Origin: Rhizophagus irregularis
Lineage: Eukaryota > Glomeromycota > Glomeromycetes > Glomerales > Glomeraceae
Assembly (NCBI RefSeq): GCF_026210795.1
Contig: NC_089440.1
Span: 992,001-1,056,000 of the forward strand
Direction of reading: 5' to 3'
Length of the DNA stretch: 64,000 nt
The notes beneath the pieces are model-generated. The model was given only the letters and a program-made list of their open reading frames with translations. It was not told the origin of the DNA and ran no database searches. How positions within the stretch are numbered: the stretch's first letter is position 1; every line of letters begins with the position of its first letter. The position numbers and the translations under genes are program-made. Below are positions 1 through 64,000 of this stretch, one piece after another.

Positions 1-845
1 TTGTTCATTTTCAGTTTCTGTTGTATTATTACCTCTGGAGAATTTCTACGTTTGTTCATTAGTTTCTCGTGTTTTTCTTTCCGTTTCATGCTGCTTTAGG
101 CGACGGTTTTTCTTGCATTTTTTTAAAACTTTTTGTTTCAGTGATAAAGGAGGATGAAATTAACTAAAGAATTTATATGGAAGATGTTGAATTTTTTTGA
201 TGATGATCCATTCATCAGGAGTCCGATGAGCAAGAGAAAGTAATAAATTCTGAAAGAGCGGGACTAAAGGTTCCATTGTCATTCTTCTTATTGAGATGAA
301 AACGCGAAACATGATTCCACCTGTCAATCAATATTCTTATATTCTTTGTAAAAAATTGCCCGTTCTTGACTATTTGCAGCTTGAAAATATCATTTGTGTA
401 AATTCTTATTGTCAAATCTTTTAATCGTAACCATGTATTCCATGCCTAACCCAATTACTTCTGACATTTTTAGATTGGTCTACTTTTGAAAGTATTTGTT
501 TACAATAATTGTATGGTAGACCTTCTACACCACAAACGTGAGTATGATAGAATAAAAAACCGCAGCTGGCATTATGTCCACATGGAATAAAAGTCCTAAA
601 TAAATGACGTGTGACATCTCTGGGTATTATCATATGATCATACACTCAATTCTATACTCATAGTCTCTTACTAAATTTACTATGTATATACCAAAAAAAT
701 GGTGGTTGGTATCAGATTTGTTATATACTGCGGTAATTTTGCCAAAAGTTGTTGTAAGCGAGGGACATATTTGGTCACTGCGCTTTTGGAAATTGATGAT
801 TGAGCGAAAAAACGTTTTACTATTACTAATGACACATCTAATATT
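1..845 (-). pseudogene. Unrecognised gene relic, minus strand
   Basis: Three consecutive minus-strand reading frames (about 878-630, 645-421 and 415-215, then on to base 1) join end to end only through frameshifts and stops. Together they read like one protein: a middle part rich in Cys and His (GHNASCGFLFYHTH), then a run reading WLRLKDLTIRIYTNDIFKLQ, and a basic tail rich in KK/RR/ETER near the window edge. Composition and frame continuity suggest a decayed coding sequence rather than chance frames, but I do not recognise the family. The relic continues beyond the left edge. The inverted-repeat element starting at 846 marks where it is interrupted or ends. No function can be assigned. Confidence 0.35.
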
Positions 846-1220
846 AGAGTTCCAATCCGTCATCTGACGGATAATCACATTTTGACAGTTGTACTCTCAT
901 TTAATTAATATAAAAGAGCATTTTTTTTAAGGATATCCTAAGAGCATAATACAGTATATAATTTAATAAATAAACTTTCTTTTCAAAAATGAAAGTGAGG
1001 AGAAATTAGGAACGGATTAAAATATCATCTGACGGATGAAAATTTCAATCTGACCAAGATTTCACCCCATTTATTTATGTTCAATTAATTAAATAATGCA
1101 TAGTTTGATCACCTTACATCGAATGCAGTTCCTAAATTATAAATTATGAAATATAAATGTCTCTTTCCAAAAATAAACGAGAAGAGATTGATCATCCGTC
1201 GGATGTCGGATTGGAACTCT
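846..1220. mobile_element. MITE, 27-bp inverted ends, 10-bp target duplication
   Basis: The left end at 846-872 and the reverse complement of 1194-1220 match at 25 of 27 positions, beginning AGAGTTCCAATCCG and containing CATCYGACGGAT. ATCTAATATT flanks both sides (836-845 and 1221-1230), a 10-bp target duplication; the following AGAG also repeats, so the exact boundary can slide by 4 bp. The 375-bp interior has no coding capacity. The duplication length fits Mutator-like (MULE) elements. Confidence 0.75.
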
Positions 1221-1230
1221 ATCTAATATT

Positions 1231-1742
1231 AGAGCTGGACTGCTGGAGAAATATATAGTATCAAAAGATTACATGTATTAAAGTTGCACGTGATGTGCAT
1301 ACTTGTATTGCACAAACAATTGAAATTATTTATACATGGTATTCTAAACGTGACAATCGTGACATCAACGATTAAGATAAAGTATAATAATAAAATTTGA
1401 CCTATTTAGAAATTTAGAATCTGTATAATTTAATTTTTAATTTAAACAAATAAATTATCATTTTTATTTTGGATATATTTTTTTTAACTAAAAAATCATA
1501 TGAAACATATTTATTTAAATAAAAAAAAATATGATTATATTACAGCGACCTAACTTAAAAGGTGGTGCTCACTACTATTCTATCTGCTACTCCTCAGTCA
1601 CTTCTGTTCCTTCCTCACACGGTCTAGCTATTTAACTCTTAACATGGTGACCGGTCACATCAACTCCTTGTTTGTCTCTTCTCTTTAATGGTATAATTCC
1701 TTCGCTTTCTACCATCACCACTCTGATTATTTACTATTTTAT
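1231..1742. other. A+T-rich sequence without a gene
   Basis: No reading frame, RNA gene or repeat that I can support between the two short elements. Confidence 0.5.
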
Positions 1743-2210
1743 AGAGTTTGGAACCGGTTGCACCAACCGGTTTAAAAATCGGTTCCAACCGATTTTTTGA
1801 CAATTCGGTTTGCCCCGAATTCATATTCTGAAACCGGTTTGCGTTTAAAACGGGTGCAACCGGATTTCCAACCCGGTTTGATATTGAAACTTTATAGTGC
1901 TGGCCAGAATTACAAATTAAAATCACGTGACCACGGCTAAATAGTTTAGCCACCGGGTAAGTTATGTTACACAAAATTTTATTACAGATAATTGTGTCCC
2001 ACAAAATTTCGTATTGTGTTACACAAGGGTTGTAATTCTGGCCGGAATTATAACTTGGCCAGATTTATGCCGATCACATTTAATTTATCAAATATATACG
2101 ATTCGGTTATTCGGTTTCAATCGGGTTTTGCGAAATCGGTTTGAAACGGATCGAACCGGTTGCACCCGTTTTAAATTCGGTTTTCGAAAATAGAACCGGT
2201 TCCAAACTCT
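1743..2210. mobile_element. MITE with AGAGTTTGGAACCGGTT ends, 10-bp target duplication
   Basis: The first and last 17 bp are exact reverse complements (AGAGTTTGGAACCGGTT). ACTATTTTAT lies directly on both sides (1733-1742 and 2211-2220), a perfect 10-bp target duplication, as for Mutator-like elements. The element is 468 bp and dense in short CGGTTTGAAACCG-like palindromes. A diverged, inverted, longer copy lies at 58632-59331. The interior carries the palindromic GGCCAGAATTA motif at 1900-1912 and 2033-2051. The minus-strand reading frame across it is only a by-product of the repeats. Confidence 0.88.
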
Positions 2211-2220
2211 ACTATTTTAT

Positions 2221-3409
2221 TCTTTTCCGCAATATAACACCGCTTATCGAATCCCTATGCACATCAATCTTCATACTGGGAAGCTAAGGGTATTACTTAT
2301 TAGTAACCTAAGTCAAGGCTAAAGAAAAACAAGAAAAACATAAAAGAAGTTAGTGTGTTTATAACGATTCTGAAGCCCTTCAACTTTACTCCTATAAACA
2401 ATGACGCTACTGCTTCTAGATAAGAAAAAAAAAACTTTTTTGTTAAGGAAAAAAGAGTGTTTAATAGTTGAAAAAGTAAGAAACCGAATTTTTATCTAAA
2501 ATGTCGGATCATCAACTCGGCTAGTTATATGAAATATGAAATATTTACCGTATTGATATTTTCGGTCGAACACGATTTATAATTTCGGCCAAATTTTTGC
2601 ATAATACGTACTGTACGACTGTACATAATAGTAAACCCGTTAAATTTGGCTTGTTTTAAAAATTTAGAACATATTAAATTCACTATTACTATATTTATCC
2701 TATTAGTGTTCATTAACCTTACAATATAATGTTTAGTTGACATCAAAGGATTAATATTAAGAAGCCTGTTTACATTTTACGTCATTAATTATTGTTTAAT
2801 TGCATAATTCGGTATTTATAATAGGTTGCGGCCTCAATATTTATTTTCTTTTTGTATAATAATAATGATATTATTTCAAAATGTCCGATTAATTACTGTA
2901 ATAACGCAAAAAAATGTGATTTTTCGGACGGATTCCGTTTAACTTTCTTTGTAAATTGAAACATTGAAAATCCGCGGGTATCCTCCATCTGTCAAAACTA
3001 CCCACAAAAATTTAGCGCAGGGCCGGCAGTGACGAATAAGGGTGACAAGTACGATTTTACCTACTCAAAAAAAACTGTCCCTCAGACAAATATAAACCAG
3101 TGGAAACTAGTAAACTGTGATGCCTTTAAAAGTATGTCACGTGATCGCTAAATTTTTGTCGGTTAGTGATCTGTCTGCGGATGACGGATATATCCGCGGA
3201 TAGTGTCACTACAATCTGGCCCTTGTTACCTATTCATATTCAAAACAGTAATCTTTTTCTTTTTTTTCCCTTTTTCGTTTTAACACACGAGTAAAGTGTA
3301 GTAATCTTGACGTTTGAAATATTTTTTTTCATATTTATGGTTGTGAAGGAACCAAAAATAAAAATAAATCTAGTTTCTAGAAAACTCTGAGTGTTTTCAT
3401 AGAGTTTCA
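2221..3409. other. Gene-free A+T-rich stretch
   Basis: No convincing gene. At 3021-3226, ends reading CAGGGCCGGCAGTGAC and TGGCCCTTG face each other around palindromic TATCCGCGGATA-like sequence. This could be an eroded hAT-type short element, but I found no target duplication. Confidence 0.3.
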
Positions 3410-4133
3410 AAATAAATTCCGAATAAAGTAAATTCATTTATATAGTCCTTCTCCTATTAAACAATAAATGCATTAATTGTTAATTTATTGTATGATAATG
3501 GATCAACACATGACAACGGAAAACCGATAACTAAAATTGCTATTTCTCCACAGTCAAGATACATCGTGACATATACTAGTCAAGAAGACAAATCTTTTAT
3601 TGGATGGTGTAGTAAAGATATCCGAAAGAAAAATTCCTGAACATATTAAGTATAATATAAATCCGCACATCGGATTGATTTTTGGTAACATAGCCAGCCA
3701 AGAAGACGAGTTTAATGATGATAATGATTATTCAGGACCGCTTATTGTTGAAGATGAAGTTCAACCATATAATTTAAAGTTAGATGTTTCGGATTATAAG
3801 GTCTCTGATGATAAAATTATAATGTACGAAGATAATGGTGAATTAGGTAAATTATTACTAATCTTTAAATTGTATGCCATAATTTATTTTGTTAATAAGA
3901 AAAATTTTTCCTTCGCTTTAGTAATTATCTATGATATAAGGAAATTACTCTTAATTTATCTTTAAAAAAATATGCTGATGATAAATATAAATTTAACTTT
4001 CCATATTATAAGTTTACAAATTTTCTTACAAATAGAGATTTAGCTACTTATAATATTATTGAAAGTAAAGTATTTAAGAATCAAACGATAAACAGAAAAT
4101 CAGTTATTTTAATTTATTCTTCAAATACTACTA

Positions 4134-4398
4134 CCCTATAAAAAAAAAATGTCCGGAAATTGTAGCTAAAAACATCCGGAAAATGTCCGTGTGTCCGGAA
4201 AACGTCCAGAAAATTGCAATATTCCGGACACTTTCTGGACGCTGGGTCTGAACCCTCTTAGACATTTTCTGGACATTTTCTGTAAAATGGAAATTTTCCA
4301 ACGTCCGGAATATTGCAATATTCCGGACATATTCCAGACAAATATAAATTTTCCGGACGTTTTTAGCTACAATTTCCGGACATTCTTTTTTTATAGGG
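4134..4398. mobile_element. MITE with CCCTATAAAA ends in the pseudogene, 3-bp duplication CTA
   Basis: Both ends start CCCTATAAAAAAA and continue for about 50 bp as near-perfect inverted repeats (…TGTCCGGAAATTGTAGCTAA). CTA flanks both sides (4131-4133 and 4399-4401). The intact paralogue lacks this block, which proves insertion. The interior repeats GTCCGGA and a palindromic GGAATATTGCAATATTCC. The 3-bp duplication fits CACTA-like or PIF/Harbinger-like elements; I cannot choose between them. Open frames on both strands here are artefacts of the palindrome. Confidence 0.88.
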
Positions 4399-7300
4399 CT
4401 AAAGACAATTCCTGGAAATGTAAATCTACACATGAACTCAACGACGTGAATGCAATGGAAATTAATTTTGGTGGAATAACTTATGACAGATTTATATGGA
4501 TGTTATCAAAAAATGCCATATTTATATTAGATTTATTTACATTTCAATATCGGAAAATCCTGCTTAAGATAAATGTATGTATAATTGTAAAATCTTAGTA
4601 TCAATCAATATTATTATTAATCTTAGTATTAACCTGACTTTAATCTAAATATAATATTTATTCTCTTTTTAGGAAAAAATAGATACTAAAATGATAAAAC
4701 TAAAATTTCTTAAATCGGTAATGGTCATAAGTATTGAAAGCGTACACTATATTTATTCTAATAGAATGGATTTTCTAATTAAAATTATTGTAGGATCAAA
4801 TTTGGAAAATTCAACAAAATACAATACTTTGATAAAATCTTCTTGAAGCTGATTATAGATCTAATTACGTCAGTTACTTTAATAATATTCAATTTAGACT
4901 TAATGACCAAAAAGTTTTTGGAATTTTTAACGAAAGACCATGGATGATTAATATGAAAAAGTGTGACTTGGAAACTTATATAGTTAATAACGATTATATT
5001 GATTCGGAAGAAATTAACAACACCAAAGAATCAATCAATGGAAACATCTTTTATAATATAGGAAAACAATTTACTGCAATAAAAGATAAATATGAGTTTA
5101 TAAAAGAGTACATTATACCAAACTTAATAAACTCAAACGAAAATCAAAGTAGATATGATATGAGATTGACAAGAAAACATGATGAATTTATTTTGGAGGC
5201 TTTTTTAAATAATAACCAAAATGAAATCGTATCTTCATATAATATTAAATATTCTAAAAATTGGAAGTATACAAAAAATAATAACGCTTATATTTTATTT
5301 GACGAGACAGAGTTACATATTTATACTTTCAATATAGAATTTAGTAAGATTGAGTTGCAATTTTGTTACAATATTAAATTCCTTAAATATGCAATTAAGT
5401 TTTACAATAATAAACCAGATGCTTTAGTAATTGAGGAAATTAAAGAAATAGCTAAACCCACAGATAATGATGGATTAAAAAAGCAATGGATTCTTCATGT
5501 AATAAGTCAAAAATTCTTCCTATGGAGAGAAACTTTTAAAGTCGGCAATAAAACAACATAATATAGAGTTAATAGAATTAATCTACAATAAAACCCTTGA
5601 ATATTTCAAAGAAAATCCGAATAATAATATTCACATACTATCATTTTTATGCAAGAATATGACATACTTAAATCAAAATTACTCTGAATTCTTATTAAAA
5701 TATTATAATGAAATGAATTTGTTTGCAGATTCTTCAAATTCAAACATGATTTATAATGACCTTCAACATCTTTATTCTTATTGTAATGAATTAAAAATAC
5801 TTAAATATACATTCATATATCATTTTCTTCATAAATTATATATCTTAGTTTATCTTTATCCATTACAATTATTTTCGAAATTTTTGAAATTAAATCCCTA
5901 TCAACTTGTATTAACTTTTGTTGTTTTAACACTCCCTTTCGAGGTTATCAGGAATATTATTAATCTTATATTCTTCCACGTTTCCATATACCCTACATAC
6001 TAGATGTTATCACTATTATTATTCTATTATTCAGAAAATATTGGAAATCACGTCCACAATTAGTGCTTCTTTTATATACTGCCTTTATAGCACTTTCTTT
6101 TCGTACTCATGGAATTATTATGATCTTATTCTTCAGGAAATATTGGAAATCACAGACGCAACTAATATATATGATATATATTTCTCGCATTACTGGTTCC
6201 ATATCAGTAGATATTATGATTTTAATCAATATATTCTCTAGAAAATACTGTAAATCACATCCAATATTAGTATTTCTTATGTATATAGTCGGCATTCTTG
6301 GCTTAATTAAATGCGTTGTCAATTATGATTATTATGAAATTTTTATAGTTATTTTAGTTCTTATGATTACATACTTTATAAAATATTTTGAATCATTTAA
6401 ATTTCAATTGGTATTTATAATATTAACAATTAGTAGTTATTTTTATTTTGCATCACCTTCATTATATTCTTCATTATTTGAATCAAAAATTAATGTTTAC
6501 TTATTTCGTTTATTATTATTTCTTTCTTCCGGATCTGGAATTTTCATATTCTTCTTATGCTTCGTTATTTGTGCCCATTTAATTAAAATCATTTTTAATG
6601 AACAGAAAACAAAACCAAAACTTACATTTTTAGTTCCATTCCCCAGTTATGTAACATACCCAAAAGATTATAATTTTCTTAAAGAATTATTAATCAAACC
6701 TCAATTAAGTTCTTTTTCACAAACGCAAAATAATGATCTTTATAAAACTTGGAATGGTGAAGCTATTATTAATTATGCTGGAATCTGGATTTTATTTATA
6801 ATTTACCTTACATGTTTTACATTAGCATCAATCCCTTATGATACTTTTAATGAGGAAGAAAGAAAAAAGCTTTTCTTTTTTTCAATTATTCTTGGATTTA
6901 TTCACTTATTATTTGAAGTTCGTCAATTTATTTGGAGTCCATTTAAATGGATATCTGATATATGGAATTTATTTGGTAATTAAATTTTTTTTAGTAATGT
7001 TTTTTTAAAAATAAAAAATTTGATACTTATTCATGATTTAATTTATATAGATCTTGGTGCATATCTTGTACCTGTTTTAACTTCTATATACTGTTATATG
7101 TATGGAAAAAACATGGAATATACAAAAGCAATTTCAGTTTCGTGTCTTTTGCTTGATATAAAATTTCTACTATTCTTTAGAGCATTTGAATCTTTTGGAA
7201 TTTATTTTGCTATTATAATAGGTGTTGCTAAAAGGATTATTTCTTTTCTTTTTATTATACTTATTATTTTACTTGGTTTTGCACATGCATTTTTCATATT

Positions 7301-7820
7301 GCTAGAGCCAAAATCAAATGATTCTAATAAACCTTGGGAACTTACAAAAAATTATTGTCAAGAAACAGAAGATGGAAATATTTCTAAAAACGCAACCCTG
7401 ATTGAAGAACCTGATAACTATACCAATTTATTTTCTAACTACCCTAATTCACTTCTTTCTATGTATTTATTCCTTACAGGTAATGTTCTAAAAAGCAAAA
7501 TAAAAACATTAACCTATTATAACAATTTTCATAAACTATAATTTAATAGGAGATAGAAATCCTTTATCAGCATGGTCACCAGATGATAATCCATTAATGA
7601 TAATAATGATGATAATTTTTTCATTTGTTATTGTTGTGTACCTTATGAATTTATTCATTGGATTATTGAATATGGCTATTGAGGCAGATAATAATCGAGC
7701 GTCTTATTTAGCACAAAAGGCATTGGTTAGTGATTATTAATGAATATTGATATAATTAATTCTAAAATTTCAACTTAGTTTTTTGTAATTATTTTATAGA
7801 TTCTTAGAGAAATTGAATTA

Positions 7821-7954
7821 CATATCGGCTGATCAGAAAAGCCTCCCATAATTTTATATGCTAAATGACAATAAGTAACCCATCAGTTATATAATGAACC
7901 CATCAACTGAGCTTAAATATTAATTGGCTTGATTTTTCCAATCAGCCGATATGA
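7821..7954. mobile_element. 134-bp inverted-repeat element in the pseudogene
   Basis: The ends CATATCGGCTGAT and ATCAGCCGATATG are exact inverted repeats, with weaker pairing to about 20 bp. The sequence is absent at the same codon position of the intact paralogue (exon 6, after the Ile-Glu-Leu segment), so it is an insertion. The target duplication is at most 1-2 bp and cannot be fixed by eye. There is no coding capacity. Confidence 0.75.
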
Positions 7955-8450
7955 TTTTATTTGTTTCCGCATCAAAGACGTTGGAAAACTTGGTTCCCCG
8001 ATATTATGTAATTATTCCCTTTCTATTTTTATTAAAGATTATTCAAATATATTACTAAATTCCTTTCTAGTTATTATTATGCAGACGCTGACAAGCTCGT
8101 TAAAGTTAATTAATGAAGGAACTTGGAGCGATGAATTTTTCAAACCCTTTTTAAGACTTTGATCACATATCATCACAAGCAATCCTAATCCCAACTCTAA
8201 TTTGTCCTTTCAAAGTTATTATTGGAGGAAAACATGAACTATTTATTTCGGAATTTTTCTTGGTTAATATTAGTTAAGTTTGGTTTGTATATGAATTATT
8301 TTATTTATTTTCTTATTATTAATAAAGTCATATCTCTTTTCTTTATAACTTTTGCGTTCCATAATCATAAAAAAGAATTAAACTATTATAGATTAGTAAA
8401 GAAAAATTTTGTCATTGTAATATCCATTTCCAACGTATCGCAAATATGAA

Positions 8451-11291
8451 ATATGATCCGATCTTTAAATTTGAATCTTAAGGATTCACTTGACGTTAGC
8501 TGTAAAAGAAAAAAATGTAACTAATAATAATTTTTATTGAGTTTCATAACGATATTCAAATAATAAATAAACATTCGTCAAGTTGTCAATTGATTTGACC
8601 TATATATTACTTCTAGATTCAGAAATGAAGATTTTTTGTTCAATCACGTGTAATAAATTTGATTGACTATATCACGTGTTTAGTGAATTCGTAATTAGGG
8701 ACGCCTCGCTCAAAAACCAAGTTGAGCAGAGTCAAACTGAAAAACCGGGTTCAGTTCCATATCCGATTTTTGTCACTTCTGCCCAGATTCAATATCAAAA
8801 TTTATTAAACCGATTTGGAATCAAACCGAATGGAACGAGTCACTCAACCCGAACTTTCTCCATTCCTATTTACAATACTCTGTAATTTCATAATATTTCT
8901 CCATAGATCTTTAATAATCCTTCTCAAATTTATTAAAAATACTAAAGTTTTATTCTAGAAATCTACAAGAATTCTTTAATAGAATCAAATTTTAATTTAT
9001 AATATGAGAAAAGAATAAAAAATCAAATATATACATGGAAGAAGACTCATTCTAAATTAATCCAAAATAAAGTTTCCCAGAGAATTCTCATCTAAACCTA
9101 ATCTTGCAAAGTAATTGAGTTTGGTCACTTTGACGTCTCTTTGTAATTTCATTTAAGTTCCACCTTCATTTGTTAATTTCTTTATAGTCTGACGAATTTT
9201 ATCAACATCCACATAATAATAATTGCAAAAGGAATTTAACAATACATATAATAATTTCATAAATTAATTTGAATTGTGTAACGCGTAGCTGGCTATATCG
9301 CGTCATCGCGATTTTTCGCTAAAATCTGATCGTAATGATCATTTTTATTGACGATATCATAATATATCGCTGATATTACTATGATAAATTTAATAATAAA
9401 TAGTTATTGGATGAGGGAGTAGCTATATCAGCCACAGGACCGATATAGCCCACATCGTTATCGTTAATTAATAACATCATAAATAAGCTTTCTATAAATT
9501 TCATTTTTACTATGCTATTTTTAATCCACTTTATAAGCTTTTCCTACAAAATTTTCATTTACACCATATTTTTTTACCCACCTTATTATTATATACAATC
9601 ATGTGTTATGCTATGCAGTGTAATTTTCCGTACACACTACCCTTTTAAAGTGTGCGCAAATCCGCACAGTACATAGTTGTTAAAAATATTTTTTATATAT
9701 ATAAATGCAAAATCCGCACTAAAAATTTTTTTGCGCACTATATATGTAATATTTTGAATATTACCCATAATCATTTCCGCACATGATCCTATCTTATAGC
9801 ATATTTCTTATTTTCTTCCGCACACATGTTTAGATTTGAACATCATACACTGAATTTGCTATGCCTAATAAAAATATCGGTTTATAAAAATTCATGATCC
9901 TATTGGGCTGAACGATAATAGTTATTATAATATATACTGTATATTTTAAGGAAAGCCATGGATATCATGGCTTATCAAGGCTCCGCCGTGATGATAATGA
10001 GATTGAGACTGATTCGTGAAATAACTGGTTTATACAGAAACTAACGTCAGTCCTGTATGTATTTTAGAGACTTTTAGCATAAAAATATCAATAAGGAAAA
10101 ATAGTAATCACACGTAAAGGTAGAATTTCTTTTTAAATAAAACTTTTACATATTTCTAAATGAGTATTTAAATTTGTCAGCTCCATGTTTTTCTATTTGA
10201 AGAAAAGAACTAAAGGTTTCCGTTAAATGGATTATTTTATTATTTTAATATCAAAGCATTCCTTATATTCTTAATTCAACTCAGTTATAAATAGTCAAAC
10301 TTATCCTATTTTTAAAAACTTGTTGAAAGATAATTATAATTACTTTTATGACCAATTAGATCTATTCATAAAATCACAAGATGGGAATTAAATCATGTTA
10401 TCATAGTCATATATTTGTGATAGTAGTATAAAATATATAACAAAAGAAATTTAAGATATATTTAACGCAATTATTATTATGAACTGAGTGACACGGACAC
10501 GCAATAGATACAGTTATATAATTATTAAACGCATATTACATTCTGTCAGTAGAAGTCCCCGTCATAATTAAAAATGTAGCACAGTAAATAGTGATTAATG
10601 TTTCGGGCGAAACTGTATTGCAATTGATGAAACGTTTTGCACATTTTTGAGTTTCGGTTTCGAAACTGGAGAAATTTCCGAAACTTCCAAAACTCAGCGA
10701 AACTAAAATTGTCACGTGCATATCTTTTACAGCTGATTTCATAATATACGGGACAGTCGGGACACCCATCATTTTTACTCGGTAAGATTCGGTATAACTC
10801 AGAATAAAATATAAACTATTAAATGTTTCATATCCGATCATTAGATTTTCAATTAATTTGATTTAATCGATAATCTACTAGTATACGCCAATATATTATT
10901 CAACCCGTCAAAATCACAAATGTGCTTATTTCTATTCTTTATTATGATTATATAGAAAAGATGTTATGTATAGAGACCTATGTAAGTAGTGTATAGTGAT
11001 GTGCACTATACATTGATTTTGTGATTGTACGACATGACAAACATACTTTTTGTACGTACGTATACTAACCATATGTATTTGTATTACAATACAATACAAT
11101 TACAACACGGTTAAAAGAATTTCCACTTGACATCATGACATGATTAATAGATTAGATATTTAATAATATTCTTCGCTCCAAACCTTCACAGTAATTTCAT
11201 AAATTTGACACGTCATGTAATTAAATTTTTTTAATTAATAATTTTATTTTTTTGTTATTTTAAAATTATTTTCTATCTTTTATAATTAATA
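8451..11291. other. Long gene-free stretch
   Basis: No gene model is convincing. Small structures seen: an inverted pair GGCTATATCG/CGATATAGCC at about 9289-9450, a cluster of TCCGCAC motifs at 9625-9830, and a minus-strand frame at 10536-10841 built from GTTTCGAAACTGG-like repeats. The last looks repeat-derived rather than a gene. Confidence 0.4.
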
Positions 11292-14200
11292 ATGTCTTCT
11301 ATTGACAATTTTTCAGATATAGAAGAATTTGCTGCAGAAGATTTTGATCAAGATAAGGTAAATTAGTTGTAATTTAATTTTCTTAACTGACGTCTAACAA
11401 ATAGTATTTAAACAGAGCAAAGTTAATAATAATGAAAGTGAAAGCGAGGAAAATGAAGAAGTATTTGCTTTCTTCACTCAGAAATTACAAGTTCGAAAGG
11501 TAATACACACAACTACTCCTGTAGAATATCCGGAAACTTCTCCAAATGGAGTGGCAACAATATATAATATAACTGGTTGGAAGAACCATATGGATGCATT
11601 TTCAGATGTTAGTAAATATGGTTTATGTTAAATTTGATTTGATAATAGTAGTAAATATTTTTTAATTATAATTTTATCCTTTTTATTATAATAAAGATCC
11701 AATATTCAACCAATGGTGCTAGTGGCTCTGCAAATATTAAGGAATGTCCATTTTTTGGAGGAATTTCTGTTAAAAAAGATACAAGAAAATGTCAAGGAAT
11801 TAAATATTGCCAGTTTTCTAATCCTGAAATTATTAATCAAGAGCATTGTAGTGTGGATTTTGACTCTGAAACATTTCAAAATTACACTAAACAACAAAAT
11901 AATAATTCTAAGGAAGCAAAAACATATTCGTAAGTTATATTTTTAATTTTTAATTATGCTACTTTAGAATTAGATCATCTGCTGAATATTTAAAATTATA
12001 ATTAGATTATTTTTAGCTGCAAAAGAATCTTCTTGTCCTTTTAAGAAAGATAATAATGTATCTTGTGATGGAAAAGCTCGTCTTGGAAAAATTGCCAATT
12101 ATCAGCAGACTGAAACAACAAAGTATTTCATTGGATGTGACAAATATAAACAAAATGAAAAATGGCATCGATTTATTAATATTAAGCCAGAAGAAACCAA
12201 CATTTCATTACTTCAACAATTATTTTCTGGTACTGCATCTGTAAGTATTTCTTGATTTCTTACATTTTTTTTATTTTTAAATTTTTATTTTTAAGCTAAA
12301 AAACATCAAATTATTTCAGATACAAGAATTATCACAATGCAGTATGATAATTCCAAGGAGTTGTAAGCGTAAAAAATGTGGTAATGTATTAAAAAATTCT
12401 TAATTAATATTTGATTAATGGCGTTTATTTAGTTTAAAAACATTAATTTTTAATTTTATCAAAATTAAGATATGCCACATACAGATAATGGAGCTGTTGT
12501 TCGTGGTGAAATAATTGAAAGGTCATGCTCTGTGCAGTTTATTAAAATTATCCCCCATGACATTACTAAATGTCCTTTTGTTGCACTTATTTGTATTGGA
12601 GTCCATAATCACCCCCCTCCTCCACCAGAACGAACACCTTCTGGAATTAAAAATAATTTGCAAATCTTAATTGAGCAAGCTATTAATCAAGATGATACTA
12701 CAACTTCAAGATCTATATTATCAGGTAAATAAATATATATTAAATATTAATGAACAATTAATAATAGTAAAATATTAACTAAATTTAATTAAATTAATAG
12801 GAAATTTGATCAAAGCATATTTTAATAAAGAAATTTTAGCAGAAATACATGTTTCCTTAAATAATATTGACAAGTTGCGTTACTTAGTAGGGAAGGCATA
12901 CAAAACCTTACATCCATTTGGACAGGGAGTGATGGGTGTCTATCATTATGTGTCAAATAAAGATTCTGACTTGATTGATTATGTTCACAAAATTGGTAAG
13001 TTTTTAAATTTTATTGATCTATATATAAGTAGTATATTAATATTAATAATTTAATCTATTTTATTTTAGATCTTTTCACAAATAATGGACAAGTAATCAT
13101 TATATGTATGCTTCCTGAACAAGCAAAAAAGTTGATTACACTTGAATGGTTCCAAATAGATGTTAGCTTTAAACGGGTAAAAGGGGAAATAAATGAGTTC
13201 GAAATTAACACATATGATTCTAATTATCATTTGAGTAAGTTTTTTTAATTTTATTTTTTTTTAAAAATATTAGAAAATATATATTAATTTTATTTTTAAA
13301 GTATTGTCATTTTGTAGAGTATTTACAAATGTCTTTACAGCTGAGGGTTACCATAGATTATTTTCATCCCTATTTCAAACAATTTGTGAAATAAGTGCGT
13401 GGACAATGTATTAAATTTAAGCATATTCATAAAGAAGGTGTTGGGTGCATTTTAGCAGATTTAGACGCAGCGCAAGCTAAGGGGTTGGGTTTAGCCTTAT
13501 ATGATTTGGATTGTAAAAGAAACTGGGAAACTCATTTAACCTTTATTTTCAAATCATGTATTATACACTTTCAACGGTATTTATATAATTTCATTTATTT
13601 ATTTCTTTTTAAATATTTAATTTTAATTTTTTATTTTAATTTTTTAGAAATTTGCATAATAAAGCATTTAATGTAAATACCAAGAATTTAATAAAGCAAA
13701 TTCCTAGTGCACCTAGTAAAGAAGCCGTTTATGATCTTTTACAACAAATTAGGGATACAAATGATAATGGAATAAAAGGTAAAATATATTTATATTTATC
13801 TAATGTTAATTATATGTTTAAAATTTTTCTAATAAAAAATTATTTTTATAGAATGGGTAGATTATTATCAACAGTCATATGTATTAGCATCATTAAATCA
13901 ATTTATTTCAAATATTGATCCTGAAATTTGGCTTAAAAGCGGATCAAATACAAATTATGCTGAAGCAGCTCACTCTATGGTAAATAGAGAAGGAAAACAA
14001 TTGTCATTATTATCAGCCATATTAAGGTATACTATTTTATTAGTAATTTAGCATTGTTATATAAAATTATTAAACTGATATAAAATTTTATTCTATATAT
14101 AAAGAGGAAAACGATTTGATGAACGATGCTACAAAACAATAGACATCTGTAATAAATCAGGAGTTCCTTACACTCATCGGGACAGAAGTGAAATTAAAAG

Positions 14201-14601
14201 AACACAAGAGTCAATAACACGTAAAGGTAAACATATTATATAAAAATTATTTTTAATTATTAAATTTTATTTGTGTAAAATTCTAATTTTTTATTATATT
14301 ATACATAGCATCTCATAATCAAAAAAGTAAAGAATCTGTTATTGATTTAACAAATGATGAGTTGCCTACAAAATCATCATTAAAAAGATCTTCTGTTAAT
14401 AGAAACAAATCATTGAAGAAAAGTAAACAAGAAAAAAGTGAAGAAATATCAACTATGAATGAAATATCTCAATTAGAAATTGAAGAAAGAAAAATGGCAT
14501 TAAGGGAGCGTGCAGCTGAGGTTAGGAAAAAAGAGACTGAAGCTGAAGCATTAGAAATAGCAAATTCTCAAAGAAAGAAAGAAAATGAATCGTTTATTTA
14601 G
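11292..14601 (+). CDS. Transposase-derived (MULE-like) multi-exon gene, probably decaying
   Basis: Thirteen exons can be traced: 11292-11357, 11416-11607, 11697-11929, 12017-12240, 12320-12380, 12470-12724, 12801-12995, 13070-13234, 13320-13576, 13648-13778, 13852-14026, 14105-14226 and 14309-14601. Splice phases agree except at exon 3/4, where one base is surplus, and inside exon 9 near 13392-13395, where a shift separates CEIS from RGQCIKF. The N-terminus is acidic. Two Cys/His-containing blocks follow (ECPFFGG…KCQGIKYC and SCPFKK…), then a part with HNHPPPPP. The core has IDVSFKR and ADLDAAQAKGLG, which resemble the first two catalytic aspartates of a Mutator-type DDE transposase. The last exon is a charged coiled coil (about 14440-14600). 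I recall an expanded Rhizophagus family of this architecture. The intron-rich form suggests host-gene-like evolution; the two frame faults suggest a pseudogene or assembly errors. Confidence 0.55.
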
Positions 14602-15391
14602 GTCAATCTTAAATATTTTTTAATAAAAATATGTTAGCTTAACTATAATAATAATATCTGCAACTGAAGTTAGAAGTATACAAATAAATGCATTACTTTT
14701 ATTTTAAATAAAGTTTATATTTTGCAAGTACTTTTTTACAATAAATCAAACAATTTTGTTAGTCTATAAAAGATAAATATAAATATAACGTAAGATGAAT
14801 AAAGTAAATATGAAATATAGATGCAGTGGCGCAGCATATGGTTACGTGACACGTGTAGAATAGTTACTGCGGCTGCGCCTTATTATTTGTATTTACGTGC
14901 GTTTGGTCTCTTATTTCATTCATACGTACGTACGTTTTGATTTAATTATTATTATTTATTTGCCATGTATGTATGTGCAGTACACTCAGTGCAACCATAC
15001 GTACATAGCAAAAGATCGCCATACGCTACACACAAGGGTCTCTATACGCTACATGTTTCCTAATTGCACCTTTATTATCACTGCCTAAATTCTTTCCATC
15101 ATACGTGCTTTTCATATTTATTTTATTCGCTTTAATTAGAATATCAAATTTTCTTTGTTTTTATTTTTTTTATCATATTTTACAATACTATCTTGCGAAT
15201 AGCATCTTCAAAGATTATGATTTTCAATATCATGTTTTGTTCATTTGCAAATTTAAATTTTTCATGTATTATACGTTTGTTATTCCTGTATCATACTTGT
15301 TTGATATCTATTTATTTTTTAATACGTTCATTATTCCGTTCATTATCATTATTTCTTTTTTTTTCTTTTATAATCAATACAACTCAACTGG
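14602..15391. other. No gene seen
   Basis: A+T-rich with several ACGTACGT-type runs (about 14920-15010) and a CAGTGGCGCAGC/GGCTGCGCC pair at 14823-14880. Hydrophobic open frames at 15105-15461 are low-complexity and not credible genes. Confidence 0.4.
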
Positions 15392-15399
15392 TTACGATG

Positions 15400-16018
15400 T
15401 AGGGATTGAAATCGATTCAATCGAAAATCGAAACCCGAGAATCGATTTAAGAATCGATTAATCGTTTCTCAGTAAAGTCATTTTTTAAACATTTTCGTGT
15501 TGCAACGCTTTCGATGATTCCGGCGGCACAAAATTTTAGGCGGAAAAAACCTGAAATTTTATTAGCTAAAGTACTTATAATGATAACAAATTTTGACTTT
15601 TTATATAATAATAAAATAAATATGCAGTAGACATTTTTGGCCCGCATTATAGAATTATATTTAATTCTGGCCAGGCCCCTGAACTCGAAATTATCAATCA
15701 ATAAAAAATTTTTTTAATAATTAACTTGATTGGATAATGTTTGATTGAATTCTCAATTGTCTAATTGTCCAATATCCAATTATTATTGGTCAAAAAGTCA
15801 TCACAATTGTTGAATTTTTTCGATTTTTTTTTGTTAATTCTGAGATTTTTTTTTCATTGTGGCGTGGTTATAGAAACAGCAAGATTATATTTGCTGCGCC
15901 AAAATATAAAAAATTCGATTTATTGGGATTCGATTTTTAAGATTCGATTAATCGATTCTATTAGGTACGATTCGATTTTCGATTAAATCGATTTTAGTCG
16001 AATCGATTCCAATCCCTA
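15400..16018. mobile_element. hAT-like non-autonomous element
   Basis: The ends TAGGGATTGAAATCGATTC and, reversed, TAGGGATTGGAATCGATTC pair, and pairing continues imperfectly for some 60 bp through ATCGATTAATCG repeats. TTACGATG (15392-15399) and TTATGATG (16019-16026) flank it, an 8-bp duplication with one mismatch. TAGGG ends plus 8 bp are typical of hAT elements. The 619-bp interior carries no transposase. It includes a TTAATTCTGGCCAGG motif at 15661-15676. Confidence 0.8.
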
Positions 16019-16026
16019 TTATGATG

Positions 16027-17257
16027 CTTTTACTAAAAAATTCATAATTCATTTTTAAAATGTCTTCATCCAATCCTCGAAATGCAACCACCCACCAAGA
16101 ATCCATTTCCTTTTGATTATCGAGCCAGTCCAGTTTGAAACTTGAGTTTGAATAGCATTAAAAAGTTCATGTAAACCGGATGAGTTGGATATTTTCCTTC
16201 TAAGAACTTTCTTTGTGCCGTTGCTCCAAATTTACAAAATACGGTCATGACCTTGATATCTTCAATTATTAAAGGAGAAAGCTCAAACTCAACAATTGAT
16301 ACATCTAATAAATGATTATGCTTGTCAATAATCTTGTTGATAAATACAAAATTTTCAGGATTCTTTGAATTCGGATATGAAGCATTAATAACAAACGGGC
16401 AACCAATTTTTTTGAAACAGTATCTTTATGGAAGTTGATTCATAGAGGTTATAGTTATTGAACATCTTAGTTATAAATACGGATGCTTGAATTTTGAGAG
16501 TTAAAATAATTTAATGAAAAAAGAAATCTTGCAATCATATGTTTTATACTTTTTAGCCAATTAAAAATTTAGCACGTGACTCATTGAGTTTGTCAGTTTC
16601 GGAATTTTTGTACATTTCGAAAATTATGAGGCGTAGTATTATATTTAGAATTAGTGTATAAATTTTTAGTATTTTAAAATTGTATGACGTTACAAATGTA
16701 ACGTCCGAGATGACGTTAAACTATTGGATTTAGGAATTTAAGAAATTAGAAAATTCTGATGATCAATTTAAGGAGTAACTACGGATATGTGTAATTGTTG
16801 ATACATGAAGATCTTTACTGACATTTTGAATATTAAGGAACGGGTACTATTAAGAGTTTAGCAAGATACAAAAGGAGACCAAATTTGACTTGATAAAATT
16901 CAGGTTACGAATTTTGAGATTTATTTGAAGTTATGAATCTAGAATACGAATTTGAGTTATGAAATTTAGAAAATTTCTTGAATATTAAATTTGTAAGACA
17001 CGAATTTGGAGATAAATATTTAAGTTATATTTAGTATTGTTAAACCAAGCATGTATTGTATTTATTTATATTATAATAAAGTATTATTCCTAAGGTGGCA
17101 AACGTAATGTACTACGGGCTTAGGTCTTACACCAGTTTCTGAAGTTTCGCCAAATATTAGGTTTCGGCTTTCGCCCGAATACATGTAATACTACAACCTT
17201 GTCTATTTATATACTTTTCAAACGTGGTACAATTATACTTTGAGTGCTACGGAGATG
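16027..17257. other. No gene seen
   Basis: A+T-rich sequence on both strands with only short frames. Sequence at 16870-17000 repeats ACGAATTTGAG-like words loosely, without a clear period. Confidence 0.4.
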
Positions 17258-17467
17258 AGTGGTGTAGGGTCAAGGAGATATGTAGTGTATGGTCTCCTAT
17301 GTGACAGTTTACACAGGTGATAAATAACACGATGGCCAAACACGTGATTTTGAGTGAGCCGAAATGCTATTCATCACCTGAGTATGGTTCACGCCCCTTA
17401 TTTTACACACTGTTACACACTGCTAAATATCACCATACACCACACAGGTGGTCGACCCTACACCACT
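17258..17467. repeat. Inverted-repeat element, about 210 bp
   Basis: AGTGGTGTAGGGTC at 17258-17271 pairs with GACCCTACACCACT at 17454-17467. The pairing extends inward with mismatches to GTGTATGGT. No clear target duplication was found. Probably an old MITE upstream of the ion-channel gene. Confidence 0.45.
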
Positions 17468-17700
17468 GGTATTCGTCTTACCGTTATACTTTCCATTTAC
17501 TGTTTCCTTTTTTGTTCAGCACACAGGTAAAAATGCTTTTCATACGGTTGGGATATATTTGTCATGTAAAATTAGGTGACAGCGGATAAAAGATACAATT
17601 TGTCATTATAATGTTACCTGAATAATAGAATCGTCAAAGTATAATTATAATAAGATATAGAAAGCTTTAAATAAATTTCCGAATAAGGTTTATTGTTCAT

Positions 17701-17710
17701 TTATAAAAGG
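17701..17710 (+). promoter_or_regulatory. Possible TATA box of the ion-channel gene
   Basis: TTATAAAAGG lies about 145 bp before the start codon, within the 5' flank that is conserved in the duplicate. It is a motif guess in very A+T-rich DNA. Confidence 0.3.
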
Positions 17711-17854
17711 AAAATTTTGGAAGTTTTTTAATTGTTTATTGTTTTTTCTTTCTTTTTATTTTTTTGTGAAGATAATAACCGAGAAAGATCTACAATTCAA
17801 CTTCAATAATACTTTTCTTAATAAATAGTAATATTTATATTTATTTAATGTATA

Positions 17855-20800
17855 ATGAATCACACTATAAAAATTAAAGAAGTTCCGCACAATGGAAAGC
17901 CGATAACTAAAATTGAAATTTCTCCACAGTCAAGATACATCGTGACATATAGTCAAGAAGACAAATCTTTTGTTGGATGGTGTGGTAAAGTCTCTAAAGT
18001 TATCCAAAAGAAAAATTCTTATGTCGAATATATTAAGAATAATATAAACCCTCGTATCGAATTGTTATTGGGTATCAAAGATAACCAAGACGACGAGCTT
18101 AACGATGATAATGATGATTCAGGACCGCTTATCGTTGACGACAAAGTCCAACCATATAATTTAGATTTAGATATTTCGGATTATAAGGTCTCTGATAATA
18201 AGATTATAATGTATGAGGGTAATGATGAATTAGGTAAATAATTCTTCAAATTGTATGGCCGTATTTAAAAAGTTTTATTCCGTTGATAAGAAAATTTTAT
18301 TCTTTTCTGTAGCAATTATCTATGATATGAAAAATAAAAAGAAAATTACTCTCAATTCAAGTTTTAAAAAATATGCTGATGATAAATATAAATTTAACTT
18401 CCCATATTACAAGTTTACAAATTTTCTTACAAGTGGAGATTTAGCTACTTATAATGTTATTGAAAGTAAAGGATTTAAGAATCAGTTGATAAGCAGAAAA
18501 CCAGTTATTTTAATTTATTCTTCAAATAATATTAAAGATAATAGCTGGAAATGCAAATCTACGCATGAACTCGATGACATGAATACAATGGAAATTAATT
18601 TTGGCGGAATAACTAATGGCAGGTTATGGATGTTATCAAAAAATATCATATTAATATTAGATTTATTTACATTCAAATATCGGAAAATTCCGCTCGAGAT
18701 AAAGGTATGCATAATTATATAATTTTAGTATCAATATTATATTAATTTTAGTGTTAATTCTCAATATTTATTCTTTTTAACTACTATTTATAGGGAAATG
18801 TAGATAATAAAATGATAGAATTAAAATTTTTTAAATCGTTAATGGTTATAAGTATTGAAGGCGTACATTTTATTTATTCTGATAGAATGGATTTTATAAT
18901 TAAAATTATTGTAGGATCAAATCTAGAAAATTCGATAAAATACAATACCTTGATAAAATATTTTCTTGAGACTAATGGTAATTCTAATTACTTTGATTAC
19001 TTTAATAATATTCAATTTAGACTTAATGATCAAAAGGTATTTGGAATATTCTATGAGAAACCATGGATGATTAATATAAAAAAGTGCGACTTAGAAACTT
19101 ATATAATTAATAACAACTCTATTTATTCCGAAGAAACTAATAACACTAAAGAATCAATCAATGAAAACATCTTTTATATTATAGGAAAACAATTTACTGT
19201 AGCAGAAGACGAAAATGAGTTTATAAAAATGTATATTATACCAAATTTAATGAACTCAAGTGAAAACAAAAGTGGATATGACATGAGATTAAAAAGTGAC
19301 AACGGCGAAATTATTTTAGAAGCTTTTATTAATAATTCATCCCAAAACGAAATTGTATCTTCATATAATATTAAATATTCTAAAAGTTGGAAAGACATAA
19401 AAGCTAATAATACTTACATTTTATATGATGAGACAGAATTACATATTTACACTTTCAATATAGAATTTAATAAGATTGAGTTGCAATGTTGTTACAATAT
19501 TAAATTTCTTAAATATGCATTTAGGCTCTATAATAATAATAAACCAGCAGCAGATGCTTTAAGAATCGAGGAAATTGAAGAAATAGCTCAACCTACAGAT
19601 AATGATGGATTAAAAATGCAATGGATCTTGTATATTATAAATCAAAAATCCTTTTTAGTTTATTATGGAGAGAAACTATTAAAATCAGCAATAAAACAAC
19701 ATAATATAGAGTTAATTGAATCAATCTATGACAAAACTCTTGAAATTTTCAAGGAAGACCCGAATAATAATATTCACATATTATCACTGTTATGTAAGAA
19801 TATGCCATATTTAAATCAAAAATATTCTGAATTCTTATCAAAATACTATGATGAAATGAATTTGTTTGTAGATTCTTCAAATTCAACCATGATTTATAAT
19901 AACCTTCAACATCTTTATTCTTATTGTAATGAATTAAAAATACCTACTAAATATACATTCATATCTTATTTTCTTCATAAATTATATATCTTGACTTTTC
20001 TTTATCCATTGCGATTATTTTCGAAGTTGTCAAAATTTTTGAAATCACAATTATATCGACTAGTATCATTTTTAATTGTTTTATTATACATTTATGATAA
20101 TTTTATAAAGATTATCATAAGTAACATAGGTAACTTTAGCAATTACTCCTTCTATATACCCTACATGCTAGATGCTATCACTATTATTATTTTATTCTTC
20201 AGTAAATATTGGAAATTACAGACACAATTAATATATATGGCATGTATCTCTCAAACTTTTGGTTCCACATCAGTAAATATTATGACTGTAATGAGTATAT
20301 TCTCTAGAAAATACTATAAATCACATCCAATATTAGTATTTCTTATGTATATTGTCAGCATTATTGGCTTAATTATATGCGTTGTCATTGATGGTTATTA
20401 TGAACTTTATATGATTTATTCAGTTTTTATGATTACAACCCATATAAAATATTTTGAATCATTTAAATTTCAATTAGTATTTCTAATATTAACAACTAGT
20501 AGTTATGTTTATTACTCATTATATCCTCCTTTATTTTTCAAATCAACAATCTTACAATATTTATTATTTTATTTTACTCCTGGATTTGGAATTTACATAT
20601 TCTCCTCATGCTTCGTTATTTGTGCCCATTATATCAAAATCATCTTTAACAAACAAAAAACAAACCCAAAACTTACATTTTTAGTTCCATTCCCCAGTTA
20701 TGTAACATATCCAAAAGATTATAATTTACTTAGAGAATTATTTATCAAACCTCAATCAAGCCCTTTCTCACTAACACAAAATAATGATCTTTATAAAACT

Positions 20801-22133
20801 TGGAATGGTGAAGCTATTATTAATTTTAAATGGAGAGTGTTTGGTAGATATTATTATGCTGCAATCTGGATTTTATTTATAATTTATCTTACATGTTTTA
20901 CATTAGCAACAATCCCTTATGATATTTTTAATGAGGAAGATAGAAAATACCTTTTCTTTTTTTCAATTATTCTTGGATTTATTCACTTATTATTTGAAGT
21001 TCGTCAATTTATTTGGAGCCCATTTAGATGGATATCTGATATATGGAATTTATTTGGTAATTAAATTTTTTTTAGTAATGCTTTTTTAAAAATAAAAAAT
21101 TTGACACTTATTCATGATTTAATTTATATAGATCTTAGTGCATATCTTGTACCTGGTTTAACTTCTATATGCTGGATTTATAGTTATATGAATGGAGAAA
21201 GCACAGACTATACAAAAGCTATTTCAGTTTCGTGTCTTTTGCTCGATATAAAATTTTTACTTTTCTTTAGAGCATTTGAATCCTTTGGAATCTATTTTGC
21301 TATTATAATAGGTGTTGCTAAGAGGATTATTTCTTTTCTTTTTATTATATTTATTATTTTACTTGGTTTTGCACATGCATTTTTTATATTGTTACAACCA
21401 AAATCAGATTTTTCTGAAAGTGAACAAGGAAATTTGGATGATCTTAATAATCCTTGGTTACTTACAAAAAAATATCATCAAGTAATAACAGAAGATGGAA
21501 AAATCACTAAAAGTGCAACTCTGATTGAAGAACCTGATAAATATACCAATTTATTTTTTAACTACCCTAATTCACTTCTTTCAATGTATTTATTTCTTAC
21601 AGGTAATGTTCTAAAAAGCAAAATAAATTCATTAATCTATTATTAACAATAATTTAATAGGAGATAGAAACTCTTTATCAGCATGGTCACCGGATGATAA
21701 TCCATTAATGATAATATTGATGATAATTTTTTCATTTGTTATTGTCGTGTACCTTATGAATTTGTTTATCGGATTATTGAATATGGCTATTGAGGCAGAT
21801 AATGATCGAGCGTCTTATTTAGCACAAAAAGCATTGGTTAGTGATGATTATAATTAATCTTAACTGAAGATCTAAGATTTAACTTAATTATTTTTTATAG
21901 ATTCTTAGAGAAATTGAATTATTTTATTTATTTCCGCATCAAAGACGTTGGAAAACTTGGTTCCCTGATATTATGTAATTATTTTCTTTCTACTTTTTAT
22001 TAAAGGTTATCCAAGTATATTGCTAAATTTTTTTCTTTTATTTTGCAGTTATTATTATGCGGACGCCGATAAACACGTCAAGAAGGAACTTGAAAACAAG
22101 AAGAAAAAACCTTTGGAATTAAGGGCAGATTAG
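17855..22133 (+). CDS. TRP-like ion-transport protein with WD40-like N-terminus (1279 aa, 7 exons)
   Basis: Exons 17855-18233, 18313-18704, 18794-21056, 21132-21602, 21661-21836, 21901-21974 and 22049-22133 join in phase into one frame of 1279 codons plus stop. All introns are GT…AG and 56-89 bp long. The start is the ATG that opens HTIKIKEVPHNGKPITKIEISP, the WD40-like N-terminal pattern of this family. Residues about 130-660 are soluble. Hydrophobic segments follow near 680, 768, 815, 843-875, 947 and 976, then the channel core: RAFESFGIYFAIIIGVAKRI near 1057, a pore-loop-like LLSMYLFLTGD near 1160, and a last helix ending YLMNLFIGLLNMAIE near 1195-1212. The C-terminal tail ends in a KKKK stretch. 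The layout resembles TRP-type cation channels in which soluble repeats precede the membrane domain, so plasma-membrane or organelle cation transport is likely by inference. A broken paralogue lies 14 kb upstream in the same orientation. Family membership is confident; the ion and stimulus are unknown. Confidence 0.88.
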
Positions 22134-22541
22134 AGTTAGGATTAGGATTACTTATGATTAAAGTTATTATTAAAGAAAAACATGTAACAGATCTTAGAAT
22201 TTTTCTTGGTTAATATTAGTTAAATTTGGTTTGTAGATGAATTCAATTTATTTTTTTTATATTATTAATAAATTTTATTATTTTATCTTTATAACTTTTG
22301 CGTTCCATAACATAAAAAAAAAGAATTAAAACTATTGAAGATTAGTAAAAATGACTATTCAGAAAAATTTTATTATTGTAATATCATTATTTTGAAAAGA
22401 ATGAACCTGGTGTAATTTTTTTTAATTTGAGAAAAGAAAAGTTTAATTATCATTAAACTTGTCTTCTTGACTAACTCCGATAGATACTACAAATTTGATT
22501 AGACGTATTGTATCTTCTTGACTGATTTTAATATACCACCC
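22134..22541. other. 3' flank of the ion-channel gene
   Basis: To about 22400 this matches the 3' flank of the duplicate (8160-8450), including the block around AACTTTTGCGTTCCATAA. No separate gene. Confidence 0.55.
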
Positions 22542-22720
22542 GACCCTATAAAATATTTATTCGTTATTTCTATAAAAACTCCGTAAAAATGAGCCTTCCA
22601 CGGATCTATTCACAGAAAATGTAAATAATTCGATAAATTCAGTGATATAAGGATATTAATTCAGCCTTTTACGGAAAAAAGATGGAATATAAAAAACGGA
22701 TCGACTTTTTTTACAGGGTC
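22542..22720. repeat. Possible short inverted-repeat element
   Basis: The ends GACCCTATAAAA and TTTTTACAGGGTC are inverted repeats with one mismatch; pairing beyond 12 bp is poor and no target duplication is clear. The ends resemble the CCCTATAAAA termini of the element at 4134-4398. Confidence 0.35.
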
Positions 22721-23639
22721 TTAGTACCTCTGACAAAAGACTCGTCGTTGGTAAACAAATCATCTGACAAAATTATTAATAGATCCGTCTTCTTGATCAT
22801 CTTCATTAATATATTATCCTTTTTCTTGATTATATGTTACGACATTGTGGGAAACGGCAATTTTAGTTATCGACTTTCCTTTCATACTATTCAAAATTTA
22901 ATTAACGGTTAAATAAGATTTTTTGGACTTTTATATTAATTTATTGTTTAATTTAATAGCAATAAATTTTAACAAAGAATTTATGACAATTTAAAACAAT
23001 GACGTTATATTTTAATAGACAAAATTAAGAAACTATATAATGGAATTTTTTTTTTTTACAATCCTCCGCATGCAGCTGTGACACCATTAAAATAATCTTA
23101 CCTATTTCTATTATATTTCTTTTATCTTAATTATTTATAGAAGCACAGAAAACTCTAGTGATTATATAATTGCATTCACTTGCGCCCTTCATAATCATTT
23201 AGGAAGGTAAAAAAAAGAAATTAATAAGAATAATAAATCGATAATAGAGATTCTTTTGGAAAAATAAAAAGGAAATATATTAACCCCAATAAAGCAGAGG
23301 ATTGGGTAAAATCACGGAAGATTAGCACTAATTCTCCGATTAGGACTGATTTGGATATTCATTGATTCATTGGATACTTTCGAATCACATGATTCTAAAT
23401 GATTTCGAAGTTATTATTTTTAGAGAAAGCATAATATATAACGAGGCTTAGTCTCATGTTTGCTTAAAGTTTTATTTTTTCTTTGAAGAAAAAAAAAAAA
23501 TTTTTTAGGATATTGGTACGTGTTACGAACTGTATCAGATGATATTTACTAAAGAGTGTCAGAAGACACAGTAAGCCAAAATTAAAAGAGTAGCGCCCGA
23601 TTTTAGTGTATATATATAAATTATAACTTAATTAAAATA

Positions 23640-23760
23640 ATAATATAATATTTTAACAGGGCTTTGTCCATTCAATTTTTATAATACAATTTAATATATT
23701 CTATATATAAATTATATAATATTTTAACAGGGCTTTGTCCATTTAATTTTTATAATATGC
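23640..23760 (+). repeat. Two-copy tandem duplication, about 70-bp period
   Basis: A block reading TAATATTTTAACAGGGCTTT then GTCCATTYAATTTTTATAATA occurs at about 23648 and 23720 with one difference. It is a recent local duplication in non-coding DNA. Confidence 0.7.
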
Positions 23761-24003
23761 AAATAATTATATTTTATGAATTATCAATTTAAGTCGTGAA
23801 CTTTATTATTTAAAAGAATAAACTCTCGACATCATAAATTTTGAAGAAGATAATTATTATACAAAAAGAATTTTCGAATACATTCATAAGATGGGAATTA
23901 AATCTATTAAAAATAACAAATCAGTCCAATCCCGAGCTTTTTCAACGCGACCCTGCAGAAGATAAAATATAACCTCGTACAAAATTCAGGATTTTAATAT
24001 ATG

Positions 24004-24170
24004 TGAAATCCTGTTCGGACTTCAGGGTCCATACGCTGATCATTTTGAGCCATTAAGCGCAGGTACACAGGTAGTATATCACATGATATATTCGGCTGAG
24101 CGCAGTTGTCCCACCATTCGCAGGCCAATTTGGGGTTGGCCCGCAAGAAAAAAGCCTCCTAGTAATCAAT
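24004..24170 (-). pseudogene. Short coding-like relic, minus strand
   Basis: A frame of about 55 codons reads EAFFLRANPKLACEWWDNC, continues …DILPVYLRLMAQND and ends near 24004. Its G+C content is higher than that of its surroundings. No start codon or family is recognised. It may be a fragment of a repeated gene. Confidence 0.2.
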
Positions 24171-24250
24171 AAACAATGAAAAAATTCCAACAATCTACTA
24201 TATTCCCAACCAAAAAAGCTGAACAAAAAAAAAAAAATCATCTCATAAAA

Positions 24251-25391
24251 TCACACTATACCTTAAAATTTTGGTTTGAATGTCTTTTTTTTGGGGAGGA
24301 GTCACAATTCCGTCATTCAGCAGTACAAATTAATTATCAGTAATAAATGTTAGATGATTTTCGTATATAAATATTAAGAAATCAAACAATATAAATAAAA
24401 AAATAAATTATAAGGAAATGTATATACAAAAAATTACCATACACATATAATAATTACAATTGCATTTCTTTGTCGGAGTTTTTTGGAAGTATTTTTTAAA
24501 AACGTCATTATCACCTAACCAATGATAATCTTTAAAATTAATAAATTATAATGTAAACAAACCCCGTAAATTTTCATATGATTTTAACGTATAATAGTTA
24601 AAATTTATATTTCGTGTGAAAAAAATTATTTTTCTCTAATATTTTCAGGTTTTCATTCTGGTTAGGGTAAAATTTGGGCTGTGCAATTTAAAAAATTATT
24701 GGTAAAGTAAAAGGTAAATAAAACGTGGCTTGCATAAATTTTATTGGCTCCTTAAATATTTTTATATGAAACAATGTAGGGTTTTCTATATAGAAATTCT
24801 ACATAAAATAAACTTGATTTACAATTTTAGTTTGTCGGAAGAAATTTTCGCTTGTCGATCTGGGCGCATTATCAAATAAGAATCTTAGTTCTCATTCGTT
24901 ATCAAAAAAACGTTCATAGTAAATAAGATTTTAACCATGCCTTATGCAACTACTAAATTAATCAATTTAATACAGAATATTATATAATTTAGAATTGATT
25001 TGCATATACATGTACAAATAATAATATTTAAAATGCATCGCCTCTTTTTATTATTATTTATGGATTTAATACATATTTATATATAAAGATGATTTTCTCG
25101 CAACTTTCCTTCTTTTTTTCTTAAAATTTATTCTTTTTATTTGAACTTTTTGATAGTTATTCCCATAGCAAGTAATTTTTGCCCCTTTAGAATTTTTTTT
25201 TATGCACGAAGAATTTTTTGTCTTTGATAGACAAATATTAAATGAAATTTATATAATAAAAATATAATATCCAACTTATTATTTAAACAACTTATAATTC
25301 CCTCCTTTTTTTTTCTTTTTCTCCTTAAAAAAAAAAATTTTCTTCCTCTTTTACTTTTCAAAAAAAAAATTATTCTTTACGAGAAAAAAAA
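24251..25391. other. Gene-free stretch and upstream region of the PX gene
   Basis: No gene. The last ~85 bp before the start codon (25300-25391) form a pyrimidine-rich then A-rich tract (CCTCCTTTTTTTTTC, later AAAAAAAAA), plausible core-promoter and 5' UTR sequence for the next gene. Confidence 0.4.
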
Positions 25392-26894
25392 ATGTCAACT
25401 ATGACTTCGTTAATTATTGAAGTTCCTGTTATGATCGGAGCTATAGAATTCACTAGAATGATTTTATTTGACCCTTTGGCTAAAATAGCTTTTCCTTATT
25501 TTAAAACTGTTGAAAATGAAGTTAATGGTTACACAACATACCTTAAATATATTACCGCAGTAACTTTTTATTATTTACTTGTTAATAACTTTTTATTATT
25601 ACCATTATATTTCTTACAAATTTTTATTGGTTTTATTCTCGTCTTTACTATTTTGTGCAATTTTACTCCGCTATGGGAAATTTTTATGACTTCTTTCAAG
25701 TTTACCGATTTTTATTCTATTTTTACCATGGAAAAAACATCAATCGTTGAAAATTTTAATAACGTTATGATGGGTGAACTTATTATTAATTCTAAACAAC
25801 AACAACAACAACAACAACGTAATCTTCAACTTGATATTTATTCAAATTTAAAGAAAAAAAATTTTCAATTTAATCAAAATTTTCAACCTGACGCTATTAT
25901 TGTTATGAATGCTGATATTTTAGTTAAATTAAATAGATTACTCTCTATACCTACTCATAAATCTAAACCTACTCATTATCAAACTTATCGAAAACATCGT
26001 TCACGTAATATGAATTTTTTACCAACTTATTATTCTAATGAAAAATTATCAATTCCTCGTCGTAGAAAGAATAGTAATTTATTAATTTGTGATTCTCAAG
26101 ATCAATTTAAATCTTCTGATAATCTTAAAGAAATTCATGTTGCTCCTCCTAGTGATTTATTCCTTTCGGAAAAGATTAATGAATTAGATAAAAAACTTGT
26201 TGATTTAACTGAACATGAAAATTTGGCTAGAAAATTAATTAAACAACAAAAACAATCCAATCAAATTGATGGTATTTATGAAATCACGAAAAAAATTCAA
26301 GGTTTGATTGGCCAAATTAAACGTATTGATATTCAAAGACAACAATATCAAGTTCAAGTTCAAGAAAATATTATTTCAAAGGTAACGTAGTAATAGTACA
26401 TTATTATATCAGATATGTGATTATTAACAATATAATTAATTATATTATATTGATATATATATTAGGATGTGACGAAACTTTCCATTCCAGCCTTTACCGT
26501 TAAACAAGAAATTTATAAGAAATTTGCTGTTTATATAATCATGGTACAAAGGATTGACGCTTCAACTGGTAAAGCTAAAGCTGGTTGGATCGTTCCTCGT
26601 AGATACAATGAATTTTCTTCGTTAAATCAACAATTAAAAAATCATTATTCGGAATTTGTTGATAAGTTTGAATTTCCTGGGAAGACTTTATTTAATAGTT
26701 TAAATAATACTTTCTTGGAATCTCGTCGCGTTCAATTGGAAAATTATCTACAGGTATCGTAAATATTATTATTATTACTTTAAATATTTACAATAAGAAC
26801 AATAATTAACGAATATTTTTATTAGGGCCTTTTATCTAATGACGAAATTTGTGAAGATAGAGATTTCTTGAAATTCTTATCTAAAGAAAATTAA
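25392..26894 (+). CDS. Membrane-anchored PX-domain (sorting-nexin/Mdm1-like) protein, 448 aa
   Basis: Three exons, 25392-26381, 26466-26753 and 26826-26894, join in phase 0 to give 448 residues. The N-terminus has hydrophobic stretches at about 8-35 and 50-98. A KQQQQQQQ run near 136 and a basic, low-complexity linker follow. A coiled coil at about 256-328 (EKINELDKKLVDLTEHENL) leads into a PX domain at about 331-440: KFAVYIIMVQR, then WIVPRRYNEFSSL, whose RRYNEF is the usual phosphoinositide-binding motif, then FEFPGKT and LESRRVQLENYLQGLL. Coiled coil followed by PX resembles the Mdm1/SNX13/SNX25 group, which tethers ER to vacuole or endosome. The PXA, RGS and nexin-C domains of that group are absent here, so this is a short, possibly split or truncated form. 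PI3P binding is inferred from the motif. Confidence 0.82.
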
Positions 26895-27744
26895 TCAAAC
26901 CTTTCACTTTTATATATCATTATTTTTTTATCTTAATATTATAATTAAAAAAAAAAAAAAAGGGAAAAATAAATTCGATTATATAATATAGGGTCGCTGG
27001 TTTAACCATTTATCATATAATCTCATATAATCTCATTAATATATTTTATAGGACTTTTTTTTTGTAAAAAATTTTTTTTTTATTGCTTGCAAAGTTTATT
27101 ATATATTCTTTTTGTATGTACATATTTTTACTTTAGTCGTTTGGTTTTAGACATATTATTATTCTTTAGAGAAAAAAAATACTCGTATTAAAACTAAACT
27201 CCACATTGTCCATATTTTAAAATAAATATTAAAAGTCTTTAAACATATTCTATATAAAATGCCTTTTATACGTTGAGAATTATTGTATTTTTATAAACGA
27301 AGATTTCCTATCATTCAATCAATCTGTTCAATCCGTTCTGCAGTTAGTCGAAGCGGTGAGGTCCTAGGTCCTTAAGTTCATGACAAAATAATGATCTTAT
27401 TCTTATAATCATTTGCTTAAAATCAATCATACAGTTAAATGATTGGTGGATAAAAATCTAGGTTCAGTTTTTTTTAATATATCAGATATCCAAAATTTAA
27501 TAATATAATATGAATATTAATTAATATATAAAGTAATAGAATATAGACAAATTTTTAAATAGTTGAATTAATAAAATACTGTATAAAGATAAATTATTAT
27601 GTGCCGAATTCTTCGTTATGATCACGTGATAAATTTGTTTCAGTAAAAGGCGTGACGCGAATATAAAAAAAGATCATCCCATTCTCAAGTCGCGACCCAG
27701 ACAGTTATCTATTCGGATTATTTTGACAAATTTACAGTTGACAC
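26895..27744. other. 3' flank and intergenic sequence
   Basis: A poly-A-rich run at 26946-26966 follows the PX gene and could be part of its 3' end. No gene, RNA or clear repeat otherwise. Confidence 0.4.
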
Positions 27745-28938
27745 TTGGTCATACTCAAGTTTTGTTACTACGCGTTTAAAAAACGGTTATCTAAATCTTT
27801 AAGAGTCTGTAACTTCAAATATAAGAAGTGTTTAACCGAGATTGAAGATAAATACGATCCTTTAACGAAAGAGGGATCACTTAAGAAATCATTTAAGGTT
27901 AGTATATTTTGCATGCAGAAGCGCATAACTTGCTGACAACACAGCTTGGCTTTAAAGTCAAGTCAATACTAGACGGCGTGCTACTCTGGGTTTCCTTGGC
28001 GTGTTGTCATCTGTTATGCTCTATTAGATAAAGTATCGTACTAGACGGAATGCTCTGCGCGCCATTCTGGGTTCCTCGTTCACATTCTTCGCTGTTATAA
28101 TATAATATAATATTTTCTTGATTCTTATTAACTAATTTTATTTTCGTTTATTATTACTTTTTGAGATTGACAAAAAGATGGAAAAAGAGCGATTAACTGA
28201 ACTACATTCGCAATAGATATGTGTTGGATCGGAATTGGTAAGTGTCAATTTTGAATTTCCAATAAGTTTTGAGTTATATCTGTTAATTTCCTTTATTTGA
28301 TTTAAGATGGAAATTCTCACTGCAGATACAAAAAATCACAAGATTGATGGTACTTTGATAGCTCTTAAGACAAGAAAAAAGGACCATCAGACAATAGGAA
28401 TTATTGAATTCTCAAAAAGGTAAAAAGGCCCCCGATTCCAAAGATGTTGATGATAAGGTAAAGCTTAGCCATCATGCTATGCGAATCTTGAACAAACTAC
28501 TTGAAACAATTTCTTGTAAGAGAGCTCGTGTATATACAATTCAGTGTGTGAGTAAGTACACGGTACGGTAGAAAATTCTTGGCTTTACATATATTTTTTC
28601 AGCTTACATAATTTTTTCTCTAAGATGGATAAATCCATATACAATATATGGTTTGACCCCTTCCATCGGTTTACCTTTACGATAAATTTGTAAACTTGAA
28701 GCTTCCTAATATATTTAACGATATAGAACAATTCGCTTTGGACATAAAAATTCTCATGGATTTCCAGATGAATATTCATAGAGCCAGTAGGATACTGATG
28801 ATGCTTGTTTTGTTTTTACAGAAAGATATTTTAAAGATGGTCAAGTCGGTGAACAAGCCCACTATAAATGAATCTGAAGTTAAAACTACGCCACAAAAGG
28901 AAAAGAGGGCTAAAAAGAAAGGCGGCGTATCTGCTTAA
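27745..28938 (+). pseudogene. Broken gene of a Rhizophagus-type family, possible PD-(D/E)XK core
   Basis: Pieces in different frames read in order like one protein: SLRVCNFKYKKCLTEIEDKY (27790-27900), KIDGTLIAL…TIGIIEF (28340-28410), GKKAPDSKDVDDKVKL then LLETISCKRARVYTIQ (28425-28545), IYNIWFDPFHRFTFTINL (28640-28690) and LKLPNIFNDIEQFALDIKIL (28698-28760), then a basic tail to 28938. IDG followed by an I-I-E-F strand recalls a PD-(D/E)XK nuclease fold, but the expected final Lys is lost in a frameshift near 28410. I recall similar hypothetical proteins in Rhizophagus. At least two frameshifts and a stop make this copy non-functional. The nuclease idea is speculative. Confidence 0.4.
27968..28085 (+). 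repeat. Imperfect direct repeat around CTAGACGG…CTGGGTTTCCT
   Basis: TACTAGACGGCGTGCT…CTGGGTTTCCT at about 27968 is echoed by TACTAGACGGAATGCT…CTGGGTTCCT at about 28040. It is a local duplication within the broken gene region. Confidence 0.4.
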
Positions 28939-29693
28939 TATTTTTTTCAAAATACGGAACATATGACTATATAAATGAATTTTATAATGTTAAATTGCTT
29001 TCCTACTTTTTGTTTGGGTCAATTAGTTAATTACGTTCCTTAATCTCTGGATGGTCAATATACTTGCCAAAATAAGTCGTGTTAATTTAGCGTTTATGAC
29101 ATGTATAAAGTTTAAAGTTGATCCACCTACATTAGACTTTTATTTCTTAATAAATGCAATATTATCTACACTGTCATAAATAGAATAATTGTTCAATCGC
29201 CTAATGGCATTACAGAAAATCAAAATATATATGAGGATGGGATCAAGTGGGTGAAATCATTTAGCGCCAATGCTATCTCAACCCTATCTAGTACCCAGAA
29301 TCAAAGTATTATAGACCGTTTCTCTGTGTAATTATCTATCACGAAGAGTCTTCACTCTGTCACGTGACTATGCCCATATTTACTATTTCGCCCATAGTTA
29401 GGGCATTTGTTTTTATATGTATGGGTATGTGTAGATCATTGACGAAGAATAAATTTTGAATTATGACATTTTAACAGATCATCTCGTGATTTTGGTAACT
29501 TGCCAGTCATAATTTAGCCATTATATATAGTCTAACCGACATGCCCGGCTTCTTTTCAATGAAAATGAATTTGTTATTTCTAATAGTATAAATTGTAAAG
29601 AATCGGTATAAGCCTTTAAATTCGCTATAAATCAATAAAATAAACTGCTTACATTCGTAAAATGAAGAAAACTAGATACTTCTTGAAAATAAC

Positions 29694-30136
29694 CCAAACT
29701 ACTTTTCTGAAAATGGGTTTATTCATATGACTGAAAGATCATATAAAGATGGGGGATTTAAAGTTGGAAGGTGTTCATTTTATATTTATTGCACAATATG
29801 TGACTTAGTATTTATCCATGAAAATACCATAGAATGCAAAATGATCACCTGAATAAATGTATTGCTAGAATAACCAAAATGTATCTTTCTAATCCTATAC
29901 AAAAGAATATAAAAAAAGAAGAAAGGTATCATCGCTTAGTTCTGATAAGATTATTATACTTGGTATATTTTACTGACTGGTATTTCTGCTCAAAAGCTTC
30001 AAATGAAATTAAGAAAACGATAGTATATTGCTTAATTAATTGTGTAGAAGTTATCCAACAGGTTTGGAGAACTTACAGGTTAAAATCTGAGACATGTGTA
30101 AATTGTAAAATGAGTTTGAAATATGGTGAGAAATAA
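29694..30136 (+). pseudogene. Unrecognised coding-like stretch
   Basis: One frame (about 29700-29850) reads ENGFIHMTERSYKDGGFKVG and then CTICDLVFIH, a possible CxxC knuckle. A second frame gives 100 residues (29834-30136) ending CVNCKMSLKYGEK, with another CxxC. A frameshift would join them. I do not recognise the family and cannot tell a gene from a relic. Confidence 0.2.
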
Positions 30137-33100
30137 TGGCATTTCTAATGATAAAAAGTATTTAGCATAACTCCTCATAGTATAAGAATTCCTAATAATC
30201 AATTTGTATTGTATTATTATCAAAGAATTCTAGCTAAAGATATGCCTGATCAAAATAGTCCTATTTTATTTTATCATTATTCTTCACATGACTGCTGAGT
30301 AGAAAGGAAGAAAGATTAATTACGTGAACAATTAGATGTTATAACATACATAGTTGCTTTTATAGAATTACTATACACCAAAATAGAATTATTAATTATG
30401 CTAGTTGGTTTTATATGTTAAGGTAGTTATTGAATTCTAAATATCACTATATTGACAAATACCTTAACAATGGCAATGAAAATTTTGTTAGTTCAGAATA
30501 TGAGTGATATAAAATATGTTAATTATATGGCAAAACAGATTTATGCAATTTTCTAAAAATTGACTATTTTGAATCTGGATATCTTTATCTCCAGAAAAAA
30601 AATGTTAACATAAATTTCTCAGATTTGAACAATAATTGTAAGTATGTGTAATGAGTTTTTCAGGCTATAATAGATTCTTTATTAAAATTCTAAATATTAT
30701 CTTAATAGTAAAAAAAATCTTTAATTGTAAATTCCTTATAAAAATATACATAGTATTATTTATATATATTTATTACTAATCATTTTTTTTTTTTTTGGGA
30801 AAAAATTTCATTATTATATATATAAAAGAAAAACTATAAACCTATAAATTTTTATTAAAAAAAACCCTTTATTTAATAAAAAGAACTAATAAAATTTTTG
30901 TTAAAAAAAAAAGAATATTGAAAAAAATTTAAAGTTTACATCTTAGAGATTAAACCTGTCTAAAAAAATGGTTATTTGGCAAATGGACTCACAGATCATC
31001 TGGGTGAAAATCAGATTAACCCAACCCATCAATCCACCCGCTACCTATTAAACCATAATTCATATAAAAATTACTATTTATTTTAAAACTTGTAAAACAT
31101 TTATATTATATATTAATTTCTTTGTTATATAATAGCTTTATTATAATCAAAAAAAAAACAAATTTATTATATTTCAAATATTATTAACTCCAAGCTTTAC
31201 AATATAAAGTTATAAACTATTTCTTTTAATAAATAACAATTGGCTAAATACTTTGAGTTGAATATCATATTTTAAAGATAAATATAACTTTATCATTTTA
31301 CTAATTTATTAATAATTAATACTAAACAGGAACTTTTACATTGATCAATAAAAAAATTTAATTAACAATAGGTGATTAAACAGGTAATCTAATGGAATAA
31401 TGGGTAATTTGTCAGGTTGATCTGACGGGTTGACCCACCTGCTTCCATCAGATGGAAATTATTACCATCCAGAGAACCCGGATATCTAATATAAAAGTCA
31501 TAATTGACTTTTGGCCAAAAACACCACTTTTTACTAAAACTTAAAAAATTGCTTGTTGTAAATATCTCAGCATCTGGTAATTCAATTTTAATGAACATTT
31601 TTTATTTTGTAACCCTTATTTAGCTCTACAATTTAAAAAAAAGTTCATCGAAATTGGATCTAAGGTTGCCTGTCTAAACCTCTCCAAAATTTTACGATTA
31701 GTTTCTCCAAGATTTTACTATAGTTTTATTATAGTTTCGGCAAGATTTTGGCAGTTTCAGCATTTATAATAAGTTTCATCAGGTTTCGCTTTCTTCAGAG
31801 TTTCACCAATTTTTTAATAAGACTTTTATATAGTTTTGGTAAAGTTTCAGCATTTCAGCATTTCGCCAACTTGTCAAAACCCCCTAGTTTATTCAGCAAC
31901 CTTAATTGGATCACTGGATGCCAAGATATTTACAAAAAATGATTTTTTGAGCCTTAAAAAATGGGCCAATTTGCTAAAAATGTGACTTATGACCTGTTTT
32001 AAAGATATCTGGAGTTCTCCATCCAGATACCCATCCATTTGCGAGTAACCTAAGTATAGTCCAATCTGGGTCCAATTCCTAATCTTGTCCAATCATAATT
32101 TAAAAGATAAATAAAAAATTATAAGTGGAAAAAAATTTTGTTTTTAACCAGTCAATCAATATTTAGAGATTTGCTAATTTTTTTAAAAATAATTTTTTTT
32201 TCAAATAACCAGACCAGATTTAGAAATTATTTATTATAAAAAATAAAAATTTTATTTACTTAACCTAAAATAAAATCTATATAATAAAATTTAAATATTT
32301 ATATATATCAGTCGTCAGAAATGTCACATGCAGATCATTTTTATATTAAATTAAGTTTGTATAATATTGATCGCACCTCTTCATTTTGTAACCAATCGCC
32401 GAATTCCAAACCATCATGCTTATATAAATTATAAAGTTGATAGACCATCATGTGCTCTATCAATTTTTATTGTTATTTTTTTTTTTATAAAAAAAAATTT
32501 TTTTTTACTTTTATAGAAAAACACTTTAAAAATGAGCGGTTTTCAAGATCCAAGTTGGGATATGTAGAAAAATACATTTCTAACAGTATAGATATATGTA
32601 AATCTACAAGAGGAAAAAATTTTTCTAAGGTCGTAAAAGTGGTTATTTAGACAGTTTTCACGTAAAAGGCAAAAACCCCGATTTTTTACTATGGTAAAAA
32701 ACTTTTATAGAGTTAAATGTGGTAAAAAGATAAATAAAAGATATTTTTTTTTTGTAATTTATGGTTTTTTAATATTTTTTTGGGTTACATTTTCACTAAT
32801 TTTTTTTTTGTTCTCTCTTTCTAAGCATTCAAAGGATAAGAATATTAAATGATTGATGTCACACATCCTTTTATTTGCAACCGTAAGTCAATAACTTTTC
32901 TTTGTATAAATTGGTTTAAAAATTATTATTTTTTCGCGTAGACCAATGTTTTTTTTAATATTGGAATGATAATAAACATGTAGGTTGATTTAGCAAATTC
33001 GTAGGATGATCAAAGTATTATAATTACTTTTTAATAATTTTTTTTTTATTAATTCTAATTGTATTACATTAATTGTTATGTAATTTAAAGTTTTATTATA

Positions 33101-33164
33101 TACTGTATCTATTAAAAAAATAGTTTTTTTAACGTGTTAATCAAAGAATTATTTGTATAATATG
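30137..33164. other. Gene-poor, repeat-rich stretch
   Basis: No gene. Patches with higher G+C at 30980-31050, 31400-31480 and 31990-32090 contain related words (CAAATGGA…CATCTGG, GGGTTGACCCACC), suggesting one or more eroded transposon ends. 31675-31870 holds loose repeats of GTTTCGGCAAGATTTT. Long homopolymer A and T runs are frequent. Confidence 0.35.
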
Positions 33165-36100
33165 TTATGTAGTTGCTTCTTCATCACCACTCCCTCTTCC
33201 TCTTTCCCTTCCTCTTCCCCTTCCTCTTCCCCTTTCCCTCCCACTTTTCTTCGCCTTTTCTCTTTCCTCCCTTTCTTCTATTTTTCTTTCTTTTTTCATT
33301 TTAGCAATATCAGCAAGTGTAACGCGTATAATGTTCCTTGCTCTTCTTCCAACAGTCGTATAATTTTCTGTCAAAAGAATTTCTTGATTTACTATTGTTT
33401 GCAACCTTTTAATACCAATTTCATATGCAGCAACTAACTGATCAATTCCTTTATTATTCAAATTATTACAGAATTCAAATATTGGATTTTTGAGAGGATT
33501 TTCAGATTCAAATGCATTAATCAACTGATGTACAAGTTCCCAAATCTTTTCCTTTCGAGATTGAATATTATGTGGCTTGGAACTTTGAACATAATCACCA
33601 ATGTAATCACAAATCAACATATCTGTTCGTTCTTTTTCTAATTGGGTGGCTTTTATTTTTAACTTTAATTCTTCTGAATCTGTAGGAATTCTTATTACAT
33701 TCTGTTTTACAAATTTAACGATAAATGTTTTCAAGACTTCGTCATATGCAAAAAAATGTCCAGGGTTTGTTAAATTAATAGATGGTACTACACGAAGTAT
33801 TGCACGAAGTCTAGAATTATTCTCAATACAATAAATATGGTGTGTTACGGATCTAGCATAGTTTGATTTACCAGCAATGGGAAATAATGGAGAAAAGGCT
33901 TTTAAGCTTTCATGCTGTAAATCAAAAATACCCCATCGGATTCCAAACCAATGTGCATGCCAGTAACTAGCCCACTGAAAATATAGGTACCAAATTTTTA
34001 TAAGTTTATTTTCTTCTAATATATCATCTAATGATTGTTCTTTCTTTTTTGCATATAAATGAATTGCCAGCCCAACTGCAACCCAAATTAATTCCAGTAC
34101 TTTTGAAGTAGCCTTAAAATCTACACCCTTCTCCAATTTATCCAAAAATCGAACGCCTAATATTCCTGCCATATTAAATATACCGTAGCCCGAAAATATT
34201 GTTATTAGCGTAGACATTATATCTTTACTTGTATGCCACTGCCCAAGTATCATTTTTATTTTATTATTTGTTTTACAAAAACTAATCCCACGTCTAAATA
34301 TTGCTTCATCAGCAACAACATTAATATAATCATTATTTCCAATACTAATTTTATTTTCATACATCTTCAAACATTTATGTACAGCAGAATCACTTGATGG
34401 TGGATCTCTTGCATCAAGAATTATGACATTTGGCAGTGAAAAATTACATCCAACTTTAAAATATGTCATAATTTGATTATGTATATTACTTTCATCAAAA
34501 TCTGACTGGTATGTAAAATTTTCACTAAAGGCAAGCAGTTTTTCAAAAACTAAATTGAAAGTATGAAATGTTTTTTGTGAAAAAGAATTTTGTCTGAAAA
34601 GTTGTTGCTGATCATGAATTATTTCTTGCGCTTCCAGAATTTCAGGTAATTCAGGTAATTGATATTGAAATAACATGCGTAATGTAGCATGTGAATTACC
34701 TCTAATAGCATCAAAAATGTTTCCATAGCCAAATGTAGTTTCCTTAAAATCTATATTGTCAATTATACCTAGATTCCAAATAGTTTCTCCATGAAGAATT
34801 TGACTGGTTGGATCCACTAAAAGAGCGCGAATTTTTTCTAAGTTACGTTTGTATCTTTGAGTATGGCTAGTAATATTGACTATTTTTAAAATCCCTTGCA
34901 AAGATGACAAAAGTTTTGGCTTATGACAAAGACTTGCCATTGTTCAAGGTAACCAGATATTCCATTTTTTAAATGCAATATTTAAGATTATTGAAACAAA
35001 AAATGTAACTTGTTTATTAATATTATCATAATTTAAAGGTTTTGGTTGTTGTTCACGATGCTTTTTTTTTCAGTCTATAATTTTCTTTTTTGTTTTATAT
35101 AGAGTTTCTAGAAGACCATTATAAAATTGTACCAAACACAAAGGAAATGATGCATGATATTCTTCTATAGAAATAGGTGATTCAAGTGATTTTTTATGAA
35201 GTTTTAATTCATTTTTTGCAAGTATTGTTGAATGTGCTAATGCTTCTCCAAATTCAAAAAAATTTTTTGGTGTAAGATTTTTAGGATTTAATTTTTTATC
35301 TAAATTATAATTAAATTTCATTAAAGCAAGAATAATTAGAATAATAAATAAAGAAGGTATTTCAGTTTTTGTATCTGCCAATGGTATTAATATATCTGAT
35401 GTATTATTAGATTTTTCTTGATTAAGTTGAGTAATAACACAAACTAAATGTATTAAAACTTTTTTTTGCCACATTGATTTTTCAGAAGTCACAATATTAA
35501 GAATCCAATTTCCGATTGCTTCCAATATTTCTTTAATATCATTTTCATGATGTGACATATTGTCACAGTTAGGATCTTCTTTTACACCTCATCCAACACG
35601 TTGGTAAACATGCCCACCCTTTTTTTCATAACACACCATACATATATATCATGCATATTTACTTGATTCTGTTGAAATTACAAGAGGATGGTATTCTTGC
35701 AAAGCGCCACATTTTTTTTATCCTATACAAGAAACTTGAATATTTTACCTATAACTATATATGAATGATGTATACAATTTTTACCACAACTAAAAAAAAA
35801 CTTATTTTTGTTACAAAATAAACAACGGCGACAATGAATAATACTTTCAGTATAATTTTTAGTTTGCTTTAAATTTGTTATATGTAATTTATTTTGATCA
35901 AACATAAAGTGTGTATAACAGACGCCTAAATTTTTAATTGAAAAATGCTTTTTCTTAATCTCTTCTTCATCAATTTGCCACATACCAACCATTTGCCAAA
36001 GTCTTCTTAAATTTGTTGTAGAATTACATCGCTGAATTTTACCTTTAAATATATCAATTATTACACATAGACTTAATTCTTGTTTATTTTTTAATTGAGT

Positions 36101-36415
36101 AATAATTTCATTATGTTCTTCATTAGATTCTGATTCAGAAAAATTACTTTCTGTATCACTTGTTATATTTTCATCCTCTTCGTCAGAAGTATTTTGTTGA
36201 GTAAATTGTTTAACCTTCGTGAGCGTATTAAAATCTAATTCAAACAAAGGTTCATTATTATTATTATTTTCTATATCACTTATATCCTCATAATTTTCAT
36301 CATAAGTATAAAAAACTTCGTTCTTATCTACCAAATCTTCATCAGCTACCAAATTTCCTTCTAAGCTCTTATATTCGTTAAAAAGCTCATCATTATTTGC
36401 TGGGTTCATTATCAA
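33165..36415 (-). pseudogene. Dead transposon gene, DUF6589-like protein
   Basis: Three minus-strand frames are consecutive: 36415-35723 (acidic start, then a Cys-rich CRRCLFCNKNKF…CGKNC), 35558-35070, and 34940-33165 (591 residues). Between the last two, translation continues in the same frame through two TGA codons (35072-35070 and 34946-34944); between the first two there are a frameshift and stops around another zinc-binding-like part (CYEKKGGHVYQR). The large piece contains VVADEAIFRRG, MILGQWHTSKD and an RG/RE-rich C-terminus. I recall this protein type as a repeated, DUF6589-like family in fungi with large genomes; a transposon origin is likely but is inference. Arg would fit at both TGA positions (CGA to TGA). 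Confidence 0.6.
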
Positions 36416-37097
36416 ATAACTGTCTAATAAATTTAAAATTAAAAAAAGGTTATTTATTGAATTTTTAAGTAAGAAAAATACATATATTTCTACTAGTATT
36501 GGTTTAGAGTTTTAAATTTCTTACCGTGTTTAATAAATTCTAAAGTTTCTTCTACTTTTCATTACTTTTAACAATAAAAAGTATGTCAACTTCCAGGAGA
36601 GATCCAAGTCAGGTAATAAACGCTATAAGAAAACTTTTTTAATAAAATTAAAGTAGTGGTCATGTGCCTTTACTTTGTTATTTAAGTTTAAATGTCATAT
36701 TATAAAAATGTAGTGTTACGTTATACCTTTACTTTTTAATTTTCGCAAAATTTAGGCCAGCATTATAAAATTTACCAGCATTACAAAAATTTTGGCCAGA
36801 ATTATTAATTATTGATCGGCAAATTTAACCTGATCTAGTTAATTTCAGCCAACTTAAATTATATATATGTGATATACATTTAAAGATATTACTGTGCCAC
36901 AATTTTTTTTTGCCGACCTTTAATAAAAAAAATTTGCCCACTTTTTTTGTGACATTTCCAGTGACTGATATACAGTCTATTTATTTTATAATAAAGTTTG
37001 ATTTAACAAATTTTTTAAAATAATAAATCTTCATTATTATTCCAATTTTAATATATTAAAAAATTGCCTTTTACTAAATTTTACTAATTAAATATTA
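36416..37097. other. Intergenic sequence with GGCCAGAATTA motif
   Basis: No gene. 36751-36811 carries AATTTAGGCCAGCATTATA and TTTTGGCCAGAATTATTAAT, the palindrome found in several short elements of this window, so an eroded element probably lies here. Confidence 0.4.
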
Positions 37098-39705
37098 TAC
37101 AGTCAGACCCCCATACAGTCACACCCTATACAGTCACACCTCTTTATAAGAACTCGATTTTGAGAAACTGTTTTAAATACCGAGGGGTGTGGGGGCCAAC
37201 TTTATGGTTACACAATATGATTTCTGATCAACAAAACTGTTACAAATATAAAATTCATATGTGTTTCTAATAAAATATAATAATTGGCGAACAAAATTCC
37301 CCTGCAATTAAAAAAAATTACTGATTAAATGTGCCATCTCCTAAAATATGATGCCAATTAGATCCTTATTATTATGCGTAAATTGTTAAAAATTTATTTG
37401 AACTCTTCGGAGAAAAAAAAATTACCATCAGCTATTTTTATTACAGCAAATATGGTAAGCAAAGTAAATTTAATGCCATTTTTACTAATAAAAGTTAACT
37501 TAAGGTCTCCTTAAAATTTAGAAACGAGTGTTAAGTGATTATACAAACTCTCAAACGTTAAAAAAAATCAAGCAGCCTGAAGCCCTTCAAGAGTTATATC
37601 GTCTTAGGCCAGAATTTAATGGCAAGCCAGTTTATTTTTTTTGTAAAAAAACGCTGTATATAGAGGGGCTTTTAGTTTATGACAAACAGGATAAAATTTT
37701 TTATGTTTTTGACAAAACAACCGGTGAAAAGTTTAATTCTTTTGCTTCTTGGTTCAAGTTTCTTAAAATTAAAAAGATATTTGGTGGTGAACGATTAGCA
37801 TTAGCTACAATTTTCTTTGAACCAAATACTTCTGGTTTTAATTTATCTTCAATATTAAGAACTAAACCAATTCCATATTGGAAAAATTACAACTCAGCAA
37901 CTATAATAGAAGTTACATCGTTAATCAAAAAAAATATAAATTCAAAACAAGAGTTTTTTAGCATAGGATTAAAGGAAATTATTAATGGAATAGGCATTAT
38001 ATTTTTTGGAAAAGGACAAAGGATAGTGAAAAATTTAATTTTTAAATGGCAGGGAAATTTAATTTCTTATGAATTATACGTCTTAGAAAAAAATATCAAA
38101 GAAATTGATGGAGTAGCAACTAAAATCGCAATTGAAAGGACTCTTTCAGAAATAGAAAAGATAATTAATTACGTATTAAAAGCAAAGATATGTACTGGAC
38201 AAATGACTGAAGGTATTGTAATTTTTTTAATGTGATAGAAGGTATTTGACAAGAGGTGTGATATTGATTTTAATTAATCTTTAATTTTTTAAAAAAATTA
38301 TTATTTTAGGTTTTGAAAATGTGGTTCAACTCTGAGGTATTCATCTCGTAAGAAATCAAAAAAATCCTAACAATATTCACAAACCTTTCGCAATCCTAGA
38401 AAATAAGAGTCAACCTGATGAAGCATATAGAAGAATAGACTGTTTATTGTTAGTAATTAATATAAATATATGTAAAAACTGTCAAAAATTAAAGAATACA
38501 TTAATAAAAATCAAAAATCGAAATTCTATGGGTACTTTACCTACTAAAGTTGCTCATGCTTCTCAAGAAGTTTTAGCTAAAAAGATTCAACTTCAAAGAA
38601 AGGTAATTACTTATGATAAAGATACAAATTCAAGAATAAGAACTAATACGAGTATAATCTTTTAAAGAAAATTGCAAACCAAAAACAAATCATACATACT
38701 TTACAAGTTCAACTTCAACAAAAGGTGGAAGAAGAAGAGGAGAAAATATCAAACGAGTTGGGTCAAATAGCTAAAAAAGTAGCTTGTGATGTTATAAAAA
38801 AAAAATTGACCTTTCTTCCTTTAATCCAATGTTTCGAGAATTAATTAAAATTCAAAGTGGAAAAGCAAATGGAGTCAGATACCATCCAATGTAAGTATAA
38901 AAGAAAAATAATTAAATAAAAATTATATAATAATTTATTTTAATTTTTCCAGGTTTATACGATGGGCTATTTCTGTATATAGTCAGGCAGGCCATGCTGC
39001 TTATGATGCAATGAAAGGTATTATGCGATTGCCTTCAATATCTATGATAAAAAACTATATAAATGAAAGCCAACAACATTCAGGATGGCAAAATAAAACT
39101 ACGTACCATATACTAGAAAAGATGGCTGTAGAAAACATTGGTAATCATGGTCGAATTGGATTTTTTTCTCATGATTCCTTTAAAATACAAAAAGGTTAAT
39201 TTTGTTTATAAGATATTTGTTCAAAAAAAAATCCATACAGATACTTACTTATTTAATATTAATAGGTTTACTTTGGAGTCAACGGGATAATCGTTATGTT
39301 GGATATTTGGATTTTGAAAACGAAAAAGAAGAATTACAATCATTTTTAATGCAATGTGAAAAGGAATTGCAAGGGGAGAATACAAGCAACTTACCTAATC
39401 CAAAAGATCATAATCAAGGTTTAGCAACACAGGTGCATCAAATCATTTGGCATTCAGCTACTTGTAACTTTGCATATCCTATAGCATATTATGGGATTAA
39501 TACTCTTACCAGGACCTCGAAAAATACATATAAAGGTCACATGTAAGTTTGCTTAACCATATTAGTAAAATTTCCAAAAGTCATAAAATTTTATTTGCAT
39601 AGATTTTGAGATTTTTTAAAAGGTTATATATATAGTTTGCGTAATAACAATCATTTTTATATATGTCATATATTTTAATTTGCGTAGTCAACGGTATTTT
39701 TTAAT

Positions 39706-39727
39706 AAAATATATATATATATATAAT
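39706..39727. repeat. AT microsatellite
   Basis: About ten AT dinucleotides directly before the 42-bp minisatellite. Confidence 0.8.
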
Positions 39728-39948
39728 TCCAGCAGTCTTCTACTAATTAGCAGCATAACGCCTTGGAATTCCAGCGATTTTCTACTAATTAGCAGCATAA
39801 CGCCTTGGAATTCCAGCGATTTTCTACTAATTAGCAGCATAACGCCTTGGAATTCTGGCGATTTTCTACTAATTAGTAGTATAACACTTTGGAATTCCAG
39901 CGATTTTCTACTAATTAGCAGCATAATGCCTTGGAATTCCCTAATAAG
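39728..39948. repeat. 42-bp minisatellite, about five copies
   Basis: The unit begins CCAGCGATTTTCTACTAATT and continues AGCAGCATAACGCCTTGGAATT. Five near-identical copies occur, and the last copies carry point changes (ATAACACTTT, ATAATGCC). A period divisible by 3 keeps frames open on both strands; these frames are not genes. Confidence 0.92.
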
Positions 39949-42900
39949 CAGCATTACGTATAGTATAATACATAAATTTTTGAAAAACATAATTGACGGC
40001 TAATCTGATTGATAATAGATAATTTTTTTTCAATTTTTTGACTTTTAACAGACCGTTTTATTGAAAGAAAAAAATAAAATAATTTTTTTTGGTCTGTAAC
40101 AAACCATTTTATTCAATAAAAAATTTTTTTTTGGCCTTTACTGTTATATTTTTTTAACAACAAGCCATTTTATTAAAAAAAATATTTGGTTTAGAATGTT
40201 ATTAATATTCCTTTTTATTATTTTTCTTTAAAAGCAACTTCTTAAATCTAAAATTTATTATTTTAGATACCAATATATTGGAAAAATATGAGTTAAGAGA
40301 AAAGTATAGTCAATTTTTTTGGGAATATTACCATACTAATATTCCTTTTACTTTTTTCTTAGGAACTTGGAATTCAGACTGGAACTCCAATGCTCACTGT
40401 AAGTAAAGAATTTTTTAGCTTTATTTTGTTTATTTTAGAAGTATTATTAACATTTCTATTGTTTTTTCTATTAGAAATGGTTTTTAGATTAAAACTAAAC
40501 TGAAATTTTTAGTAAGTTGAGAATAGGGTGGAATTTTTTTTGTTTTATATGTGAAAGTAGTATTAATATTTTTTTTCTTTAGAAATAGGATCTTCTTTTA
40601 GAAATGATTTTATAAATTATATTCTAAGTTTTTGTTATAATTTATAAAAAAATAATGAACAATTTTTTTGTTTTTGTGTTAATACTTGAATTATCAAATA
40701 ATTAAATATAGTAATATAAATAAATACGTCAGTACAAATTAATTTATGCAATTTGGCATTATGCTAGTAATTGAAAATCAATTATACTGGAAGTATATTC
40801 TAAATACAACTAATTAAATTAAAAAAAAGCCATGATTTCATTTTTTTAATATACAAATGTCATAAAAAAAATTTGCTTATTCTAATATAAATTATAAAGT
40901 CAGAAGTCAACTTTGTGTATTGATCTTAGTAAAAACATTTGCTTATTTTAAGGCAAAATTTTGCCGATCATCTCTGACTTTTATATGTATTTTTCGGGGT
41001 CCTCTCTTACCGCATATGAAATTAACAAAATACTTTTTCAACTTGCGGCTAATCTTGAATGTATTGGCATTCATACTTATGGATCTGTCTGTGATGGTGC
41101 TGGAGAAAATAGGAATCATATTAAAAGTTTTGACTGGTGGGCTTCGTCATGGTCCTTAGAGAATATTGTTGAAGTTGATACTGGAAATAACAATTATGAG
41201 CGTGCAAAAATTATAGCAAAAAGTCTTGATTGTAGTAAGTTTACAGTACAATTACTGGATTCATCCATTTCTAATAAACTTCAAGTTGATCGCAATTCAT
41301 TAAGACAACCAATGCCTACCAAACAAAATTGGAATATTAATGATTCCTGTGAATTTAAAAGTCCTAAAGATAACAAATGGCATGCAGCTATTATTACAAA
41401 TATTAATTCTGAAGCACAAACATTTGATGTCCCAATTTTGTCTAATAAAGAAGGATGGAAAGTAGCAATTGTATCTCAAGATATATACGTTAGACCTTTT
41501 TATGATACTCAGGTTCATTGGACAAATTATAAAACAATAAATCCAATTACTGGTATACCATGGTTTTTTATCAGTGATCCTACACATGTTTTCAAAAAAC
41601 TTCGAAATAATCTTTCAAAAAGCCATACTGGAGAAGGTCAAGTCTGAAATGTTAGAGAGATTATGATAGATGGAAAAGAGGTTAGCTGGCGTCATATTCA
41701 AGGTGTTTATGAGTATACTGCTCAAAATTCAACAGCAAAAATCACAAGACTTACCAAGCGCCATGTCTGGCTTACTTCATGGAGTAAGATGCGAGTTGAC
41801 CTAGCTGAGCATACCCTATTCAAGGATGTTGAAAATGCAATGAATTTAATAGATGAGCTGAAAGAAATATCGACAGGAACAAGAGTGAGTGAATAATAAA
41901 AAGAATTAAAACAAAATAAAAAAAATACTAACAAATTTTTTATTCAGGAATTTATAAATTATTTAAGTCTTTACCGTCAAATATTTCATAGCAAAAAACC
42001 CCTAGAAGGTCTTGCAGATTCTCGTCTTCAAACCTTACAAAAAATTTATGATTGGTTTGTAATTAGAGATCGTCAAAAAAACAGTACAATAAATTGGATT
42101 TCACTACAATGCCAATTTGATTTACTTTTATCTATCCAAGGTTTTTTGGGAATGATAAAAGAGATTTTTACTCTATATCCAGATTCAGTTATTGAACCAC
42201 GCCGAGTATCACAAGATATATTAGAAGGACTATTTGGAACAATTCGACAGCTTGGAGGTGATTCTTCTACACAAACCTTAAAAGGATATGGACATGCATT
42301 AAATAAGTTTCGGGTTACTGCAAGAATGACTTCTGAACTCAAAAGTGTTAATTATGGGAAATCAAACCATACTGGAATGGAGTTTGATTGTCTTACTCGA
42401 TAGTAAGTAGTTTTTTTTGCAAATTAATATTTACTTTGTGTAAAATATTTAATTTTAATTTGATTATAGAAAAACGTTGAAAAATAATAGTATGCATTCT
42501 ACTTTATTATTAAGTAATGCTACACAATTATCCAACATGTCACCCTTTGTACGGAAAATTTTTGAAGTTCTTCTCCTAGATGATCTATTTATGGGAAGAA
42601 TTGAAACTCTGACATTATCTTTTAGTGAAGAAGTTCATCAGCTAAATCAAAAGGTCTCCCTTTTTCAAAAAGAACGCCAGCAGTTTTTTAATTCGTGCCT
42701 CTATAATAATGGAATTTTTTCTTTGTTAGAAAAATGGAGAGATGATATTAAAAACATTGTTTTAAAATCAATTCCTAAAAACAAAGGAAAACTCTGGACA
42801 ACTGCATGGATTTCTCGTCTGGAAATTCATCTGAATAATTATTTATGTTCTGGTATTTGGTTTTTGGAATTTCAAAAAATTATTTTACAAAATCATTCTG

Positions 42901-43446
42901 CCATAACAACACAAAGATTAGTTGCCTATTTTCTTGTTCGCAAAGTGATAGAGGAACTATTTAAGAGTAATGTTCGTGAAAATAGAAACATAGAAGAATG
43001 TGCAGATCCTACCTTAACTCCTAAGGATATTGTTACTCTGAATCAAGCAGAATCTTCAAAATTTTCTTATATTATAGGCTGGGTACTCTTCAAATTACTT
43101 AAAAGAGACCATTTAATGAATTTCCATCCAAAATTTCCAATTATGCACACTTTACTTGGAGCTCTCTGTACAGAAAAAGTTGAATATGTGGCGGAAACCA
43201 AAACACGGACCACTAACATTATACCTGGGCCTGAATTCATACGGTTTATGTATTATTTAGAATCTTTAGTAATTGAATTGTTCAAAAAATATAACGAATT
43301 GGGACCAAACATTTTGCGCTATGTGAAAAATAGTCTTCTTTCTAATTTACCTTTAAATCAAAATTTTATTACAATTTTGAAATATTCAACAAATAATAAT
43401 ATCGAATTGGAAAATGAAGAATTTGGATTTATTTACGAAAGGTGTA

Positions 43447-44407
43447 CAGTCAACTCCCTCTATAGTCACTCCCGTTATAGTCACATTCTACTATATAGTC
43501 ACACCAGTTGAATGTTCAAAACACTTTATTATTAAAATCTATCCTATATAGTCACAATCTATCTATAGTCACTATCACACCTATCCTCATAAATCTTATA
43601 TTAAAAAGAACCGTTTATAATCACTGTTATATAAAGAATATATTAAATAACTTGGCATCTAATAATCGTACAAATATGTATCATAGCTTGTTAGAATCGT
43701 CTCACTGAGACGAATCGAATGGTGGTAGTTTTATCCTTTTATGATCACTGGCTGACGAGTTATTCAACAAAATGTTAAACATCGGCATTATAATATTTCT
43801 TGATTTACGTTTACTGCGCTATTTAACATTTTGCTAGATTTCTCGGTACCTAGTGATTGTAAAAAGACGATTTATAGCTCGTTGGAATTGCCTCATCAAG
43901 ACGAATCGAATGGTGGTAAGCTCATCTCTCTGTGATTAATATTGACGGAGTTATTACTTTTAAACCATTTAATATTTTTTAATTTCGGAAATTGATCTAG
44001 TGATCGGATTTCGATGTATCTTATACCATTAGATTCGTCTCATCTAGACGAATCGAATGGTAGTAAGATCGTCTTTCTAGGATCAATATTGGCAGAGTTA
44101 TTACACAAAAACCATTAATATTTTTTTAATTTCGGAAATTAATCTAGTGATTGGATTACGACGTATTTTATACCATTAGAACCGTCTCATCAAGACGAAT
44201 CGAATGGCGGTAAGATCATCTCTCTACGATTAATATTGGCGAAGTTACGATACAATAAAGTTTTAAGTATAATTCTGGCTAAAATTATGTTAATTTTTGG
44301 CCGGAATTATGATATACAAATATAAGAAATTTTTTATATAGTCACATCTTTTTATAATCACCAAATATGGACTGTCCCAAATGTGTGACTATAAAGAGAG
44401 TTGACTG
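43447..44407. mobile_element. 961-bp mariner/pogo-type MITE, TA duplication
   Basis: CAGTCAACTCCCTCTATAGTC at the left pairs with the right end, reversed CAGTCAACTCTCTTTATAGTC. TA flanks both sides (43445-43446 and 44408-44409). Removing it joins YERC to ISIYMKS in the P-like gene in frame. The interior holds four copies of the GTCTCATC-AGACGAATCGAATGG module as a tandem array and TTCTGGCTAAAATTA/TGGCCGGAATTA motifs near 44271-44310. No transposase. Confidence 0.88.
43687..44252 (+). repeat. Tandem array of a GTCTC…GAGAC-containing unit
   Basis: Four units have cores at 43697-43727, 43890-43918, 44030-44066 and 44181-44212. The core is a short hairpin (CGTCTCATC-AGACG) followed by AATCGAATGGTGGTAAG, then CTCTCTA-GATTAATATTG and ACGGAGTTATTAC. 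Units 2-4 have a period of about 145 bp. Related units occur in two other elements (46802-47388 and 51075-52271). Confidence 0.8.
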
Positions 44408-45573
44408 TATCTCAATCTATATGAAAAGTCGTCAAAAAACATGGAGGGACGTTAATAATTATATTCCAGAAAAAGGCACCGCAAGTTTAAGAGAAAACTT
44501 GAAAACAATGCGTTCAAGTCATTCTACAACAGAAAATAAAAAACCCTCTCTCATGAAAAAAGCAAATTTACCTACTAATCCTGCTCATGCTTTGGAACAA
44601 CTTCGGGTATGAGCGCAGCTTGAAGAAGTAGAAGATTCATTCGCTAAAATGTTTTTAGTATCAGAATTATTGTGGTTAATCTGGGCATTTGGGACTTCAA
44701 CACCATATAAAAAAAAACAAAAGTTGGTACCTATAATTATTTTCAACTTGAAAAATCGGTCACCTTTTACTGACGAAGCATTTAACTAAGAATTGTTTCA
44801 TAGATAATTGTGTCATTGTTCGATATAAATAAAGTAAAAAATATACTACGATTAAAAAAATTTTATTATTAATTTTCCCGACTGAGAAAAAAATATTAAT
44901 TACATAGAAACCCTTAATTAAACATATTTGAGCTAACCAGAAAGCCAATAACGCGCTAAATGCTATGAAACTTTGGCAGTAAACAGTTCTTTTGTATGCT
45001 ACTTTATGCTCGAACATCAGCTTTTAGAAACGTTGTGTGTCAAAAGTTTTAGGCTTGAGATATTTTTTTTATATAGTAAAAAAAAATGATCAGTATAAAT
45101 TCAGGGGTGACAGTTTTGATGGTGACACAAAAAATAAAAAAAATAAGTTGTCCTCCCACACCCCTAGTAAATACTATCAAATTACCCCTCTATAATCACA
45201 ATTTGACTATAATCACTATCACCGCATAATCCCAAACGGATATATCATTTCTATTAATGATTAGACCTCTATTAATCACATCATAATTTCGGCCAAAAAG
45301 CAATTTCACCCAGAATTACGAAACATATAATTTTTTCTTTCCTTTTTAGGAATTAATGTTACACAACATTCCAACACAAAATCAGCAAAAAGATTTTTTG
45401 TGAAATGGCTATCACCAAAAAAGGAAATATCCGTAGTGATCACATAATTTTATAAATTATAATTTACTAATTTTGGTCAAAATTAAGATATAGTACCTGT
45501 ATATAAGCACACCCCTATACAATCACTAATTTTATGGGAACCAATTAGGTGACTATATGAGGGTCTGACTGTA

Positions 45574-45839
45574 TACTGTTTAATAAAGTAATATATAAAA
45601 CAAACATATATAAAATAAATCTTTTTGTAACAAAGTTTTTTATAGTAAATTTTTTTTATTATAACAAAGAATTTTGCAAAATGAAATTTTACCATAAAAG
45701 ACAATTTACATAGTTTTTTCAAATATAGTAATTTTTAACCATTTTTCTTAAATAATAATGATAGAAGTTCATATTTCACATTTTATTATTTTATAACTTC
45801 ATTTTTTACTTTGCCTCACATATATTTTTAATATGCCAA
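45574..45839. other. No gene seen
   Basis: A+T-rich spacer between the mariner-type right end and the pogo relic. An antisense frame here is low-complexity (K/F/Y-rich) and is rejected. Confidence 0.4.
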
Positions 45840-46590
45840 AAATAACCATTAGAACATAATATAATAATAAAATTCCTAAAAAATATAAGTCTCTTACTAT
45901 GGCACAAAAAAAATAAACCTGTTTAAGGAAAATATCTAAGTCTTTTTTTAAAATAAAAAGAGTTGATTAATAAATATAAAGTTAATGAAGGAATGATTAG
46001 TGATATTTTAAAAGCAAAAAACTGATAGCTTTATGTTGATTTTAATAATTCACATTAATTGAAATTGGTTTGAAGTATAAAAAAAACTTCTATTTATTAT
46101 TATTGAAGAAGCTTTATTTCTTTAAGTAGAAAATGCCCTTTAAATTGAATTTAATATTAGTTACAAAATTCTCAAAATTAAGGCTTTAGAATTTGCTTTT
46201 TTATGTAAAAAAAAAAAAATTTAAAAGAATCAATCGAGTGGATTGATAATTTTAAAAAGTGGTATAATCTTAAAAAATAAATATACATAAGAAAGCAGTA
46301 GGTATACTACTTTAAAATCTTAATGCAATACATAAAAATCTTTATCAAACTCTAAAGAATTCTGCTCCTGAAAATATTTTTAATTGAAATGAAATAGGTA
46401 TTTTTTGGAAAATAAAACTTAACCATATAATATCAAATAGTTCAATTGTTAGAACAAAACAATTAAAAAATCATATAACTGTTTTACTTACCTGTAATAC
46501 AACTGGAAGTGAAAAAATATGCCCATTATTTATACACAAATATAAAAATCTATAAGCCCTTAAAAATATCAACAAGTTGATATATTTTTT
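45840..46590 (+). pseudogene. pogo/Tigger-type (DDE_1) transposase relic
   Basis: Broken frames read in order KKYKSLTMAQKK, then YKVNEGMISDILKAKN (an HTH-like pogo DNA-binding part), FKKWYNLKK, NLYQTLKNSAPENIFN, then a stop followed by NEIGIFWKIKLNH where family members have the NCDETG catalytic motif, and HITVLLTCNTTGSEK, CPLFIHKYKN. The order matches Tigger/jerky-like transposases. Many stops and shifts, and loss of the catalytic Asp, make it dead. It lies just right of CAGT-ended elements and may be a relative of their former transposase source. Confidence 0.65.
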
Positions 46591-46801
46591 TTTTCATTGA
46601 CAATATATCAACCTATGTCTTATATGACAATATATATTTTATTAATATTATAATTGAACACTTTTCTTCAAATATTACAGCAGTATTACAATACACTTAC
46701 AACTGTATAATCAAGGAACCATTAATAGTTTTAAAGTAATTTATTTATTTTATCAATATTTTTAATATAAGGTTTAAAATTTGAACGCACCTGCGTTTGA
46801 A

Positions 46802-47388
46802 CTATATATGAAACTGAAATTGGTTAATTTTGACCTCTGAAATGGTCAAAATGGTCAAAATGATTTCGACTTGAGCCCCTCCAAAGTTGAAATGGTCAAA
46901 ATTATATCATAGCTAGTCATATGATTTTATAGTAAACAATAATATTAAAATTTAAAGTTAACGAACTCCGCATCCAGTGATTCAATTTTTATGATCTTTA
47001 TACAGTTGGATTCAGCTCATCGAGAGGATTCCATGATATGTATTTCATATTTGTAGCATCAATATTGACGAAGTTATTCACGTTTAAAATTTGGTATTAA
47101 ATAGTCTTATAATTTTTACAATAATTTTAAAATTCAAAGTTAACGATCTCCGCATCCAGTGATTCGATTTTTATGATCTTTACGCGGTTGGATTCAGCTC
47201 ATAAAATGGATTCCAATGATATGTATTTCATATCTGTAGCATCAATATTGACGGAGTTATTCACGTTTAAAATTTTATATTAAATTATAATTATGTAATT
47301 TTGACCATTTCGACTTTAATTTTGACTTTTGACCATCCCAAGTCAAAATATTTCTACTTTTGGGCTTTAATTTCGACTTCATGTATAG
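46802..47388. mobile_element. 587-bp inverted-repeat element with GTCTC-type module
   Basis: The ends CTATATATGAAACTGAAAT and, reversed, CTATACATGAAGTCGAAAT pair, and TTTGAA flanks both sides (46796-46801 and 47389-47394). The interior has two direct copies (about 46945-47095 and 47115-47275) of a block containing CGCATCCAGTGATTC, GTTGGATTCAGCTCAT, and ATCAATATTGACG-AGTTATTCACG, plus GACTTTTGACC-type repeats at both ends. No coding capacity. Confidence 0.75.
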
Positions 47389-47672
47389 TTTGAATGCACC
47401 CCCCTTTTTTTGAAATTTTTAAATAGTAAATTTGTTGATCATTTATGATAGGGTTTTGATCCTTTTTTAAGCTATCCAGATGAATCTGTTATTCAAGCTT
47501 AATTAGGATGATCCTTATGATGGATTTAGACAGATTGTGTAATCCAGATTTGCAGATTGGACGGATTGTAATCCAGATTAGTATATAAATAGTTAAATAC
47601 TGATTTGCTATATTAATAATCACTATTTACTTGAACAAAATTCTTTACGTCCCACTTAAATTATTGTTAACA

Positions 47673-49346
47673 ATGGAAAATAATAATATTGAAATTGATT
47701 TGGATAATGAAGTATCTCCTAATAGAAGTTTACGAAGGCCTTTAAGTTCAAAGAATACAAATTTAGAAACTACTGTCCATGAAATTAGAAGAAAAGGTTG
47801 TAAAATAATTCTTTTTATTAAAAAGAATAAAAAATTTATCTTTTTTTAATTAATGTTTATAAAAGAGAAAAGAAATTATACAAGTATCACATATAGTTAT
47901 TTTACAAAATGTTCTGATATTAATGGAGAATTATGCATATGTACATTTTTGGATGAAAAGGGAAATCGTTGTGGAAAAACTTATCGAAATATGGGTAGTT
48001 CAACTGGAAATCTACTTCGTCATCTTGATGAAGCATATCAAATATGTTCAAATAGTCATAATAATAAAAAGGTACTGTATATAGTTAATGTATATAGTTA
48101 ATAATTTACATTTAATTTATTTATTACTTTTTTGCTATTTAATAATTAAAATCTATTTTAGGTACGAACACAAAACAGTCAACCACATCCTCCAGATGTT
48201 CAGAGACAACGTGAAGAATTAATATTAAAGTGAATGTTAAAAACAAACCAGCCTCTTTCTGTTATTACAAACGAAGCGTATAAGGAAAAAATGGCTGAAT
48301 TTGATCCAGCATTTGTTATACCAGGGGAGAAAAAATTCGTACTATGATTGGAAGGAGTTTTAATCATAGTCAACAAATTCTTCAAAATCTTATTAATGAA
48401 ACTTCACAAAACGTTTCTTTAACAGCTGTCTTTTAGTCAAGTCAATCAAAACATAGCTATTTGGAAATAACTGCTGTATGGATTATACCAATATTTGAGA
48501 TAAAAGATGTAATGTTAGAGATTGAATATATACCAGCTCCTCATATATCAGAAATGATTGCCAATTCATTTTATAAATTTATTTCAAGTTGGAATTTAAG
48601 AAACCGGATTACTTCAATTACCATTGATAATGGTGCAAATATGGTTGCAGCAGTTCGTTCTTTAAAAGAAAAATCTGGGTGTATTAATATCCAACATATG
48701 CCATGTGCTAGTCATACCTTACAACTTGCTATTGGAAAGGGATTGGCATATGCAGAAGCCTTAATAGCACGAGCAAAAAAATTGATATGATTCTTTGGAA
48801 CTCAAAGTAGAGCGGCTACTTGAAGTTGAAAAAAAGCTTGGTTATGAAGATTGTTTACACCTTATCCAACTTGTTAGAACTCAACATATTATGCTTAGGA
48901 TTATCTTTTTTTTCTTAAAGATGTTATTGTTCAACTTCAAACAGATTTATGTATATCAACAAATAATGAAGATAAAAGAGATGGTAAAAAACTCAAAAAT
49001 ATTATACTTTCAGATGAAGAGTGGGAATTAATAGACCAATTAGTTAATTTGTTAATGCCGTTTGAAAATGCTACCTGTGAATTTTCAGGTGGAATATATA
49101 TTACTTTTAATAAGTAAAATGATTGATACTATTAAATAATTGATTTTCGACTTGGCTGATTTTCTAGCATTATCACCTATTAATCCTTCAGAAGACAATA
49201 CAGCATTTGGGTTAGAAGAGATTATTGAACCAATTGAAGTTGTTGAAGTTGATGATAATGAAGTAATTGGCAATTATACAAAAAGAAAAATCTCAATAAA
49301 AAATCCTTTGAACACAGCTGGAATCTTAAATACAATTAAAGCCAAA

Positions 49347-49384
<38 letters not shown>

Positions 49385-49984
49385 ATATACTATTCATTAA
49401 TTTATTATTGGAATATTCCAATTGATTCCAGATTTTTAGCCACACTCTTAGATCCACATTATAAAAATCTGGATTGTGTAGAGGTTGAAAATAAAAAGAC
49501 CTGCATTATGCAAAAACTTTATTATGAGTATGAATCAATGAAAGGTACACCTATACCAGTTAAAAGTCCTGAATATCTTTCTACTGATGCAAATAAAAAT
49601 ACACATTCATATAAACAATATCACCAAAATCGACTTGACAAGAAAAAAAAGAAAGCCCTAAATGAACTATCAGAAGAAGATGAAATAACAAGATTTTTAG
49701 AAATGCAAGTAGCTTTGGAAGTAGAAAATCCATTGGAATAGTGGGGAAAAAATTCACAAAATTTTCCAATTCTTTCTCAGCTTGCTCAAAAATATTTGGC
49801 TATACCCGGCAAGTGAACGCTTATTCTTAAACGCCAGAAGCCTTATTTCTCCTCTTAGAAATCGTCTTAATCCAACATTAGTAACTAAAATGCTCTTTTT
49901 AAAACGAAATATAAAAGTTAAAAAAGTTTTCACGCCAGATTGGAATAACTTAGAAGATGAAGCATTATTAGAAATAGAAGTATA
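47673..49984 (+). pseudogene. hAT transposase, BED-finger type, dead
   Basis: Exon-like pieces in order: acidic start at 47673; a BED-type zinc finger (FTKCSDINGELCICTFLDEK, then CGKTY…GNLLRHL, 47895-48030); the catalytic core with HSYLEITAVWIIP, ITSITIDNGANMVAA, MPCASHTLQLAIGKGL (48450-48780); DEEWELIDQLVNLLMPFENAT near 49015-49075; and the C-terminal dimerisation region FPILSQLAQKYLAIP…ASERLF and LISPLRNRLNPTLV (49750-49900). Stops at 48231, 48435, 48788 and 49739, frameshifts, and a small deletion in the dimerisation motif show decay. The first catalytic Asp appears as Val next to a TAG. An AT microsatellite interrupts 49347-49390. Family placement is confident. Confidence 0.82.
49347..49390. 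repeat. AT microsatellite in the hAT transposase relic
   Basis: Alternating TATA for about 40 bp with one ACAT interruption. Confidence 0.8.
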
Positions 49985-50015
49985 ATAATTTTATATTGTA
50001 TACTAATATTATTAA

Positions 50016-50063
50016 AATAATAAAAAAAAGATTTTATATAATATACATAATATTAAATAATTT
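50016..50063. repeat. 48-bp target duplication of the LINE, left copy
   Basis: This sequence, starting AATAATAAAAAAAAG, recurs at 57498-57545 immediately after the LINE poly-A tail with a single C/T difference. Confidence 0.75.
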
Positions 50064-50186
50064 ATTAATTTTATATTGTATACCAACATTATTAAAATAA
50101 TAAAAAAGACATTTTTTTTTGCGAAACATTTCTTAAGAATTTTTAAGCTAATCAATTAGAAAATAAAATTTTAGGATAAATATTGA

Positions 50187-51074
50187 ATGATATTGGAGAA
50201 GAGAATAATGCCATTTAAAACAATAAAGAATTTGTTTAGCTGGTCTAAACAAAAACTTACTGCGCTAACGTCAATTAACAAAGAAACAGAAACTGCAAGT
50301 AAATTAGAATTGGAAGAGGGAGAACTTGAACAACTCCCCAAAACTTTCCCAAATGACAATCAGGACAACAACAAGACGCGTACACAACAGACAAAGACTA
50401 ATTATACACAATCAAATGACAATCAGGACAACAACAAGACGCGTACACAACAGGCAAAGACTAACTATACACAACTAAATGCAAATGTATATAACAACAA
50501 CAACAACGCGGAGATTAACAACACATTCAATTTAACGTTTATGGGACACAACATTAACGGGCTGGGCCCAGATCATTCCAAACTTAACTTACTAACGGAA
50601 TATTGCTCAAACAAGGGAGCTGACATAATAGGTATATGTGAAACAAACAGAGATAGAAAACACGGTGAATATTGGAATAAGCAAAGCTTAGTATACACCT
50701 CTTTCTGGACTAATAAAGACAATAAGATAAAAGGATCCGGAGTGTGCATAATGATCAATAAGAAATGGGAAAAACACATTGGAAAAATTAGAAGATTGGG
50801 TGCATACTATATAGAAGCTTAGTTGTTCTTTAAGAATTGCACGCTCATAATAGGTGTAATTTATTTACCACCATCAGACACGAAAAAACAAAACGAGCTC
50901 ACAAACTACATTAAAAAAGAATTCACTAATCACAGCAAGAAAAACAGGTATTACGTTTTGATAGGAGATCTCAATTCATACATGGATAGAACATTAGATT
51001 ATAGTGGCCCATCCAAACTTGGAAAAAGACCTTCAAATATTATTACATGGCTAGACAACGCCTTCTTTACGGAC
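50187..51074 (+). pseudogene. LINE ORF, N-terminal part: linker and endonuclease first half
   Basis: The frame opens at 50187 (MILEKRIMPFKTIKNLF; an internal Met at residue 8 is an alternative). A 21-residue unit (NDNQDNNKTRTQQTKTNYTQ plus S) is repeated in tandem (50352-50477). The endonuclease begins near 50535 with LTFMGHNINGLGPDHSKL, then ADIIGICETN (catalytic Glu), and after the stop YYVLIGDLNSYMD (GDxN motif). A single in-frame TAG at 50820-50822 interrupts it where Trp would fit. It ends at FFTD, where the foldback element is inserted. Confidence 0.8.
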
Positions 51075-52271
51075 TAAAGCTCTGAACGGTTCCGATTTGA
51101 ACCGGGAACCGATCCGGAACTGGCAAAAAATTCGGTTCGATTCTCGGTTCGGTTTTGGACTTGGAACCGTCCGGTTCGGTTCAGTTCTATCCGAAATTAA
51201 GAAAAAATGCGAAAAAACGAATATACGACTATCCAGTGATCGTACAAGGACGAGCCATAGCTCGTTGGAATCCTCTCATCGAGACGCGTCGAATGGTGGT
51301 ATAATCAAGTCTCTAGCATCGATACATCACGAGATAGCACATGGTGAGTGTTTCTTAAAAAATTTGCATTAGAAAACGATCCATTGATGCTAGAGACATG
51401 AATTTACCACCATTCGACGCATCTCGACGAGACGAATCTAATGAGCTATAATTCGTCTTTTTACAATCACTGGATGGTCGTGTATTCGTTTTTTCGCATT
51501 TTTTTTAAATTTTCGAACGTCAAAAATTGAAATTCCGATACAAGCGATTAAACGGCATCTATTGATCACACAAAGACGAATTTTAGCTCATTGGATTCGT
51601 CTCACTGAGACGAGTCGAATAGTGGTAAAATGATGTCACTAGCATCGATAGATCGTTTTCTAATGCGAATTGTTTAAGAAACACTCACCATGGGCTATCT
51701 CACGATCTATCGATGCTAGAGACTTGATTATACCACCATTCGACTCGTCTCAGTGAGACGAATCCAATGAGCTAAAATTCGTCTTTGTATGATCAATAGA
51801 TGCCGTTTAATCTCTTGTATCGGAATTTTAATTTTTGACGTTCGAAAATTTAAAAAAAATGCGAAAAAACGAATACACGACCATCCAGTGATTGCAAAAA
51901 GACGAATTATAGCTCATTAGATTCGTCTCGTTGAGATGCGTCGAATGGTGGTAAATTCATGTCTCTAGCATCAATGGATCGTTTTCTAATACAAATTTTT
52001 TAAGAAACACTCACCATGTTCTATCTCGTGATGTATCGATGCTAGAGGCTTGATTTTACCACCATTCGACGCGTCTCGATGAGAGGATTCCAACGAGCTA
52101 TGGCTCGTCCTTGTACGATCACTGGATGGTCGTGTATTCATTTTTTCGCATTTTTCTTAATTTCGGATAGAACTGAACCGAACCGGACAGTTCCGGTTCG
52201 GTTCCATTTTGGTTTTCGGTTCTACCCGAACCGCAAAAAAACCGAACTGAACCGACCCATTCAGAGCTTTA
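51075..52271. mobile_element. Foldback element in the LINE, exact 8-bp duplication
   Basis: TTACGGAC flanks both sides exactly (51067-51074 and 52272-52279), and the ends read TAAAGCTCTGAA / TTCAGAGCTTTA. The two halves (about 600 bp each) are inverted copies over most of their length, including long stretches of GGTTCGGTT-type repeat near the ends. Inside are six copies of the GTCTCATCGAGACG-type module arranged as three head-to-head pairs with centres near 51350, 51680 and 52005. Removing the element and one duplication joins FFTD to TYRKLNP in frame. No protein of its own. The duplication length suggests hAT-type mobilisation. Confidence 0.9.
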
Positions 52272-53263
52272 TTACGGACACATATAGGAAACTAAATCCC
52301 AAAAAGAGATGTTTCACATGGAAAAATAAGAATACATCAACCAGAATTGATTACATTTGGGCGGACCCCAAGCTCGAAGCTAACATCAAAAAAAGCCACA
52401 TATATCAATCGGTTGACATTACAGACAGTGATCACAACATCACACTTGCAGAAATCTCGTTCACCAGTATAATAGTCACTAACAATAAAGGAGGCAGAAG
52501 AGCAGAAAAAGGCTCAACACGCATCGTATATGATTATGAGAATACCACCAACGAACAGTGGAATGCATATGAGAATTACCTTAAGATCCTTCTGGAAAAA
52601 CACAAGGCCTTTGGATACATAGAAACCCATGGACATAATGAAAATACACTGAACAAATTGTGGGACATTATATGTAATTGTGTACAACAAGCCGCACTCA
52701 AACACATTCCACACAAAAAGATAGGTGGGGTCAAAACCAATTTTAATAGAAACTACAAAGAAATCGAAGATTCCTCTAAAGAACGTAAAGACCTATTATA
52801 TATTAGAAGCATAATGAGGAAATTATATAAAAATGAATTAAAGGGAATGGAACTACTTAACGCATCGAAAAGAATCAAATCATTCAACCAACGCTATAGA
52901 ACTGATATAGCAGAAATAACGGAAAACACAGACTGGAATACATGGAAGTGTGAAATGAGAAATTGGTTGAAAATAGTGAGAAGAGTGATTAAAACAAAGG
53001 ATAAGGCGATTAAAGAAGCATCAATAAAAAAAAGGATTGAGGAAAGAAATAGTATGATCACTAAGGATCAACGGAAAATGATTAATAGCATCTTGGACAA
53101 GAAATATTCAAAAATCAGCCTAGATAAAGTGCGTATACTTACGGACGCACAAGAAGAAATACTGCTGAACTCTAAAGAGGAAGTTCATGCAGAAGCGATC
53201 AATACATATTCATCCCTATTCCGTTCACGAAATCATAAGTTTGAGAACCTTCCAGAACCTTAA
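52272..53263 (+). pseudogene. LINE ORF, middle: endonuclease second half and linker
   Basis: From TYRKLNPKKRCFTW through STRIDYIWADPKL to SVDITDSDHNITLAEI, the SDH motif is the endonuclease active-site His region (near 52430). A helical, Lys/Glu-rich linker follows. An in-frame TAA (53261-53263) after LPEP separates it from the RT part; the frame continues in phase, so one base change explains the break (Gln CAA would fit). The longer apparent frame beginning at 52079 is not real upstream of 52272 because that part is foldback sequence. Confidence 0.8.
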
Positions 53264-53350
53264 AAAGAAATATATGAACCACGGAAAGACATAGACCCAA
53301 AAATATACGAACATCTAGATGACATTCCGACAGAACAAGAATGGTATGAG

Positions 53351-56300
53351 ATGCTTGAAACCATGAATGACAAATCAACCCCAGGGATATCCAACATTAG
53401 CTATAAACTAATCAAAAAAGCGGGTGCAAAGATCAATGACTTGTTCAGACAATACACGGGGTTATGTTATTTACTGCAAAACATACCGTTGAAATGGAAA
53501 ATCTCACAATTATATCCAATCCCTAAGACATACGACTGGGATTTCAACTTAGCGAGGACAAGGCCAATCCTACTTATCGAATGCTTACGTAAATGTGCGG
53601 TTAAAATCATCACAAAACGCTTTGGAAATATACTTAGCAAACACGCCATTCTGAAAGGGCCGAATTACGCAGGATTACCAGGAGAATCAACATCGGCATC
53701 ACTAGCAATAATAAATGGCATCTTGGAAGATGCGCGTGATGAAAACAAGACTTTATGGATAGTAGCCCAGGATATGGCGAAGGCTTTCGACAGTGTTGGA
53801 ATGATTCCCCTTCAAAAAGCCTTAGAAAGAATAAGATTGCCAACATCTACCACTAATTTTATTATAAACATTTTCAAGAACAGGAAAATCAAAATCATCA
53901 TGGCGTACGGCTTAACTGATACATTCACCGCAAGCGACGGCATAGACCAAGGGGAAGTGATCTCACCCTTAATATGGAGAATTTTCTATGATCCCCTGCT
54001 TCACAGAATACAGGAAGATGAAGCTTTAGGATACTGTATGGAGATGAAATGGCCAGATAACGTTGCTAATAACAATAAACGGAATATAATGATACGAACT
54101 GCTGCGTCAGCCTATGCAGACGACACTCAATGGATTGCTAAAAGCAAAGATGAAGCAAAAGCAATCTCACTAATCGCGGATGAGTTCTTTGATATTAATG
54201 ACATAAAAATTAATGAGAAAAAAATGGAAATCATTGTTGTAAACTCAGAAGAGAGAAACGAAGAGGAAAATTTCTTAGAGATAGGGAAAAATAACAATAA
54301 AGTGTTAGTTAACAAGGGATCAGTTCCAATTCGAATTTTGGGAGTTTGGTTTAAGGCAGATAAAGGTGATAAACACACAGAGGATATAGTTAAGAAGGAA
54401 ATTTCAACAATAGTGGGGGCGATTAAACGCAAACACATAACACATGTGCAAGCGATATACATTATCAATACTGTATTACTCCCATGCCTAGAATATAGAC
54501 TTAAAACAACCGTTTGGGAAGACAAGAAATATGAGGAGTTTTTCAAGCCGGTAATGCAAATAATTAAACACAAAACACGACTCCCCAGAAACTGCCACGA
54601 TAATATTCTTCTCCACTCAGCACAAGGCAAATTAAAGAACCTGTGGAGAAACCAAGTGGCAGCACAGATAACGGAATTTTTAGTTGCCATTAATTTCCGA
54701 TCAAAACAGGCTGACATAATCAAGATGAGATTAAAAAAGGCGCAGTTAATCTTGAACATATCGTCATGTGTTCTCTTGATGAAACCGGACGTCACAGTTT
54801 CCAACAAAATGTCGAATAATCACGCTTATAATGTAATGAGGAAAGCACATGATTACTTATTTAAATTTCACCCACTATCAGACAACAAAGAATGGGACAT
54901 ACCATTAATAGGTCCGAATGTAAGAAATTTTGTATACCAACAGGCGCTGAAGATGCACACGAAAGATAAAGAACTTATTATAAGAAAAGCGGCATCTATG
55001 TCAATTTATGGTGCATTACAACTGGTTAATCAAGATGCTTCAGATACAGTCACATGGCAACAGATTTGTGACGTCAATAAAAGACCAGCTAGGGGAAAAA
55101 TTCTGAGATGGTTCACTTTACTAGCGGAACTCATACAGAAGGCATCTTATTTAAAGGATTTCTGTATGACAGAGAGGACGCCCTTTAATTCAGAAAATTC
55201 CTTAAAACATGAAGGAAGTGATTTAGAAAATGCACAGGCATTTAGAATGTTAAAGAAACCTCCATCCATAGATAACAGAAAGAAAGAATTCGTCCACATG
55301 CAGCAGGATCACACACTAACATTTGGACAAATTAATAAAAAACATCAAACTGGCAAACATACAATACAACACTGGGTTATAACAGACAGTGAGCAGAAAA
55401 TGGATAATGAAAAGCCATACAAAATAATTAAGCGATGTGGAGGTTGTTTACTAAATGATAGAAGAGTCAATAAAGAAACTCATGGCTGCTATTTTAACAA
55501 AGACCGCCTGTTATTAACTTGTATAAATAGAGTACCCAAATACCGAAATGATCCAGATACTAGAATAGTAAAAGACATTATAGAAAATAGAAATTATTCA
55601 CTTCCACAACAAACTGTAGAATATAGTCTTGTGGGTATACAGATTTCAGACTATGATACGGCCTTAATCCAAAACACATTGTTAGACAATAAAGCCATAC
55701 AACAGCATACAACATTATCACAACAAATAAGACTGAATTTCGTCCCACATTATACGATTAACATATACACAGATGGCTCACTAACAAATCGTTTTAACAA
55801 CAGCTCTAACACATTTACAAAACTCATGGGCACAGGTTGGGTAATATTGAATAATAAAGATGAAGTAATATTAGAATGCAACAGTTCAATCACAGATTGG
55901 CCTTTATCCACACGTGCAGAACTAGGAGCCATTCTGTCAGCCATATTAGTTTTACAGACAGGACAGAAAGCAAATATTATTACAGACTCACAAGCTGCCA
56001 TAGATAGTATTAATCACACAAGAACAAATCTAACAAATGGTAAAAACAAAACTCGAACATGGTGCAAATGTAACAACTATAGTATAGTAAGTAGTATAAT
56101 TAACCTTATTGATAGTAAACAGTTAGAAATAAAGTTGGTAAAAGTTAAAGGTCACTCAGGAGTCAAGGGCAATGAAGAAGCAGATAGGGTGGCAAAAAAC
56201 AATACAAAGAAACCAACTTGCATCAATATTAAAGATTCACAACAAAAGGATTTAATATATGATATCTACTGGAATGGCAAAAGATTCGACAGAAATATCA

Positions 56301-57265
56301 GAAAATTTATAGATAAATTGTGTGAAACTACATTAGATGCTGCATGGTCCCTCAACCGTACACATAGATCAGTCTTTTCAGATACAACTGACACAATAGA
56401 AGAAGAGGTTACTTGGACACTGTTTAAAAAAAATACAGGACACAACTGTACAACATCACTAACAAATGACAGATTCATCAAACACTTGAAACTTTTAAAT
56501 TGTTTGCTCCCAACTCTAGAAATCATGAAGGAAAGAAGATATGACTTATATGGAGATGTAAAATGTAGGTTTTGTCTTGAAGAAAATGAAGATGATGATC
56601 ATATGATATATTGTCAACAGCTCAGTAATAAGTGGACAATTGTAGCTGACAACACTGTATGTAAATGTAATCAAATAATTAAAAATTTTTTATTACAAGA
56701 AAAACATATTCAATTAAGTCAAGAAGACACACAACAACTGCTCTCATGGAATAACAACTTCTTTGCTAACACAACTGCTGTTGATTTGAATATGCCTATT
56801 CCCTATGTTCACTTAATGATAAAAAGTTTTTTTCCAAAAGGAAAATACAAGGAACTCAAGACCATTGTTAAGTCAAAGAGAATAGCATTAACTATTGCAG
56901 CCCTTTTCTTGGAAGTATTTGTTAGTGAATTTTACAATATCATCTGGCAACCACGTTGTAAGGCAGTAGTAGAATGGGAACATACTAAAGGCATAAAAAA
57001 ACAAGATTTAAGGAAAAGGCCATTAGCATATCAACGCATTGCATACAATCGGATTCTAACTATACAAACAGAAGAGGGTACGTTTGATTTGGAAAAAAGA
57101 AAAATTTTGAAACATAATGAACAATGGTCAATAGCATTAGAAAAAACAAAACAATACATTAACCAATTTATTAGAGAAGGAAACAGGGTACTTTGGAAGG
57201 TATATAATAATACAAAAATATACAAATATAATATAACCTTTCTTTTTTTTTTATCTAGAGGGTAG
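53351..57265 (+). CDS. LINE reverse transcriptase - RNase H (1304 codons open)
   Basis: Copies LINE RNA at the target site. RT landmarks: YPIPKTYDWDFNLARTRPI (about residues 55-72), YAGLPGESTSASLAI (about 103), AQDMAKAFDSVG (catalytic Asp region, about 137), GIDQGEVISPLIWRI (about 198) and AYADDTQW (YADD box, about 253-260). RNase H is at about 801-950 with all four acidic or His landmarks visible: IYTDGS, RAELGA, ITDSQAA, KGHSGVKGNEEADR. A C-terminal CRFC…DDDHMIYC knuckle is near 1071-1087. This part is open throughout, so the element was active recently in evolutionary terms. The true frame begins upstream of the first Met at 53351, since it runs on from 53264. Confidence 0.88.
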   Translation: MLETMNDKSTPGISNISYKLIKKAGAKINDLFRQYTGLCYLLQNIPLKWKISQLYPIPKTYDWDFNLARTRPILLIECLRKCAVKIITKRFGNILSKHAILKGPNYAGLPGESTSASLAIINGILEDARDENKTLWIVAQDMAKAFDSVGMIPLQKALERIRLPTSTTNFIINIFKNRKIKIIMAYGLTDTFTASDGIDQGEVISPLIWRIFYDPLLHRIQEDEALGYCMEMKWPDNVANNNKRNIMIRTAASAYADDTQWIAKSKDEAKAISLIADEFFDINDIKINEKKMEIIVVNSEERNEEENFLEIGKNNNKVLVNKGSVPIRILGVWFKADKGDKHTEDIVKKEISTIVGAIKRKHITHVQAIYIINTVLLPCLEYRLKTTVWEDKKYEEFFKPVMQIIKHKTRLPRNCHDNILLHSAQGKLKNLWRNQVAAQITEFLVAINFRSKQADIIKMRLKKAQLILNISSCVLLMKPDVTVSNKMSNNHAYNVMRKAHDYLFKFHPLSDNKEWDIPLIGPNVRNFVYQQALKMHTKDKELIIRKAASMSIYGALQLVNQDASDTVTWQQICDVNKRPARGKILRWFTLLAELIQKASYLKDFCMTERTPFNSENSLKHEGSDLENAQAFRMLKKPPSIDNRKKEFVHMQQDHTLTFGQINKKHQTGKHTIQHWVITDSEQKMDNEKPYKIIKRCGGCLLNDRRVNKETHGCYFNKDRLLLTCINRVPKYRNDPDTRIVKDIIENRNYSLPQQTVEYSLVGIQISDYDTALIQNTLLDNKAIQQHTTLSQQIRLNFVPHYTINIYTDGSLTNRFNNSSNTFTKLMGTGWVILNNKDEVILECNSSITDWPLSTRAELGAILSAILVLQTGQKANIITDSQAAIDSINHTRTNLTNGKNKTRTWCKCNNYSIVSSIINLIDSKQLEIKLVKVKGHSGVKGNEEADRVAKNNTKKPTCINIKDSQQKDLIYDIYWNGKRFDRNIRKFIDKLCETTLDAAWSLNRTHRSVFSDTTDTIEEEVTWTLFKKNTGHNCTTSLTNDRFIKHLKLLNCLLPTLEIMKERRYDLYGDVKCRFCLEENEDDDHMIYCQQLSNKWTIVADNTVCKCNQIIKNFLLQEKHIQLSQEDTQQLLSWNNNFFANTTAVDLNMPIPYVHLMIKSFFPKGKYKELKTIVKSKRIALTIAALFLEVFVSEFYNIIWQPRCKAVVEWEHTKGIKKQDLRKRPLAYQRIAYNRILTIQTEEGTFDLEKRKILKHNEQWSIALEKTKQYINQFIREGNRVLWKVYNNTKIYKYNITFLFFLSRG

Positions 57266-57497
57266 TGAAAGCATTTACTTAAGCTTTATGAAATAGTGAT
57301 CCTATATAATTTAATAGCTACTATTGAAGGATATAGGTGAATTTCATAAGGTAATGGTAGGGAACAGGAGCAATCTTATGGATGGGGAACTGGTTTGGAG
57401 TTTTAATAAATTAGTTATATAACATATGTTTTTACATTCCTACATATAACTAATAAACTCACAAATTGCACTACCTTGGTTAAAAAAAAAAAAAAAA

Positions 57498-57545
57498 AAT
57501 AATAAAAAAAAGATTTTATATAATATATATAATATTAAATAATTT
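57498..57545. repeat. 48-bp target duplication of the LINE, right copy
   Basis: Partner of 50016-50063, directly after the poly-A run, one mismatch. Such a length is at the long end for LINE target duplications. Confidence 0.75.
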
Positions 57546-57793
57546 TATTCAATATATTCGATATATAAAATTATCATATCTAAGGATTTAATCCAGATAA
57601 TATATTTTAATCCAGATTTTAATCCTAATTACAAGTCTTAATCCGGATCTAAATCCGAAATACGGATTTCAATCTGAATTCTAATTCGGATAACGGATTG
57701 AAACCCTAATTTATGATCACGTTATAATCAGCAAATTTACTATTTAATAATTTCCAAAAAGGGGGATGCATTGCAACGCATCTGCGTAAAATT

Positions 57794-58119
57794 ATTATTT
57801 CCTTTAATATATATAATTAATAATTTTTAATTAAATTAATTATACTTTTTTTTTAATTAAACATAATATTAAAAATTATTTTTGAAAAATCAGATTAAAG
57901 TTTTTAATAACTATAATAAATATGATATTAAACCTACTTAAAGTCTGAAATTAATATCAAAAAATATATTAAATATATTAGTATGCATAGATAAAATAAT
58001 ATTATACAAAATACAATCAAAAACTATTGGTTAAAAACAGATATTTGCCAAAAAATAAGAATAATGAAACTGATATGAATATTAAAGTTAAAAGACAAAT
58101 TTATCTTATATATATATAA
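57794..58119. other. No gene seen
   Basis: A+T-rich spacer between two nested transposon groups. Confidence 0.4.
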
Positions 58120-58631
58120 AAAAAATTGGATATTACTAAATATCACCAGTGGTGATCATCACCACACTACTTAATTCTGGCCGAAAATTATAATTTTGGC
58201 CAGAATTAAAAAACACATCATAAATTTTTTTTCAAAAATTTCAATTTAAATAATAAATGTGTAAAACAAACCTGAGTAGATACTAATCATACTAAAATTT
58301 TGAAAATTTGACTAAAAAAATATTTACCTGCATATCTTCTGATATAAATATCTTCCTTTTTCTTGACTTTCCGGTGAATGAATCAGGTTGGTGCAAATGA
58401 TTTAGAAATTTTGGATAAAATCCTTGAAAAAGAAGATGAAGAACTTTTATTAAAAAGATTGTATACATACTGGTCAAAAGAGCATAAAAAAATAAAACAA
58501 ACAACCATAGATGAAAATTGTATTTTACTTATAAAATCAAACTTTCCTATTTTTCTCAAAAACTATCTTGTTTTACCTATAAATTTACATAGTAATGATA
58601 TTTATATTATAATTAGAATAATATCTCAATT

Positions 58632-59331
58632 AGAGTTTGGAACCAGTTCTATTTTTGAAAACTGAATTTAAAATAGGTGCAACCGGTTCGATCCGTTTTA
58701 AACTGATTTCACAAAATCCGATTGAAACTGAATAATCGAATTGTATATAATTGATAATTCTGGCCAGAATTAAATGTGATCAGCATAAATCTGGCCAAGT
58801 TATAATTCTGGCCAGAATTACAACCATTGTGTAATACAATACAGGAAAATCTTACCACATCACCTTCGGTACACAGTAACATTTAGCATCATATATATTA
58901 TCACATGATATACGTGTTCGCATTTTTTATATTTATCTGAGGAACTTAGTTTTTTTTACTAGCTTGATCTCTATTTGTCAATTGTCATACACCTCAGATA
59001 TCACACCCCAACAAATATTTGTGTAACTGAAAATGGTGTGGTAAGACTACCTCACAATACGAAATTTTGTGGAACACAATTATCTGTAATGAAATTTTGT
59101 GTAATATAGTAACTTACCCGGTAGCTAAACTATTTAGCTATGGTTACATGATTTTAATTCGTAATTCGGGCTAGCACTATAAAGTTTCAATATCAAACCA
59201 GGTTGGAAATCCAGTTGCATCCATTTTAAACGCAAACCAGTTTCAGAATATGAATTCAGATCAAACCGAATTGTCAAAAAATCAGTTGGAACCGATTTTT
59301 AAACTGGTTGGTACAACTGGTTCCAAACTCT
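58632..59331. mobile_element. Diverged copy of the AGAGTTTGGAACC MITE, inverted
   Basis: It starts AGAGTTTGGAACCAGTT and ends with the inverted AACTGGTTCCAAACTCT. Alignment by eye with the reverse complement of 1743-2210 holds along both halves. Flanking 10-mers TATCTCAATT and AATCTCAGTC agree at 7 of 10, an eroded duplication. It is longer than the first copy because of the insertion at 58843-59053. Many CpG-like sites of the first copy read TG or CA here. Confidence 0.82.
58843..59053. mobile_element. 211-bp innermost MITE, 7-bp duplication
   Basis: The left end contains AGGAAAATCTTACCAC and the right end GTGGTAAGACTACCT, inverted partners with a few mismatches. ACAATAC flanks both sides (58836-58842 and 59054-59060). 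The related copy at 1743-2210 lacks this block, which confirms insertion. Confidence 0.7.
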
Positions 59332-59424
59332 AATCTCAGTCAATAATTTTTGAAAATTCAAAAAATATTTTATATATGATGATGTTGATCACCACTGGTG
59401 ATATTTAGCAATACCCAAAAAATT

Positions 59425-59789
59425 AGATGAAATTCAAAAATTAATTGATAAATTTGATTTTAAAAATTCCTTTTCTACTAATGACATATCAGCTAATTAT
59501 CAAAATTGGATCAAATTTTAAACCCCAAATAATAATAATTTTGATCAACATTACACTACACCAATTAGTAAAAAAAAATCAAATGATCAAATTTAGCGAA
59601 CTCACCCTAAAATAAAAAAAAACATATGAAAAAACGTGTCAAACCGATGAGCAGAGCCAAAAACCAATGAGCTCGAGTAGCAGAAGGTAACTGGCATTTC
59701 GCGATTTCAATGTTGACCATTACTAATGGTAACTTTTAAAAATTTATAAAATAATATTTATAAAGTATTTAAAAAGTATTCTTATCATT
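59425..59789. other. Relic and spacer
   Basis: 59421-59515 reads as a short coding-like tail (KLDEIQKLIDKFDFKNSF) ending in a stop, perhaps the continuation of a gene interrupted by the 1289-bp element. Nothing else is supported. Confidence 0.3.
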
Positions 59790-60410
59790 ATGCTTAACTT
59801 TTCAGATTATTGTAGTGGTAATATTAATATGTCAAGCACTATTCCACTCATAACTACATCAGAATTTTCCTGTTCTGCTTGTCAAAAAATATTCAAGAAG
59901 CAAAGCGGACTTTCATGGCATTTGACTATTGTGAAAAAATATAACATTCTGCGAAATAATTTAGATAATTTGTCAGAAACAAATAATAAGAATTTTAAAA
60001 ATATCCTGGTTTATTTAATTCATTGCAAACTTCCAAATGGGTTTAAAAAGGGAGGTCGCCAATTAGTATCTCTTGCTTGTACTAAGCATCAGTTTTTTGA
60101 TATTTTCAAAGGATATATTCACCATCGTAGCAATAAAAATATTTACAAATGTATTTTTTGAGGCACTATTGGATATCAAACATTAAGTGAAATATTGAAT
60201 AATCCATTATAGAGTCGAAGATTTTATGATAAAGAACAACAAATCTACGTTGTCTTGTTTGATGATCTGCCTCAACATTTAAAAAATAATCCATTAGCTA
60301 TTGCGGCTAATTATGCTGAAGGTATAACCACTAAAAGGCACAAATCAAAATATAATCCTAGAAAAATTACTATTGAATGGAAGATAGGATGCAAAAGAAA
60401 ATTATTGTGA
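59790..60410 (+). pseudogene. C2H2-type transposon-associated gene, 5' part, dead
   Basis: It starts near 59790 or 59829 and carries a zinc-finger-like SCSACQKIFKKQSGLSWH with an imperfect second His. Then come KNILVYLIHCKLPNGFKKGG and FFDIFKGYIHHRSNKNIYKC. A TGA (60159-60161) sits after CIF and a TAG at about 60210; the same frame continues (GTIGYQTLSEILNNPL, then FYDKEQQIYVVLFDDLPQHL) to about 60410. I recall repeated Rhizophagus proteins with this opening. The remainder of the gene is missing or lies elsewhere. Confidence 0.5.
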
Positions 60411-60722
60411 AGCGGGTTTTATATATATGCATTTTTGGGTAAAACAAATTTAAATAGATATTTTTATAGAATTTTTAAATTGTTTTATTAATGGGAAATT
60501 TATTAAAATTTTTTATTACATGTATATATATATAATAAATAAAAATTGATTTCTAAATATATTTTAAGTATAACGGCAAAAATAAATTTAAACTTATTAT
60601 AGAGTAATGCGAATTTTGTCATACTGATTTATAAATAGATACACAATATTTTTTTTTTATCGTAATAATTGCCAAAAAATGTTAATATATTTACAAAAAT
60701 ATTCTATATAAAACATTAAAAT
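60411..60722. other. Spacer between convergent relics
   Basis: A+T-rich, no gene. Confidence 0.4.
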
Positions 60723-62053
60723 CTATAAAATATGAATATATTGAGGTTTAGGATATGAAAGAGAAATATTATTTTGAGTATAAAAAAAAAGCCGATTTTC
60801 ATGTTCCATAATCTCTCGAATAGCTGAAGTTTTATTTTGAAACTTTCCACCATTCTTAAGAGTTTTACGAAAAAAATAAGAAACATGATTATAATTTTCT
60901 TTTCGACAGCACTGCACGAAAAAGAATTTAATCCCTACCTTTGATGTTTAAGCATAAATTCCCAAATATGCGACACTAAAATATGAATATAAGGAGTTAA
61001 ATCTGAGGATCGGTAAAGTCCTTGTACTAAAATAATATTAGTCTCAGGATTCACCACAGTTTTTTTTAAAAATAACTCATACTATTCTTTTGCTTTTAAG
61101 CGAAAATAGTGTGGATTTGTTTCTCTTTCTCCCAAAAGGTCATACAATTCAGCAAATCCATTCCATAAGCTTCTAATTAATGCAGCATGTTCTGGATCAA
61201 AAAGCTTAGCCAAATTAAATTTTCGAAGAACACAAAGCTTATCATTTCCCATCAGGAAAGTATAACACCAATTATCAGTATCACAAATCTTCCAAAATTC
61301 AAAACGGATTTTTAAGGTTTCTATCTCTTTAATTATAATATTTCAAGTTATATCATTAAATAATCCCTCATTTTTGATTTCTTGTAGCACTAATTCCTAT
61401 AAACGATCAGTAATACGCAACATAATATGGAGTTTATCTGGCACATAATGGTCAAGTGGAATCATATTAAAAAGTGGAGGTGAGTGATGACCTGGATATG
61501 CTTTTGGATTTTCATTCAAAATACTCATCTTTTTACTAATTATCCATTCAGTTTGCCTATCTCCACGTTGATTCTTAGCTATCTTACACCATGGACAAAA
61601 ATAATTGGAGTTTGCTACGTTAAAACCCAAGCAGGTGGCAAGAAACTTCCAATCAGAGCTAAAATAAAGCTTAAAATTTCAAACTATATTATCAATGAAC
61701 ATTCCAATACTACTCAGCTCTTGCAATTCTCGAATAAGAGTATCTGCTGCAATTTTTAAGGTTGAATAATTTTCAATTCCTGGAAAAAGAACAACTGTAT
61801 AATGGTAATTTGGTTCAAAAAGTTTTGCTGAATCATCTAATAATGCTACAGTGATCATAACGTGTTTTACCTTTCGTCTAATGTTATGACCATCACCAGA
61901 GATACGAAGATGAATAATTGGTGATGCTGGATCTAATTTTTCATTTTGAATATATGCTGGTACTATATATTTAAGAATTTTTTTAATACTCCGATATGCA
62001 TCTTTACCAATTGCACTGTTAAGGCTGCTCCAATTTAATAGTTTGTTTAACAT
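60723..62053 (-). pseudogene. Transposon protein with CPWC motif, dead
   Basis: Reading leftward from 62053: LRISGDGHNIRRKVKHVMI, then HYTVVLFPGIENYSTLKI, YFSSDWKFLATCLGFNVANS, FCPWC, GHHSPPLFNMIPLDHYVPDK then LHIMLRITDRL, NWCYTFLMGNDKL, LYRSSDLTPYIHILVSH, FFVQCCRKENYNHVSYFF and IREIMEHENRLFF near 60790. I recall this as a common repeated family in Rhizophagus, probably transposon-derived. SGDG and DHYVPDKLH supply conserved acidic residues that could be part of a DDE-type site, which is inference. Stops lie at about 61679, 61397, 61340 and 61082, mostly TAG or TGA where Trp or Arg would fit. Confidence 0.55.
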
Positions 62054-62342
62054 CCTAACTTTATATAAAAATTGAGGTGAGGGAGGGGGTCAAATTAAGT
62101 AAACATTTAAAAATAAACATAGTTTTTTTTTTATTACTCAATGCATTTTTACTAAAAATACAATTTAATTTATTACAGATAATGCAATTAATAAGTTTAC
62201 ATATATTACTTTTATTAATTATACCATTTTCTTTGGTAGATTCAAATACACTGGAAAGAAATTCTTTTAAATATTATACAGATCGGTGATGTTATTATAA
62301 GTCACGTGATATAACATATGTTTGTTTATTTTTAAAAAATTT

Positions 62343-63364
62343 TCAAAAATGAGGGGGGTGGGGTACGTTAAACAAACTATTAAATTGGAGTGGTCTAACT
62401 TGCTCAACAATTATCGGATCAGTTATATCAGGTTCTTCTGAAAAATCGGGTGTAATAGTAGGAGTTAAGTCAACAAAATTAATTGGTATTAATTGTTCCA
62501 TATGTGCATTAATCTCTTGATGAGTTTGAGAAATAGCATACTCCCGAGGTAATTTTGATTCCATAACTGCAAAATAGCGATATGCATCACGTAGAACATT
62601 TTCTACATCTTGTATATGAACCACTGATTGCAATTTTTGTTTTTACTTATTAGGGTTTTTTTCTCCAAATGTTGTATAATAATCCTTATTTTGTACAGTA
62701 AATTCCAATGTCTTTAAGACAACGTGATCTTTGGGATTGTAGTAATTTTGAATTGAATTTTCAAAGTTTATTTGTGCACATTTTGCAAGACCTTTAGCAT
62801 GTCTGATTTGTGTAGTTTTACTTGATTCATCATGTAGTTTTAATGCCCATGGTTTGCTTTTGCGATTTTTATCAATACATTTTAATTGAAGTCCATAGAG
62901 ATGAACTCCAGAAACTGCAGTTTTCTTATTTGAAGTTATTATCTGATAAAATAATTACATATTAAATCATTTTCTTTGCGAGCTTATACAAAAAATAAAA
63001 ATATAATTGAATTAAAACTTACATTATGTAATTCAACGGAAACATCAAATGTAGATTGAACTGAAACAACTTGGTGCTGAAAATTATTTCCAAAACAAAT
63101 TAAGTAATGTGGATTACCTTCTATATAATATATGGAACATTGAATAGTTTGACAGTTATTAGACCGGCCCCAGGTAGTTTTAATAATATAATTGTCAGGC
63201 ACAGGAAAATAATTAGGCGCTTCTGTAAACTTCAATTGCACAACTAGTGGGTAGACACCTTCTTGAATAACAGTATAGTTAAATTTCCGGTTATCATAAT
63301 ATATTATTTCAGGTGAAGCAGGATAGTTTTCCTGCTCATAAGGTCTTTGCTTAGAATTTGACAT
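62343..63364 (-). pseudogene. Two-exon gene of unknown function with one nonsense codon
   Basis: Exon 1, 63364-63023 (114 codons), starts at MSNSKQRPYEQENYPASPEI. The intron is 63022-62943 (GTAAGT…CAG). Exon 2 continues in phase: GVHLYGLQLKCIDKN, KPWALKLHDESSKTTQIRHA, then NPNK followed by an in-frame TAA near 62643, then QKLQSVVHIQDVENVLRDAY and on to HPPHF at 62343. Without that codon the product would be about 312 residues. I do not recognise a domain. It sits immediately upstream of the CPWC relic on the same strand and might be part of the same transposon. An upstream Met at 63418 in a hydrophobic lead is an alternative start, but the one at 63364 fits the charged opening better. Confidence 0.5.
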
Positions 63365-63479
63365 TGAAATACAGTAAAACGCGTAAAATAAAAAAGTTGA
63401 CGTTAAAAAATTGTGCAACAGATCGCTTCCCTATAAAAAGTCTACATCCTTAAACTGTACTAGTTTTATGGTTAAAATA

Positions 63480-63750
63480 TCCTTATATAGTAATAATATT
63501 CTTAAAATATACTGAAATTTGTACGAACAGTATATTTAAAATAGTGTTCTATAATAATAAATAAGTTTAAATTATACGAAAAATATACTTAATTTTTAAA
63601 TGTAATATTGACTGGTATTTTAAAATATTCTGATTAGATATGGAAAATATCCTTAAAAGTAATTTATCAGTAATTTAGGTATGTTAATATAATATTCTTA
63701 AAATATACTGAAATTGTACAAATGGATATTTAAAATAGTGTTTCGAATTG
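63480..63750. repeat. Direct and inverted repeats around TTAAAATATACTG
   Basis: A ~55-bp block (AATATTCTTAAAATATACTG, then GTAC and GATATTTAAAATAGTGTT) occurs at about 63488 and 63691. Inverted partners (CAGTATATTTAAA) lie within each block. It is probably a non-autonomous element or its remains; no boundaries can be fixed. Confidence 0.5.
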
Positions 63751-63966
63751 TAATATTTTAAAATATTCCGGGAAGGACTATATACTATTCGTATCGGTTT
63801 CACAAATGACCTGGTATGTGATGATGTGTCCTTAAAATATTCTGATCGAGTACATGAATATTTCGATCGGCAAAAAATTAAATAAAATAACGTAATTAGA
63901 TTATTTAATTTTATAAACTAAATTTCTTTCTTTCTTTAAAAGACACGAATTATTTTTTGAAAAAAG

Positions 63967-64000
63967 ATGTCAAAAACTAAAGACAAATGCAAGAATTGTG
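63967..64000 (+). CDS. Possible gene start at the window edge
   Basis: An ATG opens MSKTKDKCKNC after a pyrimidine-rich stretch (TTTCTTTCTTTC). The frame is cut by the window end after 11 codons, so this is only a hint of a gene continuing to the right. Confidence 0.2.
   Translation, partial: MSKTKDKCKNC

Follow-up and report, generated by a model that had tools for sequence, protein, structure and literature searches.

A palindromic module within several DNA transposon families of Rhizophagus irregularis serves as the insertion target of a LINE and a SINE-like element

Introduction

Site-specific non-LTR retrotransposons, such as R1, R2 and those of the telomeric and snRNA-gene types, encode a reverse transcriptase and insert at a fixed point of a repeated target. 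The best known of them use host repeats such as rDNA. In Xenopus, the LINE Tx1L is reported to insert at one site of the DNA transposon Tx1D, which would be the only host element; a literature search for both names retrieved no paper. Repeat arrays that are carried inside mobile elements or derive from them include the central tandem repeats of Helitrons (DINE-TR1) and MITE-linked satellites such as BIV160 (PMC6947457), in each of which a repeat is tied to one element type. Short mobile palindromes and double-hairpin elements occur in many contexts in organelles and bacteria.

Here we describe a module of the arbuscular mycorrhizal fungus Rhizophagus irregularis that shares traits with each of these systems. 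Unlike the targets of R1 and R2, it is a palindrome with two mirror insertion sites, it is lodged in DNA transposons, and it is used by both a LINE and a SINE-like element. Unlike the Tx1L target, it is found in many host families, and in contrast to DINE-TR1 and BIV160 it sits in element types with three classes of target duplication. It differs from the organellar and bacterial palindromes in being nuclear, internal to transposons, and a retroelement target. Neither the module nor a site-specific LINE of this fungus is mentioned in the literature consulted (among others PMC11075540, PMC8647823, PMC6947457, PMC3747384 and PMC5035012), which left out most subscription papers and all supplements.

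The module and its hosts

The analysis started from a window of 64,000 nucleotides (assembly GCF_026210795.1, contig NC_089440.1, positions 992,001 to 1,056,000), in which a first-pass annotation had noticed that a block of about 100 bp, containing a small hairpin, recurs twelve times in three elements with unrelated terminal repeats, designated here M (four copies), S (two diverged copies) and F (six copies). This observation is correct. A profile built from 11 of the 12 copies recovers all of them (Table 1), but since only the copy at 43656-43763 was not among the seeds, the profile scan alone is circular. The annotation had named chance similarity and nesting as the outcomes that would overturn it. 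In an independent test, profiles built from the modules of one element and scored on the two others gave 13.6-65.2 bits, whereas the best scores in 500 dinucleotide shuffles each were 6.8-10.1 bits, such that 0 of 500 shuffles reached the real score in all six comparisons. The three elements are not nested in one another.

Table 1. Coordinates, within the window, of the three elements, their modules and the retroelement target sites
Feature	Position	Strand	Description	Basis
Element M	43447..44407	+	TIR CAGTCAACTCCCTCTATAGTCAC; TA duplication at 43445-43446 and 44408-44409; four modules	Scan for TIR and duplication; relatives L001-L020
Module M1	43656..43763	+	97-bp palindrome plus edges; carries the preferred retroelement target, uninterrupted in this copy	Profile; breakpoints in other copies
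Empty target site	43726..43740	+	TAGTTTTATCCTTTT; duplicated on insertion of A or B in other copies	Breakpoints of 17 other M copies
Module M2	43848..43955	+		Profile
Mirror target	43860..43872	+	TAAAAAGACGATT in the left arm of M2	A and B in opposite orientation at loci L113 and L117; L121 is the far end of the L113 insertion
Module M3	43995..44102	+		Profile
Module M4	44142..44248	+		Profile
Element S	46803..47387	+	TIR TATATATGAAACTGAA; 8-bp duplication GTTTGAAC/GTTTGAAT at 46795-46802 and 47388-47395	Scan for TIR and duplication; genome relatives
Module S1	46971..47077	+	Diverged	Profile
Module S2	47153..47261	+	Diverged	Profile
Element F	51075..52271	+	Foldback; TIR TAAAGCTCTGAACGG; 8-bp duplication TTACGGAC at 51067-51074 and 52272-52279; three head-to-head module pairs	Scan for TIR and duplication; genome copies
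Module F1	51231..51325	+		Profile
Module F2	51381..51476	-		Profile
Module F3	51556..51651	+		Profile
Module F4	51707..51802	-		Profile
Module F5	51882..51977	+		Profile
Module F6	52033..52128	-		Profile

The annotation requires two corrections. The duplication that bounds S has 8 bp rather than 6 bp; the two copies differ by one mismatch in the window but are exact (GACTGGAT) in its relative L034. The small hairpin is the centre of an imperfect palindrome of 97 bp, as revealed by the profile, which also matches the opposite strand of the modules in the window with 16.5-36.5 bits. The core between the two CCAGTGAT-type arms measures 77 nt in 9 of 11 family sequences and 76 nt in 2, and is thus of near-constant length. 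The TA flanks of M and the 8-bp flanks of F were confirmed.

The module is abundant throughout the genome, as a 22-mer of its core yielded 2,396 hits (1194+1202), whereas the reversed control yielded 0/0. It was found in nine element types, with TA (M, E8), 8-bp (S, F, E4, E5, E6, E7) and 9-bp (E9, which is coding) duplications. A single scan for ends plus duplication revealed TA in 10 of 20 M loci, exact duplications in 2 of 3 F loci, one exact duplication (L034) and one with 1 mismatch (the window copy) among 6 S loci, 12 of 14 for E4 (8 exact, 4 with 1 mismatch), 9 exact and 1 with a mismatch of 18 for E5, 6 of 7 for E6 (5 exact) and 1 of 6 for E7; the 8-bp duplication is thus exact in at least one copy of each of the six types, but in only one for E7 and for S. 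TA flanks the 3 copies of E8 that have both ends, of 4 copies, and exact 9-bp duplications occur in 3 of 5 E9 copies with both ends located, of 6 copies. M and E4 share a module-linker-module stretch of 310 bp with 71% identity (E 1.5e-49). The likeness is weaker in E5 and E9. In pairwise blastn comparisons of 11 elements, including a further one designated L027, 4 of 55 pairs gave nothing (M-E5, F-E5, E5-L027, S-L027); E5 shares little more than the arms, and the 9-bp class rests on one diverged module, whose best match is to S (E 4.7e-11). The two reading frames of E9 gave no Pfam transposase.

A search of Rfam returned 15 matches up to E 5, none above the cut-off of its family; the strong ones were miRNA-precursor models on the long hairpin of F, and these were rejected. 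No tRNA gene was found in six host loci, and a Pol III-like reading of TAGCTCGTTGG was considered but dropped for want of a test. Viral contigs contained 0 matches to the 20-base arm.

The module as a retroelement target

In 17 of 39 M copies, the first module is split within the same 15 bp (M 279-294) by copies of a 970-bp SINE-like element (A) or of a LINE (B). The M loci were not drawn at random, the second 20 being chosen mostly away from listed exact module hits, and the value is therefore not a frequency. Inserts of 72, 116, 395 and 970 bp begin with the same A or B end, and the B inserts of 72 and 395 bp lie between copies of the target, which shows 5' truncation with target duplication. 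All 19 of 19 sampled A/B 3' ends (9 of 9 for B) lie at this target, one of them at the mirror site in the other arm, as do 6 of 6 LINE copies chosen by their protein, one of which was the locus of the query itself. Two insertions, at L113 and L117, occupy the mirror site. Insertions were seen mostly in M and in one E4-type array but not in F, S and E5-E9, which were not surveyed systematically.

B encodes a reverse transcriptase (PF00078, E 8e-7; with 29.4 bits just below the curated cut-off of 29.6) and an RNase H (PF00075, E 4.8e-8, above its cut-off). The LINE protein has no PDB relative by sequence. In A, GGTTCGATTCC within the first 120 bases was read by eye as a B box, but ARAGORN finds no gene in A. 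A has no 3' tail clearly shared with B, only a few letters being alike by eye.

Origin and spread of the module

According to the model we favor, in which we have good confidence, the module is one homologous, imperfect palindrome of roughly 97 bp, which in some hosts forms a repeat unit of about 182 bp together with a second palindromic linker. It has become internal cargo of several mostly non-autonomous DNA transposon families with different ends and would be copied and spread by the transposases that act on those ends. The arms are the site-specific integration target of B and A, which insert at mirror positions in either arm, duplicate about 15 bp, are often 5'-truncated and re-use the duplicated target so that head-to-tail stacks build up. 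The homology, the diversity of hosts, the target duplications, the fixed insertion site, the truncation, and the reverse transcriptase and RNase H of B are directly supported by the data. By contrast, it is only inferred that insertion occurs by target-primed reverse transcription, with an endonuclease making the cut, that the proteins of B also move A, and that the module entered each host by rare capture, through gap repair or template switching between nested elements, and then expanded in place.

The modules mostly group by host, which suggests that capture was rare. Host labels on a module tree require 9 changes, where the least possible number is 8 and the shuffled mean is 50.7, although the tree rests on 108 columns and has weak deep forks. 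No capture event was seen and no pre-capture version of a host was found, only a distant TA-ended relative without the module in the window. The annotation had offered sequence capture, a satellite that seeds new elements, or a common functional site as explanations, and its interpretation is supported in part. Capture is the best reading of how the module reached its hosts, and a functional site is right in an unforeseen sense, namely as the integration target of retroelements, whereas a satellite received no support in the loci read. Its claim that the three elements should belong to different superfamilies is weakened, since two of them fall into the same 8-bp duplication class, though their TIRs differ.

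Among the alternatives, the most tenable, though still tentative, is that the module is a cis-acting site required by the DNA transposons themselves, for binding of a transposase or host factor or as a replication or transcription signal, which the retroelements merely exploit. The palindromic shape is kept in diverged families, as arm identity is 0.629 within a family and 0.502 between families (5 of 20000 permutations), and the palindrome is nearly perfect in E6 (0.94). However, the co-variation of the arms is lost when E5 and E6 are left out, as 3170 of 20000 permutations then reach the observed value, compared with 426 without E5 alone; gapped inner-arm identities were uninformative. M copies broken in M1 are common, which would argue against this reading if such copies still move.

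It is doubtful that the module is a satellite captured from free arrays. Head-to-tail units of about 147 bp occur in M and of about 182 bp in E4, and one S copy (L033) has 6 units. Yet arrays in the loci scanned comprise 1-7 units, the longest within the E4 copy L045, no free array turned up in the loci read, which are a sample of the assembly, and the listed motif hits, the first 100 places of each search, lie in small dispersed clusters. It is equally doubtful that all hosts form one old lineage whose ends drifted. Some ends share their first bases, CAGTC in M and E8, TAAAG in F and E4, and AGGACCC in E5 and E7, but TA, 8-bp and 9-bp duplications point to different transposases, and the TA hosts M and E8 do not group together on the module tree, albeit with weak support. 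The module is unlikely to be itself a tiny palindromic MITE, with ends near ATATCTCGGCATCCAGTGATCG, that keeps jumping into other transposons, for although the arms are the part shared by all families, E5 included, the core length is nearly fixed, and GCATCCAGTGAT has 590 exact hits against 3 in the control, the copies cluster by host, unlike those of a hopping element, no solo copy outside a larger repeat was proven, and no target duplication hugging the module was noticed, without a systematic search.

A more speculative possibility, unlikely on present evidence, is that the module represents a third kind of mobile-element part, a palindromic docking module traded between DNA transposon superfamilies and used by a LINE/SINE pair as a portable safe haven. 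In this view, the insertions of the retroelements, which duplicate the arm and stack up in nested arrays, would help to spread the module and to keep it palindromic, so that two classes of selfish DNA would be locked into one shared site.

Here, the landing site is carried by other transposons, is present more than two thousand times and sits in host families that differ in their ends. This provides a natural system in which to study how parts move between transposon superfamilies, how a LINE and a SINE-like element come to share a target, and why mobile elements nest in each other. The module may also account for part of the unclassified repeats of an arbuscular mycorrhizal genome, and target-specific LINEs are of interest as insertion tools.

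Affiliation of the host elements

By the length of their target duplications alone, S, F, E4, E5, E6 and E7 are hAT-like and M and E8 are Tc1/mariner-like. Of 836 candidates, 150 hAT dimer domains were scored, none of which was tied to the ends of the 8-bp hosts. An F copy at C27 (L088) was considered as an autonomous version of F, but this was dismissed because the copy is cut inside a module by other DNA and the hAT frame lies beyond the cut. The end of M is matched with up to 2 mismatches at 465+472 places, which may include both ends of a copy.

Occurrence and anatomy of the module

The window belongs to contig C12 of a genome of 146.7 Mb in 32 contigs. The twelve copies of the module listed in the first-pass annotation are there, although 11 of them had seeded the profile with which they were found. 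To examine whether the resemblance is better than chance, a point that had been set beforehand as a possible refutation, profiles were built from the modules of one of the three window elements (M, S and F) and scored on the other two. They gave 33.7 bits (M to S), 65.2 bits (M to F), 37.3 bits (S to M), 19.8 bits (S to F), 63.7 bits (F to M) and 13.6 bits (F to S), whereas the best of 500 dinucleotide shuffles reached 6.8-10.1 and none attained the real score in any of the six comparisons. The original observation therefore holds. The element boundaries that had been given are correct to within a base, except that the middle element, S, for which a 6-bp duplication had been claimed, has an 8-bp duplication, with one mismatch in the window and exact (GACTGGAT) in L034, a locus with a relative of S.

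The module is an imperfect palindrome, since the profile matches the opposite strand of the modules over much of their length. Between the two CCAGTGAT-type arms lie 77 nt in 9 of 11 family sequences, one of which (locus L027) is a single copy, and 76 nt in the two types of the host element E5. The identity of the two 36-nt inner arms is 0.50-0.94 by family, in contrast to a mean of 0.30 and a 99th percentile of 0.50 in random 77-mers of the window. Arms match within a family better than between families (0.629 against 0.502; 5 of 20000 permutations), but this result rests on the hosts E5 and E6, as 426 of 20000 permutations reach the observed value without E5 and 3170 of 20000 without both. 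In the host E4 the repeat unit is about 182 bp, the second half of which is another palindromic linker. M and E4 share module-linker-module over 310 bp at 71% identity.

Abundance and host elements

Searches of the genome with parts of the module revealed 1194 + 1202 places for GAGACGAATCGAATGGTGGTAA with up to 2 mismatches (control 0/0), 643 + 657 for CTCGGCATCCAGTGATCG with up to 2 (control 0/0), 574 + 583 for TAGCTCGTTGGAATCGTCTCAT with up to 2 (control 0/0) and 311 + 279 for an exact match to GCATCCAGTGAT (control 3/0). The loci described here are a hand-picked sample from the first 100 places of each search, mostly from contigs C1 to C15.

The first sample consisted of 20 places with an exact core match, one of them a 22-base slip, of which the usable loci, 19 of 19, belonged to element M, whereas other patterns brought other hosts. 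A scan for known ends accompanied by a duplication identified M (CAGTCAACTCCCTCTATAG, TA) in 10 of 20 loci, the window included; S (TATATATGAAACTGAA, 8 bp) in 2 of 6, one of them exact; and F (TAAAGCTCTGAACGG, 8 bp: TTACGGAC, TAACTACC) in 2 of 3. E4 (TAAAGTTGCCTGCCGAA, 8 bp: AGTGTAAC, ATTATAAC, ATTATACC) was found in 12 of 14 loci, 8 of them exact, with several sharing one site because E4 lies inside a larger repeat. This repeat was recently amplified, in that the fetched flanks of four E4 copies (L022, L024, L028 and L030) are about 99-100% identical. E5 (AGGACCCCAGACATTAC, 8 bp) was found in 10 of 18 loci, 9 of them exact, although L078, with five mismatches in each end, is doubtful; E5 has a cousin core, GTAGCTCTCATCGAGCTCTAC. 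E6 (TAGAGATGCGATCCGAA, 8 bp) was found in 6 of 7 loci, 5 of them exact, and E7 (AGGACCCTGAAAAATAC, 8 bp: GCTTTAAT) in 1 of 6. The loci without a pair were fetched short, truncated or diverged. E8 has CAGTCGCGTCCGAAAGTG and TA in the 3 of 4 copies with both ends.

E9 is a ~4.55-kb element with two open frames of 426 and roughly 630 aa, in which no Pfam transposase was found but only RING-like matches below their cut-offs, in a C-terminal region. Its TIR is AGCATAGCGGACAT, and exact 9-bp duplications (TATCACGAT, GCCTAATAC and ACAATGGTC) flank 3 of the 5 copies whose two ends were located; in the other 2 the flanks do not match, and the left end of a sixth copy was not found. The six copies are 97-100% alike, and E9 is possibly an unclassified, recently active DNA transposon. 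It carries one diverged module between the last frame and the TIR, which scores 17 bits with the profile and is 63% identical with S over 179 bp (E 4.7e-11). L027, L079 and the extra copy in L011 are module loci in contexts without resolved ends.

In pairwise blastn of 11 interiors, 51 of 55 pairs gave a match at E 1e-3. The four blanks are M-E5, F-E5, E5-L027 and S-L027, which makes E5 the loosest relative. Some ends share their first letters (CAGTC; TAAAG; AGGACCC), and the number of independent host lineages may therefore be lower than nine. The superfamily names (Tc1/mariner-like, hAT-like) rest on duplication length alone. In one genome (G000), 150 hAT dimerisation domains were scored, of 836 candidates. 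In locus L088 an F copy is cut inside a module by sequence starting TAAAGATGGTCATCGG, with a hAT frame further on. The F element of the window lies inside another LINE-like stretch, in which frames before and after F read by eye like an endonuclease, and a 1304-aa frame like RT and RNase H.

Coordinates of the features in the window and at other loci of the genome
Feature	Sequence	Position
Window	C12	992001-1056000
Target in module M1 of element M	window	43726-43740
Target in module M2 of element M	window	43860-43872
TA-ended MITE-like stretch	window	45165-45580
LINE-like stretch around element F	window	50187-57265
Stacked A copies	C1	1408491-1411604
Element E9 (loci L091 + L057)	C1	2590309-2594859
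F copy cut inside a module	L088	1127
222-bp stretch with E7-type ends	L014	507-728

Descent of the module

A tree was constructed from 73 modules, with up to ten per host; copies that scored under 35 bits, were incomplete or lay at a locus edge were dropped before sampling, and E5 and E9 were not included. F, E4, E7, E8, S and E6 each form one group, M needs two changes and the two E10 rows do not group. All labels together require 9 changes, the least possible being 8 and the shuffled mean 50.7. Although the deep forks are weak, this fits rare capture followed by expansion inside each host rather than constant hopping. Two stretches in which no module was found resemble the hosts in their ends. 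One, in locus L014, has E7-type ends and an exact 8-bp duplication (ATATAGGC), and as the module profile found nothing in it, it is perhaps a host relative without the module. The other, in the window, is TA-ended and MITE-like, ends with ..GTGACTATATGAGGGTCTGACTGTAT and is a distant relative of M's ends; in it, too, no module was found.

The module as a retroelement target

Of 39 M copies, 19 came from the module sample and 20 were picked from the first 100 of 937 listed M-end places, mostly away from listed exact module hits. The first module is continuous in 20 of them, broken at one place in 17, and absent in 2, whose match stops at M 114 and M 54. The break is the same in the 17: the left piece ends at M 293/294 (12 loci) and the right piece starts at M 279-282 (10 loci), with 5 loci showing both, which gives a duplication TAGTTTTATCCTTTT of about 15 bp. 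The inserts are of two kinds, A (970 bp in L010, 116 bp in L018) and B (395 bp in L006, 72 bp in L012), with constant 3' ends and varying 5' ends. A starts with GGGTTGGTCACCC and holds a GGTTCGATTCC box, for which reason it is called SINE-like, but ARAGORN does not call a tRNA in it. B is a LINE: a copy in L141 has a frame of 1080 aa, open at its 5' side, with RVT_1 (29.4 bits, cut-off 29.6) and RNase H, and 104 protein matches are listed in the genome.

The 3' end of A, with up to 2 mismatches, was found at 142 + 151 places (control 0/0) and that of B, with up to 3, at 119 + 156 places (control 0/0). From the 100 listed places of each, 10 A and 9 B were picked by hand. All 19 abut the target: 18 have TTTTATCCTTTT exactly and 1 (L121) has the mirror-arm sequence AATCGTCTTTTTA. 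By comparison, 11 of 5000 random 32-mers of the window hold the 12-mer with up to one mismatch. Of the 19, 11 lie directly in a recognisable module, whereas of the other 8, as judged by eye, five lie beside what reads as the 5' end of an older A, two beside what looks like a B 5' end and one (L132) beside a tiny B fragment between two target copies. Of six LINE copies chosen by protein score, one being the query's own locus, 6 of 6 abut the target, three in a module and three beside A. In L113 and L117, A and B, respectively, sit in the left arm of the second module of M (M2) at the mirror position, in opposite orientation; L121 is the other end of the L113 insertion, so that these two are one locus. 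L032 has A in an E4-type module, with A sequence seen by eye on both sides of a short array. The palindrome therefore offers two targets. In the window's own M copy the targets in M1 and M2 are empty, and A is absent from the window.

The analysis thus demonstrates a homologous palindromic module inside DNA transposons of at least two duplication classes, or three if E9 is counted, and its use as a precise retroelement target. By contrast, target-primed reverse transcription, machinery shared by A and B, and capture as the route between hosts are inferences. The first-pass annotation had proposed that elements of different superfamilies share an internal module by sequence capture, through a satellite that seeds new elements, or as a common functional site, and this interpretation is partly supported. 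Transposons are among the known targets of non-LTR retrotransposons (PMC5035012), so that insertion into them follows an already known pattern; a target module that is spread over several transposon families and used by a LINE and a SINE-like element together was not encountered in the papers seen. On contig C1, A copies are stacked in one orientation, several of them at about 998-base spacing, as expected if each insertion leaves a fresh target.
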